Of a DNA stretch of 64,000 bases, positions 1 to 64,000 are shown piece by piece. A program made the position numbers and the translations under genes. Position 1 is the stretch's first letter, and the number at the start of each line of letters is the position of its first letter. Below the pieces are notes generated by a model, which was not told where the DNA came from, searched no databases, and worked only from the letters and a program-made list of their open reading frames with translations. Source of the stretch: a virus. The DNA lies in the IMG/VR virus record IMGVR_UViG_3300042566_001512, positions 124,001-188,000 of that record; one strand, written 5' to 3'.

Positions 1-2
1 TT

Positions 3-500
3 GGCGGCGTACAAGTAGGGTCGTTTGAAGACGATGGCGGAGAGCTAATTCAGTATTTGAAAGATGAATATCCTGAGCAGTATGCTGCGGCTCTTTCTGA
101 TAATCAGGCCGTCATTATCAGGACGGTGCTTTCTACCACGTCCGACGACTTTGTTGGATCCGAGTTTGAAGAGTCGCTAAAAGAACAGTATCTATCCGAA
201 CTGGATATCGGTCAGAACAATTCTCTTTTCTTGTATAGAAAAGAGTTCTTTATGTCCATCAACATGTTTTCAGCGGAGATAAATGAACACGTAGATGATC
301 AGGCCGATACGATTAGCGTATTCTCTGATAGCTTCCCTCGATTGTATTCTCTGTGTGAACATCTATCATCGTGTGCAAAATCCCTTGATGAGAACGAGGA
401 TTACGTATATAGCTACTACATGAAAACCCTGGACGACGTGGTGTACGTTGTAAATAGAAGTGCACTTCGCCCAACCACTTTCATTGTTGGACTAAAGTGA
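3..500 (+). CDS. Unknown phage protein, 3' part of a gene cut by the window edge
   Basis: The reading frame is open from position 3 to a TGA at 498-500, so the gene starts left of the window. A TTG at 57 could be taken for a start, but nothing favours it over the continuous upstream frame. The visible 165 residues are acidic and mostly helical in character, with no signal peptide, membrane segment or motif I recognise. A strong hairpin follows seven bases after the stop, so this is the last gene of its transcript. Function unknown. Confidence 0.7.
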   Translation, partial: GGVQVGSFEDDGGELIQYLKDEYPEQYAAALSDNQAVIIRTVLSTTSDDFVGSEFEESLKEQYLSELDIGQNNSLFLYRKEFFMSINMFSAEINEHVDDQADTISVFSDSFPRLYSLCEHLSSCAKSLDENEDYVYSYYMKTLDDVVYVVNRSALRPTTFIVGLK

Positions 501-506
501 TTTAAG

Positions 507-539
507 CATATAGCCCCTGGAGTCTCCAGGGGCTATATG
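507..539. terminator. Hairpin, likely terminator
   Basis: Fourteen-base arms starting CATATAGCCCCTGG with a short loop, directly after the stop codon at 500. No T-run follows. Confidence 0.75.
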
Positions 540-1022
540 ACGTTAACCTCTATTAAAAGAAAGGCCCTAATAATTAAACTGAATAAATATTTAAAAATGA
601 AAGGAAATATATAAATAAAACTAATTATTAATTTAATCCCCAGAAAACAAGTAAAGGATTATTATAGAATTTATTGTCTACAGTTTCCCCCTAGTTAACT
701 TATCCGTCATAAACAGTGAACGTCTACTTTATTAAAGAGTAGACAAAATAATAGCTATTTACTACTTAGCCGCTATTATTTTGTAAGCTAATTTAAATCA
801 ATATCAAAAAACCTGTAAGTTTAAACAAAAAGACAAAACCCCGGCAGAGAGTAAAAACACAAATGGACCAACTAATTATAAACCATTGGAGGTAGAGTAT
901 AAAGGTTTCTACGCGCCAAAGTGAGTTAAGCACCAAGCGCACAACCTAGTACATAGGTAGTAAACAGAATAAAGACCATTTAAAAAATAGAAGTATAGTA
1001 TTTGAAATACATATAAACGCGA
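540..1022. other. AT-rich non-coding stretch
   Basis: No credible gene is visible in these 480 bases. Two overlapping inverted repeats occur: a 7-bp stem at 722-744 (GTCTACT/AGTAGAC) and a perfect 13-bp stem at 743-784 (ACAAAATAATAGC and its complement around a 16-base loop). They are mutually exclusive at 743-744, so they could form alternative RNA structures or mark transcript ends. Confidence 0.5.
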
Positions 1023-1057
1023 CATAATAGCCCAGGAGAAAATCCTGGGCTATTATG
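1023..1057. terminator. Hairpin upstream of small-ORF cassette 1
   Basis: Arms CATAATAGCCCAGGA and its exact complement around a 5-base loop. It lies 25 bases before the conserved 42-nt element and insulates the cassette on its left side. Confidence 0.75.
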
Positions 1058-1082
1058 CAAAAAGTCTCATTTTATTTTTTTT

Positions 1083-1124
1083 CAGTCACATATATCTAAG
1101 CTGAATAGAAGCAATAGTGTTTCT
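1083..1124 (+). promoter_or_regulatory. Conserved 42-nt element, copy 1
   Basis: Begins CAGTCACATATATCTAAG and ends in the near-palindrome AGAAGCAATAGTGTTTCT (1107-1124). Two further copies of the same length are at 32071-32112 and 43731-43772. Each follows a hairpin and precedes a small ORF by 26-36 bases, which suggests a promoter or operator read on the plus strand. No clean sigma70 -35/-10 pair or T4 late TATAAATA is present, so the kind of signal is inferred. Confidence 0.65.
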
Positions 1125-1150
1125 AAAATTTTATTTTTAAGGCTTTTAAA

Positions 1151-1297
1151 ATGGTCTTCCGTGTTTGCGTGTGCAAAGCACTTTCTGTGGCGCCGGCCCT
1201 AGTCTCCAGGTGCTACTACAAGCTGGGTGGGTATCGCCCAGAATCCACTATTATTGCCTGTATTGCAAGATGCGCATTTCAGTTCTTTTCGTCATAA
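1151..1297 (+). CDS. Small cysteine-rich protein, 48 residues, cassette 1
   Basis: The ATG at 1151 is preceded by AAGG at a suitable distance. The 48-residue product has six cysteines and several hydrophobic stretches, but no family I recognise. The stop at 1295-1297 abuts the next hairpin, and the ORF lies between the conserved element and that terminator, which is the main reason to believe it. Its GC-rich codons differ from those of the neighbouring large genes. It may be an early host-interaction protein, or the transcript may act as RNA; both are speculative. Confidence 0.5.
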   Translation: MVFRVCVCKALSVAPALVSRCYYKLGGYRPESTIIACIARCAFQFFSS

Positions 1298-1336
1298 ATA
1301 ATACACCCTTGGACTTTTTGTCCAAGGGTGTATTAT
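1298..1336. terminator. Hairpin between cassette 1 and portal gene
   Basis: Sixteen- to seventeen-base arms (TAATACACCCTTGGAC and complement). It starts at the small-ORF stop and ends 17 bases before the end of the minus-strand portal gene, so it can serve both convergent transcripts. Confidence 0.8.
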
Positions 1337-1352
1337 GCCTTTTATTTTTTAT

Positions 1353-4079
1353 TTATAATGTTCCGGTTTGGTCTTCCGGTTCAGAATCTGGAGAGCCTTG
1401 GTCGGCCTGACCAGGTGCCACCTGTTGCTGATTTTCAGTGGTCTGTGATTGAGCTTCTAAATTGCCCTGCTGATTAACTTCTCCAAGCTGATCGGCCCCA
1501 CCTCCTAACTCGTCACCTCCACCAAATACATCACCGCCTTCGGGCTCTTCACTTGGGGGAGGCACATCCTCTGGAGGCTTAAAGCCTAGTTCGTCTGAAG
1601 CCTCTTCCATTTTTTTCTTGATGGTGTTCATTACGGCCACCGTGGGCACCATGGACCTTATAAGAGATAACAGATGAGACTCCGTATCCGCAGGCATATC
1701 TATCGATGCTCGACCTTCTTCATTTAGGCTAGTTATGTCAGCCAGCTCAGTGAGTATACCCTTTTCAGTAAGGTACTTTCGAATAAAGTGAGCTTTGTAA
1801 AGAGCCTTTAAAGTTTCAATGTTTTGCGAAAACTCGCCCATTGAATTTTCGTTTATGATCTGGTCATTCATGTACGCCAAATCAATAGCTTTGTCTACTG
1901 CCGAAGAGTACGATTCTAAATCTGTCATCTGCTGCTCAAGAGTGACAGAAGTCGGTTTAGGTAACTCAACACAAAAGTTATCGACGAAATGATTAAGTAA
2001 ATCGTTTATAACGATTTTTTCTTTTCTTTCATCGTTTATTATGTTTCCTGCGTAATCTTTTACCTCGATTTCATCCAACTCTAGTTTTTCTTTATTTTGT
2101 AAAAGAATCTCTTTTAGATCGGACATCAGAGGTTGGCTAAATCTTACGCACTTACGCAAATGGTCACTCAGTTGCGGATTAAATATTTCCTGAAGCTCAA
2201 TAATTCTTTTACTGAACAAAATGTTATTCGCTACGACCGAAGCTGCGAATTCGCTATTAAAACCATTGTCCACCATTTCAGGCGAAACGTAAGTGCCCAT
2301 TATGGAGGCTTTTCTAAGAGCGTCTTGTAGATCACTATCGGGTCTTTGTTTGTTACTCTGCACGTCTTGAAAGTCAAAAGAAACGTCTGGTACTCCAGGG
2401 TGTCCCTCAAACTTCCACTCAAAACCGGCTCTTTGAATAAAGTCGGTGATGTCGGTGACGTTGCTAACAGATAAAGGAACGCTAAGTTGCCTGCCTCTAA
2501 CTATTTCGTTTTGAGCTATCTCAATCGTCTTCATCGGATCTGGATCCCTCTCGTCTAGCTTGAGGGTTGTCATGGTTCTGCCGATGGAGTTCTTAATACT
2601 ACCTATGATGTCCGAGAACAACAGAACTATTCGTAGTGCGTTAATGGTAGCAGTATCGTCCAGTAAGCTTTGACCAATGCCGTCGTCGCCGTGCTTAAAA
2701 GCAATATAGGTCATGTAGTCAGCAGGTATATATAGCATCTGCGTTAGCTTTTTGGACAGTGTCCGCGCGAGCATTATCTCATATATCTGGTGATTGCTAG
2801 ATATGCTTACGTTCGATGACCTGATGCCATTTTTTACTCTAGTTAGTAAGTCTTTTTCAACCAGTTCCGAATATATTTGAACGCTCATCTCCAAATGTTT
2901 TACCGAGTTATTATCAAATTGAACATTTGAGCCCAAATTGCTCTTTACCCGCTGTATAATTCCGGAAGTCATAGAGCTGTTAGTGGCGCCGCCAAACCCA
3001 CTAGACAGATTGTTATAATACTGATCTCCGCCTGGTGCTTGTATAGGCACGCCTTCTTCATCTAGACACACGAAGAACCCTATTTGCTTTTCTGATTCTC
3101 CAGGTATAAAAACTGGTATTACAGATTCTGCAGGAAAGCGTTTAATTAGTGGGTTACCTATACTCTTTCTATGTAACTCGTCAGGTCTCTTCATCGCTAC
3201 GACCTGATCTCCTTTTGTTTGTTTTCTATTATACAGAGTTCTTTCGATTCTGTATTCGCTTATATTGTTGGCCCTATTAGATTCTAACGATATTTGCTTA
3301 TATGCATCGCTATATTTTTCTTTTCTGGCGGATGTGTTTATGTCGTGTATGCGCAACACCATTGGATTGTCTGTTACGTATACGTATTCGTTTTTCTCGT
3401 ATTTATCCGCAAAGACAAAACGGCAGTATCCATCTTCTTCGCTAACAGAGGTAGAGGATAGAGATTCGACGGCCAGCCCAACGTCTGGGGATCCGGTCTC
3501 TTTATAGCCACCCAATATGCCAATGGATTTAACCATCTTAGTGTTTGTATGAACAAACCCCCTCAACGACTCCATTGTTATTTTCTTTTGACCATTTATC
3601 AAATCGTCAATCACGTTTTCTGGTATAACGCAAACAGGATAACTTCCGTCTTCGGCTAGACATTTTCTTAGTATTTTTGGAAGTAAGGGTTTAATTTTAT
3701 AGACCTTAGTGAAGTGCTGCCTTATCCTTTTTAGCATCGTGGCGTTTACGTCGCTGGACAACAGTTCCTCTGGACCCAGCCAATTTAGTTCGGCTCCCGT
3801 CATGTCTGAGGGTGAAAGTATGCAGCTAGTAAGAATTCTGATGCCCAATTCTACGTCCGGAAGTAACTTAAGTACCGCGGCAGCATCTACGCTCTTCTTT
3901 GCTCTTTTAGATAGTCTGTTTCTAAATAAATGACTATTTGGTACAGTTATTTTTCTGCTACCATCGGTGTCTCTAGCTGGTCCCCTTATGTGACTATCGA
4001 CCAATTTAGAAATAGCCGCGGCTTGCTCCGGGTCGGAGTTAACCATGTTAAGTATTGGTTTACTGTTTTGCTGATTCAT
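1353..4079 (-). CDS. Portal vertex protein (probable)
   Basis: The 908-residue protein has the size and composition expected of a large-phage portal, the dodecameric ring at the DNA-entry vertex. The central part (about 430-560), with YIPADYMTYIAFKHGDDGIGQ followed by a helical region containing IGSIKNSIGRT, is the sort of segment found in portal stems. The C-terminal 80 residues are low complexity and acidic (repeated GGGDELGGG, then many Gln). The start is supported by AGAGAG upstream. It is transcribed divergently from the structural gene at 4124. I rely on overall character rather than a diagnostic motif, so another large head or neck protein is possible. Confidence 0.55.
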   Translation of the reverse strand: MNQQNSKPILNMVNSDPEQAAAISKLVDSHIRGPARDTDGSRKITVPNSHLFRNRLSKRAKKSVDAAAVLKLLPDVELGIRILTSCILSPSDMTGAELNWLGPEELLSSDVNATMLKRIRQHFTKVYKIKPLLPKILRKCLAEDGSYPVCVIPENVIDDLINGQKKITMESLRGFVHTNTKMVKSIGILGGYKETGSPDVGLAVESLSSTSVSEEDGYCRFVFADKYEKNEYVYVTDNPMVLRIHDINTSARKEKYSDAYKQISLESNRANNISEYRIERTLYNRKQTKGDQVVAMKRPDELHRKSIGNPLIKRFPAESVIPVFIPGESEKQIGFFVCLDEEGVPIQAPGGDQYYNNLSSGFGGATNSSMTSGIIQRVKSNLGSNVQFDNNSVKHLEMSVQIYSELVEKDLLTRVKNGIRSSNVSISSNHQIYEIMLARTLSKKLTQMLYIPADYMTYIAFKHGDDGIGQSLLDDTATINALRIVLLFSDIIGSIKNSIGRTMTTLKLDERDPDPMKTIEIAQNEIVRGRQLSVPLSVSNVTDITDFIQRAGFEWKFEGHPGVPDVSFDFQDVQSNKQRPDSDLQDALRKASIMGTYVSPEMVDNGFNSEFAASVVANNILFSKRIIELQEIFNPQLSDHLRKCVRFSQPLMSDLKEILLQNKEKLELDEIEVKDYAGNIINDERKEKIVINDLLNHFVDNFCVELPKPTSVTLEQQMTDLESYSSAVDKAIDLAYMNDQIINENSMGEFSQNIETLKALYKAHFIRKYLTEKGILTELADITSLNEEGRASIDMPADTESHLLSLIRSMVPTVAVMNTIKKKMEEASDELGFKPPEDVPPPSEEPEGGDVFGGGDELGGGADQLGEVNQQGNLEAQSQTTENQQQVAPGQADQGSPDSEPEDQTGTL

Positions 4080-4123
4080 CTTTTTCTCTCTTTTGATCTT
4101 GTTTTATAAAAGGTAACCGTTTT

Positions 4124-6310
4124 ATGGTCAATAACTATTATCAAATTTATCTAAATAGCGTGTTTGACCTGGCGAATACGATATCTATAAAGTTTCACCA
4201 GGCCGCAGAGGCAATAAACAACAAAGTCATGATAGATTACGGTTACCAATCCGTAGATCTTGACGACCCCACAAGCTGGAAGTATTATCAAAATATAAGC
4301 GGCTCGTATCATTTCAGCAATAAAATAATGGAAATAACCTCACTGGATACATTGGAGGTTATACAGTTTAGTAAGGATATTCTTGAGCACCATCCGGCCA
4401 CGTTAAAGGCCTACCAGTACGGAACTAGGTATTACAAAGAACTGTTATACAAGTACCCTCAAGAAGAAATGCTAATAAGAGGTATACTCTATCCGTGCGA
4501 CCTGCAAACGGCAGTATCGGCCAAAGACGCCACTATACTTAGCTACCCCAAATATTTAGTGGACGAAAATGAATATAGTTTTATTACGAATCTGCAGGAC
4601 TGGATTTATGATTATTATACAAGGTGGGTGAATAAACAATACACTATCTCTCACGACCTTTACGTTGCCGCGTATATGGGTCAGTTATATATGCATTTAG
4701 TTCCTGCGATTATAAACATACGACTAAATGCTTGTAAGAGCAGTGAGGCACACGGGTTTCATGTGCGACAATATCTCGCCAGCCACGGTATGTTGGATAA
4801 GTACTTAAGCACAATGACTAAGAGCCAGGCGCTTTTCTTGTATAGAAACATAGACTACATCGAGGCAAATGCCGGTAAACGACTGGTGTTTGATTGGTTA
4901 GTGGAAAACGTAATGACTGTTAGAGGTCTGCCCCTGTACGAGTACGACGCAAAACACGACCTGTCTAACATGGTTCCTAGCGAAGACAACGGGTTTTCTA
5001 GTCAAGACAGACCCAACGTGATATTCAGGCGACTACCCATAAACTACCCTACAATAGACCCAAAGAGAAATACGTACGGGTTAAGCGATATATTCGATAA
5101 GATACAAGAAGAAGCAGTGGGTAATTTGGAATACCAGACAAACAATGCCTCTCCTATACTTAACGAACTAATAGACTCCGATTCAAACGTAATACCGACA
5201 AAACTTATAGAATCGGCTATTAAAGACTACTCCGACTCTGTTCCTTACAGACTGGAAGATATTCTATTAAACGAATGGCTTCACATGTCAAGTACCGGAA
5301 GGTTCACCGCATACGTGACCATAGAGTTTCCTATAAGTAAAGAAACTAGCACCATAAATGTAAAGGAAGCGTTCATTCTTTACATCTACTGTGTTCTGAA
5401 GGTGATGAATTTTAATCCTTTAAGCCTTCCTAAAGTAATAGCAAGTAGAGTATACAAGGATCAAAAGCCTACGCTGGAATGGATGTATTCTTATTTTTCA
5501 GGAAGCCATCTAAGTAAACAGCAGATACAGTCTGTTTTTTTAAACAACCCGCCTACTACAGGCGTTTCTTCGATAGATTCCTTTTACCAGAGAGCAAACG
5601 ATATCTATAAATTAACTCTGCAACACTATTACGCAGAGGCTAGAAATGAGCACTTTATAGAAACCGGTGAGTTAAAGGTTGCTAATAGCCAACTATTTAT
5701 GGATAAGATTATTCAACTGGAGTCCGAAACTGGACATACGTTATATTCGGATTGGCTAAGTTCTTACAGCTATGATTTATCCGGATACGCAGCAAACGAT
5801 TATCTGGATTTAGCAAACGTTATCTACGGTGCCGCCACAGGTGCACTTGCTAACAAACAACTAAGTATTAAAGAGATACAAAATGCAATGGTTAGTTTGT
5901 TTAAACAACTCTCTAGCTACTCAATTCAAATAGTAACCGACATAAACGAATCGGGAATATACCTAGTACCAGACGGCGGGGTTAAGACGGGCGATAGGTC
6001 AGACATAGATCAATCGCAAGAGCTGGTAGAAAATTCTATAATTGGAGTAAATAGCAACAAAGGAAACGAAAAATCCAATTACTTGCTAGATATGAATAAT
6101 TTATATTCTTTCGGTCAAATTAACTCCGCAGACAGCGACAGAGTGAACATAGATTATACATCTGAAAACGCCGTGTTTACAAAAGTAGATGAGTTTAGTA
6201 TGATGAACGTAGAATGTGCAGTAATACGCGCAAGCGGTGCTGACTTTACAGTTGACTATGAATCTTTAACCCCGGAGCAAAAGCTAGAGCTTTTTGAATT
6301 GAACATTTAA
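4124..6310 (+). CDS. Virion structural protein, function unknown
   Basis: The 728-residue protein is rich in Tyr, Asn and Ile, has no signal peptide or membrane segment, and has an AAAGGTAA ribosome site in front of its ATG. The region around residues 170-270 is helical and contains a run of aromatic and basic residues (QALFLYRNIDYIEANAGKR). It lies directly opposite the portal candidate and 64 bases before another probable structural gene, which suggests a head, neck or baseplate role. I do not recognise the family. Confidence 0.6.
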   Translation: MVNNYYQIYLNSVFDLANTISIKFHQAAEAINNKVMIDYGYQSVDLDDPTSWKYYQNISGSYHFSNKIMEITSLDTLEVIQFSKDILEHHPATLKAYQYGTRYYKELLYKYPQEEMLIRGILYPCDLQTAVSAKDATILSYPKYLVDENEYSFITNLQDWIYDYYTRWVNKQYTISHDLYVAAYMGQLYMHLVPAIINIRLNACKSSEAHGFHVRQYLASHGMLDKYLSTMTKSQALFLYRNIDYIEANAGKRLVFDWLVENVMTVRGLPLYEYDAKHDLSNMVPSEDNGFSSQDRPNVIFRRLPINYPTIDPKRNTYGLSDIFDKIQEEAVGNLEYQTNNASPILNELIDSDSNVIPTKLIESAIKDYSDSVPYRLEDILLNEWLHMSSTGRFTAYVTIEFPISKETSTINVKEAFILYIYCVLKVMNFNPLSLPKVIASRVYKDQKPTLEWMYSYFSGSHLSKQQIQSVFLNNPPTTGVSSIDSFYQRANDIYKLTLQHYYAEARNEHFIETGELKVANSQLFMDKIIQLESETGHTLYSDWLSSYSYDLSGYAANDYLDLANVIYGAATGALANKQLSIKEIQNAMVSLFKQLSSYSIQIVTDINESGIYLVPDGGVKTGDRSDIDQSQELVENSIIGVNSNKGNEKSNYLLDMNNLYSFGQINSADSDRVNIDYTSENAVFTKVDEFSMMNVECAVIRASGADFTVDYESLTPEQKLELFELNI

Positions 6311-6373
6311 TAATTCATAAAGTGAATAGTGTGATTTGCCCAACAAATAACAGTTTTTTAATTGAGGAACTAA

Positions 6374-7216
6374 ATGGAACATGTAACTCGTACAGTGTAT
6401 GGGTCTTATCTACAGACCTGTTTGAAATTGCGAATTCCGCACACAATCCAGGAATACACTACCCTAAACGAAAAACTAGGGATTCAGTCTGGAATATACC
6501 CGTCCCCAGGTGTATATCCATCGACTAAGTATTTCTGCATCGGAAACAAAGGGCATACTAGCCAGATAGGTGCCGACGGAATCGGCTTAAACGTAGCTGC
6601 GCAGCACAGGGCCACAGATGCGGCACTGTTTAACCAAATACCTTTTGTTTTAAGAGAGGTAACGAACGATCTTACCACTGCTGAGCGCGCAAACTACGCA
6701 CTGCGCAGAGAAGAGCAGCATAACGGATCTTCATACGTGGCGTACTACCTTCGCAGGATAGACATGACGGGCGTCGAGGCCGAAATGCAATATAGGACAA
6801 ACGTAAACGGCAACATCGTAGTTACGCCCTTTGTTCCAACCGCAGATAATCTTAACCCTTCGCCAGTTAGTATACCTAGCGAAGGATCTGGAACAGTATC
6901 TGGCGACTATGTTACAGTTACTGCGGAAATAGACATAAGTTTGTCAGCCTGGGAAGTAGCAGAGTTACTGAATGTGGCTGAAATACTTTACGGAGACACC
7001 AGCTACGCGATTATTTCAGAAATAGGTTTGTGTTCTGGTTTAGATAAAGCCGTTTCCGTCACCCCTAGCGTAGGCGCCCCTTTTAACTTTAATGAAGCTA
7101 TAGGTGTACAAATTAGCTCTCATATTGCAGTGATGAACTTGGTCAAGTACTCCAATAGTGGAGTCACTAGAATACTTGGCCTGGGTACAAATGATCCATT
7201 ATTTAATATTTTCTAA
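6374..7216 (+). CDS. Probable virion structural protein
   Basis: The 280-residue protein has GAGGAA before its ATG and follows the 728-residue gene closely. The sequence is beta-rich: an N-terminal segment with GIYPSPGVYPSTKYFCIG, then alternating hydrophobic strands, ending in RILGLGTNDPLFNIF. There is no signal peptide. A baseplate or neck component is plausible from the neighbourhood only. A hairpin follows after 33 bases. Confidence 0.5.
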   Translation: MEHVTRTVYGSYLQTCLKLRIPHTIQEYTTLNEKLGIQSGIYPSPGVYPSTKYFCIGNKGHTSQIGADGIGLNVAAQHRATDAALFNQIPFVLREVTNDLTTAERANYALRREEQHNGSSYVAYYLRRIDMTGVEAEMQYRTNVNGNIVVTPFVPTADNLNPSPVSIPSEGSGTVSGDYVTVTAEIDISLSAWEVAELLNVAEILYGDTSYAIISEIGLCSGLDKAVSVTPSVGAPFNFNEAIGVQISSHIAVMNLVKYSNSGVTRILGLGTNDPLFNIF

Positions 7217-7249
7217 AACAGTATATGTAATGGGTAACTAAACAGACCC

Positions 7250-7308
7250 CATAATCCCAATTACACTCTGAGGTGGTTTTTCTGCCTTGGTTTGTAGTTG
7301 GGATTATG
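7250..7308. terminator. Large-loop hairpin, likely terminator
   Basis: Fifteen-base arms (CATAATCCCAATTAC and complement with one G-U pair) around a 29-base loop, unusually large for this genome. It ends the 4124-7216 unit. Confidence 0.6.
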
Positions 7309-7397
7309 CCGTATTATTTTTTAAATTGGTAAATAAAATACAATACTGTGCCTAGTGCCTTTTTGGCAACTTTAAACAACAGAATAACATTTTAAAT

Positions 7398-7985
7398 ATG
7401 CTACCTTACCCATTAGATAAAAATGCACAAGCGTGCATAGTGGGGATAGACCCCGGATCAGAAACCCTTGGGGTTTGCATTTTGTATTTTAACGTTGTTA
7501 CTATACAGGTAACCGAAATAATAACAAACACTTACATAGGAAGCAAGCTACCGATTAGCCCAATGCTGTCATTAATGCACGGAGATAGGGTGTCTAGGAT
7601 AGCCGCTCACCAGCTCAATTTAATTAATATATACAGACAGCATAATCCGGTGGCCGTGGTATCGGAAGCCCCCTTCTATAACCCTAGGAGGCCAAATGCT
7701 TTTGGCGCATTAGTTGAAGTTATCTGCGCGATAAGAAATAGCGTAATAAATTACAGCGATACAATGTGTCTTTATCAGATAGATCCGGCCAGCGTTAAAC
7801 GAGCCATTGGCGCTAAAGGAAACGCAGACAAGGACGTAGTAAAGCAGCACATCGGTTTAATACCAGAAATAGTGAATAATTTAAAAATCCCATTAAATTT
7901 ACTAGACGAGCATTCGATAGATGCCACCGCAGTAGCTTATCATCATCTTCTTTCATACCGAAACAACCAACTTAACTTTATTTAA
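7398..7985 (+). CDS. RuvC-like Holliday junction resolvase
   Basis: The 195-residue protein has the RNase H-fold resolvase layout: VGIDPGSETLG with D18 at the N-terminus, a second acidic residue E90 in VVSEAPFYNPRRP, and a C-terminal DEHSIDATAVA with H172 and D175. These match the metal-binding positions of RuvC-family enzymes, which cut four-way DNA junctions. In large phages such enzymes resolve recombination intermediates and branched DNA before packaging. The ribosome site is weak. The gene starts a tight plus-strand unit that continues into the spanin genes. Confidence 0.85.
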   Translation: MLPYPLDKNAQACIVGIDPGSETLGVCILYFNVVTIQVTEIITNTYIGSKLPISPMLSLMHGDRVSRIAAHQLNLINIYRQHNPVAVVSEAPFYNPRRPNAFGALVEVICAIRNSVINYSDTMCLYQIDPASVKRAIGAKGNADKDVVKQHIGLIPEIVNNLKIPLNLLDEHSIDATAVAYHHLLSYRNNQLNFI

Positions 7986-7995
7986 AGGATAGAAA

Positions 7996-8505
7996 ATGTT
8001 TGACTTCCCTCTCATGGTGTTGACCAGTTTTTTTAAGTCACTAATGGCTAAGTTTTCTAAACCAAAAACACGGATAACTGGTTTATTCGTTGCACTTATT
8101 TTAGGTTACGGCGTTTACTTAGCCGTCGGCTTAGTTAAGAATGTTTTTTCTAATGAAGAAAAAAGCCTGATTGAAAGCAGAGAACAGATTGCTCAGCAGC
8201 AAGAGCAAATAAAATCGCAGCAGTTAATAATTGAAGAGATGAGAAAAAGTATAGAACAGCTAAAGGCTTCTAATGAATTGACTCTGTCCATAGTAAAAGA
8301 ACTTAATTCCGAACAAAAGAAAATAGAAATTAATGTTAAAAATACTAAAAAATGGATAGACAAGTCACTCGCCCAGGTAGATTCGCTAGACATTTCTGAT
8401 CAAGAGAAAGAAAAGAAAAGAAGCCAGGTACTTATAAAAGGACTAAATCAAACTTATTGTCAGCTTTTCGAAAATTCATGCGTGGCCAACGGAGTAAATA
8501 AATGA
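7996..8505 (+). CDS. Inner-membrane spanin subunit (Rz-like)
   Basis: The 169-residue protein has one transmembrane segment near residues 28-46 (TGLFVALILGYGVYLAVGLV) followed by a long Gln/Glu/Lys-rich coiled coil (about 55-150) that would lie in the periplasm. This is the topology of the i-spanin, which joins the outer-membrane lipoprotein to fuse the two membranes at the end of lysis. AAAGGA precedes the ATG. Its stop overlaps the start of the lipoprotein gene by four bases (ATGA), as in many Rz/Rz1 pairs. Confidence 0.75.
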   Translation: MFDFPLMVLTSFFKSLMAKFSKPKTRITGLFVALILGYGVYLAVGLVKNVFSNEEKSLIESREQIAQQQEQIKSQQLIIEEMRKSIEQLKASNELTLSIVKELNSEQKKIEINVKNTKKWIDKSLAQVDSLDISDQEKEKKRSQVLIKGLNQTYCQLFENSCVANGVNK

Positions 8506-8849
8506 AGCGTTTATTTTTAATTTGTATTTTATTCTTGCCTTTTATTTACGGTTGTGCTTCTACAAAAACAAATACCGTAACGGTGGTAAGAAACGTGTTT
8601 GTTCAAGTTCCTAGTGAGCTAACGCAACCGTGCTCTGCCACAGCTCCTATTAGCGAAACGGAATACGAGAATTTATCACCATACGACAAAGAGTACTGGT
8701 TAAGTAACTATTCTTTGTCTTTGTTAAAGGACTTGGCAGTCTGCTCCGATAAAGTAATAAAGATAGATAAGTGGAGTAAACAGCAAGAATTGATATTTTC
8801 AAATAAGTTAAAGGACGATAAAGATGATAAGTCAGGACGACCAAAATAG
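8502..8849 (+). CDS. Outer-membrane lipoprotein spanin subunit (Rz1-like)
   Basis: The 115-residue protein begins with a lipoprotein signal peptide (MKRLFLICILFLPFIYGC), with C18 as the lipidation site. Soon after comes VQVPSELTQPC, a motif common in Rz1-type phage lipoproteins. It overlaps the i-spanin gene by ATGA and would be translationally coupled to it. The C-terminus is very basic and acidic (KLKDDKDDKSGRPK). Confidence 0.75.
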   Translation: MKRLFLICILFLPFIYGCASTKTNTVTVVRNVFVQVPSELTQPCSATAPISETEYENLSPYDKEYWLSNYSLSLLKDLAVCSDKVIKIDKWSKQQELIFSNKLKDDKDDKSGRPK

Positions 8850-9117
8850 GCAAAATCAAGAGTATTTAGAGAATGAAAACCCTAATGAAATAACAGAAAC
8901 TCCGAAAGGAGTAGAAGTTTATAAAGAGGTAGAGCGCTTTAAGCTTGGAATATGGCTTGCCAAAGTCTTTTCTTTGTTTTTGCTTATAGTGGTCACTTTC
9001 TTTATATCAATATATGGGTATGTGGCGGTAACCACTGCGGTACTGGGCGACCTAGCGGGTCTGGGCTCTTTACTCAGTGGGTTTTTTGAAGTTATTAAAG
9101 TGGTACTAGTCCCATGA
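8824..9117 (+). CDS. Small membrane protein
   Basis: The 97-residue protein has a charged N-terminal 40 residues, then a strongly hydrophobic segment (about 43-63, FSLFLLIVVTFFISIYGYVAV) and a second weaker one at the C-terminus (LAGLGSLLSGFFEVIKVVLV). It overlaps the spanin gene by 26 bases and the CYTH gene by ATGA, so the unit is tightly coupled. Next to spanins, a holin or lysis regulator is conceivable, but there is no direct evidence. Confidence 0.6.
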   Translation: MISQDDQNRQNQEYLENENPNEITETPKGVEVYKEVERFKLGIWLAKVFSLFLLIVVTFFISIYGYVAVTTAVLGDLAGLGSLLSGFFEVIKVVLVP

Positions 9118-9764
9118 AAAAGAACCTTAAACAGATAATGATGGCGCTAGAGGAACAGGCTAGCGGAAAAGCAAGCTTTGAGAGAGAATATGTTTTCTAT
9201 GCAAGGCTGTCAGATAAGAGACTGCTAGATAAAGCAACTCACGTGGAAACGCAGGAACAGTGGACTGTAAAGATAGCGAAAAATGACTCCAACCACGCCT
9301 CAGGTACAATAAGAATAAGAAGAACCGACGACAATGACAAGGTAAGCTACGTGCTTACTATCAAGACCCCGGTAAAGCCCCTAGAACGCGATACTGCAAA
9401 ATCTGATACGGTGGTAGCTGACGCGTCGCAAAACATGCTAGAAGTGGCTATAGACGCCTCTGAAGATGCCTTTGAGCAGTTTAAAATGATCTCTGAACAG
9501 GGCATGAAGAAAACTAGATATACCTTCCCGATAGACGGTACAGATCTTAAGTTTGAAGTGGATTTGTTTGATGGGCAAAAGGACGATAAACCCTGGGTAA
9601 AGATAGACCTTGAAGTCAAGCAGCATCTAGATAGTATTCCGCAACTGCCAAGTGGCTTTGAGGAAATTATATATAATCAAAAAGATGAACAAACCCAACA
9701 AGAAAAAGACATTATTTGGAATCTCTATGAAAAGATTTTCTTAATTAAAAATGTTTATCTATAA
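9114..9764 (+). CDS. CYTH-like domain protein (triphosphate tunnel family)
   Basis: The 216-residue protein shows the spaced charged motifs of the CYTH fold: EREY (23-26), GTIRIRR (64-70), YVLTIK (79-84), KTRYTF (133-138), KFEVDLF (146-152) and WVKIDLEV (161-168). In this superfamily, which includes ThiT/triphosphatases and adenylyl cyclase class IV, such residues line a tunnel that binds triphosphate substrates and metal ions. The substrate here cannot be told. Starts overlap on both sides (ATGA with the previous gene, TAATG with the next). Confidence 0.65.
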   Translation: MKKNLKQIMMALEEQASGKASFEREYVFYARLSDKRLLDKATHVETQEQWTVKIAKNDSNHASGTIRIRRTDDNDKVSYVLTIKTPVKPLERDTAKSDTVVADASQNMLEVAIDASEDAFEQFKMISEQGMKKTRYTFPIDGTDLKFEVDLFDGQKDDKPWVKIDLEVKQHLDSIPQLPSGFEEIIYNQKDEQTQQEKDIIWNLYEKIFLIKNVYL

Positions 9765-10072
9765 TGAAAATTATAATAAATAATAAACTTTTTACAGCTT
9801 GTTTAGAGAACGAATTCATTTTTCCAATATTGGCTTTGCTGGTGGCAATTTTTAGTTGTCAATTAGCTGAGTATTTTTTGCAGTTAAACCTCACTACGCT
9901 TTTTATTACGATGGGAGGTTTTATAGTTTATAGCCACTTAAGCGGGATTACGAGAAATAATATATTTAACTATGAAAAATACGATTTATATAAAAATAGT
10001 GAATTGTTCATATTTTCTAATGCTTGTTACGTGATAGCTATTATTATTTTTTCATCAATTATTTTTAAATAA
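9764..10072 (+). CDS. Small membrane protein
   Basis: The 102-residue protein has two to three hydrophobic segments (about 20-38, 43-58 and a C-terminal one ending IIIFSSIIFK). Its start overlaps the stop of the CYTH gene (TAATG). AT-rich codons match the neighbours. It is the last gene before a hairpin. Function unknown. Confidence 0.55.
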   Translation: MKIIINNKLFTACLENEFIFPILALLVAIFSCQLAEYFLQLNLTTLFITMGGFIVYSHLSGITRNNIFNYEKYDLYKNSELFIFSNACYVIAIIIFSSIIFK

Positions 10073-10088
10073 CGACTTTATGTACCGG

Positions 10089-10120
10089 CATAAATGGCAG
10101 GAAAAATCCTGCCATTTATG
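10089..10120. terminator. Bidirectional hairpin terminator
   Basis: Arms CATAAATGGCAGGA and exact complement with a 4-base loop, between convergent genes ending at 10072 and 10129. Confidence 0.8.
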
Positions 10121-10128
10121 TTGTTTTA

Positions 10129-10545
10129 TTAATCAGAAAATCTGGATCTGATTTCCTGTACCTTATCTAGCCATTCTTGTTGCAGCGCTTCGCCCCTTTG
10201 CACCTTAAAGAACAACGGGTCGGCTTCTTGCTCAAAGGCTATCTGGCGCAGTTTTCGAAGTCTTTCAGTTTTTTCTAACTGCATCTGTTCGGACTCTTGC
10301 TCAGTTAACTCTACCAGATTCCATTTCTGAATCCAACCGTCTTCCGTTTGTGCAGGAGTGTCCTCTTGAATTTTATATTTTAGTTTATCATAAACTGGAG
10401 CAGGCGTCTCTTTTAACGGGTATACCCGATACTCCTCTAAGACTTCGTTTGTTATCTCTTTTGGGAAAGACACATGTGGGTTGTCTTGCAAAAATTGATG
10501 GATCGAATATTTATTTGGTATTCCGTCTACTACTCTAATGTACAT
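10129..10545 (-). CDS. Tail fibre assembly / tail-associated protein
   Basis: The 138-residue protein ends with EADPLFFKVQRGEALQQEWLDKVQEIRSRF, a C-terminal pattern frequent in small phage proteins encoded beside tail fibre genes and often annotated as tail fibre assembly or chaperone-like. AAGGAA precedes the start. It is the last gene of the minus-strand fibre operon, downstream of a glycine-rich tip protein and a fibre. The chaperone role is inferred from this position. Confidence 0.6.
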   Translation of the reverse strand: MYIRVVDGIPNKYSIHQFLQDNPHVSFPKEITNEVLEEYRVYPLKETPAPVYDKLKYKIQEDTPAQTEDGWIQKWNLVELTEQESEQMQLEKTERLRKLRQIAFEQEADPLFFKVQRGEALQQEWLDKVQEIRSRFSD

Positions 10546-10554
10546 GTTTTTTCC

Positions 10555-11340
10555 TTAGTTAGCGTTAGATGGATAACTTCTTCCGACTCCCCAGATTATC
10601 CTCACGCCTGCCAGGCCCGAGGTATTTACGCTGGAGTCCAAGCTATATCCACCATCCCCGCCGCCACACGTTCCGCCTCTGCCATTACTGTCTTGGCCTT
10701 TGCTGCCACCGGACCCTCCTTCGCCTCCGTTGCCGGGATATGATCCGGCGGATCCAGAAGTTCCAGTACCAAGTAATCCAACACCCCCTCCGCCGCCGGC
10801 ACGGGTTGATCCGGTATTACCTGCGCCGCCGCCTCCAGCACCGCCAGTTCCAGAGAGTGGCGCAGTGGAGTTATTCCAGCTGCCTCCTCTGCCTCCGTTT
10901 CCGGAATAGCCGGCAGCGCCACCGCCACCCCCTCTTCCGGAGTTTTCGTCCGCAAGAGCATCTCCTGCTCCACCGGCTCCGCCGCTGTACTTTACTTGAC
11001 CCACTCCATTGGCTGCGCTACCGCCGGCGCCACCGAAGGCACCGTCTACTCCTTCTTCCGCTTTTAGTAACCAGGTTCCGGCCCTTAGTATTCCCGCTGT
11101 GGCTTGGTAGTCTATCGTAAGTTCTTCCCCCGGGGTAACCGGTATCGCGTTGGAGTATGAAAGTGCTCCGCCTCCGGCGCCCTGGTTTCGGTTTTGGCTA
11201 TAGCCACCGGCACCTACTGCTACTGCGCATATTTCTGTAACGCCCGCGGGAACAATCCACGTATCTGTGCTCCAGCCAGTCCACTGAATTTGACCTCTTG
11301 GCGGTGACGCCAATGCAGATTTTAAAATATTAGATAACAT
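10555..11340 (-). CDS. Glycine-rich tail tip protein (receptor-binding candidate)
   Basis: The product is 261 residues if it starts at the ATG at 11340, which overlaps the stop of the upstream fibre gene as TAATG; an in-frame start 16 codons earlier would lie inside that gene and is less likely. About residues 70-235 are a chain of poly-glycine segments (GGAGGAG and GGGGGAAG types) ending in WGVGRSYPSNAN. Similar polyglycine sandwich tips are known from T4-like gp38 adhesins, where loops between glycine runs choose the receptor. Pairing with the 380-residue fibre just upstream fits a tip bound to a fibre. Confidence 0.7.
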   Translation of the reverse strand: MLSNILKSALASPPRGQIQWTGWSTDTWIVPAGVTEICAVAVGAGGYSQNRNQGAGGGALSYSNAIPVTPGEELTIDYQATAGILRAGTWLLKAEEGVDGAFGGAGGSAANGVGQVKYSGGAGGAGDALADENSGRGGGGGAAGYSGNGGRGGSWNNSTAPLSGTGGAGGGGAGNTGSTRAGGGGGVGLLGTGTSGSAGSYPGNGGEGGSGGSKGQDSNGRGGTCGGGDGGYSLDSSVNTSGLAGVRIIWGVGRSYPSNAN

Positions 11341-12482
11341 TAAGCATTCCCCACTCTTGCGCCAAATATTGTAGATCCTACTTTCCACAAAACTATAACG
11401 GTGTACCCTGTAGTATTAAGCGTGGGCGCCGAGCCGGAGTCCGTTTTCCATGTAACGGAAAGGCTGGCCCAGTTTATTGTTCTAGAAGAACCGTCGTCCA
11501 CTAAAAGTGTAATGGACTGACCCTCTGACCATGATCCAGATGTAGGTGTGCTACTAGCGGTCAGTGCCCATGTTTGAATTGACCCGTTTTTTGGTTCTAG
11601 TGTAGGCGTGGTTCCGGTTACCGCAAACACTTCTTCAGTATACCCATTCGTAAGCGATAACGCTTCAACGGTCTTATTTTGTAATGTTTGAGCGCCCGCT
11701 ATAGTTACGGTGGTGTTTATTGGCGCATAAGTTACGGCCGCTGCCACTGCTGTAAGATATCCAGAGTCGTTGGTAAAGGCACTAACGTTAGAAGGCTGAG
11801 TGTAACTAAACACGCCCGTTAATGGGTTATAGCTTAGACTGCCGCTGGCGTTTACGGAGGCTCTGACTCTTGCTTGCGTGTAATAAAGATTAACAGAACC
11901 CTCTGCCACGGAGTCGGTAGATCCCGGAGCCGCACTTATTTCAGCGTAAGAGGAACCGCCCCATCTGTATGTTTTACCATTATCTATGGTAATGTATATT
12001 TTACCCGATTCACCAGTGACAGGCAGATTTGAAAAGCTCGATGCCTCTATAACGTCATCAACGTAGGAAGGCAGTTGTGAAGTGGCTATTTTACCGGTTG
12101 AATCTAGTCCGGCATATCCGTTTGCGGAATTTCTATTGAGTACGTTTTCTGGAGTAAAACCAAGTGCCGACGTCACGTCGATCGACGTGAGGGTGACGGG
12201 TCCGGTTCTGGTGTTGAAGCTGGCGACTCCTATTTCTACGGCTCCCCCGTCTTGAATCTGTAGGTTACCCGCTCCCAGTAGCGACGCTCCGTTGATGGTT
12301 TTAATGTTGACACCGGGCTGGAGCTCTTGCTGATACTCTGGGTGTGGGTTAACCGATTCCTCGTGAGCAGTTATGGCAGTTTCTATAAGGTTAGTTATAT
12401 TACTTACATCCACGCCTTTTACTTTTAGGCCATCTACGAAGTTAAACGGTAACCCGTTTCTTGTTCTTAGGTTATTACTCAT
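11340..12482 (-). CDS. Tail fibre protein
   Basis: The 380-residue protein begins with an adaptor module (RNGLPFNFVDGLKVKG) that recurs in the fibres at 20653 and 27102, where it presumably binds the virion. The middle has modular fibre repeats with SYVDDVIEA and VNLYYTQARVRA, and the end is a small beta-rich knob finishing GARVGNA. AGAAGGAT precedes the start. The gene is coupled to the glycine-rich tip gene by TAATG. Confidence 0.8.
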   Translation of the reverse strand: MSNNLRTRNGLPFNFVDGLKVKGVDVSNITNLIETAITAHEESVNPHPEYQQELQPGVNIKTINGASLLGAGNLQIQDGGAVEIGVASFNTRTGPVTLTSIDVTSALGFTPENVLNRNSANGYAGLDSTGKIATSQLPSYVDDVIEASSFSNLPVTGESGKIYITIDNGKTYRWGGSSYAEISAAPGSTDSVAEGSVNLYYTQARVRASVNASGSLSYNPLTGVFSYTQPSNVSAFTNDSGYLTAVAAAVTYAPINTTVTIAGAQTLQNKTVEALSLTNGYTEEVFAVTGTTPTLEPKNGSIQTWALTASSTPTSGSWSEGQSITLLVDDGSSRTINWASLSVTWKTDSGSAPTLNTTGYTVIVLWKVGSTIFGARVGNA

Positions 12483-12558
12483 TACTTAATCCTTCTTATA
12501 TAAAGGGGGCTTTTACAGTTCACAATATGCTCAAAGCTTAAATCTGGGTTTTACTACG

Positions 12559-12594
12559 CATATAGTCCCTGGAACACGTTCCAGGGACTATATG
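12559..12594. terminator. Hairpin
   Basis: Arms CATATAGTCCCTGGAA and complement with a 4-base loop, between the genes at 12619 and 12482, both on the minus strand. It would separate two fibre transcripts. Confidence 0.75.
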
Positions 12595-12618
12595 ACACAC
12601 TAACAATATAATTTAAAA

Positions 12619-13422
12619 TTAGCTGTATTGCTGTATCAGAGCTATAGCTTGCGTTTCACTAAGAGACTGGGCATTTATCATTGCCTGCAAGCTTCCCAGG
12701 CCTTGGTCGGTTCTTGCTATGGCGCTGTTTACGTTTTGTAATAGACCCTCGGTGAGTGCCAGTGCTTGTATGGCTGAGTTGTTTGCGTTTGTTGCAGCCG
12801 CTGCACTAAGAACCGTTACGGTGTTGTCGGGGTCGTCTAAAAGCTGCCTTAGTCCGGATATACTGGTATCGATGTACGACAGTATCTCCATGTGGGCTAT
12901 TTCATCGCCCAAAAGTATAGCAGTTTTTAGTCTCTCTAACTCTGCTACCATGTATTCAAAACCTATAACGTCCCCTACTCTGTGCAGGTGATTACTAGGT
13001 TCAAAAGACGTGGGGCGATCTAGTATATTGGGCCAAGACACGGGTCTTTGATCCGATAACAGATTATCAAGAAGTAGCTTTATTGCCTCAAATGTTCTCT
13101 CATACCCGCCACCAAGGGCTTGGTAGTTTAGTCGTACAGAATTACTTACAGAAGGGTTAGTAATTACAATTACTGTACAGATTTCTTTACCGGACTGGGC
13201 AGTTGGTATTCCCACCACATCCAGACACTTATAGTGAATGTCTCTTACAAGTAAAGAGTTAGTTGTGGCGTCATAGACTTCAAGAGACTGTGTGTAATAG
13301 GGTCCATAAATAGGCGCTAAAGAACGATAATTCTTTACAGCTAATTCGTGCACCTCTCCTAGTACTCTGTTATCGGGGTTTGTTCCGGTTAAATCTAAAT
13401 TAAATCTAATAGGGTTTGCCAT
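12619..13422 (-). CDS. Fibre/baseplate attachment protein, family A (short member)
   Basis: The 267-residue protein consists of the N-terminal module shared by the proteins at 13468, 15659 and 19133: an opening NPDNRVLGE, then PIYGPYYTQSLEVY, YQALGGGYE and SWPNILDRPTSF with conserved spacing. After it comes a helical, Ala/Gln-rich region (about 195-267) with no distal domain. It is probably a baseplate-proximal connector or a headless fibre. CGGAGAAA precedes the start. Confidence 0.6.
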   Translation of the reverse strand: MANPIRFNLDLTGTNPDNRVLGEVHELAVKNYRSLAPIYGPYYTQSLEVYDATTNSLLVRDIHYKCLDVVGIPTAQSGKEICTVIVITNPSVSNSVRLNYQALGGGYERTFEAIKLLLDNLLSDQRPVSWPNILDRPTSFEPSNHLHRVGDVIGFEYMVAELERLKTAILLGDEIAHMEILSYIDTSISGLRQLLDDPDNTVTVLSAAAATNANNSAIQALALTEGLLQNVNSAIARTDQGLGSLQAMINAQSLSETQAIALIQQYS

Positions 13423-13467
13423 TTTGTTTTATTTCTCCGTTTACCACTATACTACCGTGGCGAATTG

Positions 13468-15531
13468 TCAATTGGATACCGCGTTAATCATTCTAACGAG
13501 ACTTATGTTGTCTATGCCAAAGCTATTTCCTGTCGTATCTGTGGCGTGGTTCAGTAGCTCCAGTTTAGTGGTCGGATTGTTTCCCGTAGTGAACGAGTAA
13601 ATAATGTCCCTTTGTATGGATTTATTAGGATTTAGTACCACCGTCTTAGAGTGAAGAACGCCGTCTACCATTAGTCGTATGTCTGGTAAATTGACTGTTC
13701 CGTATACTAAAGAGTATTTTAATTGATATCTAGTATTTGGATCTAGTGGTATTTCCTGAGACCAGAAACTAATATTTGGACTTTCGCTAAAAACGAACAA
13801 ATATTTGCCGTCATCTAGTTTAATATCGTTGGGGTTAATTATACCTGGCTCCGTATATGTGTTTTGGCTATCCAGTGTAGCTATAGGGATGTCAGTTACT
13901 TTAATCTTGTCTCTACTAGTGAAGTCTAGTCTAGGAGACATTACGGTAGCAAAATTAGAAGCGCCCTCACTAAAACTTGGGTTGGTTATATAGTTAACGT
14001 CGACCTGGTATCTTAATCTGATATAGGTCAATATCGAGTGTATTTCTACTTTAGACAGTTCTCTTTGGTACACTAGCAAAAGATGCAGTTCTGCATTTTG
14101 ATCAACGCTGGGATGACCCAAATACTGCATTTCTTGACCGATGCCTTCTATATCTAGAGTGGACTGATCTATGTTGTTAGGTGCCTTATAGAAATTAAAA
14201 GGCGTGTTGCTAAGGCACATGCAATCTTTTTCTCTGGACCCTACTTTCATCACAGTTACATGTGCTCCACCGTCAAAAAACTTTGAGGTTTTGCCCAGGT
14301 AAGATATTTCATTATTGTTTATATCGCTGTACTGTGCAGCTATTCCGTTTAAAACATCTATTTCTAGTTTCTTAACATCGCTAGACAAGATGGGTAATTT
14401 AATTTGATTAGAAGAGTCCCTCGGGGCGGTGACTGCGATTATGGTCTGGCCCTTTGAGAAGTTAAGAAAGAGCCCGCCTTGCTTGTTTATCCATTGATTG
14501 GTACTGAACTTAACCGCGTTTTTGCTAGGAAAAACATAACTAGGTCCATAGCTAGGAGGGTTTTGCTGGTCTGCACTAAATGTAGTTTGGGCAGATCCGG
14601 TACTCGCCCATGTTAAAGTATTTGGGTCGTAGTTATCGGAATCTAGTCTGACGTAAAGGCCTCCCATAATACTGGGAACGTCTATCAAAGTACCGTTTTC
14701 CTCAAACTCTCGTATGCATAAAAGATTGGCGACGTTAGCTAGCTTATCGTTTGCGTTCAGGTGCTTATAATCAAGTAACTTTTGTTCCAGTAGATCCGTT
14801 TTATTACGAAGTTCTTGAAATTTAATATCTATGGAATTTAATTCCTCAGACAAAATTACAAGTGTATCTTCTGCCGATTTGTTAAGAGCGGTTATTAGAT
14901 CTACTTTTTGCAGTGGCTCTGTATTATACTTTTCAAAGAAAGAGTCTTGTTCAGTGAAGTACTCGTTTACTATGGACAGATGTATAGCTCTATCTCCAGT
15001 GGTAACTGCGACCTTTACCAGCCTCAAAGCGTCTGTTACGTATTCTAATCCATATATATCCAAAGCATCTTGGAGGTGCGGTGCTGGAGGATAACCTTTG
15101 GGTTTATTGATTATTTCGTTCCAGCTTATGTTTGAGTTATTATCATCTATGGCAGCTATTGCCGCACCTAGTAATTCCCTGTTTACTTGATCGTGACCAC
15201 CAAGGGCCTGGTAACTTATAGATAAAGTAGAAGAGGCAACAGACGGGAATAACAAAATAACAGTACAAACAGAGCCACCTACTAATTTTGTCACCTTGTG
15301 AAGCATCTCTGTGGCTATATAGTGCTGTTCTTTTTCCAGCAACGTGGCTTCCTGGGTATTCTCGTCGATAGAATAGACTCTTAAGCTATCGCTATAAAAA
15401 GCACCATATTTTGGTAAAATTAGCTTAATAGGCAAAAGTGACTGTACTTGATGAATTTCTTCTATTATTAGGTTATCTTGGGACTGACCAGTCCTGTCTA
15501 GCTCTAAATAAAAATTAGGTGCAGTGGCCAT
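13468..15531 (-). CDS. Fibre protein, family A, with LamG-like domain
   Basis: The 687-residue protein starts with the family A module (LPKYGAFYSDSLRVYS, YQALGGHDQ, SWNEIINKPKGYPP), then a short coiled coil (about 205-265). Residues about 290-520 look like a concanavalin/LamG-type jelly roll, ending LLLVYQRELSKVEIHSI, a pattern usual at the last strand and helix of such domains. The final 150 residues resemble a second beta-sandwich, possibly carbohydrate binding (FSESPNISFWSQEIPLDPNTRY). A surface polysaccharide as target is inferred from the fold. AAAGGAAG precedes the start. Confidence 0.65.
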   Translation of the reverse strand: MATAPNFYLELDRTGQSQDNLIIEEIHQVQSLLPIKLILPKYGAFYSDSLRVYSIDENTQEATLLEKEQHYIATEMLHKVTKLVGGSVCTVILLFPSVASSTLSISYQALGGHDQVNRELLGAAIAAIDDNNSNISWNEIINKPKGYPPAPHLQDALDIYGLEYVTDALRLVKVAVTTGDRAIHLSIVNEYFTEQDSFFEKYNTEPLQKVDLITALNKSAEDTLVILSEELNSIDIKFQELRNKTDLLEQKLLDYKHLNANDKLANVANLLCIREFEENGTLIDVPSIMGGLYVRLDSDNYDPNTLTWASTGSAQTTFSADQQNPPSYGPSYVFPSKNAVKFSTNQWINKQGGLFLNFSKGQTIIAVTAPRDSSNQIKLPILSSDVKKLEIDVLNGIAAQYSDINNNEISYLGKTSKFFDGGAHVTVMKVGSREKDCMCLSNTPFNFYKAPNNIDQSTLDIEGIGQEMQYLGHPSVDQNAELHLLLVYQRELSKVEIHSILTYIRLRYQVDVNYITNPSFSEGASNFATVMSPRLDFTSRDKIKVTDIPIATLDSQNTYTEPGIINPNDIKLDDGKYLFVFSESPNISFWSQEIPLDPNTRYQLKYSLVYGTVNLPDIRLMVDGVLHSKTVVLNPNKSIQRDIIYSFTTGNNPTTKLELLNHATDTTGNSFGIDNISLVRMINAVSN

Positions 15532-15612
15532 ATTAGGTAACTTCCTTTATATATGTTAATTTTTTACCCAAAAATAGGATAGATCACATCATGTTTAAAA
15601 CAATCAATGGCA

Positions 15613-15641
15613 TAATAGGAGGACAAAAAGTCCTCCTATTA
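15613..15641. terminator. Hairpin
   Basis: Twelve-base arms TAATAGGAGGAC and complement, just after the 15659-17173 minus-strand gene ends. Confidence 0.75.
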
Positions 15642-15658
15642 ATTAGTGATTACTATAG

Positions 15659-17173
15659 TCAATAACCCAGAGCTTGTCTTAGAACGAATGGCGGTAGGCC
15701 AGTGTTATGAAAGTGTGGCATAAATTCTAAAACGTCCCCTGCCACTATTGGATAATTTACAGATACCTGATTAACTGTGACTGTGAAATCTGTACCGTTG
15801 AACAAGACCAATGCATCGTTTAGTCTCAAACAGTATCCGTCAGAATCTATGGGCGTACTTATCAAATCGAATATTTCATTTTGGTCAGTTACTGTGAATT
15901 TTTGATATAGTCTATTTGATGGATTGTTTATCTTTATTGGCTTAGTTTGTATTACTATATCTACTACTTCACCTGCCAACAAAGGTTCTAAGAAAGTAAT
16001 TTCTGTATCGTTTATTTGGTAATTTACGGTGTTTATAAGTTCAGAAAACTTATTTATTACCACTCTAATACAGGTACCCATCAGTGGGCTGGAGTTTAGG
16101 CTATACGTCACTTGGTCAGCCAAAGCGCTAAACGAATAAACCTGGTAAGCGTCTTTATCCTCGTGAAGCCATCTTCCCATGGGAGGATTAGATACTGGCT
16201 TTATTACGGTATATCCGTTATCCGCTTCCGTATTAGTAGTGGACCAATAATAAGTACTAGAAGAGGAGTCACCTGGCGCAAGCTTACCTAGCAAGAGTAC
16301 GGCATGTACCTTGTTTGAATCTGTGCTTGGCACGTGTAGCTGCCTTAGTTCATTTATATTCTTTACCCGTAGTACGGCCTGATCAAGCGTTTGGTTAGTG
16401 GCGGTTCCTATAAGGGAGGCCCCTAGTTTAGTAGCCAGCGCAAGCATAGCGTCTGCAGCGTTGCCTATGGACTCCAATACCACTTGTATAGCCAGCCTCA
16501 CGCCTCTTGGGGTCATGTACTTGGTTATGCTAGTACCGTCAATAGATTCCGCATCGGTTGCCACTCCAAAGTTTTGTACATTACCAAGACCCAGCATATT
16601 CTTCGTGGGTATCAGCGAAGGGTCTACTACGGGACCTTGTACTGGCTTATCTGCAATAGCCTGTGCAACGTCTTCAACGGACTGAACCACGTCCGACATT
16701 CCCACTAGGTCTGTCAAGTTCCACTCGTGATCGACTACCGGAAACAAAGTAGGAACGTTGGCCACCTGCTCCCAGCTAGTCACCCTGGGGTTTCTTGTCA
16801 TGTCTGACAATATTTCGTTTATTTGAACTGGATCCAAAGTCCACTGTCCACCAACGGTGTTGTATGCTAGAGTTATAACTCCGGCAAGCTGTAGATTTAA
16901 TAAAGATATCCCACCATAAATCGGCTTAGCGCAACTTCTACTAGCTGCTATGAACTGAAAGCTAAAATGAAAGTCTATCCCCTCGACTAGAAATCTAATA
17001 TTGTTATCTATGTCTTTATATGAAATAGTGCAGCCATCTGCAAAAAATGGAGCGTAGGTTGGCACTATGAAATGGTAATTCCTACCAGACACCGCGGTGA
17101 TTATTTGCTGTTCGCCAGTTATTCTGTTAGCGGGAAGAGTACCCGTAGGATCAAATTCGTAAAAGGTCGTCAT
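15659..17173 (-). CDS. Fibre protein, family A
   Basis: The 504-residue protein has the family A N-terminal module (LPANRITGEQ, PTYAPFFADGCTISYKD, YNTVGGQW, SWEQVANVPTLFPV). A long middle region with VTKYMTPRGVRLAIQ-like sequence (TSITKYMTPRGVRLAIQVV) is typical of phage structural repeats. The last 170 residues contain two small beta domains (NYQINDTEITFLEPLLAGE and LFNGTDFTVTVNQVSVNY) that also occur in the plus-strand paralogue at 19133. ATAAGGA lies upstream of the start. Confidence 0.65.
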   Translation of the reverse strand: MTTFYEFDPTGTLPANRITGEQQIITAVSGRNYHFIVPTYAPFFADGCTISYKDIDNNIRFLVEGIDFHFSFQFIAASRSCAKPIYGGISLLNLQLAGVITLAYNTVGGQWTLDPVQINEILSDMTRNPRVTSWEQVANVPTLFPVVDHEWNLTDLVGMSDVVQSVEDVAQAIADKPVQGPVVDPSLIPTKNMLGLGNVQNFGVATDAESIDGTSITKYMTPRGVRLAIQVVLESIGNAADAMLALATKLGASLIGTATNQTLDQAVLRVKNINELRQLHVPSTDSNKVHAVLLLGKLAPGDSSSSTYYWSTTNTEADNGYTVIKPVSNPPMGRWLHEDKDAYQVYSFSALADQVTYSLNSSPLMGTCIRVVINKFSELINTVNYQINDTEITFLEPLLAGEVVDIVIQTKPIKINNPSNRLYQKFTVTDQNEIFDLISTPIDSDGYCLRLNDALVLFNGTDFTVTVNQVSVNYPIVAGDVLEFMPHFHNTGLPPFVLRQALGY

Positions 17174-17316
17174 GGTGCTTTGTCCTTATCAAAGGCTATC
17201 AATGTTGTGAATTTTTTGATACTGTTAATCAAAAACAAATATCGTTAACAGGGCTATACCATTGCTTTTGGGGGGTATAGTGAACAAGGTTAACACATCA
17301 ACGGAGTAAATGAAAT

Positions 17317-18552
17317 ATGTATACAGCGGTTAATGCGGTTGGCGTTAAAAAGGGAGTCAACCAAAGATGGCAAACTATAGATATAACTAGCATTACTATA
17401 GCTAACCTCTACGATATCTATCGTAGGGTCTTTTTGACTTTACAGACAGGAACTCCTGCAGTAACTGTTTATCTAGATATGGACGCGGTTAGGTCAGAAT
17501 ACTCCACCTACGACGACACTATAACTCAGTGGTTAATTGATCTAATGGACGCTAGTTTGCCAACCTCATCAACCGTGCCGCCTATACAAACCAGGACTGC
17601 CAGGTTCATGGACGCGTTTAGAGCAGGGTACTCCATTAAACCTTATAATTCAATATACGGCGATAATGTTAGCGAGTCAGATAAATTAGACGCGCTTTTA
17701 ACCAGAAGTTCTCCAGTGTCTAACTACCCAGTTTTTCACAGCACAACCTTAGTTAGTGTAAACGGGTTTTACCATAGAACAGACACAAATGGCACAAATG
17801 GAATAGTTGTATATAAAGCGGCAGAGAGCGCAAAAAAGTCTAATCAAAACCAGATGGGGCTATTGACGTTCGAGGGAATGTGTTCCCTTGAAATTGTGCC
17901 ATTTACCCAGTCGATGATATACAAGCAACAAGAAAACGTTCCTTTATCCGAAGCAGCATATATAAATACCGGATTAGATCTTACCAATAAAAACGTATTA
18001 TTTATAATTGGCGGGTACATGCACTTTGTTGGTGATCTTGTAACCCAGGTAGGCATTAATACTTTTAAAATAGATTTTAGTAACTACCCCATATTTGATA
18101 GATTCTACGAAATGAAGGCTCACCTCAATGTATCCTCGTTTGATCTATCTAGCACCGAAGTAAACCCTAATCAGATATCCGTAGAAGAACTTCAAACGGA
18201 CGAAAACATAAAAGCTTTAATTTTAATGAATCAGTCTTTTATGGTGGTTTTAAATACGGGGCATCTTTATACCGATAAAAACTATGTAAGAGCAACTGGC
18301 TATCCGGGTAGCTACATAGCGTATACGACACCAAACAAAACTCTGGTTACCGGTTTAGGTAGACATAATGAATATTGGTATCGACAAGAAGATGACCAGT
18401 ACATTTTAACAGTGTACGACAACGCAGTATCTAACAGAATATACAATACGATTAATCCGTATTTTGAAAACTCTATAGGCGACAGTGAACTTCCTACGGA
18501 TCCTGTTTACCTATCCGGGGCGTATTTTTTAGAAATAGGAAGAGACGAATGA
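17317..18552 (+). CDS. Probable virion protein, unknown function
   Basis: The 411-residue protein has CGGAG before its ATG and opens a long plus-strand unit of fibre genes. It has no signal peptide or membrane helix. The C-terminal half is beta-rich (IGGYMHFVGDLVTQVGINTF). A conserved opening such as NAVGVKKGVNQRW suggests a structural connector. I do not recognise the family. Confidence 0.5.
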   Translation: MYTAVNAVGVKKGVNQRWQTIDITSITIANLYDIYRRVFLTLQTGTPAVTVYLDMDAVRSEYSTYDDTITQWLIDLMDASLPTSSTVPPIQTRTARFMDAFRAGYSIKPYNSIYGDNVSESDKLDALLTRSSPVSNYPVFHSTTLVSVNGFYHRTDTNGTNGIVVYKAAESAKKSNQNQMGLLTFEGMCSLEIVPFTQSMIYKQQENVPLSEAAYINTGLDLTNKNVLFIIGGYMHFVGDLVTQVGINTFKIDFSNYPIFDRFYEMKAHLNVSSFDLSSTEVNPNQISVEELQTDENIKALILMNQSFMVVLNTGHLYTDKNYVRATGYPGSYIAYTTPNKTLVTGLGRHNEYWYRQEDDQYILTVYDNAVSNRIYNTINPYFENSIGDSELPTDPVYLSGAYFLEIGRDE

Positions 18553-18638
18553 GCGCCCCGCTTTTCAAAAAACGATTTAAAAGAAGTTTAAGTTTCGGTT
18601 AATTTATAAAAAATTAAATCTTATACAAAGGGTTTATA

Positions 18639-18977
18639 ATGATCTACAAAATCATTTATACAAATAAATTTATCCCAAGCCGATTTGCGGCCAGATCTAT
18701 CGGTCCTTTAATATTGGTTAGACCGAAGTACACTGGCGACAAGGGGTTGATTGAGCACGAAAAAGTGCATGTAAAACAATATTGGCTTACTTTAGGATTA
18801 TTTGGAATACCTTATAACTTGTTTAAAAAGTTCAGGCTAATTTGCGAGGTGGCCGCCTACAAAGAGCAATTAAAACACTACGATACCGACAAGACGCAGC
18901 TATTTGCTTACCACCTAGCTACTCTTTATAATTTGGACATTACTCAAGAAAAAGCGGTTGAGCTACTTTCTAAATAA
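18639..18977 (+). CDS. Small putative zinc metallopeptidase
   Basis: The 112-residue protein carries HEKVH at residues 40-44, the HExxH zinc-binding signature, followed by a helix with E70 (CEVAAYKEQL) that could be the third ligand. The flanking context IEHEKVHVKQYW is typical of compact peptidase-like proteins seen in phages. The substrate is unknown; processing of tail fibres or host envelope proteins would be a guess. AAAGG precedes the ATG. Confidence 0.6.
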   Translation: MIYKIIYTNKFIPSRFAARSIGPLILVRPKYTGDKGLIEHEKVHVKQYWLTLGLFGIPYNLFKKFRLICEVAAYKEQLKHYDTDKTQLFAYHLATLYNLDITQEKAVELLSK

Positions 18978-18988
18978 AGCAATCAAGC

Positions 18989-19024
18989 AGCATAATACCC
19001 AGGATCTTTCCTGGGTATTATGCT
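18989..19024. terminator. Hairpin
   Basis: Sixteen-base arms AGCATAATACCCAGGA and complement with a 4-base loop, 11 bases after the metallopeptidase stop. Confidence 0.8.
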
Positions 19025-19132
19025 CTGTGTAAAAATGTATTAGTAATAATCTTTTCGGTCATGTTGTGAAATATTTAATACTTCCGGCAAAAAAAGCTAA
19101 CCGCTTAATAGATTAATAAGGATAAATAAAAC

Positions 19133-20536
19133 ATGGAATACCAGCTAGATCCGACAGGAAAATCGTTAAGAAACAAAGTAATTAGTGAGACCAAGCCCAT
19201 TTCCCTACTAAATGGAAAAACACACCTGTTTATAATTCCTTTTGACGGGCCCTATTACGAAGAATCCCTTTTTATAAAGTACACCCCAGCTGTAGGTGAA
19301 GAAAAAATACTCTTCTCCGGCGTAGACTATTTTCCGGTCCTTCCTTACTCAGAAGCCACTCGAAAATTTAACGCACCAATTTTTGCGGGAATTGAATTTA
19401 TAGACCTGACACTAAACGGGACTGTCACTTATGCCTACCAAACGATGGGCGGCGCATACTCTACTGATCAGTCCACCATAACTGGCATAGAGGTCGGTTT
19501 TTCTGGAGACCCTAGATTTACCACTTGGGACTCGTTAGTGACACTTCCTGACGTGCCGGAGATAAGCCACCCTTGGTCTGTCGCCAACGTAGACAATATT
19601 GCAAACGCAGTGGATGAACTAGAGAAGATAGGCGTTGTTGTACACCTTAGACCTAGATTTCTACCAAGTCCAAGTGAAGAGGTTTTTATACCCACTGCTC
19701 AAGAAATAGGTCTTGGTTTTGTTCCCAACTATCCGCCGGCTACTGATCAGCAGGCTATTTTGGGCGAAGAAACACAATCGCTAATGACACCGGCCACCAC
19801 TAAGTTGGCTGTCAATGCGGAAGTAACCAGGGCACTGTCTGATATAGGTTATTTGGTGCCAGTTCAGTATGCAGGTAGCATTTATATAACAAATCCAAAG
19901 ACCACGGTAGATCACCAGGGGCGGATATACGCAATAAATCCTCAGGCTGTACCTTACACTACTACCGGGCAGTGGGACACCGATAAGCAAAACTTCATAA
20001 CCGTAAGAGCCGCCGACGTAGAAGACTGGTCACGGTTAACCTTGATGGTAGCTGGAGATGAAGAAGTAATAGACGTTTTAGGCAGAGTACTTGTTATAGA
20101 CGTAGAGCACGATAGTTCGCTGTTGCCGCAACTGATACTTAACGACGTGATATTCCTTGTCCATGGCCTGGACTACAAAATGAGCAATAACAGACTATAC
20201 GTCAAGTACCCAACTCAAACGGGTGACAAACTAGTTCTCCACACGAAAAGGTCGGCAGTCAATACTAATAGAGACAAACAAATAAATAAGGTGTTTGTGG
20301 TCCAGGACGGATCAAATACTTTTGACGTTTCTGATGTTAGTGTTAGCACTAGTAACTTACGGGTGAGTATAAATGAGTTTATTATACTCGATAGTGAGTC
20401 GAGCGACTATTCTATTTTAAATGGTGTTCTGACAATTAACTACCCAATAGGTCTGGGCGATGTTATCGAAGTAGAAAACATAGACAGCACCGTTCTGTTT
20501 GGAAAAATGTTTTTGCGCAATCTGGCAATGGATTAA
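19133..20536 (+). CDS. Fibre protein, family A (plus-strand paralogue)
   Basis: The 467-residue protein is the fourth member of the N-terminal family: SLRNKVISETK, PFDGPYYEESLFIKY, YQTMGGAYS and TWDSLVTLPDVPE sit at the spacing seen in the three minus-strand proteins. The C-terminal 200 residues contain two small beta domains (HGLDYKMSNNRLYVKY and NEFIILDSESSDYSIL) like those of the 504-residue paralogue. AAGGA is upstream. It probably attaches to the same baseplate site type. Confidence 0.65.
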   Translation: MEYQLDPTGKSLRNKVISETKPISLLNGKTHLFIIPFDGPYYEESLFIKYTPAVGEEKILFSGVDYFPVLPYSEATRKFNAPIFAGIEFIDLTLNGTVTYAYQTMGGAYSTDQSTITGIEVGFSGDPRFTTWDSLVTLPDVPEISHPWSVANVDNIANAVDELEKIGVVVHLRPRFLPSPSEEVFIPTAQEIGLGFVPNYPPATDQQAILGEETQSLMTPATTKLAVNAEVTRALSDIGYLVPVQYAGSIYITNPKTTVDHQGRIYAINPQAVPYTTTGQWDTDKQNFITVRAADVEDWSRLTLMVAGDEEVIDVLGRVLVIDVEHDSSLLPQLILNDVIFLVHGLDYKMSNNRLYVKYPTQTGDKLVLHTKRSAVNTNRDKQINKVFVVQDGSNTFDVSDVSVSTSNLRVSINEFIILDSESSDYSILNGVLTINYPIGLGDVIEVENIDSTVLFGKMFLRNLAMD

Positions 20537-20555
20537 TGACCTATCAATAAAAAGC

Positions 20556-20586
20556 ATAAATAGGAGGGTATTGCCCTCCTATTTAT
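20556..20586. terminator. Hairpin
   Basis: Thirteen-base arms ATAAATAGGAGGG and complement with a 5-base loop, followed by TTTTA. Confidence 0.75.
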
Positions 20587-20652
20587 TTTATGGCTTCTAC
20601 AACGTAGATATTAATATATAGCATTTAAAGTTTTTAATAAAAGGAATAAGTC

Positions 20653-21651
20653 GTGGAAACATCTAATAAAATAAGATCACTAAATAGAATACCGTTTGAT
20701 TTCGTTGACGGTCTTTTGGTCAAAGGAATAGGAATAGACGATTTGGTGGACACGGCGACGGAAGCCGCATCTTCTGCAGCCGCAAGTGCTGCAAGTGCTG
20801 CACAGTCAGCATACCTGGCCGGTATAAATGCTACAGCTGAAGCCGCTGCAGCCGCAGCCGATGCTGTGTATGATCAACTTGAAGACATTAAGGTGCAGAC
20901 GGAGGTAGCCAGAGACGGCGCAGTAATTTCGGCCAACTCCGCTTCAGATTATTCCAATAGTGCCCAAGGCAGCGCGTTTACGGCTTCTCAACAGGCGCAA
21001 CAAGCTGAGAATAGTGCAGTAGCGGCGAGCGCCCTGGCGGCGGCGGCAGCCGGTAGTGCTTCGACTGCTAGCGGCTACAGTGAAACGGCCCTTCAGGCAG
21101 CAATTACCGCCACAAACGAGGCACAGTCGGCGGAACAATCGGCCGCCGTAGCTACCACTAAAGCACAAGAGGCAGTCCTTGCAGCAAGTGACCCGGGTGT
21201 AGTAGCCGTAGGAGCCGACTTGTTAGGTGCAGACACAATAGGTACGGTTGCTGCCGTTTCGCAGGAAGTTGTAAAACTTGCCGGATTGGAAGAAGAAATA
21301 GTATCGCTGGCATCGGGGGTTGTTCCTACCAGAGTCGTCACAATTGCAAATGGTAACTCTATTTCTATAAACGCCGATTTGACAGACGTGGCAGTGCAAT
21401 CGAATAGTCAAGTGGACGGCACACTTACTATAAACGCACCCACAGGAACACCTGGCGATTCTCAAAGATTAATAATTAGATTAAAAACCGACAATATTCA
21501 AAACCTAGCATGGAACGGCGTGTTTCAGGGATCTTCCGTCATGCCTCTTCCCTCGGTATCCTCCGGCTTTGGATTTATTGACTATTTTGGTTTTTTCTAC
21601 GACAGCACTACTAGTAAATGGCAGCTTGTTTCTTTTGTTGGAGGTTTTTAA
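20653..21651 (+). CDS. Tail fibre protein, alanine-rich shaft
   Basis: The 332-residue protein starts at a GTG preceded by AAAAGGA. The first 30 residues hold the adaptor module (LNRIPFDFVDGLLVKG) shared with the fibres at 11340 and 27102. Residues about 35-190 are an Ala/Ser/Gln-rich coiled-coil shaft with heptad-like AASAAQSA and TASQQAQQAENS repeats, typical of trimeric fibres. A small beta domain (about 225-332) ends the protein and may be the receptor knob. The downstream 75-residue gene starts at the very next base. Confidence 0.8.
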   Translation: METSNKIRSLNRIPFDFVDGLLVKGIGIDDLVDTATEAASSAAASAASAAQSAYLAGINATAEAAAAAADAVYDQLEDIKVQTEVARDGAVISANSASDYSNSAQGSAFTASQQAQQAENSAVAASALAAAAAGSASTASGYSETALQAAITATNEAQSAEQSAAVATTKAQEAVLAASDPGVVAVGADLLGADTIGTVAAVSQEVVKLAGLEEEIVSLASGVVPTRVVTIANGNSISINADLTDVAVQSNSQVDGTLTINAPTGTPGDSQRLIIRLKTDNIQNLAWNGVFQGSSVMPLPSVSSGFGFIDYFGFFYDSTTSKWQLVSFVGGF

Positions 21652-21879
21652 ATGATTACAATAGATTTCGAAAGAACGGACGGCAACTACACTTTCAGAG
21701 ATGCGATTATACTTCCAGACGACCACGCGTTAACAGAAGAACAAATAGAAGAAATTAAAGATCGGCGCTGGTCAGAATGGTTAAAAGTATTGACGTCGCC
21801 GCCTCCTGCTCTGGACCAAGGCGCGATTGACTTTTTAGACCCAAATAACCAGGTCGATAAAGAGGTAAACAATGGCTGA
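21652..21879 (+). CDS. Small fibre-associated protein, possible chaperone
   Basis: The 75-residue acidic protein (FRDAIILPDDHALTEEQIEE, then RRWSEWLKVLTSPPPA) directly follows the fibre gene with no gap; GGAGG lies inside the fibre's last codons. It overlaps the next adhesin gene by eight bases. Small acidic proteins in this position frequently assist fibre folding; that is an inference from location. Confidence 0.55.
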   Translation: MITIDFERTDGNYTFRDAIILPDDHALTEEQIEEIKDRRWSEWLKVLTSPPPALDQGAIDFLDPNNQVDKEVNNG

Positions 21880-23647
21880 TCGTTATTGGGTAGGCGGTGG
21901 CGGCACATGGAGCTCCACTATTACGACTAACTGGAGCGAAACTAGCGGTGGAGCGGGGGGCGCTAGCGCGCCGACTAGTTTAGACGATGTCTATTTTGAT
22001 GCAAACAGTGACGCGGGAAGTCCTTTTACGGTAACTATATCTACTGGCGCAGTTAATAGAAATATTAAAGTTACGTCATTAGATCAAACAATGACTTTTG
22101 GCGGTACAGGCACTTGGTCTGTTCATGGCGACTTAGAATTTACTACCGGCGGTCTCTTGGTTAATTCTCACCAAGGAAGCATGAATTTTAATGGCACCGC
22201 CGGAGTAACTAACTACATAAAGACTAACGGAGTTGTGCTGGTGCCCGGTGGCGGGGCCAGTAATTCGCCCTTTAATATTAGATTGAATATAAATTCTGGT
22301 AAATGGGTATTAGGTTCCGCGCTTTCGATAACACCGCAAAGTTATATGGGTGGTTTTTATGTTAATGGCGGAATATTAGACACCTCGGGATATAATTTAA
22401 CAGGGGTGGGATTACAAATCACGGGATCGGCGTCAAAAGAGATATATTTAAGAAACTCCACCGTAACATTAACGTCAAGTTTCTATAATCCTTCTACTGC
22501 CGGATCTTTGTTGTTTGACGCCGGTACGTCTACTCTTAATTTTGGTGTTCTTGGCTCCATCGGCACCAGCGGACAATCTCTTAACTTTTATAATGTAAAT
22601 TTCGGCACTACATCTAGGGGTTCTTCTTCAATCGGTGGCGCGGCCGTATCTTTTAATAAGTTGACTATTGCGGATTCTGTATATAACAGCCCGGTTGTTC
22701 TTTCTGGTAATATAACAACAAACGAATTAGACATAAAGTCATATTGTACAATTATAAGTGACAGTCTTGGGACCCAAAGAACACTTACAATTAATTCCGC
22801 GTTTACTGCAAGCAGTAACCCGATATTGTTTAGGGACGTAAATGTCGCCGGGCCACTGGCTCCTATATCGGGTGCTAATTTTGGCGATGCAGGTAACAAT
22901 TCCGGTATAACGTTTCGCCCAGCAAAAACTCTTTACTCCAGATCTTCTTCGCTTTTTTTATATACATCGTTTACTTGGTCAGACACTAGTAACGGAGTAG
23001 CTAATCATTATCTTTTGCCACAGGATACCGGCATAATAGATAACAATAGTCAAAGCAATATAGCGTGGCCATATTCTGCGGCCTATTTCTTTGGTACGCT
23101 AAACGCCGAAACTAGAACCACTCCGTTGACTTTAAGTATAAACATCAGCGCCGCCACGCAGTCTTTATATTACGCTACATTTGTTGGTGATTTTAAACTA
23201 TCGAGCTCCGTTACTCTTACTACCCCAAGTGGCTCTGGAATAGGTCAAATACTATCATTCCAAGGTAACAAAAATCAAAAAATAAAGTTAAGCGGACAGC
23301 AAATAAATACAATTAGTATAAGTAAAGTTAATTCTTCTTTAGATTTAGAGAGCGATCTCAATATAGTTAATACCAGAATTTTTGATATATCCTCAGGGAC
23401 CTTTAACACTAATAACTATAACTTGACCTGTGGTTTCTTTTCATCTAGTAATACCTCCATTCGCAACATAAATTTAGGTACTAGTAAAATTACCCTGACT
23501 GGCACCGGGGTAGTTTGGAACACCGCCACTGCTACAAATCTAGTGCTTTCGGCGCAAAATTCTACAATCGCACTAAAAAACTCAGGAGATCAGAGTTTTG
23601 CCGGCGGTGGATTAAACTACGGTAAATTGTCAGTGGAGAACCCATAA
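21872..23647 (+). CDS. Adhesin-like protein with GTW repeat domain, N-terminal half of a possible split gene
   Basis: The 591-residue protein opens with RYWVGGGGTWSST, NWSETSGGAGG and LDDVYFDANSD, a domain found again inside the next ORF at about residues 112-160. The rest is Ser/Thr/Asn-rich parallel beta structure with regular short strands, consistent with a beta-helix adhesin. Its TAA overlaps the next ATG (TAATG) in another frame, and the overlap falls in the middle of a segment that is continuous in the homologous C-terminus of the next protein. AAGAGGT precedes the start. Confidence 0.65.
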   Translation: MADRYWVGGGGTWSSTITTNWSETSGGAGGASAPTSLDDVYFDANSDAGSPFTVTISTGAVNRNIKVTSLDQTMTFGGTGTWSVHGDLEFTTGGLLVNSHQGSMNFNGTAGVTNYIKTNGVVLVPGGGASNSPFNIRLNINSGKWVLGSALSITPQSYMGGFYVNGGILDTSGYNLTGVGLQITGSASKEIYLRNSTVTLTSSFYNPSTAGSLLFDAGTSTLNFGVLGSIGTSGQSLNFYNVNFGTTSRGSSSIGGAAVSFNKLTIADSVYNSPVVLSGNITTNELDIKSYCTIISDSLGTQRTLTINSAFTASSNPILFRDVNVAGPLAPISGANFGDAGNNSGITFRPAKTLYSRSSSLFLYTSFTWSDTSNGVANHYLLPQDTGIIDNNSQSNIAWPYSAAYFFGTLNAETRTTPLTLSINISAATQSLYYATFVGDFKLSSSVTLTTPSGSGIGQILSFQGNKNQKIKLSGQQINTISISKVNSSLDLESDLNIVNTRIFDISSGTFNTNNYNLTCGFFSSSNTSIRNINLGTSKITLTGTGVVWNTATATNLVLSAQNSTIALKNSGDQSFAGGGLNYGKLSVENP

Positions 23648-26600
23648 TGAAAACGGTAACGATCACTGGAGTAAATACATTTAAAGAAATATCGGACACT
23701 AATTGGAATTCCGATACTCTGACTATTGTTTTTCCAAACGCGACAACAAATATTGAGAAATGGACAGTGTATGGATCGGCGGCATATCCTGTTACTTTGT
23801 CTAGAACGGGTTCGTCGGGCTCTTTTACCCTGAACTACACGGGGACGAGCAACATATCTTCCGATTATATTAACGTATCTAACGGCGCTGGACTTCCTTC
23901 CAACACGTGGTATCTTGGGCCAAACAGTGTTAACGGCGTAAATACCTCTGGATTTATTTTTACGTATGGTGCAGTAAGGTATTGGGTGGGCGGCACCGGT
24001 ACGTGGGATCATCAAAGCGCAACAAATTGGGCATACCAAAGTGGCGGTTTCGCCGGGGCGCCGGCTCCCACTAATCTAGATGACGTGTATTTCGATAATA
24101 ATAGCAGCAGCGGAGCTTTTACAGTAACCCTCGACAGCGGTTTTGTTGGAACAGGAAGCATAAGCGGAACCACACTGACTATTACCGCCGTTACTAAGGG
24201 AACCTTGGCTGTAGGAAAAAACATCTATTATAATTTATCTAATGTTTTTGCCCCTGATGCGGACTTATCTAACATAACTATACAAAGTATACTAACCGGA
24301 ACCGGGGGGGTTGGTACGTACAGAATAAGCACTAGCTTTTCCAACGTGACAAGTAGAGCGATATATTCCGATATACCAAGATGTCGAGATCGCGCGTCGC
24401 CCACTACAAATAGTTTAAGTTTTGTTGGATCCTCTCCAATAATAATATCCGGAAGCATAGAGGATTCTTTTTCTGTAAATAGCGCTGGCTATTCGTCCGT
24501 AATCATTTTAAACTCCGGATATAATTGCCGACTGGGCGCAGCGGCTTCATTAGCACGATATTTTCTAACCGGTTCTAATAATAGAACTCTGATAAGTTCA
24601 TTAAGCGCCTCGATGGTGTTCGTATACTCTGGCGGATTTAATACAAGCAATTTAAGCGTCACACTAAGTAATTTTTTATCGGCTGGTGGATCCTTAACTA
24701 GAAACATAGATCTTACATATTCTGAAATATTTTTAAGAGACGTATATAACTATCTTAACATAGTGAGCTCGGCAAACTTAACATTTAGTTCTATAAATTC
24801 AACAATATATCTTAACTTCTACTCCGGACACGAAACGGCAGGATTTTTAACTAACAACCTGCAATACGGAAATATTATTTTTCGACCGGCACCGGCTGGA
24901 AGCTCGTATGCAATTGTATATTTTACTGGAAATCTATATTGCAGAAACCTAAACATTGAGTCCATTCAGGGTTCTACTAATGCACAAGTAAACGTATGTT
25001 TCAACAGCGGCGCTTCTTCCTCTTTGCCTGTTTACGTAAACGTTTCAGAGAAGTTTACACTTCGTGGGTCCTCCGCTCTGGCCAGAAAGACGTTAGTGGG
25101 GTCGTGTGGCGAACTCAGCGCAAGCTTTAATAAGCCATCAAAGATATACATTACAGCAAGCCAATACGACATAGATTTCGTAGATTTTAGAGACGCAGAA
25201 TTCACAAACACAGTAATATCTGGACAAAGCATTGGAAATCTTGGCAATAACGCCGGCATTCAATTTACGCCACCCAAGACCGTTTATTGGAAAAACACCT
25301 CTACTTCTTACGCCGTTTGGAAGAGTGCATCTTACGCGTTAACCGAAGACGGCGTGGGTTCTTTTGATAACTATCCATTGGCACAAGACACTGTAATTTT
25401 TACAGATGCAGGAATAGGGGCAAGTGCGTCCATTGGGTTTTTAAATCCATATGACGGACTTGCCGGCAACATCGACATGTCCAGATTAACAAAACCCCTG
25501 ACCTTTAACTGGACGGCATTTACTGGCGGTGGGGGATATAAGGGCATATACGGCGACTTTATTTTATCTAACAGCGTAACAATCAATAGCAACACTCCAA
25601 TCGCCTTCTATAATAGAAAAAATTCTATTATAGATACCAAAGGAAAGATCGCTAATGGATATTTCTTTAACAGCGAGAATTGCACCTTAACCATTCAAAG
25701 CCCATTAGTTACATCAGGAGCAGTGACTTTGGTTCGTGGTAATTTATCAATGCTTGCTGATATTACATGTGACACCTTCTCTAGTTCGGCGGTGTTCTTG
25801 AGAAGTGTTGATTTTGGTAGCAACTTTATTAATGTTACAGGATTTAACAAAGATGTAGTTTCAAGTACGTCATCTGGCACCGGCTGGTCTTGTAGTGGAA
25901 CAAAGATGTTTGTCCTACAGGGATCCCCCACTAGCGGAATAAGAAACGTTGGTGGAATAGCATCATCAAATGCCACACAGGATCAAGTGTATTCTTTCAA
26001 AGTAGCAGGTGGTTCTGATACTGTTAGAACGATTAATTTAAGTAGATTTAATAGTATCATTTTTGAAGACGAATTTACAGGATCTAATGGTATTCTGTGG
26101 AATTATATTTTTGGAGACTTAAGGTTTTCTGGTAACATGACTATAACTCCAACTCCAAGTGGAAGTGCGCATGATCTCTATTTTGTTGGATCAAAACAAC
26201 AAAACTTAACAACTAACGGCGTTAATGTACCGAGGACATGTATTATTGCAAAAGACACGGGATCTAACGTTGTTCTTCAAGATGACGTTAATTTTATTCA
26301 GCATCTTAACAATAGCCAAAAGGTTCAGCTGCAATCTGGAACCTTAAATTTAAATGGCCGTAAGCTGACTACGGTTTCGTTCTCTTCAGAAACGTCAAGT
26401 CTGAAAAGCGTTAATTTTGCAAACGGTTCTTTGGTTGTGTCCGGGTCCTCTTTTTCTAATACTTCCACGGCCTTAACTATAACGGGCCCAGGAACCATTA
26501 GCATGACGAGTAACGCGGCTAAAACGTTTGCAGGTGGAGGGTATCAGAGCTACCCTACGCTTAATCAGGGGGGAGCAGGGACTCTTACAATAACCGGAGC

Positions 26601-26961
26601 CAACGGGTTTCAGGCGATAACGGACACGGATTCGCAGTCCACTATAGTGTTTCCTTCTAACTCCACCACAAGAGTAAACGACTTTAGGCTAAGGGGCGAA
26701 CCCGGTAAAATTTTGTCACTACAATCCTCGGTATCTGGGCAGCGGGCTACGCTTACATACTCCGGGATATCGAGCGGCCCAATATTGACTAGCTACGCAT
26801 CTATTAAAGACATCTCGGTTACTGGGGCGCAGTGGAATTCTCCAGTAAATTACGGATGTGTTGACGCGGGTAATAACGTAGGTTGGAACTTTGGCAACGT
26901 TTCTCTTAAAAGAGATTTCTCGCCGTTTATGGCAGTTCCTATACCTATTGGTGCAAATTAA
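23647..26961 (+). CDS. Large adhesin-like beta-helix protein with GTW repeat domain
   Basis: The 1104-residue protein starts inside TAATG, with GGAGAA six bases upstream, so independent translation is possible. Residues 1-110 complete the repeat left unfinished by the previous ORF. A second RYWVGGTGTWDHQ domain with LDDVYFDNNSS lies at about 112-160. The remainder is long beta-solenoid-like sequence, ending with a copy of the unit that spans the ORF junction (FAGGGYQSYP to TLTITGANGF) and a terminal KRDFSPFMAVPIPIGAN. It may bind host surface glycans; this is inferred from fold and position. Confidence 0.65.
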   Translation: MKTVTITGVNTFKEISDTNWNSDTLTIVFPNATTNIEKWTVYGSAAYPVTLSRTGSSGSFTLNYTGTSNISSDYINVSNGAGLPSNTWYLGPNSVNGVNTSGFIFTYGAVRYWVGGTGTWDHQSATNWAYQSGGFAGAPAPTNLDDVYFDNNSSSGAFTVTLDSGFVGTGSISGTTLTITAVTKGTLAVGKNIYYNLSNVFAPDADLSNITIQSILTGTGGVGTYRISTSFSNVTSRAIYSDIPRCRDRASPTTNSLSFVGSSPIIISGSIEDSFSVNSAGYSSVIILNSGYNCRLGAAASLARYFLTGSNNRTLISSLSASMVFVYSGGFNTSNLSVTLSNFLSAGGSLTRNIDLTYSEIFLRDVYNYLNIVSSANLTFSSINSTIYLNFYSGHETAGFLTNNLQYGNIIFRPAPAGSSYAIVYFTGNLYCRNLNIESIQGSTNAQVNVCFNSGASSSLPVYVNVSEKFTLRGSSALARKTLVGSCGELSASFNKPSKIYITASQYDIDFVDFRDAEFTNTVISGQSIGNLGNNAGIQFTPPKTVYWKNTSTSYAVWKSASYALTEDGVGSFDNYPLAQDTVIFTDAGIGASASIGFLNPYDGLAGNIDMSRLTKPLTFNWTAFTGGGGYKGIYGDFILSNSVTINSNTPIAFYNRKNSIIDTKGKIANGYFFNSENCTLTIQSPLVTSGAVTLVRGNLSMLADITCDTFSSSAVFLRSVDFGSNFINVTGFNKDVVSSTSSGTGWSCSGTKMFVLQGSPTSGIRNVGGIASSNATQDQVYSFKVAGGSDTVRTINLSRFNSIIFEDEFTGSNGILWNYIFGDLRFSGNMTITPTPSGSAHDLYFVGSKQQNLTTNGVNVPRTCIIAKDTGSNVVLQDDVNFIQHLNNSQKVQLQSGTLNLNGRKLTTVSFSSETSSLKSVNFANGSLVVSGSSFSNTSTALTITGPGTISMTSNAAKTFAGGGYQSYPTLNQGGAGTLTITGANGFQAITDTDSQSTIVFPSNSTTRVNDFRLRGEPGKILSLQSSVSGQRATLTYSGISSGPILTSYASIKDISVTGAQWNSPVNYGCVDAGNNVGWNFGNVSLKRDFSPFMAVPIPIGAN

Positions 26962-27001
26962 CTATTATAAATTAATTTACTAATTTTTTTTAATTATATA
27001 C

Positions 27002-27037
27002 AGCATAAATGGGAGGGCGAGCCCTCCCATTTATGCT
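27002..27037. terminator. Hairpin
   Basis: Sixteen-base arms AGCATAAATGGGAGGG and complement with a 4-base loop, after the adhesin gene. Confidence 0.8.
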
Positions 27038-27101
27038 ATGGTCGCTATAAAGAATAAAATTATTTTAATGGTTTTCAATTATTTTAAACTAAGGAACACT
27101 A

Positions 27102-27962
27102 ATGGCTACACCTAATAAGTTAAGATCACTAAACAGATTACCGTTTGATTTTGTGGACGGGTTAAAGATAAAAGGAACCGACGTAACGGATTTAATGTTT
27201 TTATTTTCCGATCAGGGTGCTTCTCTCGTTGGAAAGAACGGTGGCGGTTCTGTTCAAGACAAACTCGATGAAATAGACGGCCAAGAAAATACAGTAACTG
27301 GGCAATTTTCTTTATCTATATCTGGTTATAGAAACGAAATAACGGGCACTGCTACCGCCTGTTCGGGTAGAAACAACGATGTGTCCGGGAACGATTGTTT
27401 TGTAGCAGGAGACGGCAATACTTCAAGTGGAAATTGGACAACCGCATTCGGTTATAAAAACACAATATCGCACGATCACAGTCATGTAAGAGGCGGCTAC
27501 AACGGCATTACTAGTTGGAGTGGACAAGATGTACGCTGGTCGTACCGTAACTTAGAAGCCCCACTTACCCCAGCTCGTCAACATTTTTACCTGGACTTGA
27601 GCGACAACACTGCCACCACCGCAGCATCGCAGTTAAAGCTACTAAATGGGAGCGCGTTAATAGGCATTCCAGAGTTGAGTATTTGGAAATGTAAACTGCA
27701 AGTGGTCGCAATGAGTTCTGGAATAAAGGGCGCGTCTTTCGATATATCTTTCACTATACAAAGAGGCGCTAGTTCCACAGTTTTCTTGGGCACTATTGAC
27801 ACCGTTAGTAAATTAGATTCCGGCTTAGGCACGGCCTCAAACGCAGCATCGGCATCTGTTGCATTGTCTGGAAACAATTTAGTTGTAAATATACAGCCAA
27901 GACTGGACACTGCGCTTTCTATAAAGTGGGCCGGAACGCTTGAGGTTTTGGAAGTCAGGTGA
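27102..27962 (+). CDS. Tail fibre protein with YadA-head-like repeats
   Basis: The 286-residue protein begins with the adaptor module (LNRLPFDFVDGLKIKG) of the fibres at 11340 and 20653. Residues about 65-130 have SGNDCFVAGDGNTSSGNWT and AFGYKN repeats like the left-handed coil of YadA-type trimeric adhesin heads. The C-terminal 130 residues form a beta-rich domain (RQHFYLDLSDNTAT to GTLEVLEVR). TAAGGA precedes the start, and a strong hairpin follows directly. Confidence 0.75.
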   Translation: MATPNKLRSLNRLPFDFVDGLKIKGTDVTDLMFLFSDQGASLVGKNGGGSVQDKLDEIDGQENTVTGQFSLSISGYRNEITGTATACSGRNNDVSGNDCFVAGDGNTSSGNWTTAFGYKNTISHDHSHVRGGYNGITSWSGQDVRWSYRNLEAPLTPARQHFYLDLSDNTATTAASQLKLLNGSALIGIPELSIWKCKLQVVAMSSGIKGASFDISFTIQRGASSTVFLGTIDTVSKLDSGLGTASNAASASVALSGNNLVVNIQPRLDTALSIKWAGTLEVLEVR

Positions 27963-27966
27963 CATT

Positions 27967-28005
27967 ATACGACATAAATGGGGGAGACCCCCATTTATGT
28001 CGTAT
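27967..28005. terminator. Bidirectional hairpin terminator
   Basis: Eighteen-base arms ATACGACATAAATGGGGG and complement with a 3-base loop, between convergent genes ending at 27962 and 28017. Confidence 0.85.
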
Positions 28006-28016
28006 GTTTTTGAAAT

Positions 28017-28277
28017 TCAGTCAGTGCTGGTATTTTGACTGCCGCTCACTATTACGGCACCACACCCCGCGACGTCACCTGTTTTAATCCCACGTAACGA
28101 TTTACTTGTATAGCCCGCTGTGCCCGTTACGCCAGTAACCCCGTGACCGTCGATTGGGCAACTGTGCGAATCCCCACTAATGCACATAGGTATTCCGTTT
28201 ACAAGAACAGAAGAGCCTGCGCTTATCATGGTTCCGCCGTGCGAGCTTGAGTCACCTAACCTCACTACCTTTGCCAT
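28017..28277 (-). CDS. PAAR-repeat spike tip protein
   Basis: The 86-residue protein has the PAAR layout: VVRLGDSSSHGG near the start, VLVNGIPM, DSHSCPIDGHG with the His/Cys metal ligands, and a closing GAVIVSGSQN. PAAR proteins form the sharp metal-stabilised cone on the central spike of contractile tails and pierce the outer membrane. AAAGGAG precedes the start. It follows the spike gene on the same strand with an 11-base gap, which supports the call. Confidence 0.9.
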   Translation of the reverse strand: MAKVVRLGDSSSHGGTMISAGSSVLVNGIPMCISGDSHSCPIDGHGVTGVTGTAGYTSKSLRGIKTGDVAGCGAVIVSGSQNTSTD

Positions 28278-28287
28278 GGTATCTCCT

Positions 28288-29124
28288 TTAATTGATGCTG
28301 GTGGCAGCAGAACTAAGACTCAGACTACTTGAATCGGTTATAGAAGTTCCGCTTGAAGAGGATATACTAGTGCTACCAGATTTTATATCTATAGTAGAGT
28401 TGGCCTTAAGTACGTAGTCATTGCATTTAACAGTGTATGTCTGGGGTACAGTCACGTCCAAATTTGGTCCTTTCATATCGAAAATAGTATTGTCTACATT
28501 TTTTAGGACTATCTGCGTCTGACTAGAGTCCAATAAGACGTAATTACCAACGTCATCGGTTATGACCAGTTTACCATTTCCTGTGTCTAGTTGTATATCG
28601 TAACCAAACGGCTCAGCGTTATCTTTGCTAGTGTGCAGGGTTATTAGTTTTTTATGCGTGCTTATTTCTATAAAATAAAAAGTCTGGGAATTCATCTCTG
28701 CAGATTCGTTGGTCGTTGCACTAAACGCGTATATAACCGTCTCTAGCTTTCTTAGCTTAAGATCTTCATTTAGTGTGGCCCAAAAATACCTATCGGTGTC
28801 GCCAAACTTGTAAAGCATCACCATTTCCCCTCTACGCACGTCAGGGGGCGTTGTTCTGTTTGCTGCACCTATGGGTAGCCACTTAGCTTTGATGGTCGTA
28901 GTGGCCTGTACAGTGGCCTCGTAGCTCGATCCTAGGTTGTCTACAGCTTTAGCCGAGTAGTCAGTTGCGGCCGGTACTAGTTCGCCATCGAGCATCGGCA
29001 TCTCCTCGATGGGAGTTACTTCTACTTCTTTACTGGATAATAATTTATTTTCAGCTACCGTACCTAAAGAATAGAACTTCAGCTTACTAATTTGCGGTGC
29101 AAATGGATCAAAAACGTTTTCCAT
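28288..29124 (-). CDS. Baseplate central spike protein (gpV/gp5-like)
   Basis: The 278-residue protein has an OB-fold-like middle (DVRRGEMVMLYKFGDTDRYFWA, about 99-120) followed by repeating beta strands and a Ser/Thr-rich end (SISSSSGTSITDSSSLSLSS) suited to a triple beta-helix needle. This order, OB fold then needle, is that of phage spike proteins, and the PAAR tip gene comes immediately after it. No lysozyme domain is present. The ribosome site (AAAAAGGAAA) is a little far from the ATG. Confidence 0.75.
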   Translation of the reverse strand: MENVFDPFAPQISKLKFYSLGTVAENKLLSSKEVEVTPIEEMPMLDGELVPAATDYSAKAVDNLGSSYEATVQATTTIKAKWLPIGAANRTTPPDVRRGEMVMLYKFGDTDRYFWATLNEDLKLRKLETVIYAFSATTNESAEMNSQTFYFIEISTHKKLITLHTSKDNAEPFGYDIQLDTGNGKLVITDDVGNYVLLDSSQTQIVLKNVDNTIFDMKGPNLDVTVPQTYTVKCNDYVLKANSTIDIKSGSTSISSSSGTSITDSSSLSLSSAATSIN

Positions 29125-29205
29125 AATTAAAATATTTCCTTTTTGTGTTAAACTATTTTTTAGTCATATGAAGTGTTTCACAGATACTATCTAGCATAAA
29201 TAAAA

Positions 29206-31689
29206 ATGAAATACATTTACATTGAATTAAATAATTTCAAGAGAATGCCGCTGACTATAGGTGAACATTTCTCAATGGTTATAACGAATCCTATACAGAT
29301 AATTCTAGGTACAAACGGTAGCGGAAAATCCAGGCTCATAAATGAACTCACGCCTTTCCCCCCAAATTCAAACGACTATTCTAAAAACGGCAGCAAGATA
29401 ATAAAGATTGAGCATAAAAATAAAATATATACATTAAAGACCGTTTTTAGTCCAAGCACAAAACATTCTTTTCATATAGACGATCAGGAAAACCTAAACG
29501 ACGGAGGCACTCTCGGTGTTCAGGTCAGGTTAATTAAGGAGCATTTCGATTTCACACAAGAAACAAACGCCCTACTTCACGATCAAGAGTTATTCACTAA
29601 CATGTCTCCTTCCCGAAAGAAGGAATGGTTTATAGAGATATGCGAGACGGATTACAACTACGCCATTGCGCAATATAACAAATTAAAAGAGAAATATAGA
29701 GATTGCTTAGGCGCACTAAAAATAACTAAAAAACGTCTAGCGGCCGAAACTGAAAAAACTCTAAAAAACCAAGAGCAAGAAAAAATACATGAAGAAGTAA
29801 GTCAACTGCATTCTCTATTGAGTCATCTTCTAGAATACAGGAGACCTGTAGAGAACAGCACCCAGGATATAGAGACCGAAATAAATAGACTAGAGTCACA
29901 GGTGCAGAGGTCGGCAACGCAGCTAATGTCTGTTTTGTCAAAAGACACGGCATACAGCGGGTACACTCTAGAGCATTTAACTGTTTTATCAAATAGATTA
30001 AATCAATCCATCAATACCCTAAATGCTTTTCTAGACGAGTACACAAAACAATACGGCAAAAATTTAGAAAAGATAAAAATATTACAGCAAGCAGAACAAA
30101 GCACAATTTCTACATTAGAACAAGAGATAGTCGAGTTAACTAATCAAAACTCTCACGTTCTAAAAAAGATAGGTGTTTTTTGCATTGGCAGTGCATCGTC
30201 GGCTTACGAAAGTTTCCAAAATATAAAACAAATGCTTACGGAAATATGCACAAGCATACCGTCTAATAAAGATAAAAAATTCAATAATGATTCACTGAGG
30301 CGCTCCAGGGATGAGCTCGGCGCATTAAACATAAAAAAGCAAGCTGCACTAGAAAACATCTCTAGTAAACAAGCTCAGCTAAGGCATCTTTTGCTACACA
30401 AGGAAACCCAACTGGTAAGTTGCACAAAATGCAATCACAAATTTTCTCTTGTGTATAACGAGAATACGCGAATGGAACTAGAGTCATCAATACAGCTAGC
30501 CCAGGACAAATTAGATTTAATAAATGACAGTATAAAAACAACCCAAGCCTACGTCGATGAATGCCTTGAGTATTCTAGTCTCTATAGACAGTACAACCAA
30601 ATGACTACGGGTAACCCCGCACTACAGCCTTACTGGGATGACCTGAGAGAAAAGAACATAATTACAGACGATCCCAAGTCCGCTGTCCATCAACTAAACC
30701 AGTATGAGCAATTCTTAAAACTTCAAATAGAAGCTCAAAATACATCAGATAAGATAGAGAAAAAACAAAACCTTCTTAACTCCCTTAGAAACGTTGGCAC
30801 TGAGAGCCTTCAAACCCTTCTAGATGCAAATAATTATCTTTATTCTAGGGTAGATAGAACTACTGAAAAAATAAGCTGTAAGAGCCGTAAATTAGAATTG
30901 ATTAATTCTCTTATACAAAGAAAAAAGACAGTCGAAGCTATTAGTGAAAAAATAAAAACATTGTTAAATGAACATTCAGAGTGCACCGCACAATACATTG
31001 AGACCATTAGAAGAGAAATGTTAAATGCACTTATTAAGCAGCTACAATCTGAACTAGGGGCTAAGGAGCATATTTTACATCTAGCATCTAATCAAAAAAG
31101 CGTAATTGCAAACATAGAAGAACAGATCGCAGATTTAGAAGTGGATAGACAAGCCCTTAGTTTATTGATAGACCAGTTATCGCCAAATGACGGCTTAATA
31201 GCCCAGGGATTGCTGGGGTTTATAAAATCGTTTATTGGCCAGATGAATACATTAATTGATAAAGTATGGTCATATCCAATGACAATAGGGACTTGCGACG
31301 TAAAAGATGACGAATCTCTTGATTTGGACTATAGATTTCCAGTAAACCAAGGAGATGACCAAGACGGCGCACCAGACGTATCTCTTTGCTCTAAAGGAAT
31401 GAAAGAAATAATTAATCTGTCTTTTAAGATCACGGCAATGAAGTATCTAAATTTACTTGATACTCCTTTATACCTAGATGAGTTTGGTTCGGCCATGGAC
31501 GGCGGTCACCGTTCAGAGGTAATCTCTCTTATTAAGACTTTTAACGAACAAAAGACATTTAGTCAGACGTTTATAGTTAGTCACGACGTTACTCAGTATA
31601 ATTCATTACCAAATTCTGAAGTTTGCGTTATTTGCGACATCGGCGTAGTGGTCCCTAGTAAATATAACGAACACGTTACTTTTAAGTAA
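29206..31689 (+). CDS. SbcC/Rad50-like recombination ATPase (T4 gp46-like)
   Basis: The 827-residue protein has a Walker A GTNGSGKS at 35-42, two long coiled-coil arms, a zinc hook CTKC at 406-409, and C-terminal ABC parts: signature region CSKGMKEIINLSFK near 728, Walker B PLYLDEFG near 753-760 and the switch histidine in IVSHD near 791. Such ATPases work with an SbcD/Mre11 (gp47-like) nuclease in DNA end processing and recombination-dependent replication. No such nuclease gene is in this window. No clear ribosome site is visible. Confidence 0.9.
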   Translation: MKYIYIELNNFKRMPLTIGEHFSMVITNPIQIILGTNGSGKSRLINELTPFPPNSNDYSKNGSKIIKIEHKNKIYTLKTVFSPSTKHSFHIDDQENLNDGGTLGVQVRLIKEHFDFTQETNALLHDQELFTNMSPSRKKEWFIEICETDYNYAIAQYNKLKEKYRDCLGALKITKKRLAAETEKTLKNQEQEKIHEEVSQLHSLLSHLLEYRRPVENSTQDIETEINRLESQVQRSATQLMSVLSKDTAYSGYTLEHLTVLSNRLNQSINTLNAFLDEYTKQYGKNLEKIKILQQAEQSTISTLEQEIVELTNQNSHVLKKIGVFCIGSASSAYESFQNIKQMLTEICTSIPSNKDKKFNNDSLRRSRDELGALNIKKQAALENISSKQAQLRHLLLHKETQLVSCTKCNHKFSLVYNENTRMELESSIQLAQDKLDLINDSIKTTQAYVDECLEYSSLYRQYNQMTTGNPALQPYWDDLREKNIITDDPKSAVHQLNQYEQFLKLQIEAQNTSDKIEKKQNLLNSLRNVGTESLQTLLDANNYLYSRVDRTTEKISCKSRKLELINSLIQRKKTVEAISEKIKTLLNEHSECTAQYIETIRREMLNALIKQLQSELGAKEHILHLASNQKSVIANIEEQIADLEVDRQALSLLIDQLSPNDGLIAQGLLGFIKSFIGQMNTLIDKVWSYPMTIGTCDVKDDESLDLDYRFPVNQGDDQDGAPDVSLCSKGMKEIINLSFKITAMKYLNLLDTPLYLDEFGSAMDGGHRSEVISLIKTFNEQKTFSQTFIVSHDVTQYNSLPNSEVCVICDIGVVVPSKYNEHVTFK

Positions 31690-31717
31690 TTTATTTTTAA
31701 AGCTATAAATATTTAGA

Positions 31718-31822
31718 ATGACGGCATACGCCCCAGATATGTTCCTATGTACAGTAAAACAGAATAATAATATTTTACAATTCGTCAAAGACGAATACCT
31801 CGACGTAGTAAAACTATTCTGA
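31718..31822 (+). CDS. Possible small ORF, 34 residues
   Basis: An ATG-started ORF of 34 residues (MTAYAPDMFLCTVKQ at the start) follows the SbcC-like gene. There is no ribosome site, and the TATAAATA at 31704 is too close to act as a promoter for it. It lies before a chain of hairpins. Low confidence; it may be chance. Confidence 0.25.
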   Translation: MTAYAPDMFLCTVKQNNNILQFVKDEYLDVVKLF

Positions 31823-31884
31823 ATGTAAAGCTAATAGCAAAACATGATAAATATTGTTTGATTTATAAAAACGGTAAATACATG

Positions 31885-31920
31885 GCCTCTTGTGGTGGTC
31901 CTTGGACCACCACAAGAGGC
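31885..31920. terminator. Hairpin, 17-bp perfect stem
   Basis: GCCTCTTGTGGTGGTCC and its complement with a 2-base loop. This is the first of three strong hairpins in 165 bases after the SbcC-like gene. It lacks the CATAWAT base common elsewhere. Confidence 0.7.
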
Positions 31921-31965
31921 ATTGAATCATTGGGGTGATAATCACCCTGTACAAGAAAAGTGCCG

Positions 31966-31995
31966 CATTGTTTAGGATGGCATTCCTAAACAATG
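31966..31995. repeat. Hairpin, 12-bp stem
   Basis: CATTGTTTAGGA and exact complement around a 6-base loop. A smaller hairpin (GGGTGATAATCACCC) lies just upstream near 31932-31947. Together they form a structured non-coding stretch. Confidence 0.6.
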
Positions 31996-32014
31996 TGCAA
32001 TAATTAGAATATGT

Positions 32015-32047
32015 CATAATAGCCCTGGTATTACCAGGGCTATTATG
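32015..32047. terminator. Hairpin upstream of small-ORF cassette 2
   Basis: Sixteen-base arms CATAATAGCCCTGGTA and complement, 23 bases before the conserved element. Same position relative to the element as the hairpin at 1023. Confidence 0.75.
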
Positions 32048-32070
32048 ATTTAAATCCTATTATATTTTTT

Positions 32071-32112
32071 CAGTCACATATACCTGACTCACATAGAAAC
32101 AATATTGTTTCT
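32071..32112 (+). promoter_or_regulatory. Conserved 42-nt element, copy 2
   Basis: Begins CAGTCACATATACCTGACTC and ends in the perfect 18-bp palindrome AGAAACAATATTGTTTCT (32095-32112). The middle differs from copies 1 and 3, but length and spacing are identical and the palindrome is better formed, as expected for a dimeric protein's binding site. A small ORF with a good ribosome site starts 36 bases downstream. Confidence 0.65.
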
Positions 32113-32148
32113 AATCCCATTCGCTAATACGGCACGAAAGGATCCACC

Positions 32149-32274
32149 GTGCTCAATTTCCAAAACCCTGGCACAGAACATTGTAAAAGTTATAGAGGTC
32201 ATCATTGTCGTCAAGATCATCGAGGTGATCAATCGGCAACAATGATTCACGATGACTGGTTAGTTAAATATTAG
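32149..32274 (+). CDS. Small protein, 41 residues, cassette 2
   Basis: A GTG start preceded by AAAGGA. The 41-residue product is rich in His, Arg and Gln (SYRGHHCRQDHRGDQS), with two cysteines. No family is recognised. Its credibility rests on its place after the conserved element and on the ribosome site. No coding bias can be judged at this length. Confidence 0.4.
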   Translation: MLNFQNPGTEHCKSYRGHHCRQDHRGDQSATMIHDDWLVKY

Positions 32275-32312
32275 TCGAATTTAACTATACTGAACGTTAA
32301 CGTAGATGGTCT

Positions 32313-32405
32313 ATGCTGAATAAATTCAGCATTGTTCTTTTCATTATCATCTTAATTTCAGCACTGGTGTTTTATGTAAGTCTATTCTTTTACATATACT
32401 TATAA
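32313..32405 (+). CDS. Small membrane peptide, 30 residues, cassette 2
   Basis: MLNKFSIVLFIIILISALVF followed by YVSLFFYIYL: after the first few residues it is almost entirely hydrophobic, one transmembrane helix. The ribosome site is weak. Such peptides are often missed and can modulate host membrane proteins. It sits in the same cassette as the 41-residue ORF. Confidence 0.4.
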   Translation: MLNKFSIVLFIIILISALVFYVSLFFYIYL

Positions 32406-32709
32406 CGAAATACTAACTGTGACATCGTGTCTATACGACCCAATATGAATTTACTTCTCATCTCCATCGTAATCGTGTACCTGGTATAGGATCTCGGTAC
32501 TTGTCTTATGGCAAAAAACGAATACCGTGCCGGGCGGTACAATCTGGATTAATATATTTCATCCGTATTCTGGGCCAAAGTACCCGTCATTAACACACTA
32601 ATGCCGGTCCTCGGAGCCACGATGTGCATGATCTATCGATTGTCTTTCGGTGTGGAAGAATAAGCGGAGCCGACGCTCTTGCCTAAATAGTAACATGATT
32701 GGATAAGAG
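32406..32709 (+). other. Remainder of cassette 2 without a convincing gene
   Basis: Three very short ATG-started frames occur at 32445-32489 (hydrophobic, MNLLLISIVIVYLV), 32508-32552 and 32601-32663, none with a good ribosome site. They may be chance. The stretch runs to the terminator at 32710 and may be an untranslated tail or a non-coding RNA. Confidence 0.35.
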
Positions 32710-32739
32710 CACACTCCGTGGATAATTCCACGGAGTGTG
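32710..32739 (+). terminator. Intrinsic terminator closing cassette 2
   Basis: A 13-bp GC-rich stem (CACACTCCGTGGA and complement) followed by a T-rich tail (TCTTTTTCTTTTC). One of the few hairpins here with a clear T-run on the plus strand. Confidence 0.8.
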
Positions 32740-32810
32740 TGTCTTTTTCTTTTCTTTTTCAAATACAAAACATAATTTCTTAATTTTGCACAGTTATGTG
32801 TTCTTACGAT

Positions 32811-33437
32811 TTAAGGAATCGTGATGCTGTTTTTAATAAACGTTTCCAGCACTTGTATTTTTTGATATAAATCAGCCGTAATGCTTTCCAGTTGAGATAC
32901 TCGCAATCTACTGGATACATTGTTTGTAATGTTTGTTATTCGTGCCTGCTCTACTGCCGCGTGCTCTTCTTGCGTTAGTATACTGGGCTCGGCATAAACG
33001 ACTTCTTTTATCTCTGAACGAACGCCAATGTAGTTGAACACCACGTCCGATATTTCTTGTTTTAAGTCAGAAATGTCTAAATCGTCAGGTATGGCCGATA
33101 AAGATATTCCTAGCATTACAATCCTGTAAGGTACGCCATTTGCGTCAGGTATGGCTTCTATGTATATTTCAGGTACTGATATTATCTCACCAATCGCCGA
33201 TTCAAACGTAATTATTCTAACACCGGCATCGGAGTCTGAATCGAACTGGGCTTGGGTCAGGCCTGCCGGCTCATACACGTCGGAAAAGGGATCGTCTCCT
33301 TTTGCAACTAAACCATTTATAGTCTCCACTCCAATACACTGTTGTATTAGTCTAGGGTTTATTTGTGTGTCGAAAGGTGCTGTTGCCAACACGACGCCTT
33401 TCATGCCAACAGTAACGTTTATTCTTTGTACCGACAT
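32811..33437 (-). CDS. Probable virion protein, unknown function
   Basis: The 208-residue protein starts with a beta-rich part (VQRINVTVGMKGVVLATAPFD) and ends with a helical segment (about 150-200, TNNVSSRLRVSQLESITADL). It lies 15 bases downstream of the 440-residue gene on the minus strand, so the two are co-transcribed. AAAAGG is upstream of the start. A baseplate component is possible. Confidence 0.5.
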   Translation of the reverse strand: MSVQRINVTVGMKGVVLATAPFDTQINPRLIQQCIGVETINGLVAKGDDPFSDVYEPAGLTQAQFDSDSDAGVRIITFESAIGEIISVPEIYIEAIPDANGVPYRIVMLGISLSAIPDDLDISDLKQEISDVVFNYIGVRSEIKEVVYAEPSILTQEEHAAVEQARITNITNNVSSRLRVSQLESITADLYQKIQVLETFIKNSITIP

Positions 33438-33452
33438 AACTATTATAACCTT

Positions 33453-34775
33453 TTAATCGTAAAGAGGCGTAGTCAATTTACTAGATACAAGCAATTCGAT
33501 ATTCATGTATCTTGTACTAATGAAAACAATGCCGTATCTCTGTACCTTTCTATAACCGATGGGTATATCTGCATTATAGGTTAAATTCTCGGCTATCAAT
33601 ATCATTTGCGTTAGGCGAGTGAGCAGTCCCTGTGTCTGAGAAGACATCCGGTTGTAATCTACGCTGGTAGAAGAAACATTTATTATATCCGGATATATCT
33701 GAGTAATATCAAATAGATTTTCACGATTCTCGTATCCACCAATAACCAGCAGGGCCAGAGACTTATATGGGTGCGGCATTATGCTGGCGTGTGACTGCAC
33801 AAAAGATCCAGCGTAACCCGTCTCGGGTGTTAGTATGGACTTAAGATAATCTATTTCTTTGTCTGCATAAATTACCGGTGAATATATTCCCGATTGTAAA
33901 ACCATATTAGGTATTGCATAGTTGTGCCATCTAGGGAAGAATATAAATTCGGTTCTTTTAAATATATCTGGAAATATTGCTCTCCATTCAGATTCACTTC
34001 TGTTAGTGTTATTTAGAATGTATGCCGCAATTGCTTCCCTTATGACGTCGTTATCGTTCCCGTTAAGACCATATACCAAAATAGACCAGTTAGTATTTAT
34101 TAGATTTGCGCCGTTAACGGGATCTACCCAGTTAAAAGATACGCCGACCAACGCAGTCTCTGGATCGTCACCCCTGGCTACCTGAATATAGTTAAATCTT
34201 TCTGAATGTGTTACATTGCTCACCAACATCTGAACGTTGGCAGCAGTGCTAAAAAAAGAGTCTATGTTCTCAATTGGAGGGACGACTACTATCTCGTAGT
34301 TATCGTACTTCTGTCTGAAGCTTTGATCGCTAAGCCATATAGTGGTAATATTGTCTTCGTCCAGGTAGCTTCTAGTCTTCCAACTTATCCACTCTGGGAA
34401 CTGTTTGCCATTTGATGCGTTTACCAGGCTACCGCATTCCATTGAGTCGCATTCTTCTGCAAAATTGGTGGCCAACGACAATAGAAACTGTTGGGTGTTC
34501 TCTATAGTAGTACTTGCCAATTGTCTAGTGTACACCCAGTCCAATATAGAGTGACCTATAGAAACTATAGACGGTACCGGGTCTATTTCTTCGGTAACGT
34601 CACTGGTGCTGCTAAACGTATAAATAGTTATATATGAATTTAAATTAGAAGGATATACCTTCTTGTCTTTACTAAAAGTGGCACTATAGATCGATAGCTC
34701 CCCAATAGGAGCAACAACGCCACTAACGTTACTAACCAGTGTCTCTATGCTAGCAAACCCTTTTAACTGGTACAT
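33453..34775 (-). CDS. Probable virion protein, unknown function
   Basis: The 440-residue protein has mixed alpha/beta character with no signal peptide. Its C-terminal part (NMSSQTQ-like, SVDYNRMSSQTQGLLTRLTQ) is helical and ends in a short beta segment. AAAAGGAAA precedes the start. It is the first gene of a two-gene minus-strand operon. The size and neighbours suggest a tail or baseplate protein, but I recognise no family. Confidence 0.5.
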   Translation of the reverse strand: MYQLKGFASIETLVSNVSGVVAPIGELSIYSATFSKDKKVYPSNLNSYITIYTFSSTSDVTEEIDPVPSIVSIGHSILDWVYTRQLASTTIENTQQFLLSLATNFAEECDSMECGSLVNASNGKQFPEWISWKTRSYLDEDNITTIWLSDQSFRQKYDNYEIVVVPPIENIDSFFSTAANVQMLVSNVTHSERFNYIQVARGDDPETALVGVSFNWVDPVNGANLINTNWSILVYGLNGNDNDVIREAIAAYILNNTNRSESEWRAIFPDIFKRTEFIFFPRWHNYAIPNMVLQSGIYSPVIYADKEIDYLKSILTPETGYAGSFVQSHASIMPHPYKSLALLVIGGYENRENLFDITQIYPDIINVSSTSVDYNRMSSQTQGLLTRLTQMILIAENLTYNADIPIGYRKVQRYGIVFISTRYMNIELLVSSKLTTPLYD

Positions 34776-34909
34776 GTCCGCGTTTCCTTTTAAAATTAAA
34801 AATGTTATGTTTTAACGTAAACCTTTTTATGTAAAAAGGTAACCATAAAATGGTCAGCTGGTTTGCCCTATTAAGGTTTTAGAAAGATTAAAGAAAGGAC
34901 TATTCATAA

Positions 34910-35335
34910 ATGAGCGCAATAATCACAACAATAAAAATAATTATGTTTTTGTTTCCCTTTTTAAAAGAGTTATTTATTGGCAAAGGCACCCCTTCAGCAA
35001 AAAAGGCTAAAATGGGCTCTTTTGAGAAACTAATGAAGTTGTCTGTTATAGCAATAGGTTGCTTTTCCGTAGCACTAAACGTTTATTTGGCGGGCAGGGT
35101 GTACGGCTTGAGTAAAGAAAACTTAAATTTTCAAAAACAAATAAAAGAATTTTCCTCAAAAGTCATCGATTGCCCTAAGCACCATGACGTAATAAAAGCA
35201 CCTATGGCAAATACCTCACCAATAGAGAACAAAAGACCGGAACGTGACGAACGTCACTTTAGAAGAGGCGCTGCTTTGCCACCGGATAGAGAAACGTATA
35301 TTAAAGAATTAGAAAGAATAAACAACATACGTTGA
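34910..35335 (+). CDS. Membrane protein, possible partner of downstream lipoprotein
   Basis: The 141-residue protein has a hydrophobic N-terminus (about 5-24, TTIKIIMFLFPFLKELFIG) and a second segment at about 43-65 (MKLSVIAIGCFSVALNVYLAG). A charged tail follows, basic near the end (RPERDERHFRRGAALPPDRE). AAAGGA precedes the ATG. The next gene, 28 bases on, encodes a lipoprotein, so the pair resembles a spanin arrangement, but the two hydrophobic segments are unusual for an i-spanin. Confidence 0.55.
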   Translation: MSAIITTIKIIMFLFPFLKELFIGKGTPSAKKAKMGSFEKLMKLSVIAIGCFSVALNVYLAGRVYGLSKENLNFQKQIKEFSSKVIDCPKHHDVIKAPMANTSPIENKRPERDERHFRRGAALPPDRETYIKELERINNIR

Positions 35336-35363
35336 TTTAAATATCAGTTTCAAAGACACCACC

Positions 35364-35717
35364 ATGAAAACAAATACCTCTATAGTGATTTGCTTGTTTC
35401 TATTATCTGGTTGCAGCAACATGGGCAACAGTAGTTCTACTACGCAAAACTTTTATAACACCGAATATGTAAGCAATGAATATATTACGATCGGGGAACA
35501 AAAGGAATGCAGGATGTACGTTCCTCTTGACTACACTTTAACTCCAGATATACCGATATTAAAGATTAGACAAGCGGCAGATAAAAGCGACGCCGAAGTA
35601 ATTTTAGAACTTACTAAATACTTGAAAGAACTAAGAGAATATATAGCCAAGGAAAAGAGAGAACAAAAAGCTCATTATCAGAATTATATAGACGCATGTT
35701 TGTCTGAAGTAAAATGA
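35364..35717 (+). CDS. Lipoprotein, unknown (spanin-like?)
   Basis: The 117-residue protein has a lipoprotein signal (MKTNTSIVICLFLLSGC, lipidation at C17) and a predicted helical C-terminal half (LTKYLKELREYIAKEKREQ) that could form a coiled coil. No PxxLTQPC motif is present, unlike the lipoprotein at 8502. It might be a second outer-membrane spanin, an adhesin blocker or a superinfection-exclusion lipoprotein; sequence alone does not decide. Confidence 0.55.
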   Translation: MKTNTSIVICLFLLSGCSNMGNSSSTTQNFYNTEYVSNEYITIGEQKECRMYVPLDYTLTPDIPILKIRQAADKSDAEVILELTKYLKELREYIAKEKREQKAHYQNYIDACLSEVK

Positions 35718-35776
35718 TAAACTCGCAAAGATGGTTTGTAATGAAACCAATTTTTTAACAGTTCAAAAAGACAAAC

Positions 35777-37255
35777 ATGGCCAGTAAAGCAAAAGCTTCA
35801 AATACAAAACAACCCGCCATTGTAGAATCTCCAGTGGGCGCAGTGGTCTACACTGATGGAGGCTGCCGGCCGTCAAAGGGATTTGGCGGTTGGGGTATGC
35901 ACGGATACGTATACAGCGATCAGTCACCTAAAAAGGGTTCTGGTAACGCAAGGCAATATCTGACAGATTTGGGTTATTTACCTAAATCGGAAAACGAAAA
36001 ACCAACAGAGATCAAGCCAATTAGCTACATTGAGGGATACGGTTCTTTCTCTCATGAGGTTACTAACAATATCGCTGAAATAACGGCGGCAGCTAAAGCC
36101 GCGGAATATCTGTGTAAATACGATCTAAAAAAGGTAAACATTCTAACAGACAGTGAACAGGTTATCAAGGCCTCCACCAGTTGGATAGACGTGTGGAAGA
36201 GCAACAACTGGATTAAGTCCGACGGAATGCCCGTAGCTAACCGGGACCATTGGGAGTTTTTGGATAAAAATATCCAAGCCCTTAAAGATAAAGGGACCGA
36301 AGTGTGCTTTAAATGGGTAAGAGGGCACAACGGTAACGACGGAAACGAAAGAGCTGATCAGTTGGCCACCATGGGAGTAATAAACTCCATAGAGGGCTCG
36401 CATCGTAACGAAATAGACCAGCAGCCGGCCGACGGGTACTGGTCACAATCTCACGATAGAAATAGGTTCATAACCCACCGATCCCTATATTTTATCTCTA
36501 GAAGAGAAACCGTCGTACCTGGCGAGTACTATATGGGCAATCACGGGAAAAACGACGAGCTGCTGGCCAAGAGAGCCGCCGATGGCTGCTACGCCTACGT
36601 TAAGGTAAAAACTCCGGACCCGGTAATAGAGATGGCACGTGAGCGCCAAATAAAAGCATGTGAAGGAAATGAGCACATTTTTATTTTAAAGCTTTCTAAA
36701 CTTTTTTCACAGGAAGTTTATAACGACATGATGAAGTGGGGTGAGGCGTGTTTGTATAAAAAGAACACAAACCCCAAGCAGCGCGGGTATTTGAATCTTT
36801 ACTACCTAGACAAAGAAGTAGTTACGGAACAACTGAGTCCGCCGTTGATAGCTATACGGGCCATTGAATCGGTGAACGTGCTAAAGGGTCTTCTTTTGGC
36901 ATGGGAGTCAAAAGATCCAAACATTAACTGCACTGACGTTACTGATTATTTCTATGAAACTGACGATAAGAAGAACAATAAACTAAAGGAGATGTTTATT
37001 TCCGGTTTTATTGGTCTGAGAGTTAAAGTGGACAATTTTACAGGTCAAAAGGACGAAGTCGAACTCACGCTGGGTATCGATATACCGGAGCGAAATACTC
37101 TAAAGCGCCTGGAGAAAGACAAGCCAAAAATGACCGTTATTACTTGGAAAGAATCGGCCGAAATGTACAGATACGCAACTATAATTCAATGCAAAGAAGA
37201 CATTGGCATCTGGGCCGGCATGTATTCTAATTTCAAGATAGTGACTGTGAAATAA
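35777..37255 (+). CDS. RNase H1 with long C-terminal extension
   Basis: The 492-residue protein has an N-terminal RNase H domain (about 20-205) with all catalytic positions: D27 in VVYTDGGCRP, E101 in NNIAEITAA, D125 in ILTDSEQV, H184 in KWVRGHNGNDGN and D194 in ERADQLA. It would cut RNA in RNA-DNA hybrids, for example primers or R-loops. Typical RNase H1 is about 155 residues; here roughly 290 more follow, with no domain I recognise (about 206-492). An insertion (about 45-95) separates the first two motifs. Confidence 0.9.
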   Translation: MASKAKASNTKQPAIVESPVGAVVYTDGGCRPSKGFGGWGMHGYVYSDQSPKKGSGNARQYLTDLGYLPKSENEKPTEIKPISYIEGYGSFSHEVTNNIAEITAAAKAAEYLCKYDLKKVNILTDSEQVIKASTSWIDVWKSNNWIKSDGMPVANRDHWEFLDKNIQALKDKGTEVCFKWVRGHNGNDGNERADQLATMGVINSIEGSHRNEIDQQPADGYWSQSHDRNRFITHRSLYFISRRETVVPGEYYMGNHGKNDELLAKRAADGCYAYVKVKTPDPVIEMARERQIKACEGNEHIFILKLSKLFSQEVYNDMMKWGEACLYKKNTNPKQRGYLNLYYLDKEVVTEQLSPPLIAIRAIESVNVLKGLLLAWESKDPNINCTDVTDYFYETDDKKNNKLKEMFISGFIGLRVKVDNFTGQKDEVELTLGIDIPERNTLKRLEKDKPKMTVITWKESAEMYRYATIIQCKEDIGIWAGMYSNFKIVTVK

Positions 37256-37329
37256 TAATGTAGTCTAGTATATTAGACTGACAAAAAACAAGACGACTTT
37301 TATCGTAATCTAGTTAACAGGAATACAAA

Positions 37330-37758
37330 GTGAATCGCACAAATGCCACCACAGACAACCGAGCAATACAATACATAGTTAATAGACTACCGTCTCACCT
37401 AAAGCGCATCATTTTCCTAGCCAGTATCACTGCCGTAGCAAAGAACTTAAAAGAACCCGACGACGAGTTCATAGGTAAGCTTAATGATTTAATGCAATTA
37501 TCGAACACCGGAAACAACGCACTTAAATTACCAATTTACATTAACAAACTAATCTGGAGTCACAGGGAGTGCATTCAAGAAGAGCTAAACGTGCTCACTA
37601 GTTCCACCTGCGACCCGCAATCCCGTCAACATTGCGTAGACAGAATAAACAGCTTCACCCCTTCCTGGCTTAAATACGCCGACCAAGACACAATCATCGG
37701 AGACCTCAATAGATTGTTTCAAAAGGAAAACAGTCTATTTACTCACACTACAGTATAA
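37330..37758 (+). CDS. Unknown protein, 142 residues
   Basis: Starts at GTG with GGA upstream, 74 bases after the RNase H gene. Mostly helical, with RLPSHLKRIIFLASITAVAKN and a C-terminal NRLFQKENSLF. No recognisable motif. It ends just before a hairpin shared with the convergent gene at 37805. Confidence 0.5.
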   Translation: MNRTNATTDNRAIQYIVNRLPSHLKRIIFLASITAVAKNLKEPDDEFIGKLNDLMQLSNTGNNALKLPIYINKLIWSHRECIQEELNVLTSSTCDPQSRQHCVDRINSFTPSWLKYADQDTIIGDLNRLFQKENSLFTHTTV

Positions 37759-37768
37759 AAACACTCAG

Positions 37769-37801
37769 CATATAGCCCCGGATTTTTTCCGGGGCTATAT
37801 G
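37769..37801. terminator. Bidirectional hairpin terminator
   Basis: Fourteen-base arms CATATAGCCCCGGA and complement around a T5 loop, between convergent genes ending at 37758 and 37805. Confidence 0.85.
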
Positions 37802-37804
37802 GCA

Positions 37805-38653
37805 TCAACCGAATATTTCAGTAATTTTATTTACCGTATTATCAATTGCTGAGCTTAGTCCCAGCGCGCGATAGTAGGTATTGCTAAAGTATTCCATTTC
37901 CTTTGCCACCTGATAAGCGCCTAAGGACAGCCTTTCTGCGGCTTCCGGTCTGGTCTTGGCTCCGTTTCTTTTTATGTTGTCTGCTATTAAAGCTAGATAA
38001 TTAACGCAATGATCTATCTCTTTCTTAAGGGCGTTTCTGTCCACAGATTGAAAGTTATCTATCACTGCTTTTTGCTTCAGTATCACATCCGACCAGTCCG
38101 AATTACGTTGTACTACCTCACCAACCGCGGTTTCGGTTTTGTATGAATCGGCTTTATATAGCGAAGTAAATTTTTCTATTCTTTTGTCTCGTGCTTCTTC
38201 GAGTTTTGAATATTCGAATCTTTTTGATTCTGCTGATAGTGCGGTGTCAGCGTTCGAAAGAAAGCTAGCCAGATATAGGGAGTAAGGAGAAACAACATGT
38301 GCATATAAACCTTTGGCGTATTCGCTGGACTCCAATAGAGCATCTAGCATTGTTAAATATGTGCAATTCATGCCCTCAGGCTTGTAAGCACGCAACTGAC
38401 GAACCTCTGTAAAGGGTATATTGTTTACTAAATCCAGAAATTTCTTGTTTTCTTTGGTAAAAGGCGTTGCCTGTGCGCTGGTATGAAAACCTCGCAATTG
38501 TAAATAATCGCCAGTGTTTCTAAACGCGTTAAAAATATTATTAACAAACAAACCGAAATCACCAACAAAGCCCTCTTGGGCTATTGACTCGATGCTCAGT
38601 TGTCTGCTTAGTATACTCAGGGTAGAGATATCTACTTCTCTGCTTTTTGTCAT
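37805..38653 (-). CDS. Unknown protein, possibly an internal head protein
   Basis: The 282-residue protein is largely helical. Near the N-terminus, SIESIAQEGFVGDF resembles the segment around prohead-protease cleavage sites (small residue, any, Glu) in large phages, which would fit a processed internal capsid protein; this is a weak hint. GAAAGGAAA precedes the start. It is a single minus-strand gene opposite the UvsX-like gene. Confidence 0.45.
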   Translation of the reverse strand: MTKSREVDISTLSILSRQLSIESIAQEGFVGDFGLFVNNIFNAFRNTGDYLQLRGFHTSAQATPFTKENKKFLDLVNNIPFTEVRQLRAYKPEGMNCTYLTMLDALLESSEYAKGLYAHVVSPYSLYLASFLSNADTALSAESKRFEYSKLEEARDKRIEKFTSLYKADSYKTETAVGEVVQRNSDWSDVILKQKAVIDNFQSVDRNALKKEIDHCVNYLALIADNIKRNGAKTRPEAAERLSLGAYQVAKEMEYFSNTYYRALGLSSAIDNTVNKITEIFG

Positions 38654-38817
38654 ATATGTTTTCCTTTCACAGAACGCTTGATTTTTAATTGAGTTTTTAA
38701 ACCGCTAGCACAGACACACCATTTATGAAAGAAGCCCTTTATTGCTCTGTAAAAATATAGTTACGTGTGATAGTTTGTAAGAGAATCCCATTTAACTAAA
38801 AGAAAGTCAACCCTATC

Positions 38818-40266
38818 ATGCAAGATTTTAATTTTGACATATCTTCTGCATTTGAAGAAGCTCCCGCAATTAAACCATACATCAACATCGGCTCTTTGCT
38901 AGATATCCCTACTGGTGTATTCATAAAAGGAAAATATGGGGAACACATTCTAAATGGGGGCTTGGGTTTTATAACTGGAGTAGTTGGTATTGGTAACAAT
39001 TTCAAATCCACAGTTATGCATTACATGATGCTTTCGGCCATGGATCGCTTCCCCAAGTCAAAAGCTAACACTTATGACACCGAGATTAACATTCAACAAG
39101 CTCGCCTACAGGCTCTCTCTTATAGCTTTGAGACGTTCAAGGCCCGTAGAATCATCGATGAGGGTATTTGGACGGTAACTGATAAAACCGTCTACTACGC
39201 TAACGAGTGGTACGAGCAGTGGAAGAAGTTCATGAATAGCAAGATCAGTAACGCTTCTAAGTTTACTGTGGAGCTACCTTTCCTAGACACAAAGAAGAGC
39301 GACGGAACTTGTCTGAAGTTTGTATACCCTACATTTTCTCAGGTCGATAGCTTCTCTGAGTTTGAGACAGAGGACGTGGCCAATATTCAGAACAACAACG
39401 AACTGGGCGATTCGGGCGGTAACACCATCCACATGCGTCAAGGTCTCTCCAAGGTGCGGTTCCTATCCGATATCCCTAAGCTGATCGCTAAGGGATTTAA
39501 CCCTATGATGATGACTGCTCACATCGGTAAAGACATTCCAATGGATCCTCGTGCCGCACCGGTCAAGAAGCTCCAGTTCCTAAAGAATGGAGATAAGATC
39601 AAGGGCGTGACTGATAAGTTCATGTTCTTGACTTCTGCTTGCTGGCAGTGCTCTTCTGCTGTACCGTTTACTAACGATACGACTAAAGCACCTGAATATC
39701 CACGTAGTCCTGAGGACGATATGAAAGGCGATACGGATCTGAATATCGTAACGCTTACCTTGCTACGCAATAAGAACGGTGTTACGGGTTTGAATATCCA
39801 ACTACTAGTTTCTCAACGTGAAGGGGTGTTGGCTCCATTGAGTGAATTCCATTACATCAAAACGAATGGGCGGTATGGCATTGATGGCACGCTGCAGCAT
39901 TTCTATCTGGATTTATTGCCAGATGTAAAGATCTCTCGCACTACAGTGCGATCTAAGATCAATGAAGTACCGGCACTACGTCGCGCTCTTAATATCACGG
40001 CAGAGATGTGTCAAATGAGCTTGATACATGATTACGAAAAAGGATTCATTTGCACGCCTAAAGAGCTATACAACGATTTGATCGCCAAGGGATATGATTG
40101 GGACGTCTTGCTCAATACTCGTGGATGGTATACTGCCGAGAATGATAAGCACAAGATCCCTTTTCTGTCCACGTATGACCTGTGTTCCATCCGAGCGGGT
40201 ACGTACCATCCCTATTGGCTAGAAGATGACAAGAAGACTATCAAGAAGAAATTCATTGTATCCTAA
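38818..40266 (+). CDS. UvsX/RecA-like recombinase
   Basis: The 482-residue protein has a RecA-type core: GLGFITGVVGIGNNFKST (48-65) ends in a nucleotide-binding loop with F before K-S-T, the variant seen in T4 UvsX (SFKS) rather than GKT. Residues after it (NTYDTEINI, 82-90) correspond to the UvsX segment with the catalytic glutamate. The C-terminus (NTRGWYTAEND) resembles the UvsX end. It would form strand-exchange filaments for recombination-dependent replication with the gp46-like ATPase. Codons are clearly more GC-rich than those of neighbours. Confidence 0.75.
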   Translation: MQDFNFDISSAFEEAPAIKPYINIGSLLDIPTGVFIKGKYGEHILNGGLGFITGVVGIGNNFKSTVMHYMMLSAMDRFPKSKANTYDTEINIQQARLQALSYSFETFKARRIIDEGIWTVTDKTVYYANEWYEQWKKFMNSKISNASKFTVELPFLDTKKSDGTCLKFVYPTFSQVDSFSEFETEDVANIQNNNELGDSGGNTIHMRQGLSKVRFLSDIPKLIAKGFNPMMMTAHIGKDIPMDPRAAPVKKLQFLKNGDKIKGVTDKFMFLTSACWQCSSAVPFTNDTTKAPEYPRSPEDDMKGDTDLNIVTLTLLRNKNGVTGLNIQLLVSQREGVLAPLSEFHYIKTNGRYGIDGTLQHFYLDLLPDVKISRTTVRSKINEVPALRRALNITAEMCQMSLIHDYEKGFICTPKELYNDLIAKGYDWDVLLNTRGWYTAENDKHKIPFLSTYDLCSIRAGTYHPYWLEDDKKTIKKKFIVS

Positions 40267-40314
40267 CACCAAAGTTGACCTGCATCAGTCAGGGCGGCCG
40301 CAGAGTTAAACACC

Positions 40315-40551
40315 ATGAACAAAAGGCAACGATTCAAGAATAGAGCCAATGCTGCAGAACTGTCCCGCGTCGTTCGAGACAAGCGACTCGCACAGCACAC
40401 CTGCGAGAACTGTGGAGAAAAAGGAGGCCACTGGGTGGTCACTAAGCAACTGTCCTTGCAAGCAATAATTACCGGAGCCGACGACAGCGAAGGGTTTTGG
40501 ATTTGCCCGATGCTGTATGGGCCTGATGGTCTGAGGCTCGATTGCGTTTAA
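40315..40551 (+). CDS. Small zinc-ribbon-like protein
   Basis: The 78-residue protein has CENC at 30-33 followed by GEKGGHWV, and C64 and C77 in a C-terminal FWICPMLYGPDGLRLDC, so four cysteines could bind zinc. The N-terminus is very basic (MNKRQRFKNRANAAELSRVVRDKR). Small proteins with this CxxC-GHWV-WxCP pattern occur in many phages without known function; nucleic-acid binding is likely. GC-rich like the preceding gene. Confidence 0.6.
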   Translation: MNKRQRFKNRANAAELSRVVRDKRLAQHTCENCGEKGGHWVVTKQLSLQAIITGADDSEGFWICPMLYGPDGLRLDCV

Positions 40552-40764
40552 CACCACAAGTAAACGACCCTAGTAGGGTAGCTGCATAGTGCCCGGTTTG
40601 ATCACGAGGATCGGCCTTACTGCTAAGGATATTCACTTGAAAAAGACAATCTAAACCATTCTCGTGGCAGCCTCAAAGCAAGCGCGAGTAAGTAGCCACT
40701 CGATGACTCATCTCTATAAACGCTGGCTACGTTAACACCTAAAACTTAAAGGTAGAAGGTATCT

Positions 40765-41103
40765 ATGGGCAGTTTAATTGAGAAAAAACCCACGTATGCT
40801 CCAGCGTACTTAGTGGGTATCTATCCCGCGCTAGCCGCTAAGGCAAAAGAGCTAGGATATGCATTAGCGCTGCACGGGAGTCTACAGCGTGACTTAGATG
40901 TAATTGCCGTGCCCTGGACAGATAAAGCTGCAGATCCTGCAGTGCTACTCAAAGCAATGTGCGATGAGTTTGATGTGAAAACTAATAATCGAGACGAATT
41001 ACCCGAAATTAAACCGCACGGTAGACTAGCTTGGTCTATACCACTTTGGTGGGGAGCTTATATTGATCTTTCAATAATCCCCCCAATAAAAACACAAATG
41101 TAG
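40765..41103 (+). CDS. Nucleotidyltransferase-fold-like small protein
   Basis: The 112-residue protein contains ALALHGSLQRDLDVIAVPW (33-51), resembling the minimal nucleotidyltransferase pattern: a Gly-Ser (38-39) followed by two spaced aspartates (D43, D45). A Trp-rich end (LAWSIPLWWGAYIDLS) supplies a third possible acidic residue. Proteins of this look are widespread in phages, with no established role, and may not be catalytic. AGAAGG lies upstream. Confidence 0.5.
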   Translation: MGSLIEKKPTYAPAYLVGIYPALAAKAKELGYALALHGSLQRDLDVIAVPWTDKAADPAVLLKAMCDEFDVKTNNRDELPEIKPHGRLAWSIPLWWGAYIDLSIIPPIKTQM

Positions 41104-41160
41104 TGACAGATAGTTAGCATAAGAAAAACTCAATCAATTGGAATATCGAAAGAATTAAAA

Positions 41161-41478
41161 ATGAACACAAATCCTTTTCCGGAACATCAACCAGGCGACA
41201 CTGACCTTGTGGCGGAGGTCAGTAAGCTATTAAAAGAAGCCGGACACAGTAATCCATTTAGCTGGGAGCAACAGTTGGGAGTTGTTGACTCTCACCGAAT
41301 AGGGCCAAAACTGCAGCGGTTCCTTATAAACCGTTACTGGAGGCTCAAGATGGGTCTATGCCGGGCCGATTCAACTATGGAGAGATATTGCCTCATAGAG
41401 TCCGGTGAAGATAAAGATTACTTAGAAATATTCAAGGTAAACATTCTTCCTTTTATTATTAAAAACAATGTAGGTTAA
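41161..41478 (+). CDS. Unknown protein, 105 residues
   Basis: Acidic N-terminal half and a helical middle (GPKLQRFLINRYWRLKMG). No motif recognised. It sits in a run of small plus-strand genes. Confidence 0.5.
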   Translation: MNTNPFPEHQPGDTDLVAEVSKLLKEAGHSNPFSWEQQLGVVDSHRIGPKLQRFLINRYWRLKMGLCRADSTMERYCLIESGEDKDYLEIFKVNILPFIIKNNVG

Positions 41479-41485
41479 TAAAAAA

Positions 41486-42049
41486 ATGTATTTCAAAATA
41501 AATACAACCATGAAGTCCCAGGTGCCAGCAACCTTTAACATGGGAAATTTATTTTATAATTTAAAAGGTTCCGATCAGCGGCTGCTGAGTATAGTAAAGT
41601 TTATTAAAAGTAAAAATATATTGGACTACAGAATAACGGCTAAGGAAGATATAAATAAATGTGGCAGCTTTTGCGATATAAGTTTAGATTTGGTATATTT
41701 ACTTTTTGACTCTATAAACTTCCATCAGTTATTTGATTTAGAAAAAGAATCCGATATCTTGGATGCCAAGATAGCCGTTTATAACGATCTGGTTTCGCAT
41801 TATAAATTTGATCTTATTCAAGAATATCAAGATTCAAAAGTCAATAGTAGAGAAGATTATAACTTTAAGATTTCAGTGTTCTTAAAGCCCCTGATTTTTA
41901 GATGCATTAAACTACACGTCGCATCCTCTCCCTATAATACCGAACAAGAGGGAGTATATAGCTTTTGGGAAATGGTAGACCACTATATATTTGTGAATAA
42001 AACTTCTCATCACCTAAAATCGCTAAAAACCTTCCAAGCGAATAAGTGA
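41486..42049 (+). CDS. Unknown protein, 187 residues
   Basis: Seven bases after the previous gene; a second ATG at 41510 is an alternative start. AT-rich codons (ATA, AAA, AAT) contrast with the GC-rich genes at 38.8-40.6 kb. Helical, charged, no membrane segment. No family recognised. Confidence 0.5.
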   Translation: MYFKINTTMKSQVPATFNMGNLFYNLKGSDQRLLSIVKFIKSKNILDYRITAKEDINKCGSFCDISLDLVYLLFDSINFHQLFDLEKESDILDAKIAVYNDLVSHYKFDLIQEYQDSKVNSREDYNFKISVFLKPLIFRCIKLHVASSPYNTEQEGVYSFWEMVDHYIFVNKTSHHLKSLKTFQANK

Positions 42050-42075
42050 AAATAAGATAATAAAAAAGGATTAAT

Positions 42076-42738
42076 ATGTCTAATAGACAGCAAACAGAAA
42101 ACTTCATAATTGAATATATATCAAAATTGACAGGGCCTGTAAACGTTGGCCTTTATAAAAATAAATTTTCTAAAATGTCAGATGAAGAGTTTGACTCTTT
42201 TATGCGAGATTTGAGAGACAAAAAACAAAGACTGTGTGTCATTGATGCTAACTTTGGTCCAGAGAGACTGAGCGTAAAAAACAACATACAAGTCGCAAAA
42301 GAACTAGGAAAATCATTATTTCAGAGAGTGTGGGTAACTCAAGAACCCGGAAAGCCTTCTTATCTTACCCCCAACGAATACATAGTGACTATAATGCCTT
42401 TGAGAAGGCAGGCCCAGCTACTGTCAAAAAAGGTATCTATACCAGAAGACAATAATTCGGTTGATGATTTTACTGGTCAGCCAACTGGTAAATCAAAGGG
42501 TAGTAAAATATCCTATCCCGAGACACAGGTACTTGCGTCTTTTGGTTTAAACAACTCTATTACTGAGCTTCTAAAGTATAGAGGGGGTGACGAGCGAGGC
42601 TTTGCCGCCATGAACACCATGATAGATCGCACCGGCCAAGTAAATCTAAAAACCATTGAACCTTATGCGGGCGGAGTAAAGTCTACCCAAACACTAAAGA
42701 GCCTCATGACGGCGATGCACTTTAATGTCACAATTTAA
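42076..42738 (+). CDS. RNA polymerase beta subunit, C-terminal part (phage-encoded)
   Basis: The 220-residue protein matches the end of bacterial RpoB in order and spacing: an SVDDFTGQPTGKSKGSKISY segment (about 133-152) corresponds to the RpoB switch and clamp-connecting region, then PETQVLASFGLNNSITELL aligns with the [20 protein letters not shown] helix, and the final LKSLMTAMHFNVTI with the last RpoB helix. The rest of beta must be encoded elsewhere, as in phiKZ-type split polymerases. AAAAGGA precedes the start. The matching beta-prime gene is at 60714. Confidence 0.8.
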   Translation: MSNRQQTENFIIEYISKLTGPVNVGLYKNKFSKMSDEEFDSFMRDLRDKKQRLCVIDANFGPERLSVKNNIQVAKELGKSLFQRVWVTQEPGKPSYLTPNEYIVTIMPLRRQAQLLSKKVSIPEDNNSVDDFTGQPTGKSKGSKISYPETQVLASFGLNNSITELLKYRGGDERGFAAMNTMIDRTGQVNLKTIEPYAGGVKSTQTLKSLMTAMHFNVTI

Positions 42739-42746
42739 AACTAAAA

Positions 42747-42784
42747 ATATATCGCACCGAAAGCGGCATTTCGGTGCGATATAT
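42747..42784. terminator. Hairpin
   Basis: Sixteen-base arms ATATATCGCACCGAAA and complement with a 6-base loop, 8 bases after the beta gene. Confidence 0.8.
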
Positions 42785-42826
42785 GATTTTTTTCTTTTAC
42801 ACGATATTTTTAAGGAGTAAATCAAC

Positions 42827-43642
42827 ATGAAAACGTACGGATTAAACGACAGCGGCCCAGAAGTGTTACGGCTTCAAAGATATATGAACGAGGTGTTTTT
42901 GGCCGATAATCGCCCCGACGGTGTTCTGGGTAAAGTGACACAGGCCACGCTTAAAAGACTGCAAATTAAATTAGGTATCGTTGAAGACGATGAAAGCGGT
43001 CCTTGTTACGGACCCGTTACACAAAGCAAAGTCCTTGACTTCATAAACAAGAAATATTTAACAGAAGAAGATTTTCAAAGAGCATCCGTGAAATCTGGGT
43101 TAGAGGTAAACATAGTAAAAGCGGTAACTGAAGTGGAGGCTGTTCAGTTCGGCTTTTTCAGCACCGGGGCTCCGGTGGTTCTGTTTGAGAGGCACCACTT
43201 CTACAGACTAGTGCGCAACTTAAAAGGAACCCCTTTTGCAAACAAACTGTCAATTGACAATCCGGACATTTGCTCGCCAGAACCGGGAGGGTACGTAGGC
43301 GGGAAAAGAGAATTACTGAGGCTAAATAAAGCCAGAGCCATAGACGATGAAGCCGCATTAAAATCTGCATCGTACGGGCTATTCCAAATAATGGGGTTTA
43401 ACCACGAGCAAGCCGGCTACGACACCGTTAGAAAATACTACAATGCAATGTGTCAAAGCGAAGACAACCAGTTGGATGCCTTTGTTAATTATCTAATTTC
43501 AGACAAAGATAAAACGCTTATTACCAGTCTAAAGAAAAAAGACTTTGCTTCGTTTGCAAGGGAGTATAACGGCTCTGCATACAAGAAAAATAATTACGAC
43601 GTTAAAATTCTTAACGCTTATAATAAATTATCTAGTGTTTAA
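42827..43642 (+). CDS. Endolysin: peptidoglycan-binding domain plus N-acetylmuramidase
   Basis: The 271-residue protein has an N-terminal peptidoglycan-binding module (about 1-75, LNDSGPEVLRLQRYMNEV and DGVLGKVTQATL) and a C-terminal DUF3380-type muramidase (about 95-270) with VTEVEAVQFGF (E102/E104 are candidates for the catalytic acid), LFERHHFYRL, SASYGLFQIMGFNH and FAREYNGSAY. It would cleave glycan strands at lysis. No signal peptide is visible, so a holin or other export is needed. TAAGGAG precedes the ATG. Confidence 0.93.
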   Translation: MKTYGLNDSGPEVLRLQRYMNEVFLADNRPDGVLGKVTQATLKRLQIKLGIVEDDESGPCYGPVTQSKVLDFINKKYLTEEDFQRASVKSGLEVNIVKAVTEVEAVQFGFFSTGAPVVLFERHHFYRLVRNLKGTPFANKLSIDNPDICSPEPGGYVGGKRELLRLNKARAIDDEAALKSASYGLFQIMGFNHEQAGYDTVRKYYNAMCQSEDNQLDAFVNYLISDKDKTLITSLKKKDFASFAREYNGSAYKKNNYDVKILNAYNKLSSV

Positions 43643-43660
43643 ATATTCAATTTAATTAAA

Positions 43661-43712
43661 ATATACAGTCATAAATGGGTACCTGCCACGGTACCCATTT
43701 ATGACTGTATAT
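43661..43712. terminator. 23-bp perfect hairpin upstream of small-ORF cassette 3
   Basis: A 23-bp perfect stem (43661-43683 with 43690-43712), including CATAAATGGGTACC, around a 6-base loop. It separates the endolysin from the conserved element 18 bases on. Confidence 0.85.
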
Positions 43713-43730
43713 ACCGATTCCAAATAATTT

Positions 43731-43772
43731 CAGTCACATATATCTAAGGTGAATAGAAGCAATAGTGTTTCT
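43731..43772 (+). promoter_or_regulatory. Conserved 42-nt element, copy 3
   Basis: Differs from copy 1 by a single base in 42 (CTAAGG for CTAAGC), and ends in AGAAGCAATAGTGTTTCT (43755-43772). A small-protein gene with a good ribosome site starts 27 bases later. The near identity of copies 1 and 3, more than 42 kb apart, argues for selection or recent duplication. Confidence 0.7.
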
Positions 43773-43799
43773 ATATATTTTATACTCGGAAAGAATATC

Positions 43800-44030
43800 A
43801 TGACTGCTGTTTATAAATTGACAATTGCCGCCATTTGCCTGCTTATCGCCAACAAGCTAGATTCCGTAATCCGCACAAACGAGCAGGCGGCTCTTTGTCA
43901 GGCGGCAAAGGAAGACGATGCTCAAGTCTCCAAACGTTGTGAAAAAGCGCTGCTGGCGGCAACGCACATTAAAAAGAATATCCTCTTAGGGATTCTCAGC
44001 GGCAGCGGATCGAGCAAGCGATCCAAATGA
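43800..44030 (+). CDS. Small membrane-anchored protein, 76 residues, cassette 3
   Basis: The ATG at 43800 has GGAAAG upstream; an in-frame GTG at 43749 lies inside the conserved element and is unlikely to be used. The N-terminus (MTAVYKLTIAAICLLIANK) is a signal peptide or transmembrane segment, followed by a charged part with two cysteines and a second hydrophobic stretch (HIKKNILLGILSGSG). GC-rich codons. Its stop overlaps the next ATG (ATGA). Function unknown. Confidence 0.6.
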   Translation: MTAVYKLTIAAICLLIANKLDSVIRTNEQAALCQAAKEDDAQVSKRCEKALLAATHIKKNILLGILSGSGSSKRSK

Positions 44031-44128
44031 TCGCAGATGTTGCTAATTACTTGACCATCGAAGTTCAGCTGGAAAATATTAAAAAGGCAGATTCGATAAT
44101 TGTGAGCGTGTATGAAGAAATCGTGTAA
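44027..44128 (+). CDS. Small protein, 33 residues, cassette 3
   Basis: Starts in an ATGA overlap with the membrane protein gene, so it is probably translationally coupled. The acidic product (MIADVANYLTIEVQLENIKK at the start) could form one helix. The terminator begins three bases after its stop, which makes a two-gene unit. Confidence 0.5.
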   Translation: MIADVANYLTIEVQLENIKKADSIIVSVYEEIV

Positions 44129-44131
44129 AGC

Positions 44132-44168
44132 ATAGACAGTGAGCTGGGAATCCCAGCTCACTGTCTAT
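44132..44168 (+). terminator. Terminator closing cassette 3
   Basis: Eighteen-base arms ATAGACAGTGAGCTGGGA and complement with one loop base, followed shortly by a T7 run. Confidence 0.85.
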
Positions 44169-44371
44169 ATGTTTTTTTGATTATTATACAAAAAATAATA
44201 ATTTAACTTACTTTGTGAATGACCTGTTTCTAAATAGTTACAAACCCATATAACTACAGTAGTAAAGGATATATAACTTTACTAAAGTGCAAAATTTAAT
44301 GTCCCCGTAAATTATAAACAATGTTCAACGTATCTTTTTGAATATAAATACTTTTTATTAAGGAAAACATC

Positions 44372-44998
44372 ATGTCGCGACACAGCATAAAAAATTTTAC
44401 TCATCACATCAAAAACATCTGTGCCCACGTTAATACGCCAATAATCGAAATCGCGGACGGGGACAAAAAGAAAAGAAACGTTTTTTCCTTGGTGTCTATA
44501 AACGACGACACTGTTCGAGTGGAGTCTTACGAAGTTTATACGGTAGACGAGATCACCAAAGAAGAAGCGCTTGAGCGCGAAATGACACTGATAAATGCCG
44601 AAGACTACTTTGTGGACAATAACAAGCTGTGGGTCGGTGACATCAAAAAGATCTTTTTGGACTATACGGTTACTCTTGAAAATAAATGCGGACCCGTGGT
44701 TTGGTGCGGCACTCCGTATAGATCAACTATAGTGGATTTCTACGTGGCCCTCGGGTACCCCGTAATGGTGACTAATTATTACATCGCCACTTTGGAGAGA
44801 CTGAGCAAAGATAAATCTCTCACAAATGGCTCCTATTCTATAACAACCGACGAAGGGACTCGTCTGCTTTCCCAGTCTTTGGAATCCATTTCAGAAAAAG
44901 CGCCTTCTGCGTCTTCTGCCGTTTTTACTTGCGACAATTCTGTCGGATACGTACTAAACGCATCGGCGGCTCTTGTCTCTAAAAGTAACAACGAATAA
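44372..44998 (+). CDS. Unknown protein, 208 residues
   Basis: AAGGAA precedes the ATG, and a TATAAATA (44343-44350) lies 21 bases upstream, a possible T4-like late promoter but not a general feature here. The protein is mixed alpha/beta with VEVYTVDEI-like acidic loops (SYEVYTVDEITKEEA), and a Ser-rich C-terminus. No recognised domain. Confidence 0.5.
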   Translation: MSRHSIKNFTHHIKNICAHVNTPIIEIADGDKKKRNVFSLVSINDDTVRVESYEVYTVDEITKEEALEREMTLINAEDYFVDNNKLWVGDIKKIFLDYTVTLENKCGPVVWCGTPYRSTIVDFYVALGYPVMVTNYYIATLERLSKDKSLTNGSYSITTDEGTRLLSQSLESISEKAPSASSAVFTCDNSVGYVLNASAALVSKSNNE

Positions 44999-45017
44999 TA
45001 CTAAACATAATTAGTAT

Positions 45018-45410
45018 ATGCCCGTCATGAAGAAGACAATTTCCCATTCTTACATTAGTTCCCTTTTTCACGAATTAAAGAAACATGAGGGGCTTCTAAA
45101 GCATTTTGATCAGACCGGGACAGGTCCCTATGTCTTTATGGGAGAATTCCTTTTTAAAGACGGACTCCTCTCAGTGAAGGTGTCTGTATTCAATATACAT
45201 AAATACTCATCGCCTGCAGACTGTGATTTTATTAAAGATAATTACATAAAGTCAACCGTCGATTGGGTCGAGCGAGACATCCTTTGGTTCAGGAGATCTT
45301 CATCGGGGTACGAGGCGTTCATCGAATATACCGAAGACTACAGAGACTACTTCGTTATAGAAGATATTGCCCCAACTCTTGAACTGTCGGTAGATATAGC
45401 ATCGATGTAA
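45018..45410 (+). CDS. Unknown protein, 130 residues
   Basis: Starts 19 bases after the previous gene; ATGs at 45018 and 45027 are both possible. Rich in aromatic and acidic residues (EAFIEYTEDYRDYFVIED). No motif recognised. Ends just before a hairpin. Confidence 0.5.
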   Translation: MPVMKKTISHSYISSLFHELKKHEGLLKHFDQTGTGPYVFMGEFLFKDGLLSVKVSVFNIHKYSSPADCDFIKDNYIKSTVDWVERDILWFRRSSSGYEAFIEYTEDYRDYFVIEDIAPTLELSVDIASM

Positions 45411-45416
45411 ACAAAA

Positions 45417-45450
45417 ATAAGCCCCCTAGGATTTTACCTAGGGGGCTTAT
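45417..45450. terminator. Hairpin terminator
   Basis: Arms ATAAGCCCCCTAGG and complement with a 6-base loop, followed by TTTATG then a T-run. Confidence 0.8.
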
Positions 45451-45491
45451 TTTATGTTTTTTTCTTTAAAAATATAAAGTACAATCATGTC

Positions 45492-45941
45492 TTGATTAAA
45501 AAACGAAATAAACAAATGATCTACAATAAACCAAAAAATCAAGAAAAACAGTCCACTAACCCAAAAGACTACAAAGTAAGAATAATAGTAGCAGGTACTA
45601 GGAAATGGAAAGATAAAAAACTATTTCATGAAATAATCGTTGACTACTTGGAAAGATTTAGTGAACCTGTGTTATTTATATCTGGAGCAGCGAATAGCGG
45701 AGCAGACAGGTTTATAATCGATTGGTGTAAAAAATATAACTACCCTTGTTTAGAAATGCCAGCAGACTGGGACACTCACGGAAAATCCGCCGGTTATGTT
45801 CGAAATACAGAAATGGCAGAAATAGGCACCCATCTAGTTTGTTTTTGGGACACTGTTAGTAGAGGTACCGCACACATGCGCACGGTGTCCAGTGAAAAAC
45901 ATCTAAACATAATGACCGTATTGGTAAAGGTGGAAGAATGA
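45492..45941 (+). CDS. SLOG/DUF2493-like nucleotide-binding protein
   Basis: The 149-residue protein contains RIIVAGTRKWKD (about 30-41), LFISGAANSGADRF (about 63-76) and MPADWDTHGKSAGYVRNTEM, ending in LVCFWDTVSRGT. This is the pattern of DprA/SLOG-related proteins of the DUF2493 type, thought to bind nucleotides or their derivatives. A role in sensing or altering host signalling is speculative. The start is uncertain: TTG at 45492, or an ATG at 45516; neither has a ribosome site. Confidence 0.75.
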   Translation: MIKKRNKQMIYNKPKNQEKQSTNPKDYKVRIIVAGTRKWKDKKLFHEIIVDYLERFSEPVLFISGAANSGADRFIIDWCKKYNYPCLEMPADWDTHGKSAGYVRNTEMAEIGTHLVCFWDTVSRGTAHMRTVSSEKHLNIMTVLVKVEE

Positions 45942-46690
45942 AACCCGCAGAAAAGTTTATATTAATTACACTCGATTCCATACTGGATACTAGACAAGGC
46001 ACCCTCCTTAAAATAAGCCCAGAAGTGGCCTATGAGATAACTTCAAAAGAAGACTATCATGCAAGGCAAAGTGACACATTCGTTAGCGAAAAATACGGCG
46101 AATTGTCACCCGAACTATTTCAACAAGTCAAAGAAAAATTTAAACACGAAATAATTTTTAATTCGTTAAAAACTAAAATGTACTTGTTCTTGCAAGAACT
46201 AATAGAGGGATATGTAAAACTATCTCTATCCACACCACACGCTAGCATCATTACTTTAGAAGTGAACATACACCCTTATAAGTTCACCGAAACTCAGGCA
46301 GAGTATCTTTTAAAAGCCCTGATAGCCCATCTGGGAAATTCGGCGGCGATCAGCATAGTTGATTTTGATATAAAAGAATTATCCTTAAAAACTATTGCAG
46401 ATAAGTACGATTCTGTAATTATGTATAATCCGGTTGATTGGCTAAACAGTAGGCACAATGAATTGAAGATGGGGGTTTTAAAAGAGCTAACCCTTTATAT
46501 ACCAAAAATAAACACAGTAAGAGATCTCACTGATAAAGAAAGAAAAAATCTAAATAAAAACATATCCGATGTATATAAGTTTACTCAGATGGTGTTTGCT
46601 GGTTTTATAAAAATAAACTACGTGCCGGTTGAGTGTTATTGTGCAGACGTCCCTTACGTTAAACGTGAAAAAGAAAAAGACGCGGCATAA
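45938..46690 (+). CDS. Unknown protein, 250 residues
   Basis: Begins in an ATGA overlap with the SLOG gene and is preceded by GGTGGAAGA, so the two are coupled. Helical and charged, with VRDLTDKERKNLNKNIS near the C-terminus and a short hydrophobic segment. No domain recognised. Its stop codon lies inside the arm of the next hairpin. Confidence 0.5.
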   Translation: MKPAEKFILITLDSILDTRQGTLLKISPEVAYEITSKEDYHARQSDTFVSEKYGELSPELFQQVKEKFKHEIIFNSLKTKMYLFLQELIEGYVKLSLSTPHASIITLEVNIHPYKFTETQAEYLLKALIAHLGNSAAISIVDFDIKELSLKTIADKYDSVIMYNPVDWLNSRHNELKMGVLKELTLYIPKINTVRDLTDKERKNLNKNISDVYKFTQMVFAGFIKINYVPVECYCADVPYVKREKEKDAA

Positions 46691-46721
46691 ACGGAAAGAG
46701 GCTATTTCCTCTTTCCGTTTA
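46688..46721. terminator. Bidirectional hairpin terminator
   Basis: Fourteen-base arms TAAACGGAAAGAGG and complement; the first arm starts with the stop codon of the gene at 45938. It lies between convergent genes. Confidence 0.75.
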
Positions 46722-46724
46722 ATT

Positions 46725-47141
46725 TCACTTTTCAACTTTGCTCATGAAACTCTCATAGTCTAGCTGTGACGGGTTTACGTCCATCTCCCCAGGGATAATA
46801 TCCACCTGCGGCAACAAGTCGGCCACCTTGGGTATAGTGCCTACAGTGCCGTCATCTTCAGTATTGCCTATTTTTTTGCTATTTGGCATATTAAATATAC
46901 TGGCTATTAGGTCAGCGGCTTGCTTGTTATTAGCCGCTACATCACTATCGGCCTTTATCTTCTTTCTACCTAAAGACACTCTATCCATATCGGATAGAGC
47001 CCCTAACAAAATAGAAATTGTGCTTTCTTCTTTAGGTATGCCCTTTTCAGTAAGAGCGTTTATTATTTGTTTTCTTTTAGATCTAGCGTATTCTAGGTCC
47101 TGATCTACTGGATCTTCTTTGGGTGTTTCAAAATTGTCCAT
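46725..47141 (-). CDS. Unknown protein, 138 residues
   Basis: The start at 47141 has AAAGG upstream; an in-frame start 25 codons earlier lacks one. The first 85 residues are helical and charged (EYARSKRKQIINALTEKG, then SDMDRVSLGRKKIKAD) and the tail is loose and acidic. The layout would fit a small structural or packaging adaptor, but nothing identifies it. A lone minus-strand gene between plus-strand units. Confidence 0.45.
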   Translation of the reverse strand: MDNFETPKEDPVDQDLEYARSKRKQIINALTEKGIPKEESTISILLGALSDMDRVSLGRKKIKADSDVAANNKQAADLIASIFNMPNSKKIGNTEDDGTVGTIPKVADLLPQVDIIPGEMDVNPSQLDYESFMSKVEK

Positions 47142-47243
47142 TTTTAGAATAAACCTTTTATAGTAATCGGAATGAAAAAACTTATAGTACCATATTATCT
47201 TTCTGTACTGGCGCAATAAAATACCTAACTAGATAATTAAACC

Positions 47244-47759
47244 ATGAAACTCTTTGTTAGATTGAGTAGTCTAAAATTGGAATATCTACTCAAAAGAACC
47301 GGAAAAGAAGAGGATTCTATAAAAACAAAAGCAATGATCTTGTCTTTGCTAGATCCGGATTCATTTATTAATGAAAATATACTGGTCACAAGTAAACTAA
47401 AATTTACTGTAATTTTTGATTCGCTGATCACTTACAACAAGCGAATATTGCTGGCAATAACCCTTCTTAAAAATAATTCAGTAATAAGCGCAGACTGGTG
47501 CAGCTACGATTATAAAAGGGTTTCTTACGATATATTTTTCTCAGATGGTGTTGTCTACTTAGACAAACAAAAAGAGATTGGTGAATTTATTCGTTTAGTC
47601 AAAGAGCTGCGACAACAAATATACAACATAAAAGACGCCCAGGTTGGCCCACAAGGGCATAACCTTAGGCAGATGTCTAGATTCCATACACATTTAAGCG
47701 ACTTGATAGTCGAGCTTATAAGAGGAAGTCATGAAATATCCTTATCTGAGCCCAGTTAG
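47244..47759 (+). CDS. Unknown protein, 171 residues
   Basis: Helical with a beta segment in the middle (VSYDIFFSDGVVYLDK). No clear ribosome site. The 3' end overlaps the next gene by 29 bases in another frame. Function unknown. Confidence 0.5.
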   Translation: MKLFVRLSSLKLEYLLKRTGKEEDSIKTKAMILSLLDPDSFINENILVTSKLKFTVIFDSLITYNKRILLAITLLKNNSVISADWCSYDYKRVSYDIFFSDGVVYLDKQKEIGEFIRLVKELRQQIYNIKDAQVGPQGHNLRQMSRFHTHLSDLIVELIRGSHEISLSEPS

Positions 47760-48510
47760 TTTTTCTCCTCAGACCAACCCGGTAAAGGTTCGTCATACAT
47801 ACAGAGGAGTGGGCGGCTCTTTAGCTGAGCTGTTTCGAACTATCCAATATGACCTGGGAATTTCTGGTCCTAGAATGGAAGTTCTTATTAGCGAGTTTAT
47901 AATAAACGAAAAAAGAAATCTACCCGACAACCGCGTGGCTCGCTTTTTAGTCAGAGGAAATATACGAAGAGAACTAGAAAGATCATCTATGACTTTCAAA
48001 GTCTTCGTCAAGATGCTTAAAATCATAGGCGTTAAACGAATGAACTTTGGGGTCGAGATAGATTTCGGAAACTCCGCACCTATCCAGAAACACAGCGTAT
48101 TCGTTGACCTTAAGAACCACAGCGGAAAAAGCATAGATGAGGACGGGGGTCAAAGTGTCTCTGCCGTAATGTCTCACTTGTGGAATCACATAAGAGAGGC
48201 CCAAGGGTATACAACTGAACAGTTCGATAATCTACTCAGTGAATTTATTTCATCTGAGAGAAAAAGAATAAAGGACAAAAGAATAGCTAAACTTTTTACC
48301 AAGGGAAATGTAAAAAGAGAGCTAGAAAAACCAACCATGACATTCAAGGTCTTTATAAAGGGCCTAAGGGTGATATCGGTAAAACACGTCAAGGTCTTTG
48401 TAAACATAGAAAGATCAAGTGCACAAAAAGATAAAGTGCATTATTTCACTCAGGTAAACTTTAATAGCGAGACCGATTTCGATGAGAATGACAATGACGA
48501 ACCCTCGTAA
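47731..48510 (+). CDS. Unknown protein with two tandem repeats
   Basis: The 259-residue protein has two copies of about 90 residues (roughly 27-118 and 140-230). Shared positions include LISEFIINEKR against LLSEFISSERK, ARFLVRGNIRRELER against AKLFTKGNVKRELEK, and SMTFKVFVKMLKIIGVKR against TMTFKVFIKGLRVISVKH. The basic helices suggest binding to nucleic acid or a protein partner. AGAGGAAG precedes the ATG. It overlaps both neighbours by 29 bases. Confidence 0.55.
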   Translation: MKYPYLSPVSFSPQTNPVKVRHTYRGVGGSLAELFRTIQYDLGISGPRMEVLISEFIINEKRNLPDNRVARFLVRGNIRRELERSSMTFKVFVKMLKIIGVKRMNFGVEIDFGNSAPIQKHSVFVDLKNHSGKSIDEDGGQSVSAVMSHLWNHIREAQGYTTEQFDNLLSEFISSERKRIKDKRIAKLFTKGNVKRELEKPTMTFKVFIKGLRVISVKHVKVFVNIERSSAQKDKVHYFTQVNFNSETDFDENDNDEPS

Positions 48511-49024
48511 AAATAGCAACGTGCTAACCGATGCCGAGTTTATCGAAACCATCAATCGGTTAGGAAAGCTAATTCCTTTGGCTGTAGGTATCATAGGCCA
48601 GCCGCACCAGAAAAAAATTACAGATCACCTTAAATCTATTGCATCGAGCGACATTCTGTCACTGACCGATCCCACTAATAGCTTTAACTGGGCATATAAC
48701 AGTAAAAGCGAGCCTTCCTACGTAAAGTTTTACAAGCAGCTAGAGTACATGCTGCTTTCTTGTCGCACTTGCGGATATGAAGACTTTTATGTGCGCCTTT
48801 GCAACAATTTAGTCAAGGGATTAGTCAATAACACAATCAGCGAATACAGCATCAACCCCAATGGAGGAATTCTTGATTTAGCCACAGCCATATACAAAAA
48901 AGATTTTGTAGATTATCTAGTACCGCCCTCAAAAGAAAAAGTTCTACGTAGCTTTCTTTTGGACCAGCCCAACCTCGTAATTCGACTGCTGATAATGCAG
49001 TTTTACCATAACGCGTCAAACTAA
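48482..49024 (+). CDS. Unknown protein, 180 residues
   Basis: Three in-frame ATGs (48482, 48488, 48494) offer alternative starts inside the end of the previous gene, so translation is probably coupled. Contains a CRTCGYEDFYVRLCNN segment with several cysteines near residues 95-110. Helical overall. No domain recognised. Confidence 0.5.
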   Translation: MRMTMTNPRKNSNVLTDAEFIETINRLGKLIPLAVGIIGQPHQKKITDHLKSIASSDILSLTDPTNSFNWAYNSKSEPSYVKFYKQLEYMLLSCRTCGYEDFYVRLCNNLVKGLVNNTISEYSINPNGGILDLATAIYKKDFVDYLVPPSKEKVLRSFLLDQPNLVIRLLIMQFYHNASN

Positions 49025-49087
49025 ACAAGCGACAAGTGCTTGCTTAGAAGTATTTAGAACAAACGATATTTTTCCAGGAAAACAAAA

Positions 49088-50188
49088 ATGAACGACATTA
49101 CCACCACTTTGCCAGTAGAAAACGCACCGGAAGAAATGACCGCAATGCGTGCGGCCTTCGCCAGCGTGACCAGCAAGCCAACAGATACTGCAGACAGTAC
49201 GTGCATTCAGAACACCGCCGAACAATCTGATGACTTTTTTGTCGTGGAAGCGATTAACGCCATTGAACTGGTGACCGATGCTCCCGTGACGCAAAGCGAC
49301 GACGCTGGCGAAAACGGCTTTTCCGATGGCACAGGTGAGTCCATTCACCCTGCACCTGACGATGTTCTGGATAAGGTGGAAGAACGTATGGGCGAGACGC
49401 GTCAGCGCTCACGTCGTCGCCAGGAAAACGCCCCTGGTGCTGCGTCTGGTGAAAAGCTCAATGCACTAGCTGCGCACTACAAAAAGCCGAATAAGGGTCG
49501 TGCTGCGTTGTTCGACCTGCCCGCTGACCGTCCAGCCAGCCAGTTGCTGAAAAACATCTTTGACCCTTCTACCATCGAAGGAAAAGATGGAGTGGATCAC
49601 ATCAACATCCACAATAACGCAGAAACCGAGCTAGGTCGATTCCTTGACATGAATGCGCATAGTCCATTCGTGCATCCGGATGCAGGTAACTTCCAGTCGG
49701 TTGGTGGCCTGTGGCACTACATCCAAACTCGTCCTCTCATGGAAGAGTTCCGAATTGCCTCGGGTGCACGTGTGCGCACTATGGCAAAGAAGATGAAAGA
49801 TGAGGCGATGTCTAACCAAAATGCGCCTCGCCACACGCCCATTAAGGGCTTTCGGACCATCATTGCAGATGCAATGTGGCACAAGGTGACGCAAAGCGCA
49901 AATGCGGTTCGGATGATGGCAGAATCCACGCTGCCTTTTGAGCACTACTTCACTCAGGGCGAACTAAACATTCGCCAGTATCCCAGCGAAGGCTATTGGA
50001 TCGTGGCCGCATACGAGGAAATTCGCCGCGTCATTAAGCATCGCCTTGCTACAGGTGATACAGAAGCGCAGCCGAACTTCTCGAGCATTGAAACCATGGT
50101 GGATACTCGAAGCCCTTCTCAAAACCGAAACCAGGGTCGGCGCGATAATCCGTACGGCAACCGCCCGCGCCACCAGCCCCGTCGTTAA
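49088..50188 (+). CDS. NADAR-like domain protein (tentative)
   Basis: The 366-residue protein has a disordered, acidic and Arg-rich N-terminal 140 residues and a C-terminal domain (about 170-335). The domain has FQSVGGLWHYIQTR, GFRTIIADAMWHKVTQS, STLPFEHYFTQG and YWIVAAYEEIRR; the spacing of these aromatic and small residues recalls NADAR-family proteins, which act on ADP-ribose-derived metabolites. The family call is uncertain. GC-rich, host-like codons (CGT, CTG) differ strongly from neighbours. CAGGAA precedes the ATG. Confidence 0.5.
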   Translation: MNDITTTLPVENAPEEMTAMRAAFASVTSKPTDTADSTCIQNTAEQSDDFFVVEAINAIELVTDAPVTQSDDAGENGFSDGTGESIHPAPDDVLDKVEERMGETRQRSRRRQENAPGAASGEKLNALAAHYKKPNKGRAALFDLPADRPASQLLKNIFDPSTIEGKDGVDHINIHNNAETELGRFLDMNAHSPFVHPDAGNFQSVGGLWHYIQTRPLMEEFRIASGARVRTMAKKMKDEAMSNQNAPRHTPIKGFRTIIADAMWHKVTQSANAVRMMAESTLPFEHYFTQGELNIRQYPSEGYWIVAAYEEIRRVIKHRLATGDTEAQPNFSSIETMVDTRSPSQNRNQGRRDNPYGNRPRHQPRR

Positions 50189-50207
50189 CTTAATTTAACA
50201 GGTACAA

Positions 50208-50263
50208 ACCAGCGATCCTCAGATATGCGTACTCTTATGAGTGGCATATCGGGGATCGCTGGT
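50208..50263. terminator. Compound hairpin
   Basis: Outer arms ACCAGCGATCC and complement, a second stem GATATGC/GCATATC and a third ACTC/GAGT, stacked into one long structure after the NADAR-like gene. Confidence 0.65.
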
Positions 50264-50304
50264 ATGCCCCATTTATTTTTTCTCATTTATAAAGGATAGG
50301 CATA

Positions 50305-51366
50305 ATGAATAGTCTGTTGAGCTTACCCGTGTTCATCTCCGGTGCCGACGATAAACTTGCCACAGTAGATCTGTACAAAGCAAGCGGAGAAGTCATTAAT
50401 GACATAAGGGATATAAGTGAGGCGTTTAAGGCCAATTCTCTATCCGGCTTATTTGGCGGTAACACTTTACTAGATAGCGCTAAGCTAGATATTATAAAAA
50501 GTTTTGATCAGGCAACTGCTGGTCTAGTCATGGACTCAGATAGTCTAGTAAAGGGGATTATAGCAATAAACCCCGGAATGGTTAGCGCATTAAGAAGTTT
50601 ACCATCTTCAATTCAAGGCGAACTAACAAACGTTAAAGGTTTGATCACTAACATAACTGGCACCTTCAACGGAATCAAGGCAGAAATAACCAAAGCTAGC
50701 TTATCCACAATAAACGGACTTGGTAGCCTAATAAACGGTATATCTGGAGCCAATTTACCATTTAATTTCACAGACAAAAACGGTCTGGCAAAACTTTCTT
50801 CATCTCTGATAATCCAGGCCACTAAAGTTGGAATACCCGGTGTATTTACTGCGTTTGTTAATGAGATAACAGACAAGAAAATAATTAAAGATATAGTCAC
50901 AGAAGTATCCAAATACGCTATAGTTAATAGCGCGGAAGGACTACTTAGCGATATTGCTAATTCACCGGCAGGTAGGATTTTGTCCAGTGTCACTGGGGGC
51001 ATGGCACTTAGGGTTACCCAGGATTATACTAAACCTACCAACAGTAGCGTTTTGCAGCAGTACCAAAAGTATCAAACAATAAAGAACACACTGGATACGG
51101 CGATAGCCCAATGGAACACTTATCAGAGACCGGGAGCTCTTGCTTACGAGGCCGGTTTTATGTCTACCGCCAGTGATGACTTTTTTACAGCCGTTTCTAC
51201 CGCTGCTAAATTCCAGACAAAACGGATTATTCCCAATAACCCTGGGTCGATCAACACAGCAGCAGGAACCAGCGCCGAGGCGTATATGGCGCTTATAACA
51301 AGAAACCCGAACATGACAGCCAAGACTGCTATAAAACAAAACTTCCCTTTAGTATATATTAGGTAA
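50305..51366 (+). CDS. Probable virion structural protein
   Basis: The 353-residue protein has AAAGGA before its ATG, no signal peptide, and a Gly/Ser/Asn-rich sequence with hydrophobic helices (LINGISGANLPFNFTDKNG). The last 100 residues include SSVLQQYQKYQTIKNTLD and NPNMTAKTAIKQNFP. It faces the minus-strand 700-residue structural gene and shares a terminator with it. A tail component is plausible. Confidence 0.5.
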   Translation: MNSLLSLPVFISGADDKLATVDLYKASGEVINDIRDISEAFKANSLSGLFGGNTLLDSAKLDIIKSFDQATAGLVMDSDSLVKGIIAINPGMVSALRSLPSSIQGELTNVKGLITNITGTFNGIKAEITKASLSTINGLGSLINGISGANLPFNFTDKNGLAKLSSSLIIQATKVGIPGVFTAFVNEITDKKIIKDIVTEVSKYAIVNSAEGLLSDIANSPAGRILSSVTGGMALRVTQDYTKPTNSSVLQQYQKYQTIKNTLDTAIAQWNTYQRPGALAYEAGFMSTASDDFFTAVSTAAKFQTKRIIPNNPGSINTAAGTSAEAYMALITRNPNMTAKTAIKQNFPLVYIR

Positions 51367-51369
51367 GAC

Positions 51370-51426
51370 ATACACGGCATAAAAGGCTTTTTGGGTTTTA
51401 CCCAAAAAGCCTTTTATGCCGTGTAT
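51370..51426. terminator. 26-bp perfect bidirectional hairpin
   Basis: A 26-bp perfect stem (51370-51395 with 51401-51426), including CATAAAAGGC, around a 5-base loop. It lies between convergent genes ending at 51366 and 51431. Confidence 0.9.
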
Positions 51427-51430
51427 TACT

Positions 51431-53533
51431 TCACTGCCTTTCTGTTCCTTTCATAAATGCGGTCAGCATATTGACTCCTGGTAAATTGGCAAGATCCTGC
51501 CCAATTTTTGCCGGAGATAGATAAGATGCAAAATCTGCCTTTGCTCTAGCCCACTGGTATTTCAGTATTGGCAATCTATCGTTCATGTCTCGCAAATTCA
51601 TAGATGAGAGTGTCATCATGTAATCTGTAAAATTGTTATCCGGATCAAACAGCCCTCTGCCAGGTATAATACTAAAACCTGGAAGTATGGGCATGGCTAC
51701 CACGCTAGATAAGTCCGCCACGGTAAAAGACACGTCTATTGCCATCGGGTGATCGTCGTTATTAAAACTAAGATTAGAAGTACCCCTGGTTACTGTTACG
51801 CTATCTATTATACCGAGCCTACAAGTTCTACGTCCTCTGTCAAATAACTCACACAGAAATGGCGAGGTGTGGGATTGTTTACCTGTAGATAACGGTAACG
51901 CGCCGGCTAATAGGCAACACAGTGGCAAGTACAGGTAAAGCGTTTGCGATATTATATTTCCATAAGGGGAAATAAGAGTGAAAGAGTAGGTGCTCTTGTT
52001 TAGAGTAGCTGTGGATTCTGACCAGTTATCGGGTATGTCAACAAAGGCACTGCCTGCTGCAGCTGCCAGGCCGTCTAACTGTAGACTACTAGCCACTCCG
52101 CTCAATATAGAGGTTACCCCTGTCGTTATAGTCTCCGATATGCCTAGGGGATCAATGTTACCTCCCGCAAAGTTAATTCTCAGGTCTCTGGCGGTTGAGG
52201 ATAAGCTATTAATCTTTTCTGCCATTGAGGATTTAGAGGTGGAGCTTCCAAATGACTCAGTTGCGGCACCTGTATTATTTACTCTAAAAGATACCCAGTC
52301 ACTGCCGTCTGCTAAGGTGGTGACAAAGTGCTCGGCTATACCTGCAGAATCTTTGCTGGGCTCAAACGGAGTATCTTTTAAATCTGCTTGTTCGTTTTCG
52401 GAACTGGTAGCTGGCGCTTTAAGGTCCTTTTCTACTTTACCCGAAAAAAGTTCACTTACTCCAGAAAGAATACCTACGTCTAAAAAGCGAGTAATGTAGG
52501 ATTCTAAAGAAGGTGACTCGTATTCTTTAGGCTCTTGTAGCCCTCCGCCCTGCTCATTCATTACCTTCTTTACTCTACCGTACCAGCCTTCTGCTCCTGC
52601 TTGTGGTAGCTGCTGGCGAAGGGCGTAATCCTGTCTTTGTTGCAATCGCTTTGATCTGTTTGCTATTGCGTATACGTCGATACTGCCGTCAGTTTTAAAG
52701 CCATCTGGAAAAAGAGTGCTCAATACACTGGTTTGTTGGGTGTTAATTTTTTGGGTAGTGCCCATTATAGTCTCCTGCTGATATCTAGGAGAAAATGTAG
52801 ATACGCCCTTGTTAACGGCTATCTGGTTCATCATGTTGGTAACGGCTAGCCAATAAGTTGGCATGGACGGCTTTAAATAATAAAACTTACTAGATGGCCA
52901 TTTCATGAAGAATCGTGCGGCGTGACCTATTAGGCCTATGGCTATCGGAACAATCGCCAGCGGCAATATAGCTAAAGTAATGACGGTTCCTCCGGCTTTT
53001 AAAACGTCCTCAACTATAGTTGTATCGAATCTGCCGGTCCTGGCAAGGGTGCTAGCGTTGCTGTTATAAAATCCGGTGAAAAACTGAAAAAGAGAGTTGT
53101 AGCTAGGAACTCCAAAACGCAAATGCACTACTTGCATGTTGTCGTCTATGGCCTCCGAGTAGTAATTACCCATCCCCAGCTCGCCTCTTTGAAGCTGCAG
53201 TGTTGTTTGGCTAGCTCCAGCCCTAAGACCCGGTTCACGTATGTCTGCATATCTTGTAAATTGCGGAAGGGGGTTTATGCAGACATTACCGCCTAGACTG
53301 GAATCTGTCCATTTAAGATAAGCAGAGCTAAAATACCTGTTTTCTAAATCTATGGAAGAAAGAAAAGATTCATCACCTTCGGTTGAGAGTATGAATGCTT
53401 GCCTTACCCATTCCTTATCTTTTACTGCTATTGTGGGTATTTCCTCAGAGGGTGGTTTCTGTAGTAATATATCAGAAGCCATCTTGTTTAGCTTCCCGGA
53501 ATCTGTTATTTCTAACCCATATTCTTGTGCCAT
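51431..53533 (-). CDS. Large virion structural protein with hydrophobic segments
   Basis: The 700-residue protein has a strongly hydrophobic stretch near residues 184-213 (VITLAILPLAIVPIAIGLIG) and a second hydrophobic region near 545-570 (QTLYLYLPLCCLLAGALPLS). A disordered, acidic section follows residue 325. ATAAGGAAA precedes the start. It lies downstream of the giant tail protein on the same strand, which suggests a tail or baseplate role, possibly membrane contact during DNA entry. No family recognised. Confidence 0.55.
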   Translation of the reverse strand: MAQEYGLEITDSGKLNKMASDILLQKPPSEEIPTIAVKDKEWVRQAFILSTEGDESFLSSIDLENRYFSSAYLKWTDSSLGGNVCINPLPQFTRYADIREPGLRAGASQTTLQLQRGELGMGNYYSEAIDDNMQVVHLRFGVPSYNSLFQFFTGFYNSNASTLARTGRFDTTIVEDVLKAGGTVITLAILPLAIVPIAIGLIGHAARFFMKWPSSKFYYLKPSMPTYWLAVTNMMNQIAVNKGVSTFSPRYQQETIMGTTQKINTQQTSVLSTLFPDGFKTDGSIDVYAIANRSKRLQQRQDYALRQQLPQAGAEGWYGRVKKVMNEQGGGLQEPKEYESPSLESYITRFLDVGILSGVSELFSGKVEKDLKAPATSSENEQADLKDTPFEPSKDSAGIAEHFVTTLADGSDWVSFRVNNTGAATESFGSSTSKSSMAEKINSLSSTARDLRINFAGGNIDPLGISETITTGVTSILSGVASSLQLDGLAAAAGSAFVDIPDNWSESTATLNKSTYSFTLISPYGNIISQTLYLYLPLCCLLAGALPLSTGKQSHTSPFLCELFDRGRRTCRLGIIDSVTVTRGTSNLSFNNDDHPMAIDVSFTVADLSSVVAMPILPGFSIIPGRGLFDPDNNFTDYMMTLSSMNLRDMNDRLPILKYQWARAKADFASYLSPAKIGQDLANLPGVNMLTAFMKGTERQ

Positions 53534-53728
53534 TTAGTGTTTTTCCTTATACTGGTGTAAGTTTCTCATCATTTCATTTCAATGCATCACGGATAGTCGT
53601 CTACCCGAAAATAAAAGGGTCTTGTGCTATTGACAATAATAAACCCTTTACGTAGAAATGATTAATTAATTCACATAATCAGCAAGCGCATATCCAAATA
53701 TAAATAGTTATTTTATCGAGCAGCATCA

Positions 53729-53760
53729 TAAAAAGGGATAGGCTAGCCTATCCCTTTTTA
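53729..53760. terminator. 32-base perfect palindrome hairpin
   Basis: Perfectly self-complementary (AAAGGGATAGGC at its core arm) with flanking A and T runs, just after the giant minus-strand gene ends at 53769. The T-run on the minus strand makes it a good intrinsic terminator. Confidence 0.85.
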
Positions 53761-53768
53761 TTCATTAA

Positions 53769-56700
53769 TTAAGCAGACTTTCGCATAGAAACAGGTGCAG
53801 ACGGAGGTTCGTATTTACGACCATCGCTTTTGCTAGTGGGTACATTAGCTGTTTCTTTTGCGGCGCTTACAGTGTTTATCTTATCGTATATCAACTTCAT
53901 TATGTCCAGAGTCTCCTTATGTACAATCAGGGATTGTGCCAGTAAAGATTCTGTATTGACCATAATGTCGGCAGTAAGGGTGTTTTTAGCCGCGTTATTA
54001 TTTTCAGTAGAGGTACCTGCTACTCTAGGGTTTACTCCCACTGCGTCGTTAAGCGGGGAACTGCTTGCTTGCTTACTTGCCTGTACGGCCTTTTCCTGCT
54101 GTGCAATAGGCCTGACTTTAGGGTTATATGAGGACTTCGGTCCTTCTATTTGAGAACTGGCCAGTTGTTCGGGCGGTAATCTTGGCGGCTGCTGCGCCGC
54201 AGCGGGCATTACATAGTCGCCATTTATTTTTGGAGAAGAACTTACAGCGGACACTACTCTTACGAAGTCCTCTCGGGCTCCGCTAGACTTGTTGCTCCCA
54301 ACTCCAGCGTAGTAGCTTCTTCCGGTTTTATAAGGTAGGCTGGCCCATTCTTTGCTGATATTGTCAGCAAATTGACCGGCGTCAATTTTTCCCTTTACGT
54401 AGTTATCAAGCCCTCTCATCTTTAATAACCCCACGGCCAACTTGTCCTGGGTCACGGGATTAAAAATGTCAGTTGCTTTTGCGTATCCGGCCTTAATTAG
54501 TCCGCTTAGAGTTTTTCTTATTATTTGATATTTTCCTACCGCAGTAGATTCGTGACCTCTAGCGATCATGTCTTTTTGGTAATCAGATACCTCTGCGATT
54601 GACATCTTTGTCAGGTTAGGTTCGGTTTTCCCGCCCACTAATATATTGTAATTTCCGTTACTTTCTTTTTGACCAATAAATTCCAATAAGGTATTTGTTG
54701 CGGGGTCAAAAGTCTTAACAGGTTCTCTCTTTATGTCGGCAGTCATAAGTCCTGAATCTTTTCTCGACTTCATCACTTGACTGGCTCCGTCGTCGTACTT
54801 GGGGTCTTTATCCTTAGATACGATCGAGGTACCTAGAGTGTTGTTTTGTGCATTGTTGTTTAGGGCCGGAGCGTTATTCGATGCCCTACTTTTATCCACT
54901 GCGACTTCTTTTGAAGTGGAAGCCGTGTCGCTCTTAAGTGGGGTAGAGTCGGCCGGTTTTGTCTTGGCCACATAATCGTGCTGTGTCTTTTCTTTGGCGC
55001 GCTCTGCAAGATACTCCAGGTTACCTTCTACACTAGAAGAATCGGTGTTTACCTGATACCCGGGCCACGGAGAATCAGTTACACTCCAAACTCCATTTAT
55101 GGAAGAGATTGTCTTAGCAACCTGAACAATTTTATTTGGACTTATAATTACAGGCGCTTCAGCTTTAGGCGGCTTTCCCGTTTCTGTTATATGCGCGGTT
55201 ACGTAGTTGAGGTAAACTGGCAAGAATCTGTCTCTAAACCACTTACCCCAAGAAACTGCTGCCGGCCCAAATAAATCAGATATACCAAAGTAAACGTTCA
55301 CCTTCTGAAGTAATTCGTTGAAATTATCATCAAAAGTAGCTTTGGTACCTTGTATCTTAATTAACTTACTAGTTTCGTTTTCTAGTTTATTTAGAGCTAT
55401 TACCTTAGACAGCTCCAGTTCCTTAATACCGTATGTTTTATATCTGATTGCATCAAAAGCAGAAACGGTATTTTTTAATATAGTAGAACCCACAGTGGAC
55501 GCACCGGTAACTGCGGTACCTGAGGGCTTTGCTTTTTCATCCGGTTTTCCAAGATCCACTCTAACGGCAGTGTTAGCGGCCTCTTGTGGAGGCTTTACGT
55601 CGGTGGGTAATCCAGTTGCCGTCTTTTTAGCATCGCCAGCTGGGGTAGCGAATTCTTTTAGTGCCGCCTCTATTGCTGCACTTACGTCCGCCGAATCTGA
55701 GGCCACGTACTTGCCTCCCAATATTGGAAGAGTCCCTGTTTTATAAGGACCGCTGGGGAATTTAGTAGCTTCTATGTATTTTAATTTAACGTCCTTCTTT
55801 AGGTCATTTATTTTAGATAAGTCAATACTGCCATTTAAAATGGACAGCGCACTTACGTGAGTAAGGTAGACGGGTTTAAATCGTTTAATGTACCATGTGC
55901 CAAATTGTCTCTTGTGGTCATTATCCTTAGAAGAAAAACCGAATATTGACATCATCTCCTCAATGTCTATTTTCTTTTCTTCTAACTCCGCTTTTTCCGA
56001 ACCCACTTTAACGAATTGTTTTAAATATTCTTCTAGATCTACTATTTTGCTAAAGTAGCTAGTTTCTTCTTTTTTAAAGCCGTATTGAACATAGCGTATG
56101 TTATCGAGCACTGTGGGCTTACTCATCCATCTGCGAACGGCTTTATAGCCCTTATAAGCACCGTAACCGACGGCAGCGGCACCCAGTATACCAAGGGTCA
56201 CTGGAGAGCTTACAACGGCCGCTAGACCGGCTCCTAAGGCACCTAGTGCACCGGTAGCAGCCGCGCCCACGCCACCGGCGCCAGCTACCGCGGTAACGGC
56301 ACTTCCGGCTAGACCGGCCACTCTTCCAATTCCTAAAAGTTTGCCTAGCCCGCTTAGTACTCCTCCGCCCTTCAATAGAGTTTTAAAGCCGCCCAAGAAA
56401 CCGGTGATGGCGTCAAGAGCACCGGACAATAGGCCGATCAATCCGCCCTTCTTGTCTTTTTCCTTACCAGGCTCAGCCGTTTTAGAGGACTGCTGCTTTG
56501 CTCTTTCTGCGTCTCTTCTGGCTTTTATATCTTCCCATGAACCTTCACGGTCACCGTCACCGTCTCGGTCGCCTTTTACTTTCTTTTCTGCGAAGAAGTC
56601 CGTAAAAGTATTTTTGATGTCACCCAGAAGGGAGACGGTCTGTTCGCCGGTGGTAGCTTCTTTATCTTTTTTATTTTTTATTGAGGAATTTGGCTTTATA

Positions 56701-59700
56701 GCTTCGCTTACGTTGAGCTTTACTCTTCTGCTAAACAACTTGTTTAATTTCTTAAACCCAGAAATTATTTTTGCAGAAGTAGAGGTCTTCAAAGGTTTTC
56801 CATTTTGACCTAACAAACCTTCGTCTATGTCCTCGTTGCTCAAAACCATGGTTTCTTCTTTCTGGTCCCAAACAGGTCCGTCAATGTCGGAGACCAAAGA
56901 AATAATCTTTCCGGTTTTCTCAGATATGTATCTGCCGGCTTTCATGAGTGCCGCTCTTAGTCTAGGCTCAGGCTCACCCTTTACATATACGTCCTGTGGC
57001 TTACTGAGGTAGCGTATAAAACCACCTGCAACTTTAGCAGTGGCTCCGGCCAAACCCCTGGTTATTAACTTGGTTAACTTCAACCCCTTTTTCATTGTCC
57101 AGGCAGCTGCGGAGGTGAGTTTATTCATTATCCATTTTGCTGGTTTAAATGGATTAAATATGCCAAGCATAGAGTTATAAACACGCAAGTTTGGTAAGTC
57201 CTCGTCAAAGATTTTGACGTTACCTGCGGCGTCAACCACTTCGCCATTTATGTCGTTTTGATGATATATGGGCCTTCCGGTTGACCTGTTAAAGTACTCT
57301 CCGTTTCTTAGCCTGGTTGCGTATAGTCTAGGCTCCGGTTCGTCACCCGCGTATACGTCTTTTACGCTATATGGACCTGTCCCCATCGTAAGTTTTGCTA
57401 AATTTATGCCAAATTTAGCGCCCTTTGCCAGCATTCTGAAGTTAAACTTTGTAAGCGGTATACCTATTTTGTTATAGTACCAAGAAACTCCGCCTATTAC
57501 TTTTCCTGCTAGTTTTAATAATTTCCTAATAGGCGCAAATCGCTTTTGCCTGCTATCGTATACCACGAGGCTGTCTAGTTCTTCTACCGATACAACTGAC
57601 CTGCCTTTTTCATCCTTTACCTCGCCTTGGATTTGTTCGGGTAAATAAATAGTCTTTCCAGAAATTGCGTCAGAGTAGTGGCCTTGTTGCATTTTAACTG
57701 CTGTCATTCTGGGGTATTTTTCACCACCGACCCAAACGTCTTTGGCGCCGCCAAAAGCTACGCTTTTGAACATGTCGACAGTGTCCTTTACACCTGTCCA
57801 GGCCCTTTTTAAAATATCTACTGCTACAGATCCGGCCTTTGTGTTTTTTATATTTTTGGCTATTCCGTCAAATGTACCTTTTGCATAGTCGCCAAATCTT
57901 TTATACTGGCCGTCTTTATCTTTTACGTATGACTGATCAAGTTCATCGGATTTCAGTACGGTTTGTCCGCTTACGATGTCCTTAACGGTTCCGTTTATGT
58001 CAGACAAGGTTTTTACTATTTTTCCAGACGCCAGATCCACGTAGTGTCCCGCCTGTAGTTTAGCTTTTATGATTCTGGGGTTTTCTTCGCCCGAAACTCT
58101 CAAATCAACCCATTTGTCTTTGAGAGTAAATGAGAGCTTTTGTATTTTGTCCTTTATCTCAGAATACGATTTACCAGAATAACCATCCTGGTTATTTCTT
58201 TCTTTAGAATCGTTTAGTTTGGTGGAAACTTTTCCTAGATAATTTTTAAATTTCCCGTATTGGCCGGATACTCTTTTACCTACATTGGCCTCGCTTATTT
58301 TTTGCTTTTGCTTCTTAAAGAAAAGTTTAGCTTTTGTAAACTGAGTCTTTCCTTTGTTTAATATATCTCCGGCGGGGCCGTTACTGTTTTCTTTGTTTAC
58401 TTTATCTTTTTCTTCAAACTTACTGGCTTTGAACAAATCTGTAATTTCTTTGTAATAGCCTATAGAAGTGTCTAGTCTCTGTATAATTTGTTTAAAATAA
58501 ACTTCACAGTCTTGATCTTTCTTAGATAAAGGCGAGTAGTCGGATCTGGTAAATGAAGAAGTACCAACAGAAGAATAATCCGCAGAGGAAAAGGAGCCGA
58601 CTCTACTGGAGACTTTGTCTGGCGCAACTGTGGGTTTAGAGATACCGGTTTTTTGCTTACGCACATTAGGCATCCGGCGCTTTTTGCCGATTTGGCCTTT
58701 GTAGAAGTCTTCCATGTCAAGATCATAACCTTCTTCTTTTCTGGTTATAATCCCAAGCTGAACCAGCTCGTTTTGTCTACCTTCCGATATAAGCTGCTCT
58801 ATGGTAGCCCTAGGGTCGTTCATGCCTCTTACCAGGGAGTTCATCTGTCTATTGAGCAACAGCATTTCACTGGGCTTACTTTCCAAGTCGGACAAGTACT
58901 TACTTGTCAGTTCCTTTGGTCTTCCCTCCAAGCCCTTTTCCAGCTTAGATGACTGCATTTTATTTTTCAGGAAGGCCTGTTTTATGCTTATTCTTTCTTC
59001 CTCACTGAGTTTGTCCTCTGACTGAGAATCTATTTTATCTATAATTTTATCAAGGATGTCGTTTGTTCTTTTGGCATCATTGTCGTTGTATACTCTTGAG
59101 GCTATGCTCTTGAGTAATTTCGTTTTCCCAGTAAATCTGCCCTTGTCTTGATCGTACTCCACTCTGTCTATGTTTGGATTTCCCGTACGAATAATTTGAA
59201 TTTCTTGCAAAATTCTAGACAAATATCCAGGTATAATTTCGTTGATGGATCTTTCGGTTTTCAGTGTAAACGGCTGTACAGCGCTTAAGTCTTTACCCGT
59301 GAGTCTATTAAAACTACTGTCCACGTTTAGGGACGGCAAGATAGACTGCAGGCCGCGCATGATCCAGGCGCCTATGCCTTCTTTATTCGACCACGAATCG
59401 TCCTTCCTGAAATTTTCCGCGCTCCCTACTATATTTTCATTAAAGTTTTCTAGGTAATCCCCAACCTGCTCCACCTTAGGAAATACCTTTTTGATAGGTT
59501 CTTTAAAGCGCTTAGCAACACTGTAACCTACCGTGTTTGCCAAAAGGTCACCCGCGATCTCGCCACCTGTTTGATAAGTATCAAGCATGCCGGGCGCTAC
59601 CTGTTCACGAGCCATCTCAGCATCAGTAAGTCCAGATCTGAATCCCTGGGCATTTCTTTTTATAGTTTCTATAGTTCTATCTCGTATTTTACGAGTAGTC

Positions 59701-60608
59701 ATTTGTAGATATTCGTCTGCGCTGGGCAATAGACCTCTAAAAGCAGTGCCGACAGTATCCGAGAATTTACCGAATAGTTTCTGACTGCTAAGTTCTTTTA
59801 GATTTATTTTTTGCCAATCAGGAAGACCCGTGTTTTTAATTAACTTATTGTAAGCGTCTACGTGCAGTACGTGGGTTTTATTTACGGTCTCTAGTATGTC
59901 GTACTGAGCGAACAGCTGACGGTGCTGTAACTCAAGAGATTTTTTCTGATATTGTAGATTAATAGTGGTTTGATATTGTGATATCCTGGATAAGGACATC
60001 GCGGATTGATTTAACAGACTAAAGATGTCACGGTGTCTGTTTAGCTCAATACCTTCTTTTATTAGATCTTGACCTTCGTTCTCTATCTTATTATTTTCGG
60101 ACTGTACTATTTGTTCTTTGAATACTTCTGCAAGCTGTATGGATATTGCCGAGTCTCTTTGATCTCTGGCAGACAGGGCGGAACCTAGTTTTTGTTCATC
60201 CTTGGCTTCGTCCTCCCAGCGCTTAAAGATATCCTTTAATCTGCCGGGTATAAATTTACTATCCTTTGGTGCAAGCTTGGAAGCTACTCTTTTAAAGTCC
60301 TTTATGGCCGGCCGTACTTCTGCCGCTGCTTCACTATAGAGCTGCCTTAAATTCGTGGCAACCTTATCCCCCATGTCTAGTGTGTCGCCGTACCCTTTTG
60401 GCAGCAATTCCCGCAATACACCAGTTATAAAAGAAGGATCGCTTACTTTGGCCTTTATCCCGCTTTTTAATCCGTCTTTAACTTTTGTGGCTGGTTTTCT
60501 ATCGTCCTTAAAAGGATCAGCCTGAAAATCTATGTCGTCAAAAACGAGTTCATTATCAAAATCAAAACCGTTATCTAATGTGTTTGCTACTTTCTTACCC
60601 TTAGACAT
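53769..60608 (-). CDS. Giant tail protein with muramidase domain (tape-measure candidate)
   Basis: The 2279-residue product starts best at 60608 (AGAAAGAT upstream); nine codons of open frame precede it. Residues 1-450 are helical. Four repeats of about 124 residues begin near 830, 953, 1079 and 1202 (VWVGGEKYPRM, VYAGDEPEPRL, VYVKGEPEPRL patterns with GHY/GEY and TGK). A Gly/Ala-rich hydrophobic stretch lies near 1410-1490, and two more related units begin near 1499 and 1719 (IRYVQYGF, IRYKTYGI). Residues about 1970-2120 form a lysozyme/transglycosylase-like domain (IGQKESNGNYN, STAVGKYQIIRKTL, KEWASLPY). Its size suits a tape measure that also opens peptidoglycan at infection. Confidence 0.75.
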   Translation of the reverse strand: MSKGKKVANTLDNGFDFDNELVFDDIDFQADPFKDDRKPATKVKDGLKSGIKAKVSDPSFITGVLRELLPKGYGDTLDMGDKVATNLRQLYSEAAAEVRPAIKDFKRVASKLAPKDSKFIPGRLKDIFKRWEDEAKDEQKLGSALSARDQRDSAISIQLAEVFKEQIVQSENNKIENEGQDLIKEGIELNRHRDIFSLLNQSAMSLSRISQYQTTINLQYQKKSLELQHRQLFAQYDILETVNKTHVLHVDAYNKLIKNTGLPDWQKINLKELSSQKLFGKFSDTVGTAFRGLLPSADEYLQMTTRKIRDRTIETIKRNAQGFRSGLTDAEMAREQVAPGMLDTYQTGGEIAGDLLANTVGYSVAKRFKEPIKKVFPKVEQVGDYLENFNENIVGSAENFRKDDSWSNKEGIGAWIMRGLQSILPSLNVDSSFNRLTGKDLSAVQPFTLKTERSINEIIPGYLSRILQEIQIIRTGNPNIDRVEYDQDKGRFTGKTKLLKSIASRVYNDNDAKRTNDILDKIIDKIDSQSEDKLSEEERISIKQAFLKNKMQSSKLEKGLEGRPKELTSKYLSDLESKPSEMLLLNRQMNSLVRGMNDPRATIEQLISEGRQNELVQLGIITRKEEGYDLDMEDFYKGQIGKKRRMPNVRKQKTGISKPTVAPDKVSSRVGSFSSADYSSVGTSSFTRSDYSPLSKKDQDCEVYFKQIIQRLDTSIGYYKEITDLFKASKFEEKDKVNKENSNGPAGDILNKGKTQFTKAKLFFKKQKQKISEANVGKRVSGQYGKFKNYLGKVSTKLNDSKERNNQDGYSGKSYSEIKDKIQKLSFTLKDKWVDLRVSGEENPRIIKAKLQAGHYVDLASGKIVKTLSDINGTVKDIVSGQTVLKSDELDQSYVKDKDGQYKRFGDYAKGTFDGIAKNIKNTKAGSVAVDILKRAWTGVKDTVDMFKSVAFGGAKDVWVGGEKYPRMTAVKMQQGHYSDAISGKTIYLPEQIQGEVKDEKGRSVVSVEELDSLVVYDSRQKRFAPIRKLLKLAGKVIGGVSWYYNKIGIPLTKFNFRMLAKGAKFGINLAKLTMGTGPYSVKDVYAGDEPEPRLYATRLRNGEYFNRSTGRPIYHQNDINGEVVDAAGNVKIFDEDLPNLRVYNSMLGIFNPFKPAKWIMNKLTSAAAWTMKKGLKLTKLITRGLAGATAKVAGGFIRYLSKPQDVYVKGEPEPRLRAALMKAGRYISEKTGKIISLVSDIDGPVWDQKEETMVLSNEDIDEGLLGQNGKPLKTSTSAKIISGFKKLNKLFSRRVKLNVSEAIKPNSSIKNKKDKEATTGEQTVSLLGDIKNTFTDFFAEKKVKGDRDGDGDREGSWEDIKARRDAERAKQQSSKTAEPGKEKDKKGGLIGLLSGALDAITGFLGGFKTLLKGGGVLSGLGKLLGIGRVAGLAGSAVTAVAGAGGVGAAATGALGALGAGLAAVVSSPVTLGILGAAAVGYGAYKGYKAVRRWMSKPTVLDNIRYVQYGFKKEETSYFSKIVDLEEYLKQFVKVGSEKAELEEKKIDIEEMMSIFGFSSKDNDHKRQFGTWYIKRFKPVYLTHVSALSILNGSIDLSKINDLKKDVKLKYIEATKFPSGPYKTGTLPILGGKYVASDSADVSAAIEAALKEFATPAGDAKKTATGLPTDVKPPQEAANTAVRVDLGKPDEKAKPSGTAVTGASTVGSTILKNTVSAFDAIRYKTYGIKELELSKVIALNKLENETSKLIKIQGTKATFDDNFNELLQKVNVYFGISDLFGPAAVSWGKWFRDRFLPVYLNYVTAHITETGKPPKAEAPVIISPNKIVQVAKTISSINGVWSVTDSPWPGYQVNTDSSSVEGNLEYLAERAKEKTQHDYVAKTKPADSTPLKSDTASTSKEVAVDKSRASNNAPALNNNAQNNTLGTSIVSKDKDPKYDDGASQVMKSRKDSGLMTADIKREPVKTFDPATNTLLEFIGQKESNGNYNILVGGKTEPNLTKMSIAEVSDYQKDMIARGHESTAVGKYQIIRKTLSGLIKAGYAKATDIFNPVTQDKLAVGLLKMRGLDNYVKGKIDAGQFADNISKEWASLPYKTGRSYYAGVGSNKSSGAREDFVRVVSAVSSSPKINGDYVMPAAAQQPPRLPPEQLASSQIEGPKSSYNPKVRPIAQQEKAVQASKQASSSPLNDAVGVNPRVAGTSTENNNAAKNTLTADIMVNTESLLAQSLIVHKETLDIMKLIYDKINTVSAAKETANVPTSKSDGRKYEPPSAPVSMRKSA

Positions 60609-60713
60609 GATTTTTATCTTTCTGTGAAAAAACACCGCACGCGCGTATTACTTTGGACGTATTTCATTTCTCATTTACCTTATTTTATCTTTTCTTTAGG
60701 AGCATAAAGCACC

Positions 60714-63141
60714 ATGGATAAACTGGACGTGCCTTTTAACATATTTTTTCTTAGACTAGACGAGCTTACCGTTAAGTACCTCAAGCCCGTGACTTCCCTT
60801 GACGTCTTTGATGGCCTTACTAAAAACCTCCATCCGGATGGATTATATTCGCCATCCATATTCGGCGTGGTTGGAAGTAATAATAGATACACAAAATTCT
60901 CCTATATAGACATAAAGGTAAAAATAATGCACCCGGTGTATTATAAAGCAATTACCTCTATGAAATCATTATACGAATCCATAATGACCTCAAAAGAGTT
61001 TGCGGTCTGGGACCAGGAAAAAAAGGACTTTGTAAAGTCAAACGCGTTGGCAGGGCAAACCGGTTACGACTTCTTTATACAGCACTGTGATAGCATAGTG
61101 CACGAAGAAAGACCGTCTACCGATAGACAGGAAAACATATCACTTATAAATAAATATAAACAAAATTATTTATACGATAAAATCATCGTACTTCCGGCGG
61201 CATATAGGGACATTGAAATAGATGACAATGGAAGAGAATCCTCAGATGAGATAAATTCGCTTTATTACAAAATCATAGCGATATCAAACACAATAAACAT
61301 TAACACCGTAAGAATCTCACCTGAAGCTTACAACACCCAGAGAATGTCCCTGCAAAGAGCATTCAACGACACATACGAGTATCTCTCTAACCTAATTAGA
61401 GGAAAGAGTAATCTCTTTATGGGCAAGTGGGCGTCTCGAAAAATATTTAACGGGACTAGAAACGTAATTACCTCAATGAACGTTACTCAAACTGAGCTAG
61501 GAGCACCCAATTCAATAAACTACAACGACACGCTTGTTGGGCTGTACCAAACTTTAAAAGGCATTTTGCCAGTAACGTTATACAGATTAAAAACTGGGTT
61601 TTTATCTGGAGTATTTCCATCAATAAGCTCACCTGCTCTATTGACTAATAAGACAACGTTAAAATCAGAAAAAGTTGTTTTAAAGACTGCCATATATGAC
61701 AAGTGGATGACCAATGAAGGATTGGAGTCACTTATTAGCTCTTATAAAGAACCATCAATCAGACACGACTATGTCACAGTGGACAACTATTATCTAGGTT
61801 TAATTTATAGGGGGCCGGATAATACTTTTAAATTGATACACGGAATAGACGAACTTCCTGAGGACAGAGATCCAAAAGACTGCAGGCCTATCAGCTTGAC
61901 GGAGTTATTTTATTGTTCAATCTACGAAATTACGGACAATTACCCAGCACTAGTAACGCGGTATCCAGTAACCGGAGTCGGTAGCATATACCCGTCTATG
62001 GCTAAATTAAAATCAACGATAGAAGTGGAAAAGAGATATAAGCTAGGGGTAGACTGGACTGTAGATCCACAATCTAAAGTGGCCTACGAATTCCCAACTC
62101 AAACTGATTTATTCAGTGCTCTGTCTCCCCATCCTTTTAAACTAGGTAGACTTTCAGCTGATGGTTTTAAATGTAAGACTATATAAAACGGTTTTACATT
62201 TTAATCACGTCCTGTTTTGCAGAAATGCGAAATAAGATTCTTCCTTAATTGCTGGGACATCTTGACACGTTAAAAGCTACAACGTAATGCGAAAGCATAG
62301 GCGCGAATGCTTGAAAATTTTAACGTAAGACAATCAGCAGCGAAGCTCCTGCTCCCCGCCTAAACGGGAAAGGAGAACGTTCAACGGCCAGCCCTTAAGC
62401 AAGGGGTAGGAGCAAGTGCTCCGAAATGGGAAGCGCCTTACCAGCAATTGCTAGGAAGGTGAAGATATGGTCTTACCTGCATGGAGACATGCAGCGGCTT
62501 CTAATGGAAAGCCGGTAAGCGAGGTAACGTGCGCTTATTGAAAACACGTGTTCGACGGCGATTAAAAGTTATATTAACCCTCAATACCCTCGGGTTAAAA
62601 CGAGTTAATTTATAACACAAAAAGGTTGCCTATTCGCAGTAATGTGAATATAAAAAAATCTCTCTAATTGCTGGGACTCCTCGTTAAACCACTAAGACTA
62701 CAACGCAGCGCGAAAGCGCAGACGTGAGAGTTTGAAAACATTAGTGGGTAGAGACAATCAGCAGCTAAGACCCTTACTGCATATAAATTGCAAATGGGTA
62801 AAGTTCAACGACTAGATCGAAAGATCGTACCGTGTCAAGTGACGCGGGAAACGGGAGACTCCGGTTTTTACCGGATGAAGATATAGTCTTGTCTATGCGG
62901 AGACGCGTAGCTGTGGGATAGCATTTACTTCCCTTTAAAACGAAACAGGTTAACGCCCCTGTTTGAAAACCTAACGACAAGTAGTTGTAACTTCCTCTAC
63001 TCCGAAGATTCTATTAAAGAAATTTATGATTTTTTTAATAACACTCGGTGCTACGTAGGAACTGATGGAAAATTTATTAATAGTTTAGAAATAGATACGG
63101 TTAAATACGTTTTACATAACCTCACAGGAGAACCACAATAA
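60714..63141 (+). CDS. RNA polymerase beta-prime subunit, N-terminal part, split by two group I introns
   Basis: Spliced coding segments: 60714-62162, 62551-62562 and 62977-63141, giving 541 residues. The first segment has beta-prime landmarks: GLYSPSIFG (43-51) like the N-terminal clamp, LFMGKWASRKIFNGTRNVIT (about 234-253) like the KRVDFSGRSVI region, and TRYPVTGVGSIYPS (415-428) before the active site. It ends LGRLSAD. The 12-nt exon supplies FDGD and the third continues TSSCNFLYSEDSIKE, so the product reads SADFDGDTSSCNF, the metal-binding motif. Without splicing, translation stops at 62186 after 490 residues, with no FDGD. AGGAG precedes the ATG; the stop overlaps the next ATG. Confidence 0.85.
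62163..62550 (+). ncRNA. Group I intron 1 (388 nt, no ORF)
   Basis: Core segments in order: TAATTGCTGGGAC (62246), GACAATCAGCAGC (62329), GTTCAACGGCCAG (62379) and GAAGATATGGTC (62461). The P7 strands GGCCA (62386-62390) and TGGTC (62468-62472) pair with one wobble. The last base is G, after TTGAAAACACGT. The 5' border is set by the protein (SAD then FDGD), and the preceding exon base is T, as the family requires. The internal guide at the place homologous to intron 2, GTCCTG, pairs with CAG and GAT of the exon only if CT bulges out. No homing endonuclease is encoded. Confidence 0.85.
62551..62562 (+). other. 12-nt exon encoding FDGD
   Basis: TTCGACGGCGAT, four codons that form the core of the RNA polymerase catalytic loop. 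The next in-frame codon is TAA, so the following intron must begin here. The exon's last six bases pair fully with the guide of intron 2. Confidence 0.85.
62563..62976 (+). ncRNA. Group I intron 2 (414 nt, no ORF)
   Basis: Core segments: TAATTGCTGGGAC (62665), GACAATCAGCAGC (62753), GTTCAACGACTAG (62803) and GAAGATATAGTC (62877). P7 pairs perfectly (GACTA 62810-62814 with TAGTC 62884-62888). P1 forms between the exon end GGCGAT and the guide GTTGCC (62625-62630), with the expected U-G pair at the cut site. It ends TTTGAAAACCTAACG with the terminal G at 62976. The core resembles intron 1 closely, so the two are related. No ORF longer than chance on the plus strand. Confidence 0.9.
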
Positions 63142-64000
63142 TGAATAATCAACAAGTTTTTTATAAAACATACGGAGTTAGAAACGTAAATGAACTCGCT
63201 TCTCCTAGACTTTTTGATCTAGTAGAATTTGTGTTTCCTTTTAACAGCATAATGCACTATGCGACTTATGACTCCATTGAGAACGGCCCGCCTGGTGACT
63301 ATCCGCTGTTTAACCAAATAAAGAAACCGATATACTTTAAGACAATAAACGAAATATCTGCTTTTAATGGCAGCCCAAGGCTGCAGGCCATAAACACGCA
63401 GGAACTAGTTAGGGATTACAGAAATAACAATAGGCGAATGAAGTTACTGCAGGGAGAGGTTCAAAACGTATCGGACCCTACTGTATTAACCGTATTTAAT
63501 TACTGCATATTAAATAAACAATACAAATATGCCCGCAACTTATTTACGGACTATCATCGCTGGAAGAATATATTTACAACAGTTATAGACACTTTAGTAA
63601 ATAGACTTTCTAGCCCACAAATAAACCACTATATACCGCTGACTATACCGGATATAATACCTAGCATGATTCAGTTAGATTTGGCCTCCAAAGGGCTTAA
63701 TCAGTCGAACCTAAAAGTATTCAAAGACAATAATAGTTTTATGCTTTTAGAGTTATGGAAGTGGCTCAATCCTGCGACTAGTTCTGATAGTCTTTTTAGC
63801 AAAATACCTATTAACAGAATTCATCTAGTTAATCTGGTTTATATTAAAAGAAACAAGTGGTGCGTTTTAAATTTAGGCGTAATAAATAGCTTTAAGGAAG
63901 TCAGTGGGGACGCCCTTAAACCAGAAAACACACCAATTGTGCTATCTAGGGTGAAGCTCAAATACGTTCAGATACAAAAACGTATACTGAACATGATGAT
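63141..64000 (+). CDS. Unknown protein, 5' part (runs off the window)
   Basis: Starts in a TAATG overlap with the beta-prime gene, with AGGAG 10 bases upstream, and stays open to the edge (286 codons). The N-terminus has RLFDLVEFVFPFNSIMHY; the sequence is rich in Asn, Tyr and Ile like the other structural genes. Coupling to the polymerase gene could mean a polymerase-related or virion protein. I do not recognise it. Confidence 0.7.
   Translation, partial: MNNQQVFYKTYGVRNVNELASPRLFDLVEFVFPFNSIMHYATYDSIENGPPGDYPLFNQIKKPIYFKTINEISAFNGSPRLQAINTQELVRDYRNNNRRMKLLQGEVQNVSDPTVLTVFNYCILNKQYKYARNLFTDYHRWKNIFTTVIDTLVNRLSSPQINHYIPLTIPDIIPSMIQLDLASKGLNQSNLKVFKDNNSFMLLELWKWLNPATSSDSLFSKIPINRIHLVNLVYIKRNKWCVLNLGVINSFKEVSGDALKPENTPIVLSRVKLKYVQIQKRILNMM

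Follow-up and report, generated by a model that had tools for sequence, protein, structure and literature searches.

A four-codon exon on the catalytic motif of a jumbo-phage virion RNA polymerase, set between two predicted group I introns

Group I introns in the RNA polymerase genes of jumbo phages are already known (PMC11620839), as is a small exon between two phage introns (PMC11878797). In the chimallivirus PhiPA3, the gp210 intron lies in an RNA polymerase beta gene right after two conserved aspartates, and carries an HNH endonuclease responsible for interfering with a co-infecting phage (PMC11620839). In phages SIOphi and Twort a short exon is flanked by two group I introns, with splicing shown by cDNA (PMC11878797). 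A polymerase of the phiKZ type is interrupted close to its catalytic motif: in the cultured phage T2P the non-virion beta' gene carries a 484-nt interruption at N/ADFDGD (here and below a slash marks the position of the interruption), and the PDB 7ogp chain of phiKZ gp55 is named PHIKZ055 plus PHIKZ056.1, which agrees with a joined product having DFDGD at residues 417-421 (PMC8287921). Outside phages, placozoan mitochondrial cox1 contains a 1-bp exon (PMC5436844), and mitochondrial exons of under about 4 codons have been noted as regular (PMC10352661).

The DNA analysed here (the window, 64,000 nt) comes from the 208,807-bp virus record of a jumbo phage, where it spans bases 124001-188000. A first-pass annotation, made from the sequence alone, had proposed that two group I introns in a beta' gene isolate the residues FDGD on a 12-nt coding exon, and this is the best reading in every sequence test available to us. 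The DD-type site of PhiPA3 gp210 is also used in the beta gene of this genome and in several relatives, but where gp210 has a single intron with a nuclease, the window phage has six introns in its virion polymerase genes and two mini-exons. The T2P and phiKZ type differs in having one interruption, upstream of the motif, and no mini-exon. In SIOphi and Twort the gene concerned is that of a metabolic enzyme, whereas here exons of 6-12 nt fall on the catalytic motif of an RNA polymerase and recur in two genes and many phages, with splicing predicted from sequence. Mitochondrial mini-exons are alike in being tiny coding exons between organelle-type self-splicing introns; they differ in belonging to organelle genes, and we found no report of their centring on, or recurring at, one catalytic motif. 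Nor did we find in the openly licensed literature any report of phage exons of such size or of repeated carving of DFDGD.

By homology, the split gene is that of the N-terminal beta' subunit of a jumbo-phage virion RNA polymerase. The joined protein (541 aa) is colinear with phrog_2986 (residues 2-537 on 2-538/539, E 2.9e-190), and exon 1, an open frame that keeps the invariant residues of the family, has tblastn matches in 295 phage records (38-47% identity among the matches listed), with the homologue in Erwinia phage RAY annotated as putative vRNAP beta' subunit 1. The downstream neighbour is the large beta subunit (phrog_3148); a search of solved structures with the virion beta' protein gave no match. 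Joining in silico yields ...SADFDGDTSS..., in which the last D of exon 1 and the FDGD of the mini-exon make up DFDGD, the Mg2+-binding motif. As first proposed, one aspartate comes from exon 1 and the other two from TTCGACGGCGAT; in DxDGD the three aspartates hold the catalytic Mg2+ (PMC7598289). The borders originally given for the exons and for the 388-nt and 414-nt gaps proved exact to the base (Table 1).

Table 1. Features of the split beta' gene, other intron sites in the same genome, and mini-exon layouts in non-virion beta' genes of related phages. Plain positions are those of the window; a slash marks an intron position.
Feature	Position	Strand	Description and basis
Exon 1, virion RNAP N-terminal beta' gene	60714..62162	+	483 aa, ending ...LGRLSAD; phrog_2986, tblastn, splice alignment
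Intron 1, group I, 388 nt, site D/F	62163..62550	+	RF00028, 83.6 bits over 62190-62494; borders (62163, 62550) set by protein; exon-final T, intron-final G
Intron 1 P7 5' strand GGCCA	62386..62390	+	pairs with 62468-62472
Intron 1 P7 3' strand TGGTC	62468..62472	+	pairs with 62386-62390
12-nt mini-exon TTCGACGGCGAT (FDGD)	62551..62562	+	splice alignment, shuffles, phrog_2986, intron-less orthologues
Intron 2 P1 exon strand GGCGAT	62557..62562	+	6 bp with 62625-62630; terminal U.G pair
Intron 2, group I, 414 nt, site DGD/T	62563..62976	+	RF00028, 88.8 bits over 62597-62910; borders (62563, 62976) set by protein; exon-final T, intron-final G; begins with TAA, immediately 3' of TTCGACGGCGAT
Intron 2 internal guide sequence GTTGCC	62625..62630	+	pairs with GGCGAT, 62557-62562
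Intron 2 P7 5' strand GACTA	62810..62814	+	pairs with 62884-62888
Intron 2 P7 3' strand TAGTC	62884..62888	+	pairs with 62810-62814
Exon 3, TSSCNFLYSEDS...GEPQ	62977..63142	+	first bases ACAAGT; stop TAA 63140-63142
Virion RNAP beta gene, start (adjoining)	63141..64000	+	phrog_3148, splice alignment; to about genome position 192838
Virion beta gene, four intron sites			after GD (/LPIRK); after DD; after the 11-nt exon CCAAAACGAGT; after GD (/KGVF)
Virion beta gene, 11-nt mini-exon CCAAAACGAGT	genome 191104-191114 (L009:7104-7114)		PKRV, last codon shared; splice alignment
Non-virion beta' gene, group I intron, 724 nt	genome 17656-18379 (L011)		site DFDG/D
Relative G002, non-virion beta' (L039)	G002:C1:79059-80515		RA/PNAD/FDG/D; mini-exons of 12 and 9 nt
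Relative G004, non-virion beta'			RA/PNADFDG/; 21 nt
Relatives L052 and L056, non-virion beta'			NA/DFDG/D; 12 nt; two RF00028 matches at the motif in each
Relative L145, non-virion beta'			20-nt mini-exon; RF00028 support
Relative L203, non-virion beta'			NAD/FDG/D; 9 nt; two RF00028 matches at the motif
Relative L189, non-virion beta'			G/FNAD/FDGD/Q; 11 and 12 nt; three RF00028 matches
Relative L201, non-virion beta'			PN/AD/FDGD/A; 6 and 12 nt; three RF00028 matches, two weak

A covariance search, suggested along with the original proposal, matched both introns over the whole of RF00028 (1-253 of 253; E 8.6e-20 for intron 1 and 2.4e-21 for intron 2, both scoring above the gathering score of 50 bits). 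Both gaps had been credited with a complete core, a paired P7 and a terminal G, and in each the P7 is intact and the last base is G. The change of the P7 pair from GGCCA with TGGTC in intron 1 to GACTA with TAGTC in intron 2 is a compensating one, and P7 is fully paired in all 30 introns of our set in which a pattern search located both strands, two double changes included. Group I introns have a U at the end of the 5' exon, paired with a guide G, and a G as their own last base; the corresponding T and G stand at both introns of the window. The P1 helix of intron 2 is strong and lies entirely within the mini-exon, so that prior removal of intron 1 is unnecessary, while that of intron 1 is weak (GAT with GTC, plus a bulged CAG with CTG). 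No P10 was evident in either intron, and neither has an ATG-started ORF of at least 60 aa that could be a homing endonuclease. Their similarity is confined to a single 137-nt patch (70% identity), so neither is a recent tandem copy of the other; the intron tree resolves them poorly, including whether they are sisters.

When the two introns were shuffled 20,000 times, the sequence G/TTYGAYGGNGAT arose by chance once (5e-5). A splice-aware aligner, custom-written for this analysis, placed identical borders without any splice-site bonus when given the proteins of Burkholderia phage FLC9 or Klebsiella phage Eowyn, both intron-less at the motif, and with the bonus it called a second intron in none of 40 interior shuffles. 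The motif shuffles and the alignment shuffles together led us to reject a chance origin of the FDGD mini-exon, and the intron-less orthologues read ADFDGDT at the same position. Since they were recovered without the bonus, the T and G letters at the window's two introns are independent evidence; in the relatives, where border calling rewarded these letters, their uniformity is not. A low intron penalty (18) gave spurious tiny exons, and we used higher penalties and rechecked the key cases by explicit joining. Exons of 6 nt fall below what the aligner can place, and we set them manually, guided by the protein and by the 3' ends that the introns have in common.

The original proposal was held open to refutation by a second, intact beta' gene with DFDGD, and the second beta' gene of this genome turned out to be split as well, within the motif. 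This gene, a non-virion beta' related to phiKZ gp55 (PDB 7ogp, E 6e-67), has a group I intron holding a 116-aa ORF without a Pfam match. No uninterrupted DFDGD occurs in any of the six frames of the record, a metagenome contig of unstated completeness, and from this both phage polymerases appear to rely on splicing for the motif. In all, the record gives ten RF00028 matches at E <= 0.001, two of which are probably halves of the one non-virion intron. Four more group I introns lie in the virion beta gene, all with exon-final T and intron-final G in the bonus-assisted alignment; the first scores 47.2 bits, just below the 50-bit cut-off. Directly past the conserved DD of this subunit, the mini-exon CCAAAACGAGT, recovered only with the splice-site bonus, sits between two of these introns. 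None of the six virion-gene introns contains an ORF of at least 100 aa, and five of the six follow a GAT codon. Guides of the GTC or GTT type that pair with GAT and end in U.G are clear for intron 2 and for the first beta intron and weak for the others. A 51-nt patch, 96% identical, is shared by the third beta intron (L009:7280-7330) and the non-virion beta' intron (L011:18217-18267, approximate positions), and suggests exchange between introns inside one genome.

Two further group I elements were seen elsewhere in the record. One is an intron on the minus strand (genome 46511-46836, L012:6511-6836) in an apparent B-family DNA polymerase gene, assigned by eye only, which reads ...DLDVAGSYPNGG past the intron. 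The other, a 51-bit match at genome 87260-87472 (L013:7260-7472), lies downstream of an HNH-like ORF, in a region where no gene stands out; tRNA genes are found a few kb from it.

At the level of related phages, the motif is intron-free in most of 80 virion beta' loci, FLC9 and Eowyn likewise. Among these 80, four have an intron at D/F alone (L099, L106, L111 and L115) and a fifth has it as D/Y (L134), while one has an intron at DGD/K alone (L143). Each of the window's two sites is therefore found occupied on its own at other loci, in keeping with insertions that were separate events. The layout D/FD/GD, with a 6-nt exon TTCGAT and an RF00028 match on either side, is seen in three contigs (G002-G004). 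By itself a 6-nt match is weak, arising in 8% of shuffles, and the predicted exon rests on the two complete cores, the common intron 3' ends and its presence in three contigs. In one further virion beta' locus (L137:6353-6826) the protein reads ADFD/KLT over a 474-nt intron; its GD codons are missing and could be recovered only through a GGTGAT near the 5' end.

The non-virion beta' gene gives a similar picture. An intron near the motif is absent from 51 of the 72 newly scanned loci, and several others are cut into stacked pieces (Table 1), among them that of G002, with four successive group I introns and two consecutive mini-exons. Besides T2P, the cultured phage PS119XW is interrupted in this region, immediately after DFDGD. 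We also noted a DFDG mini-exon in L204:5746-6485, where the second intron has no clean in-frame T and G borders. The arrangement had been called very unusual, which needs qualification, as it is not unique: other phages have exons of 6, 9, 11, 12 and 20-21 nt at the motif. The relatives are, as far as their sequences indicate, independent cases in which the motif was carved into pieces of 6-21 nt, and the spot is a predicted repeated landing site for introns.

Evidence of mobility comes from the same relatives. Pfam identifies HNH/NUMOD endonucleases encoded in their introns at D/Y, DD and A/D, and there are further large HNH-like ORFs in introns at GD/K and A/P. Signs of copying from site to site are visible as well. 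Within one contig, the intron at DD of the beta gene (L030) and that at D/F of the beta' gene (L111) are 85% identical over 300 nt, and the G002 introns at FD/GD (virion) and D/F (non-virion) are sisters in the intron tree (98/100). The evidence as a whole is very probably best explained by mobile group I introns that have repeatedly inserted at the GAT codons for the active-centre aspartates of the RNA polymerase, and the mini-exon is best read as a by-product of two nearby insertions. In this scheme, two independent mobile introns would have entered the catalytic DFDGD codons, at D/F and DGD/T, leaving 12 nt between them, and the ribozyme of each intron would remove that intron from the mRNA. 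Excision of intron 1 would bring exon 1 and the mini-exon together, the guide of intron 2 would pair within the mini-exon, and full splicing would restore the uninterrupted protein. The active-centre GAT codons of both phage polymerases would serve as repeated targets, reached through homing from phage to phage, driven by endonucleases, and through copying from one site to another in the same genome; the introns of the window may have lost an endonuclease or never had one. That splicing occurs in infected cells, how efficient it is and in what order it proceeds, the route of mobility and any advantage for the phage are inferred from sequence.

Mis-splicing by the two introns could link exon 1 directly to exon 3, and a regulated version of this, in which in-frame skipping of the mini-exon (SAD/TSS) gives a catalytically dead beta' that acts as a switch or a dominant-negative subunit, would suit an exon of 12 nt, which preserves the frame, and an intron 2 guide able, by inspection, to pair with GCTGAT of exon 1 at about four positions, counting wobbles. 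Skipping of an exon between group I introns is known from Twort and SIOphi (PMC11878797). However, mini-exons are not always multiples of three (11 nt in the beta gene of the window phage and in L189), and skipping these would shift the frame, making a conserved switch unlikely; nor can regulation be conserved when most relatives have no intron at the site. We consider regulated skipping improbable. Still less probable is a dying or dead gene copy, with introns that no longer splice and a phage that uses another polymerase: the weak P1 of intron 1 would fit such decay, but exon 1 is open with its invariant residues, both cores are complete, the joined protein is full length, and an intron also splits the one further beta' gene that was found.

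The remaining two readings are scarcely credible. The source is a metagenome contig and might in principle contain a chimera or a tandem duplication of an intron; the low similarity of introns 1 and 2, alike in a single patch, led us to reject duplication, and independent records show single-site introns, the D/FDGD/x layout itself (L189 and L201) and other stacked layouts. Two adjacent introns could also be a twintron, with intron 2 nested in intron 1 and TTCGACGGCGAT a chance piece of internal intron sequence. Such nesting would join SAD to TSS and lose the FDGD that orthologues carry, each core has T and G borders of its own, and the motif is poorly explained by chance given the shuffles described above. 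We rejected a twintron, in which no exon lies between the introns, as here 12 coding nt between two complete introns complete the protein.

Beyond repeated insertion at aspartate codons, a broader and rather doubtful proposal is that the catalytic motif of jumbo-phage RNA polymerases is under continual competition among mobile introns. Successive introns would land within 6-12 nt of one another at Asp codons; as a neighbouring intron leaves little of a long endonuclease target intact, newcomers would use reverse splicing, which would need a guide match of only 4-6 nt; and the stacked introns would shield an essential gene from several rival endonucleases simultaneously. We put this forward tentatively, as one joint claim.

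If the predicted splicing takes place, an essential motif of three aspartates would be assembled only through RNA splicing, from an exon of four codons. Automatic annotation would call such RNA polymerase genes broken or catalytically incomplete. Two questions become testable with the stacked mini-exons that recur in both polymerases of related phages: what the lower size limit of a coding exon is for group I ribozymes, and by what route a second mobile intron gains entry once another has broken up the site only a few bases away.
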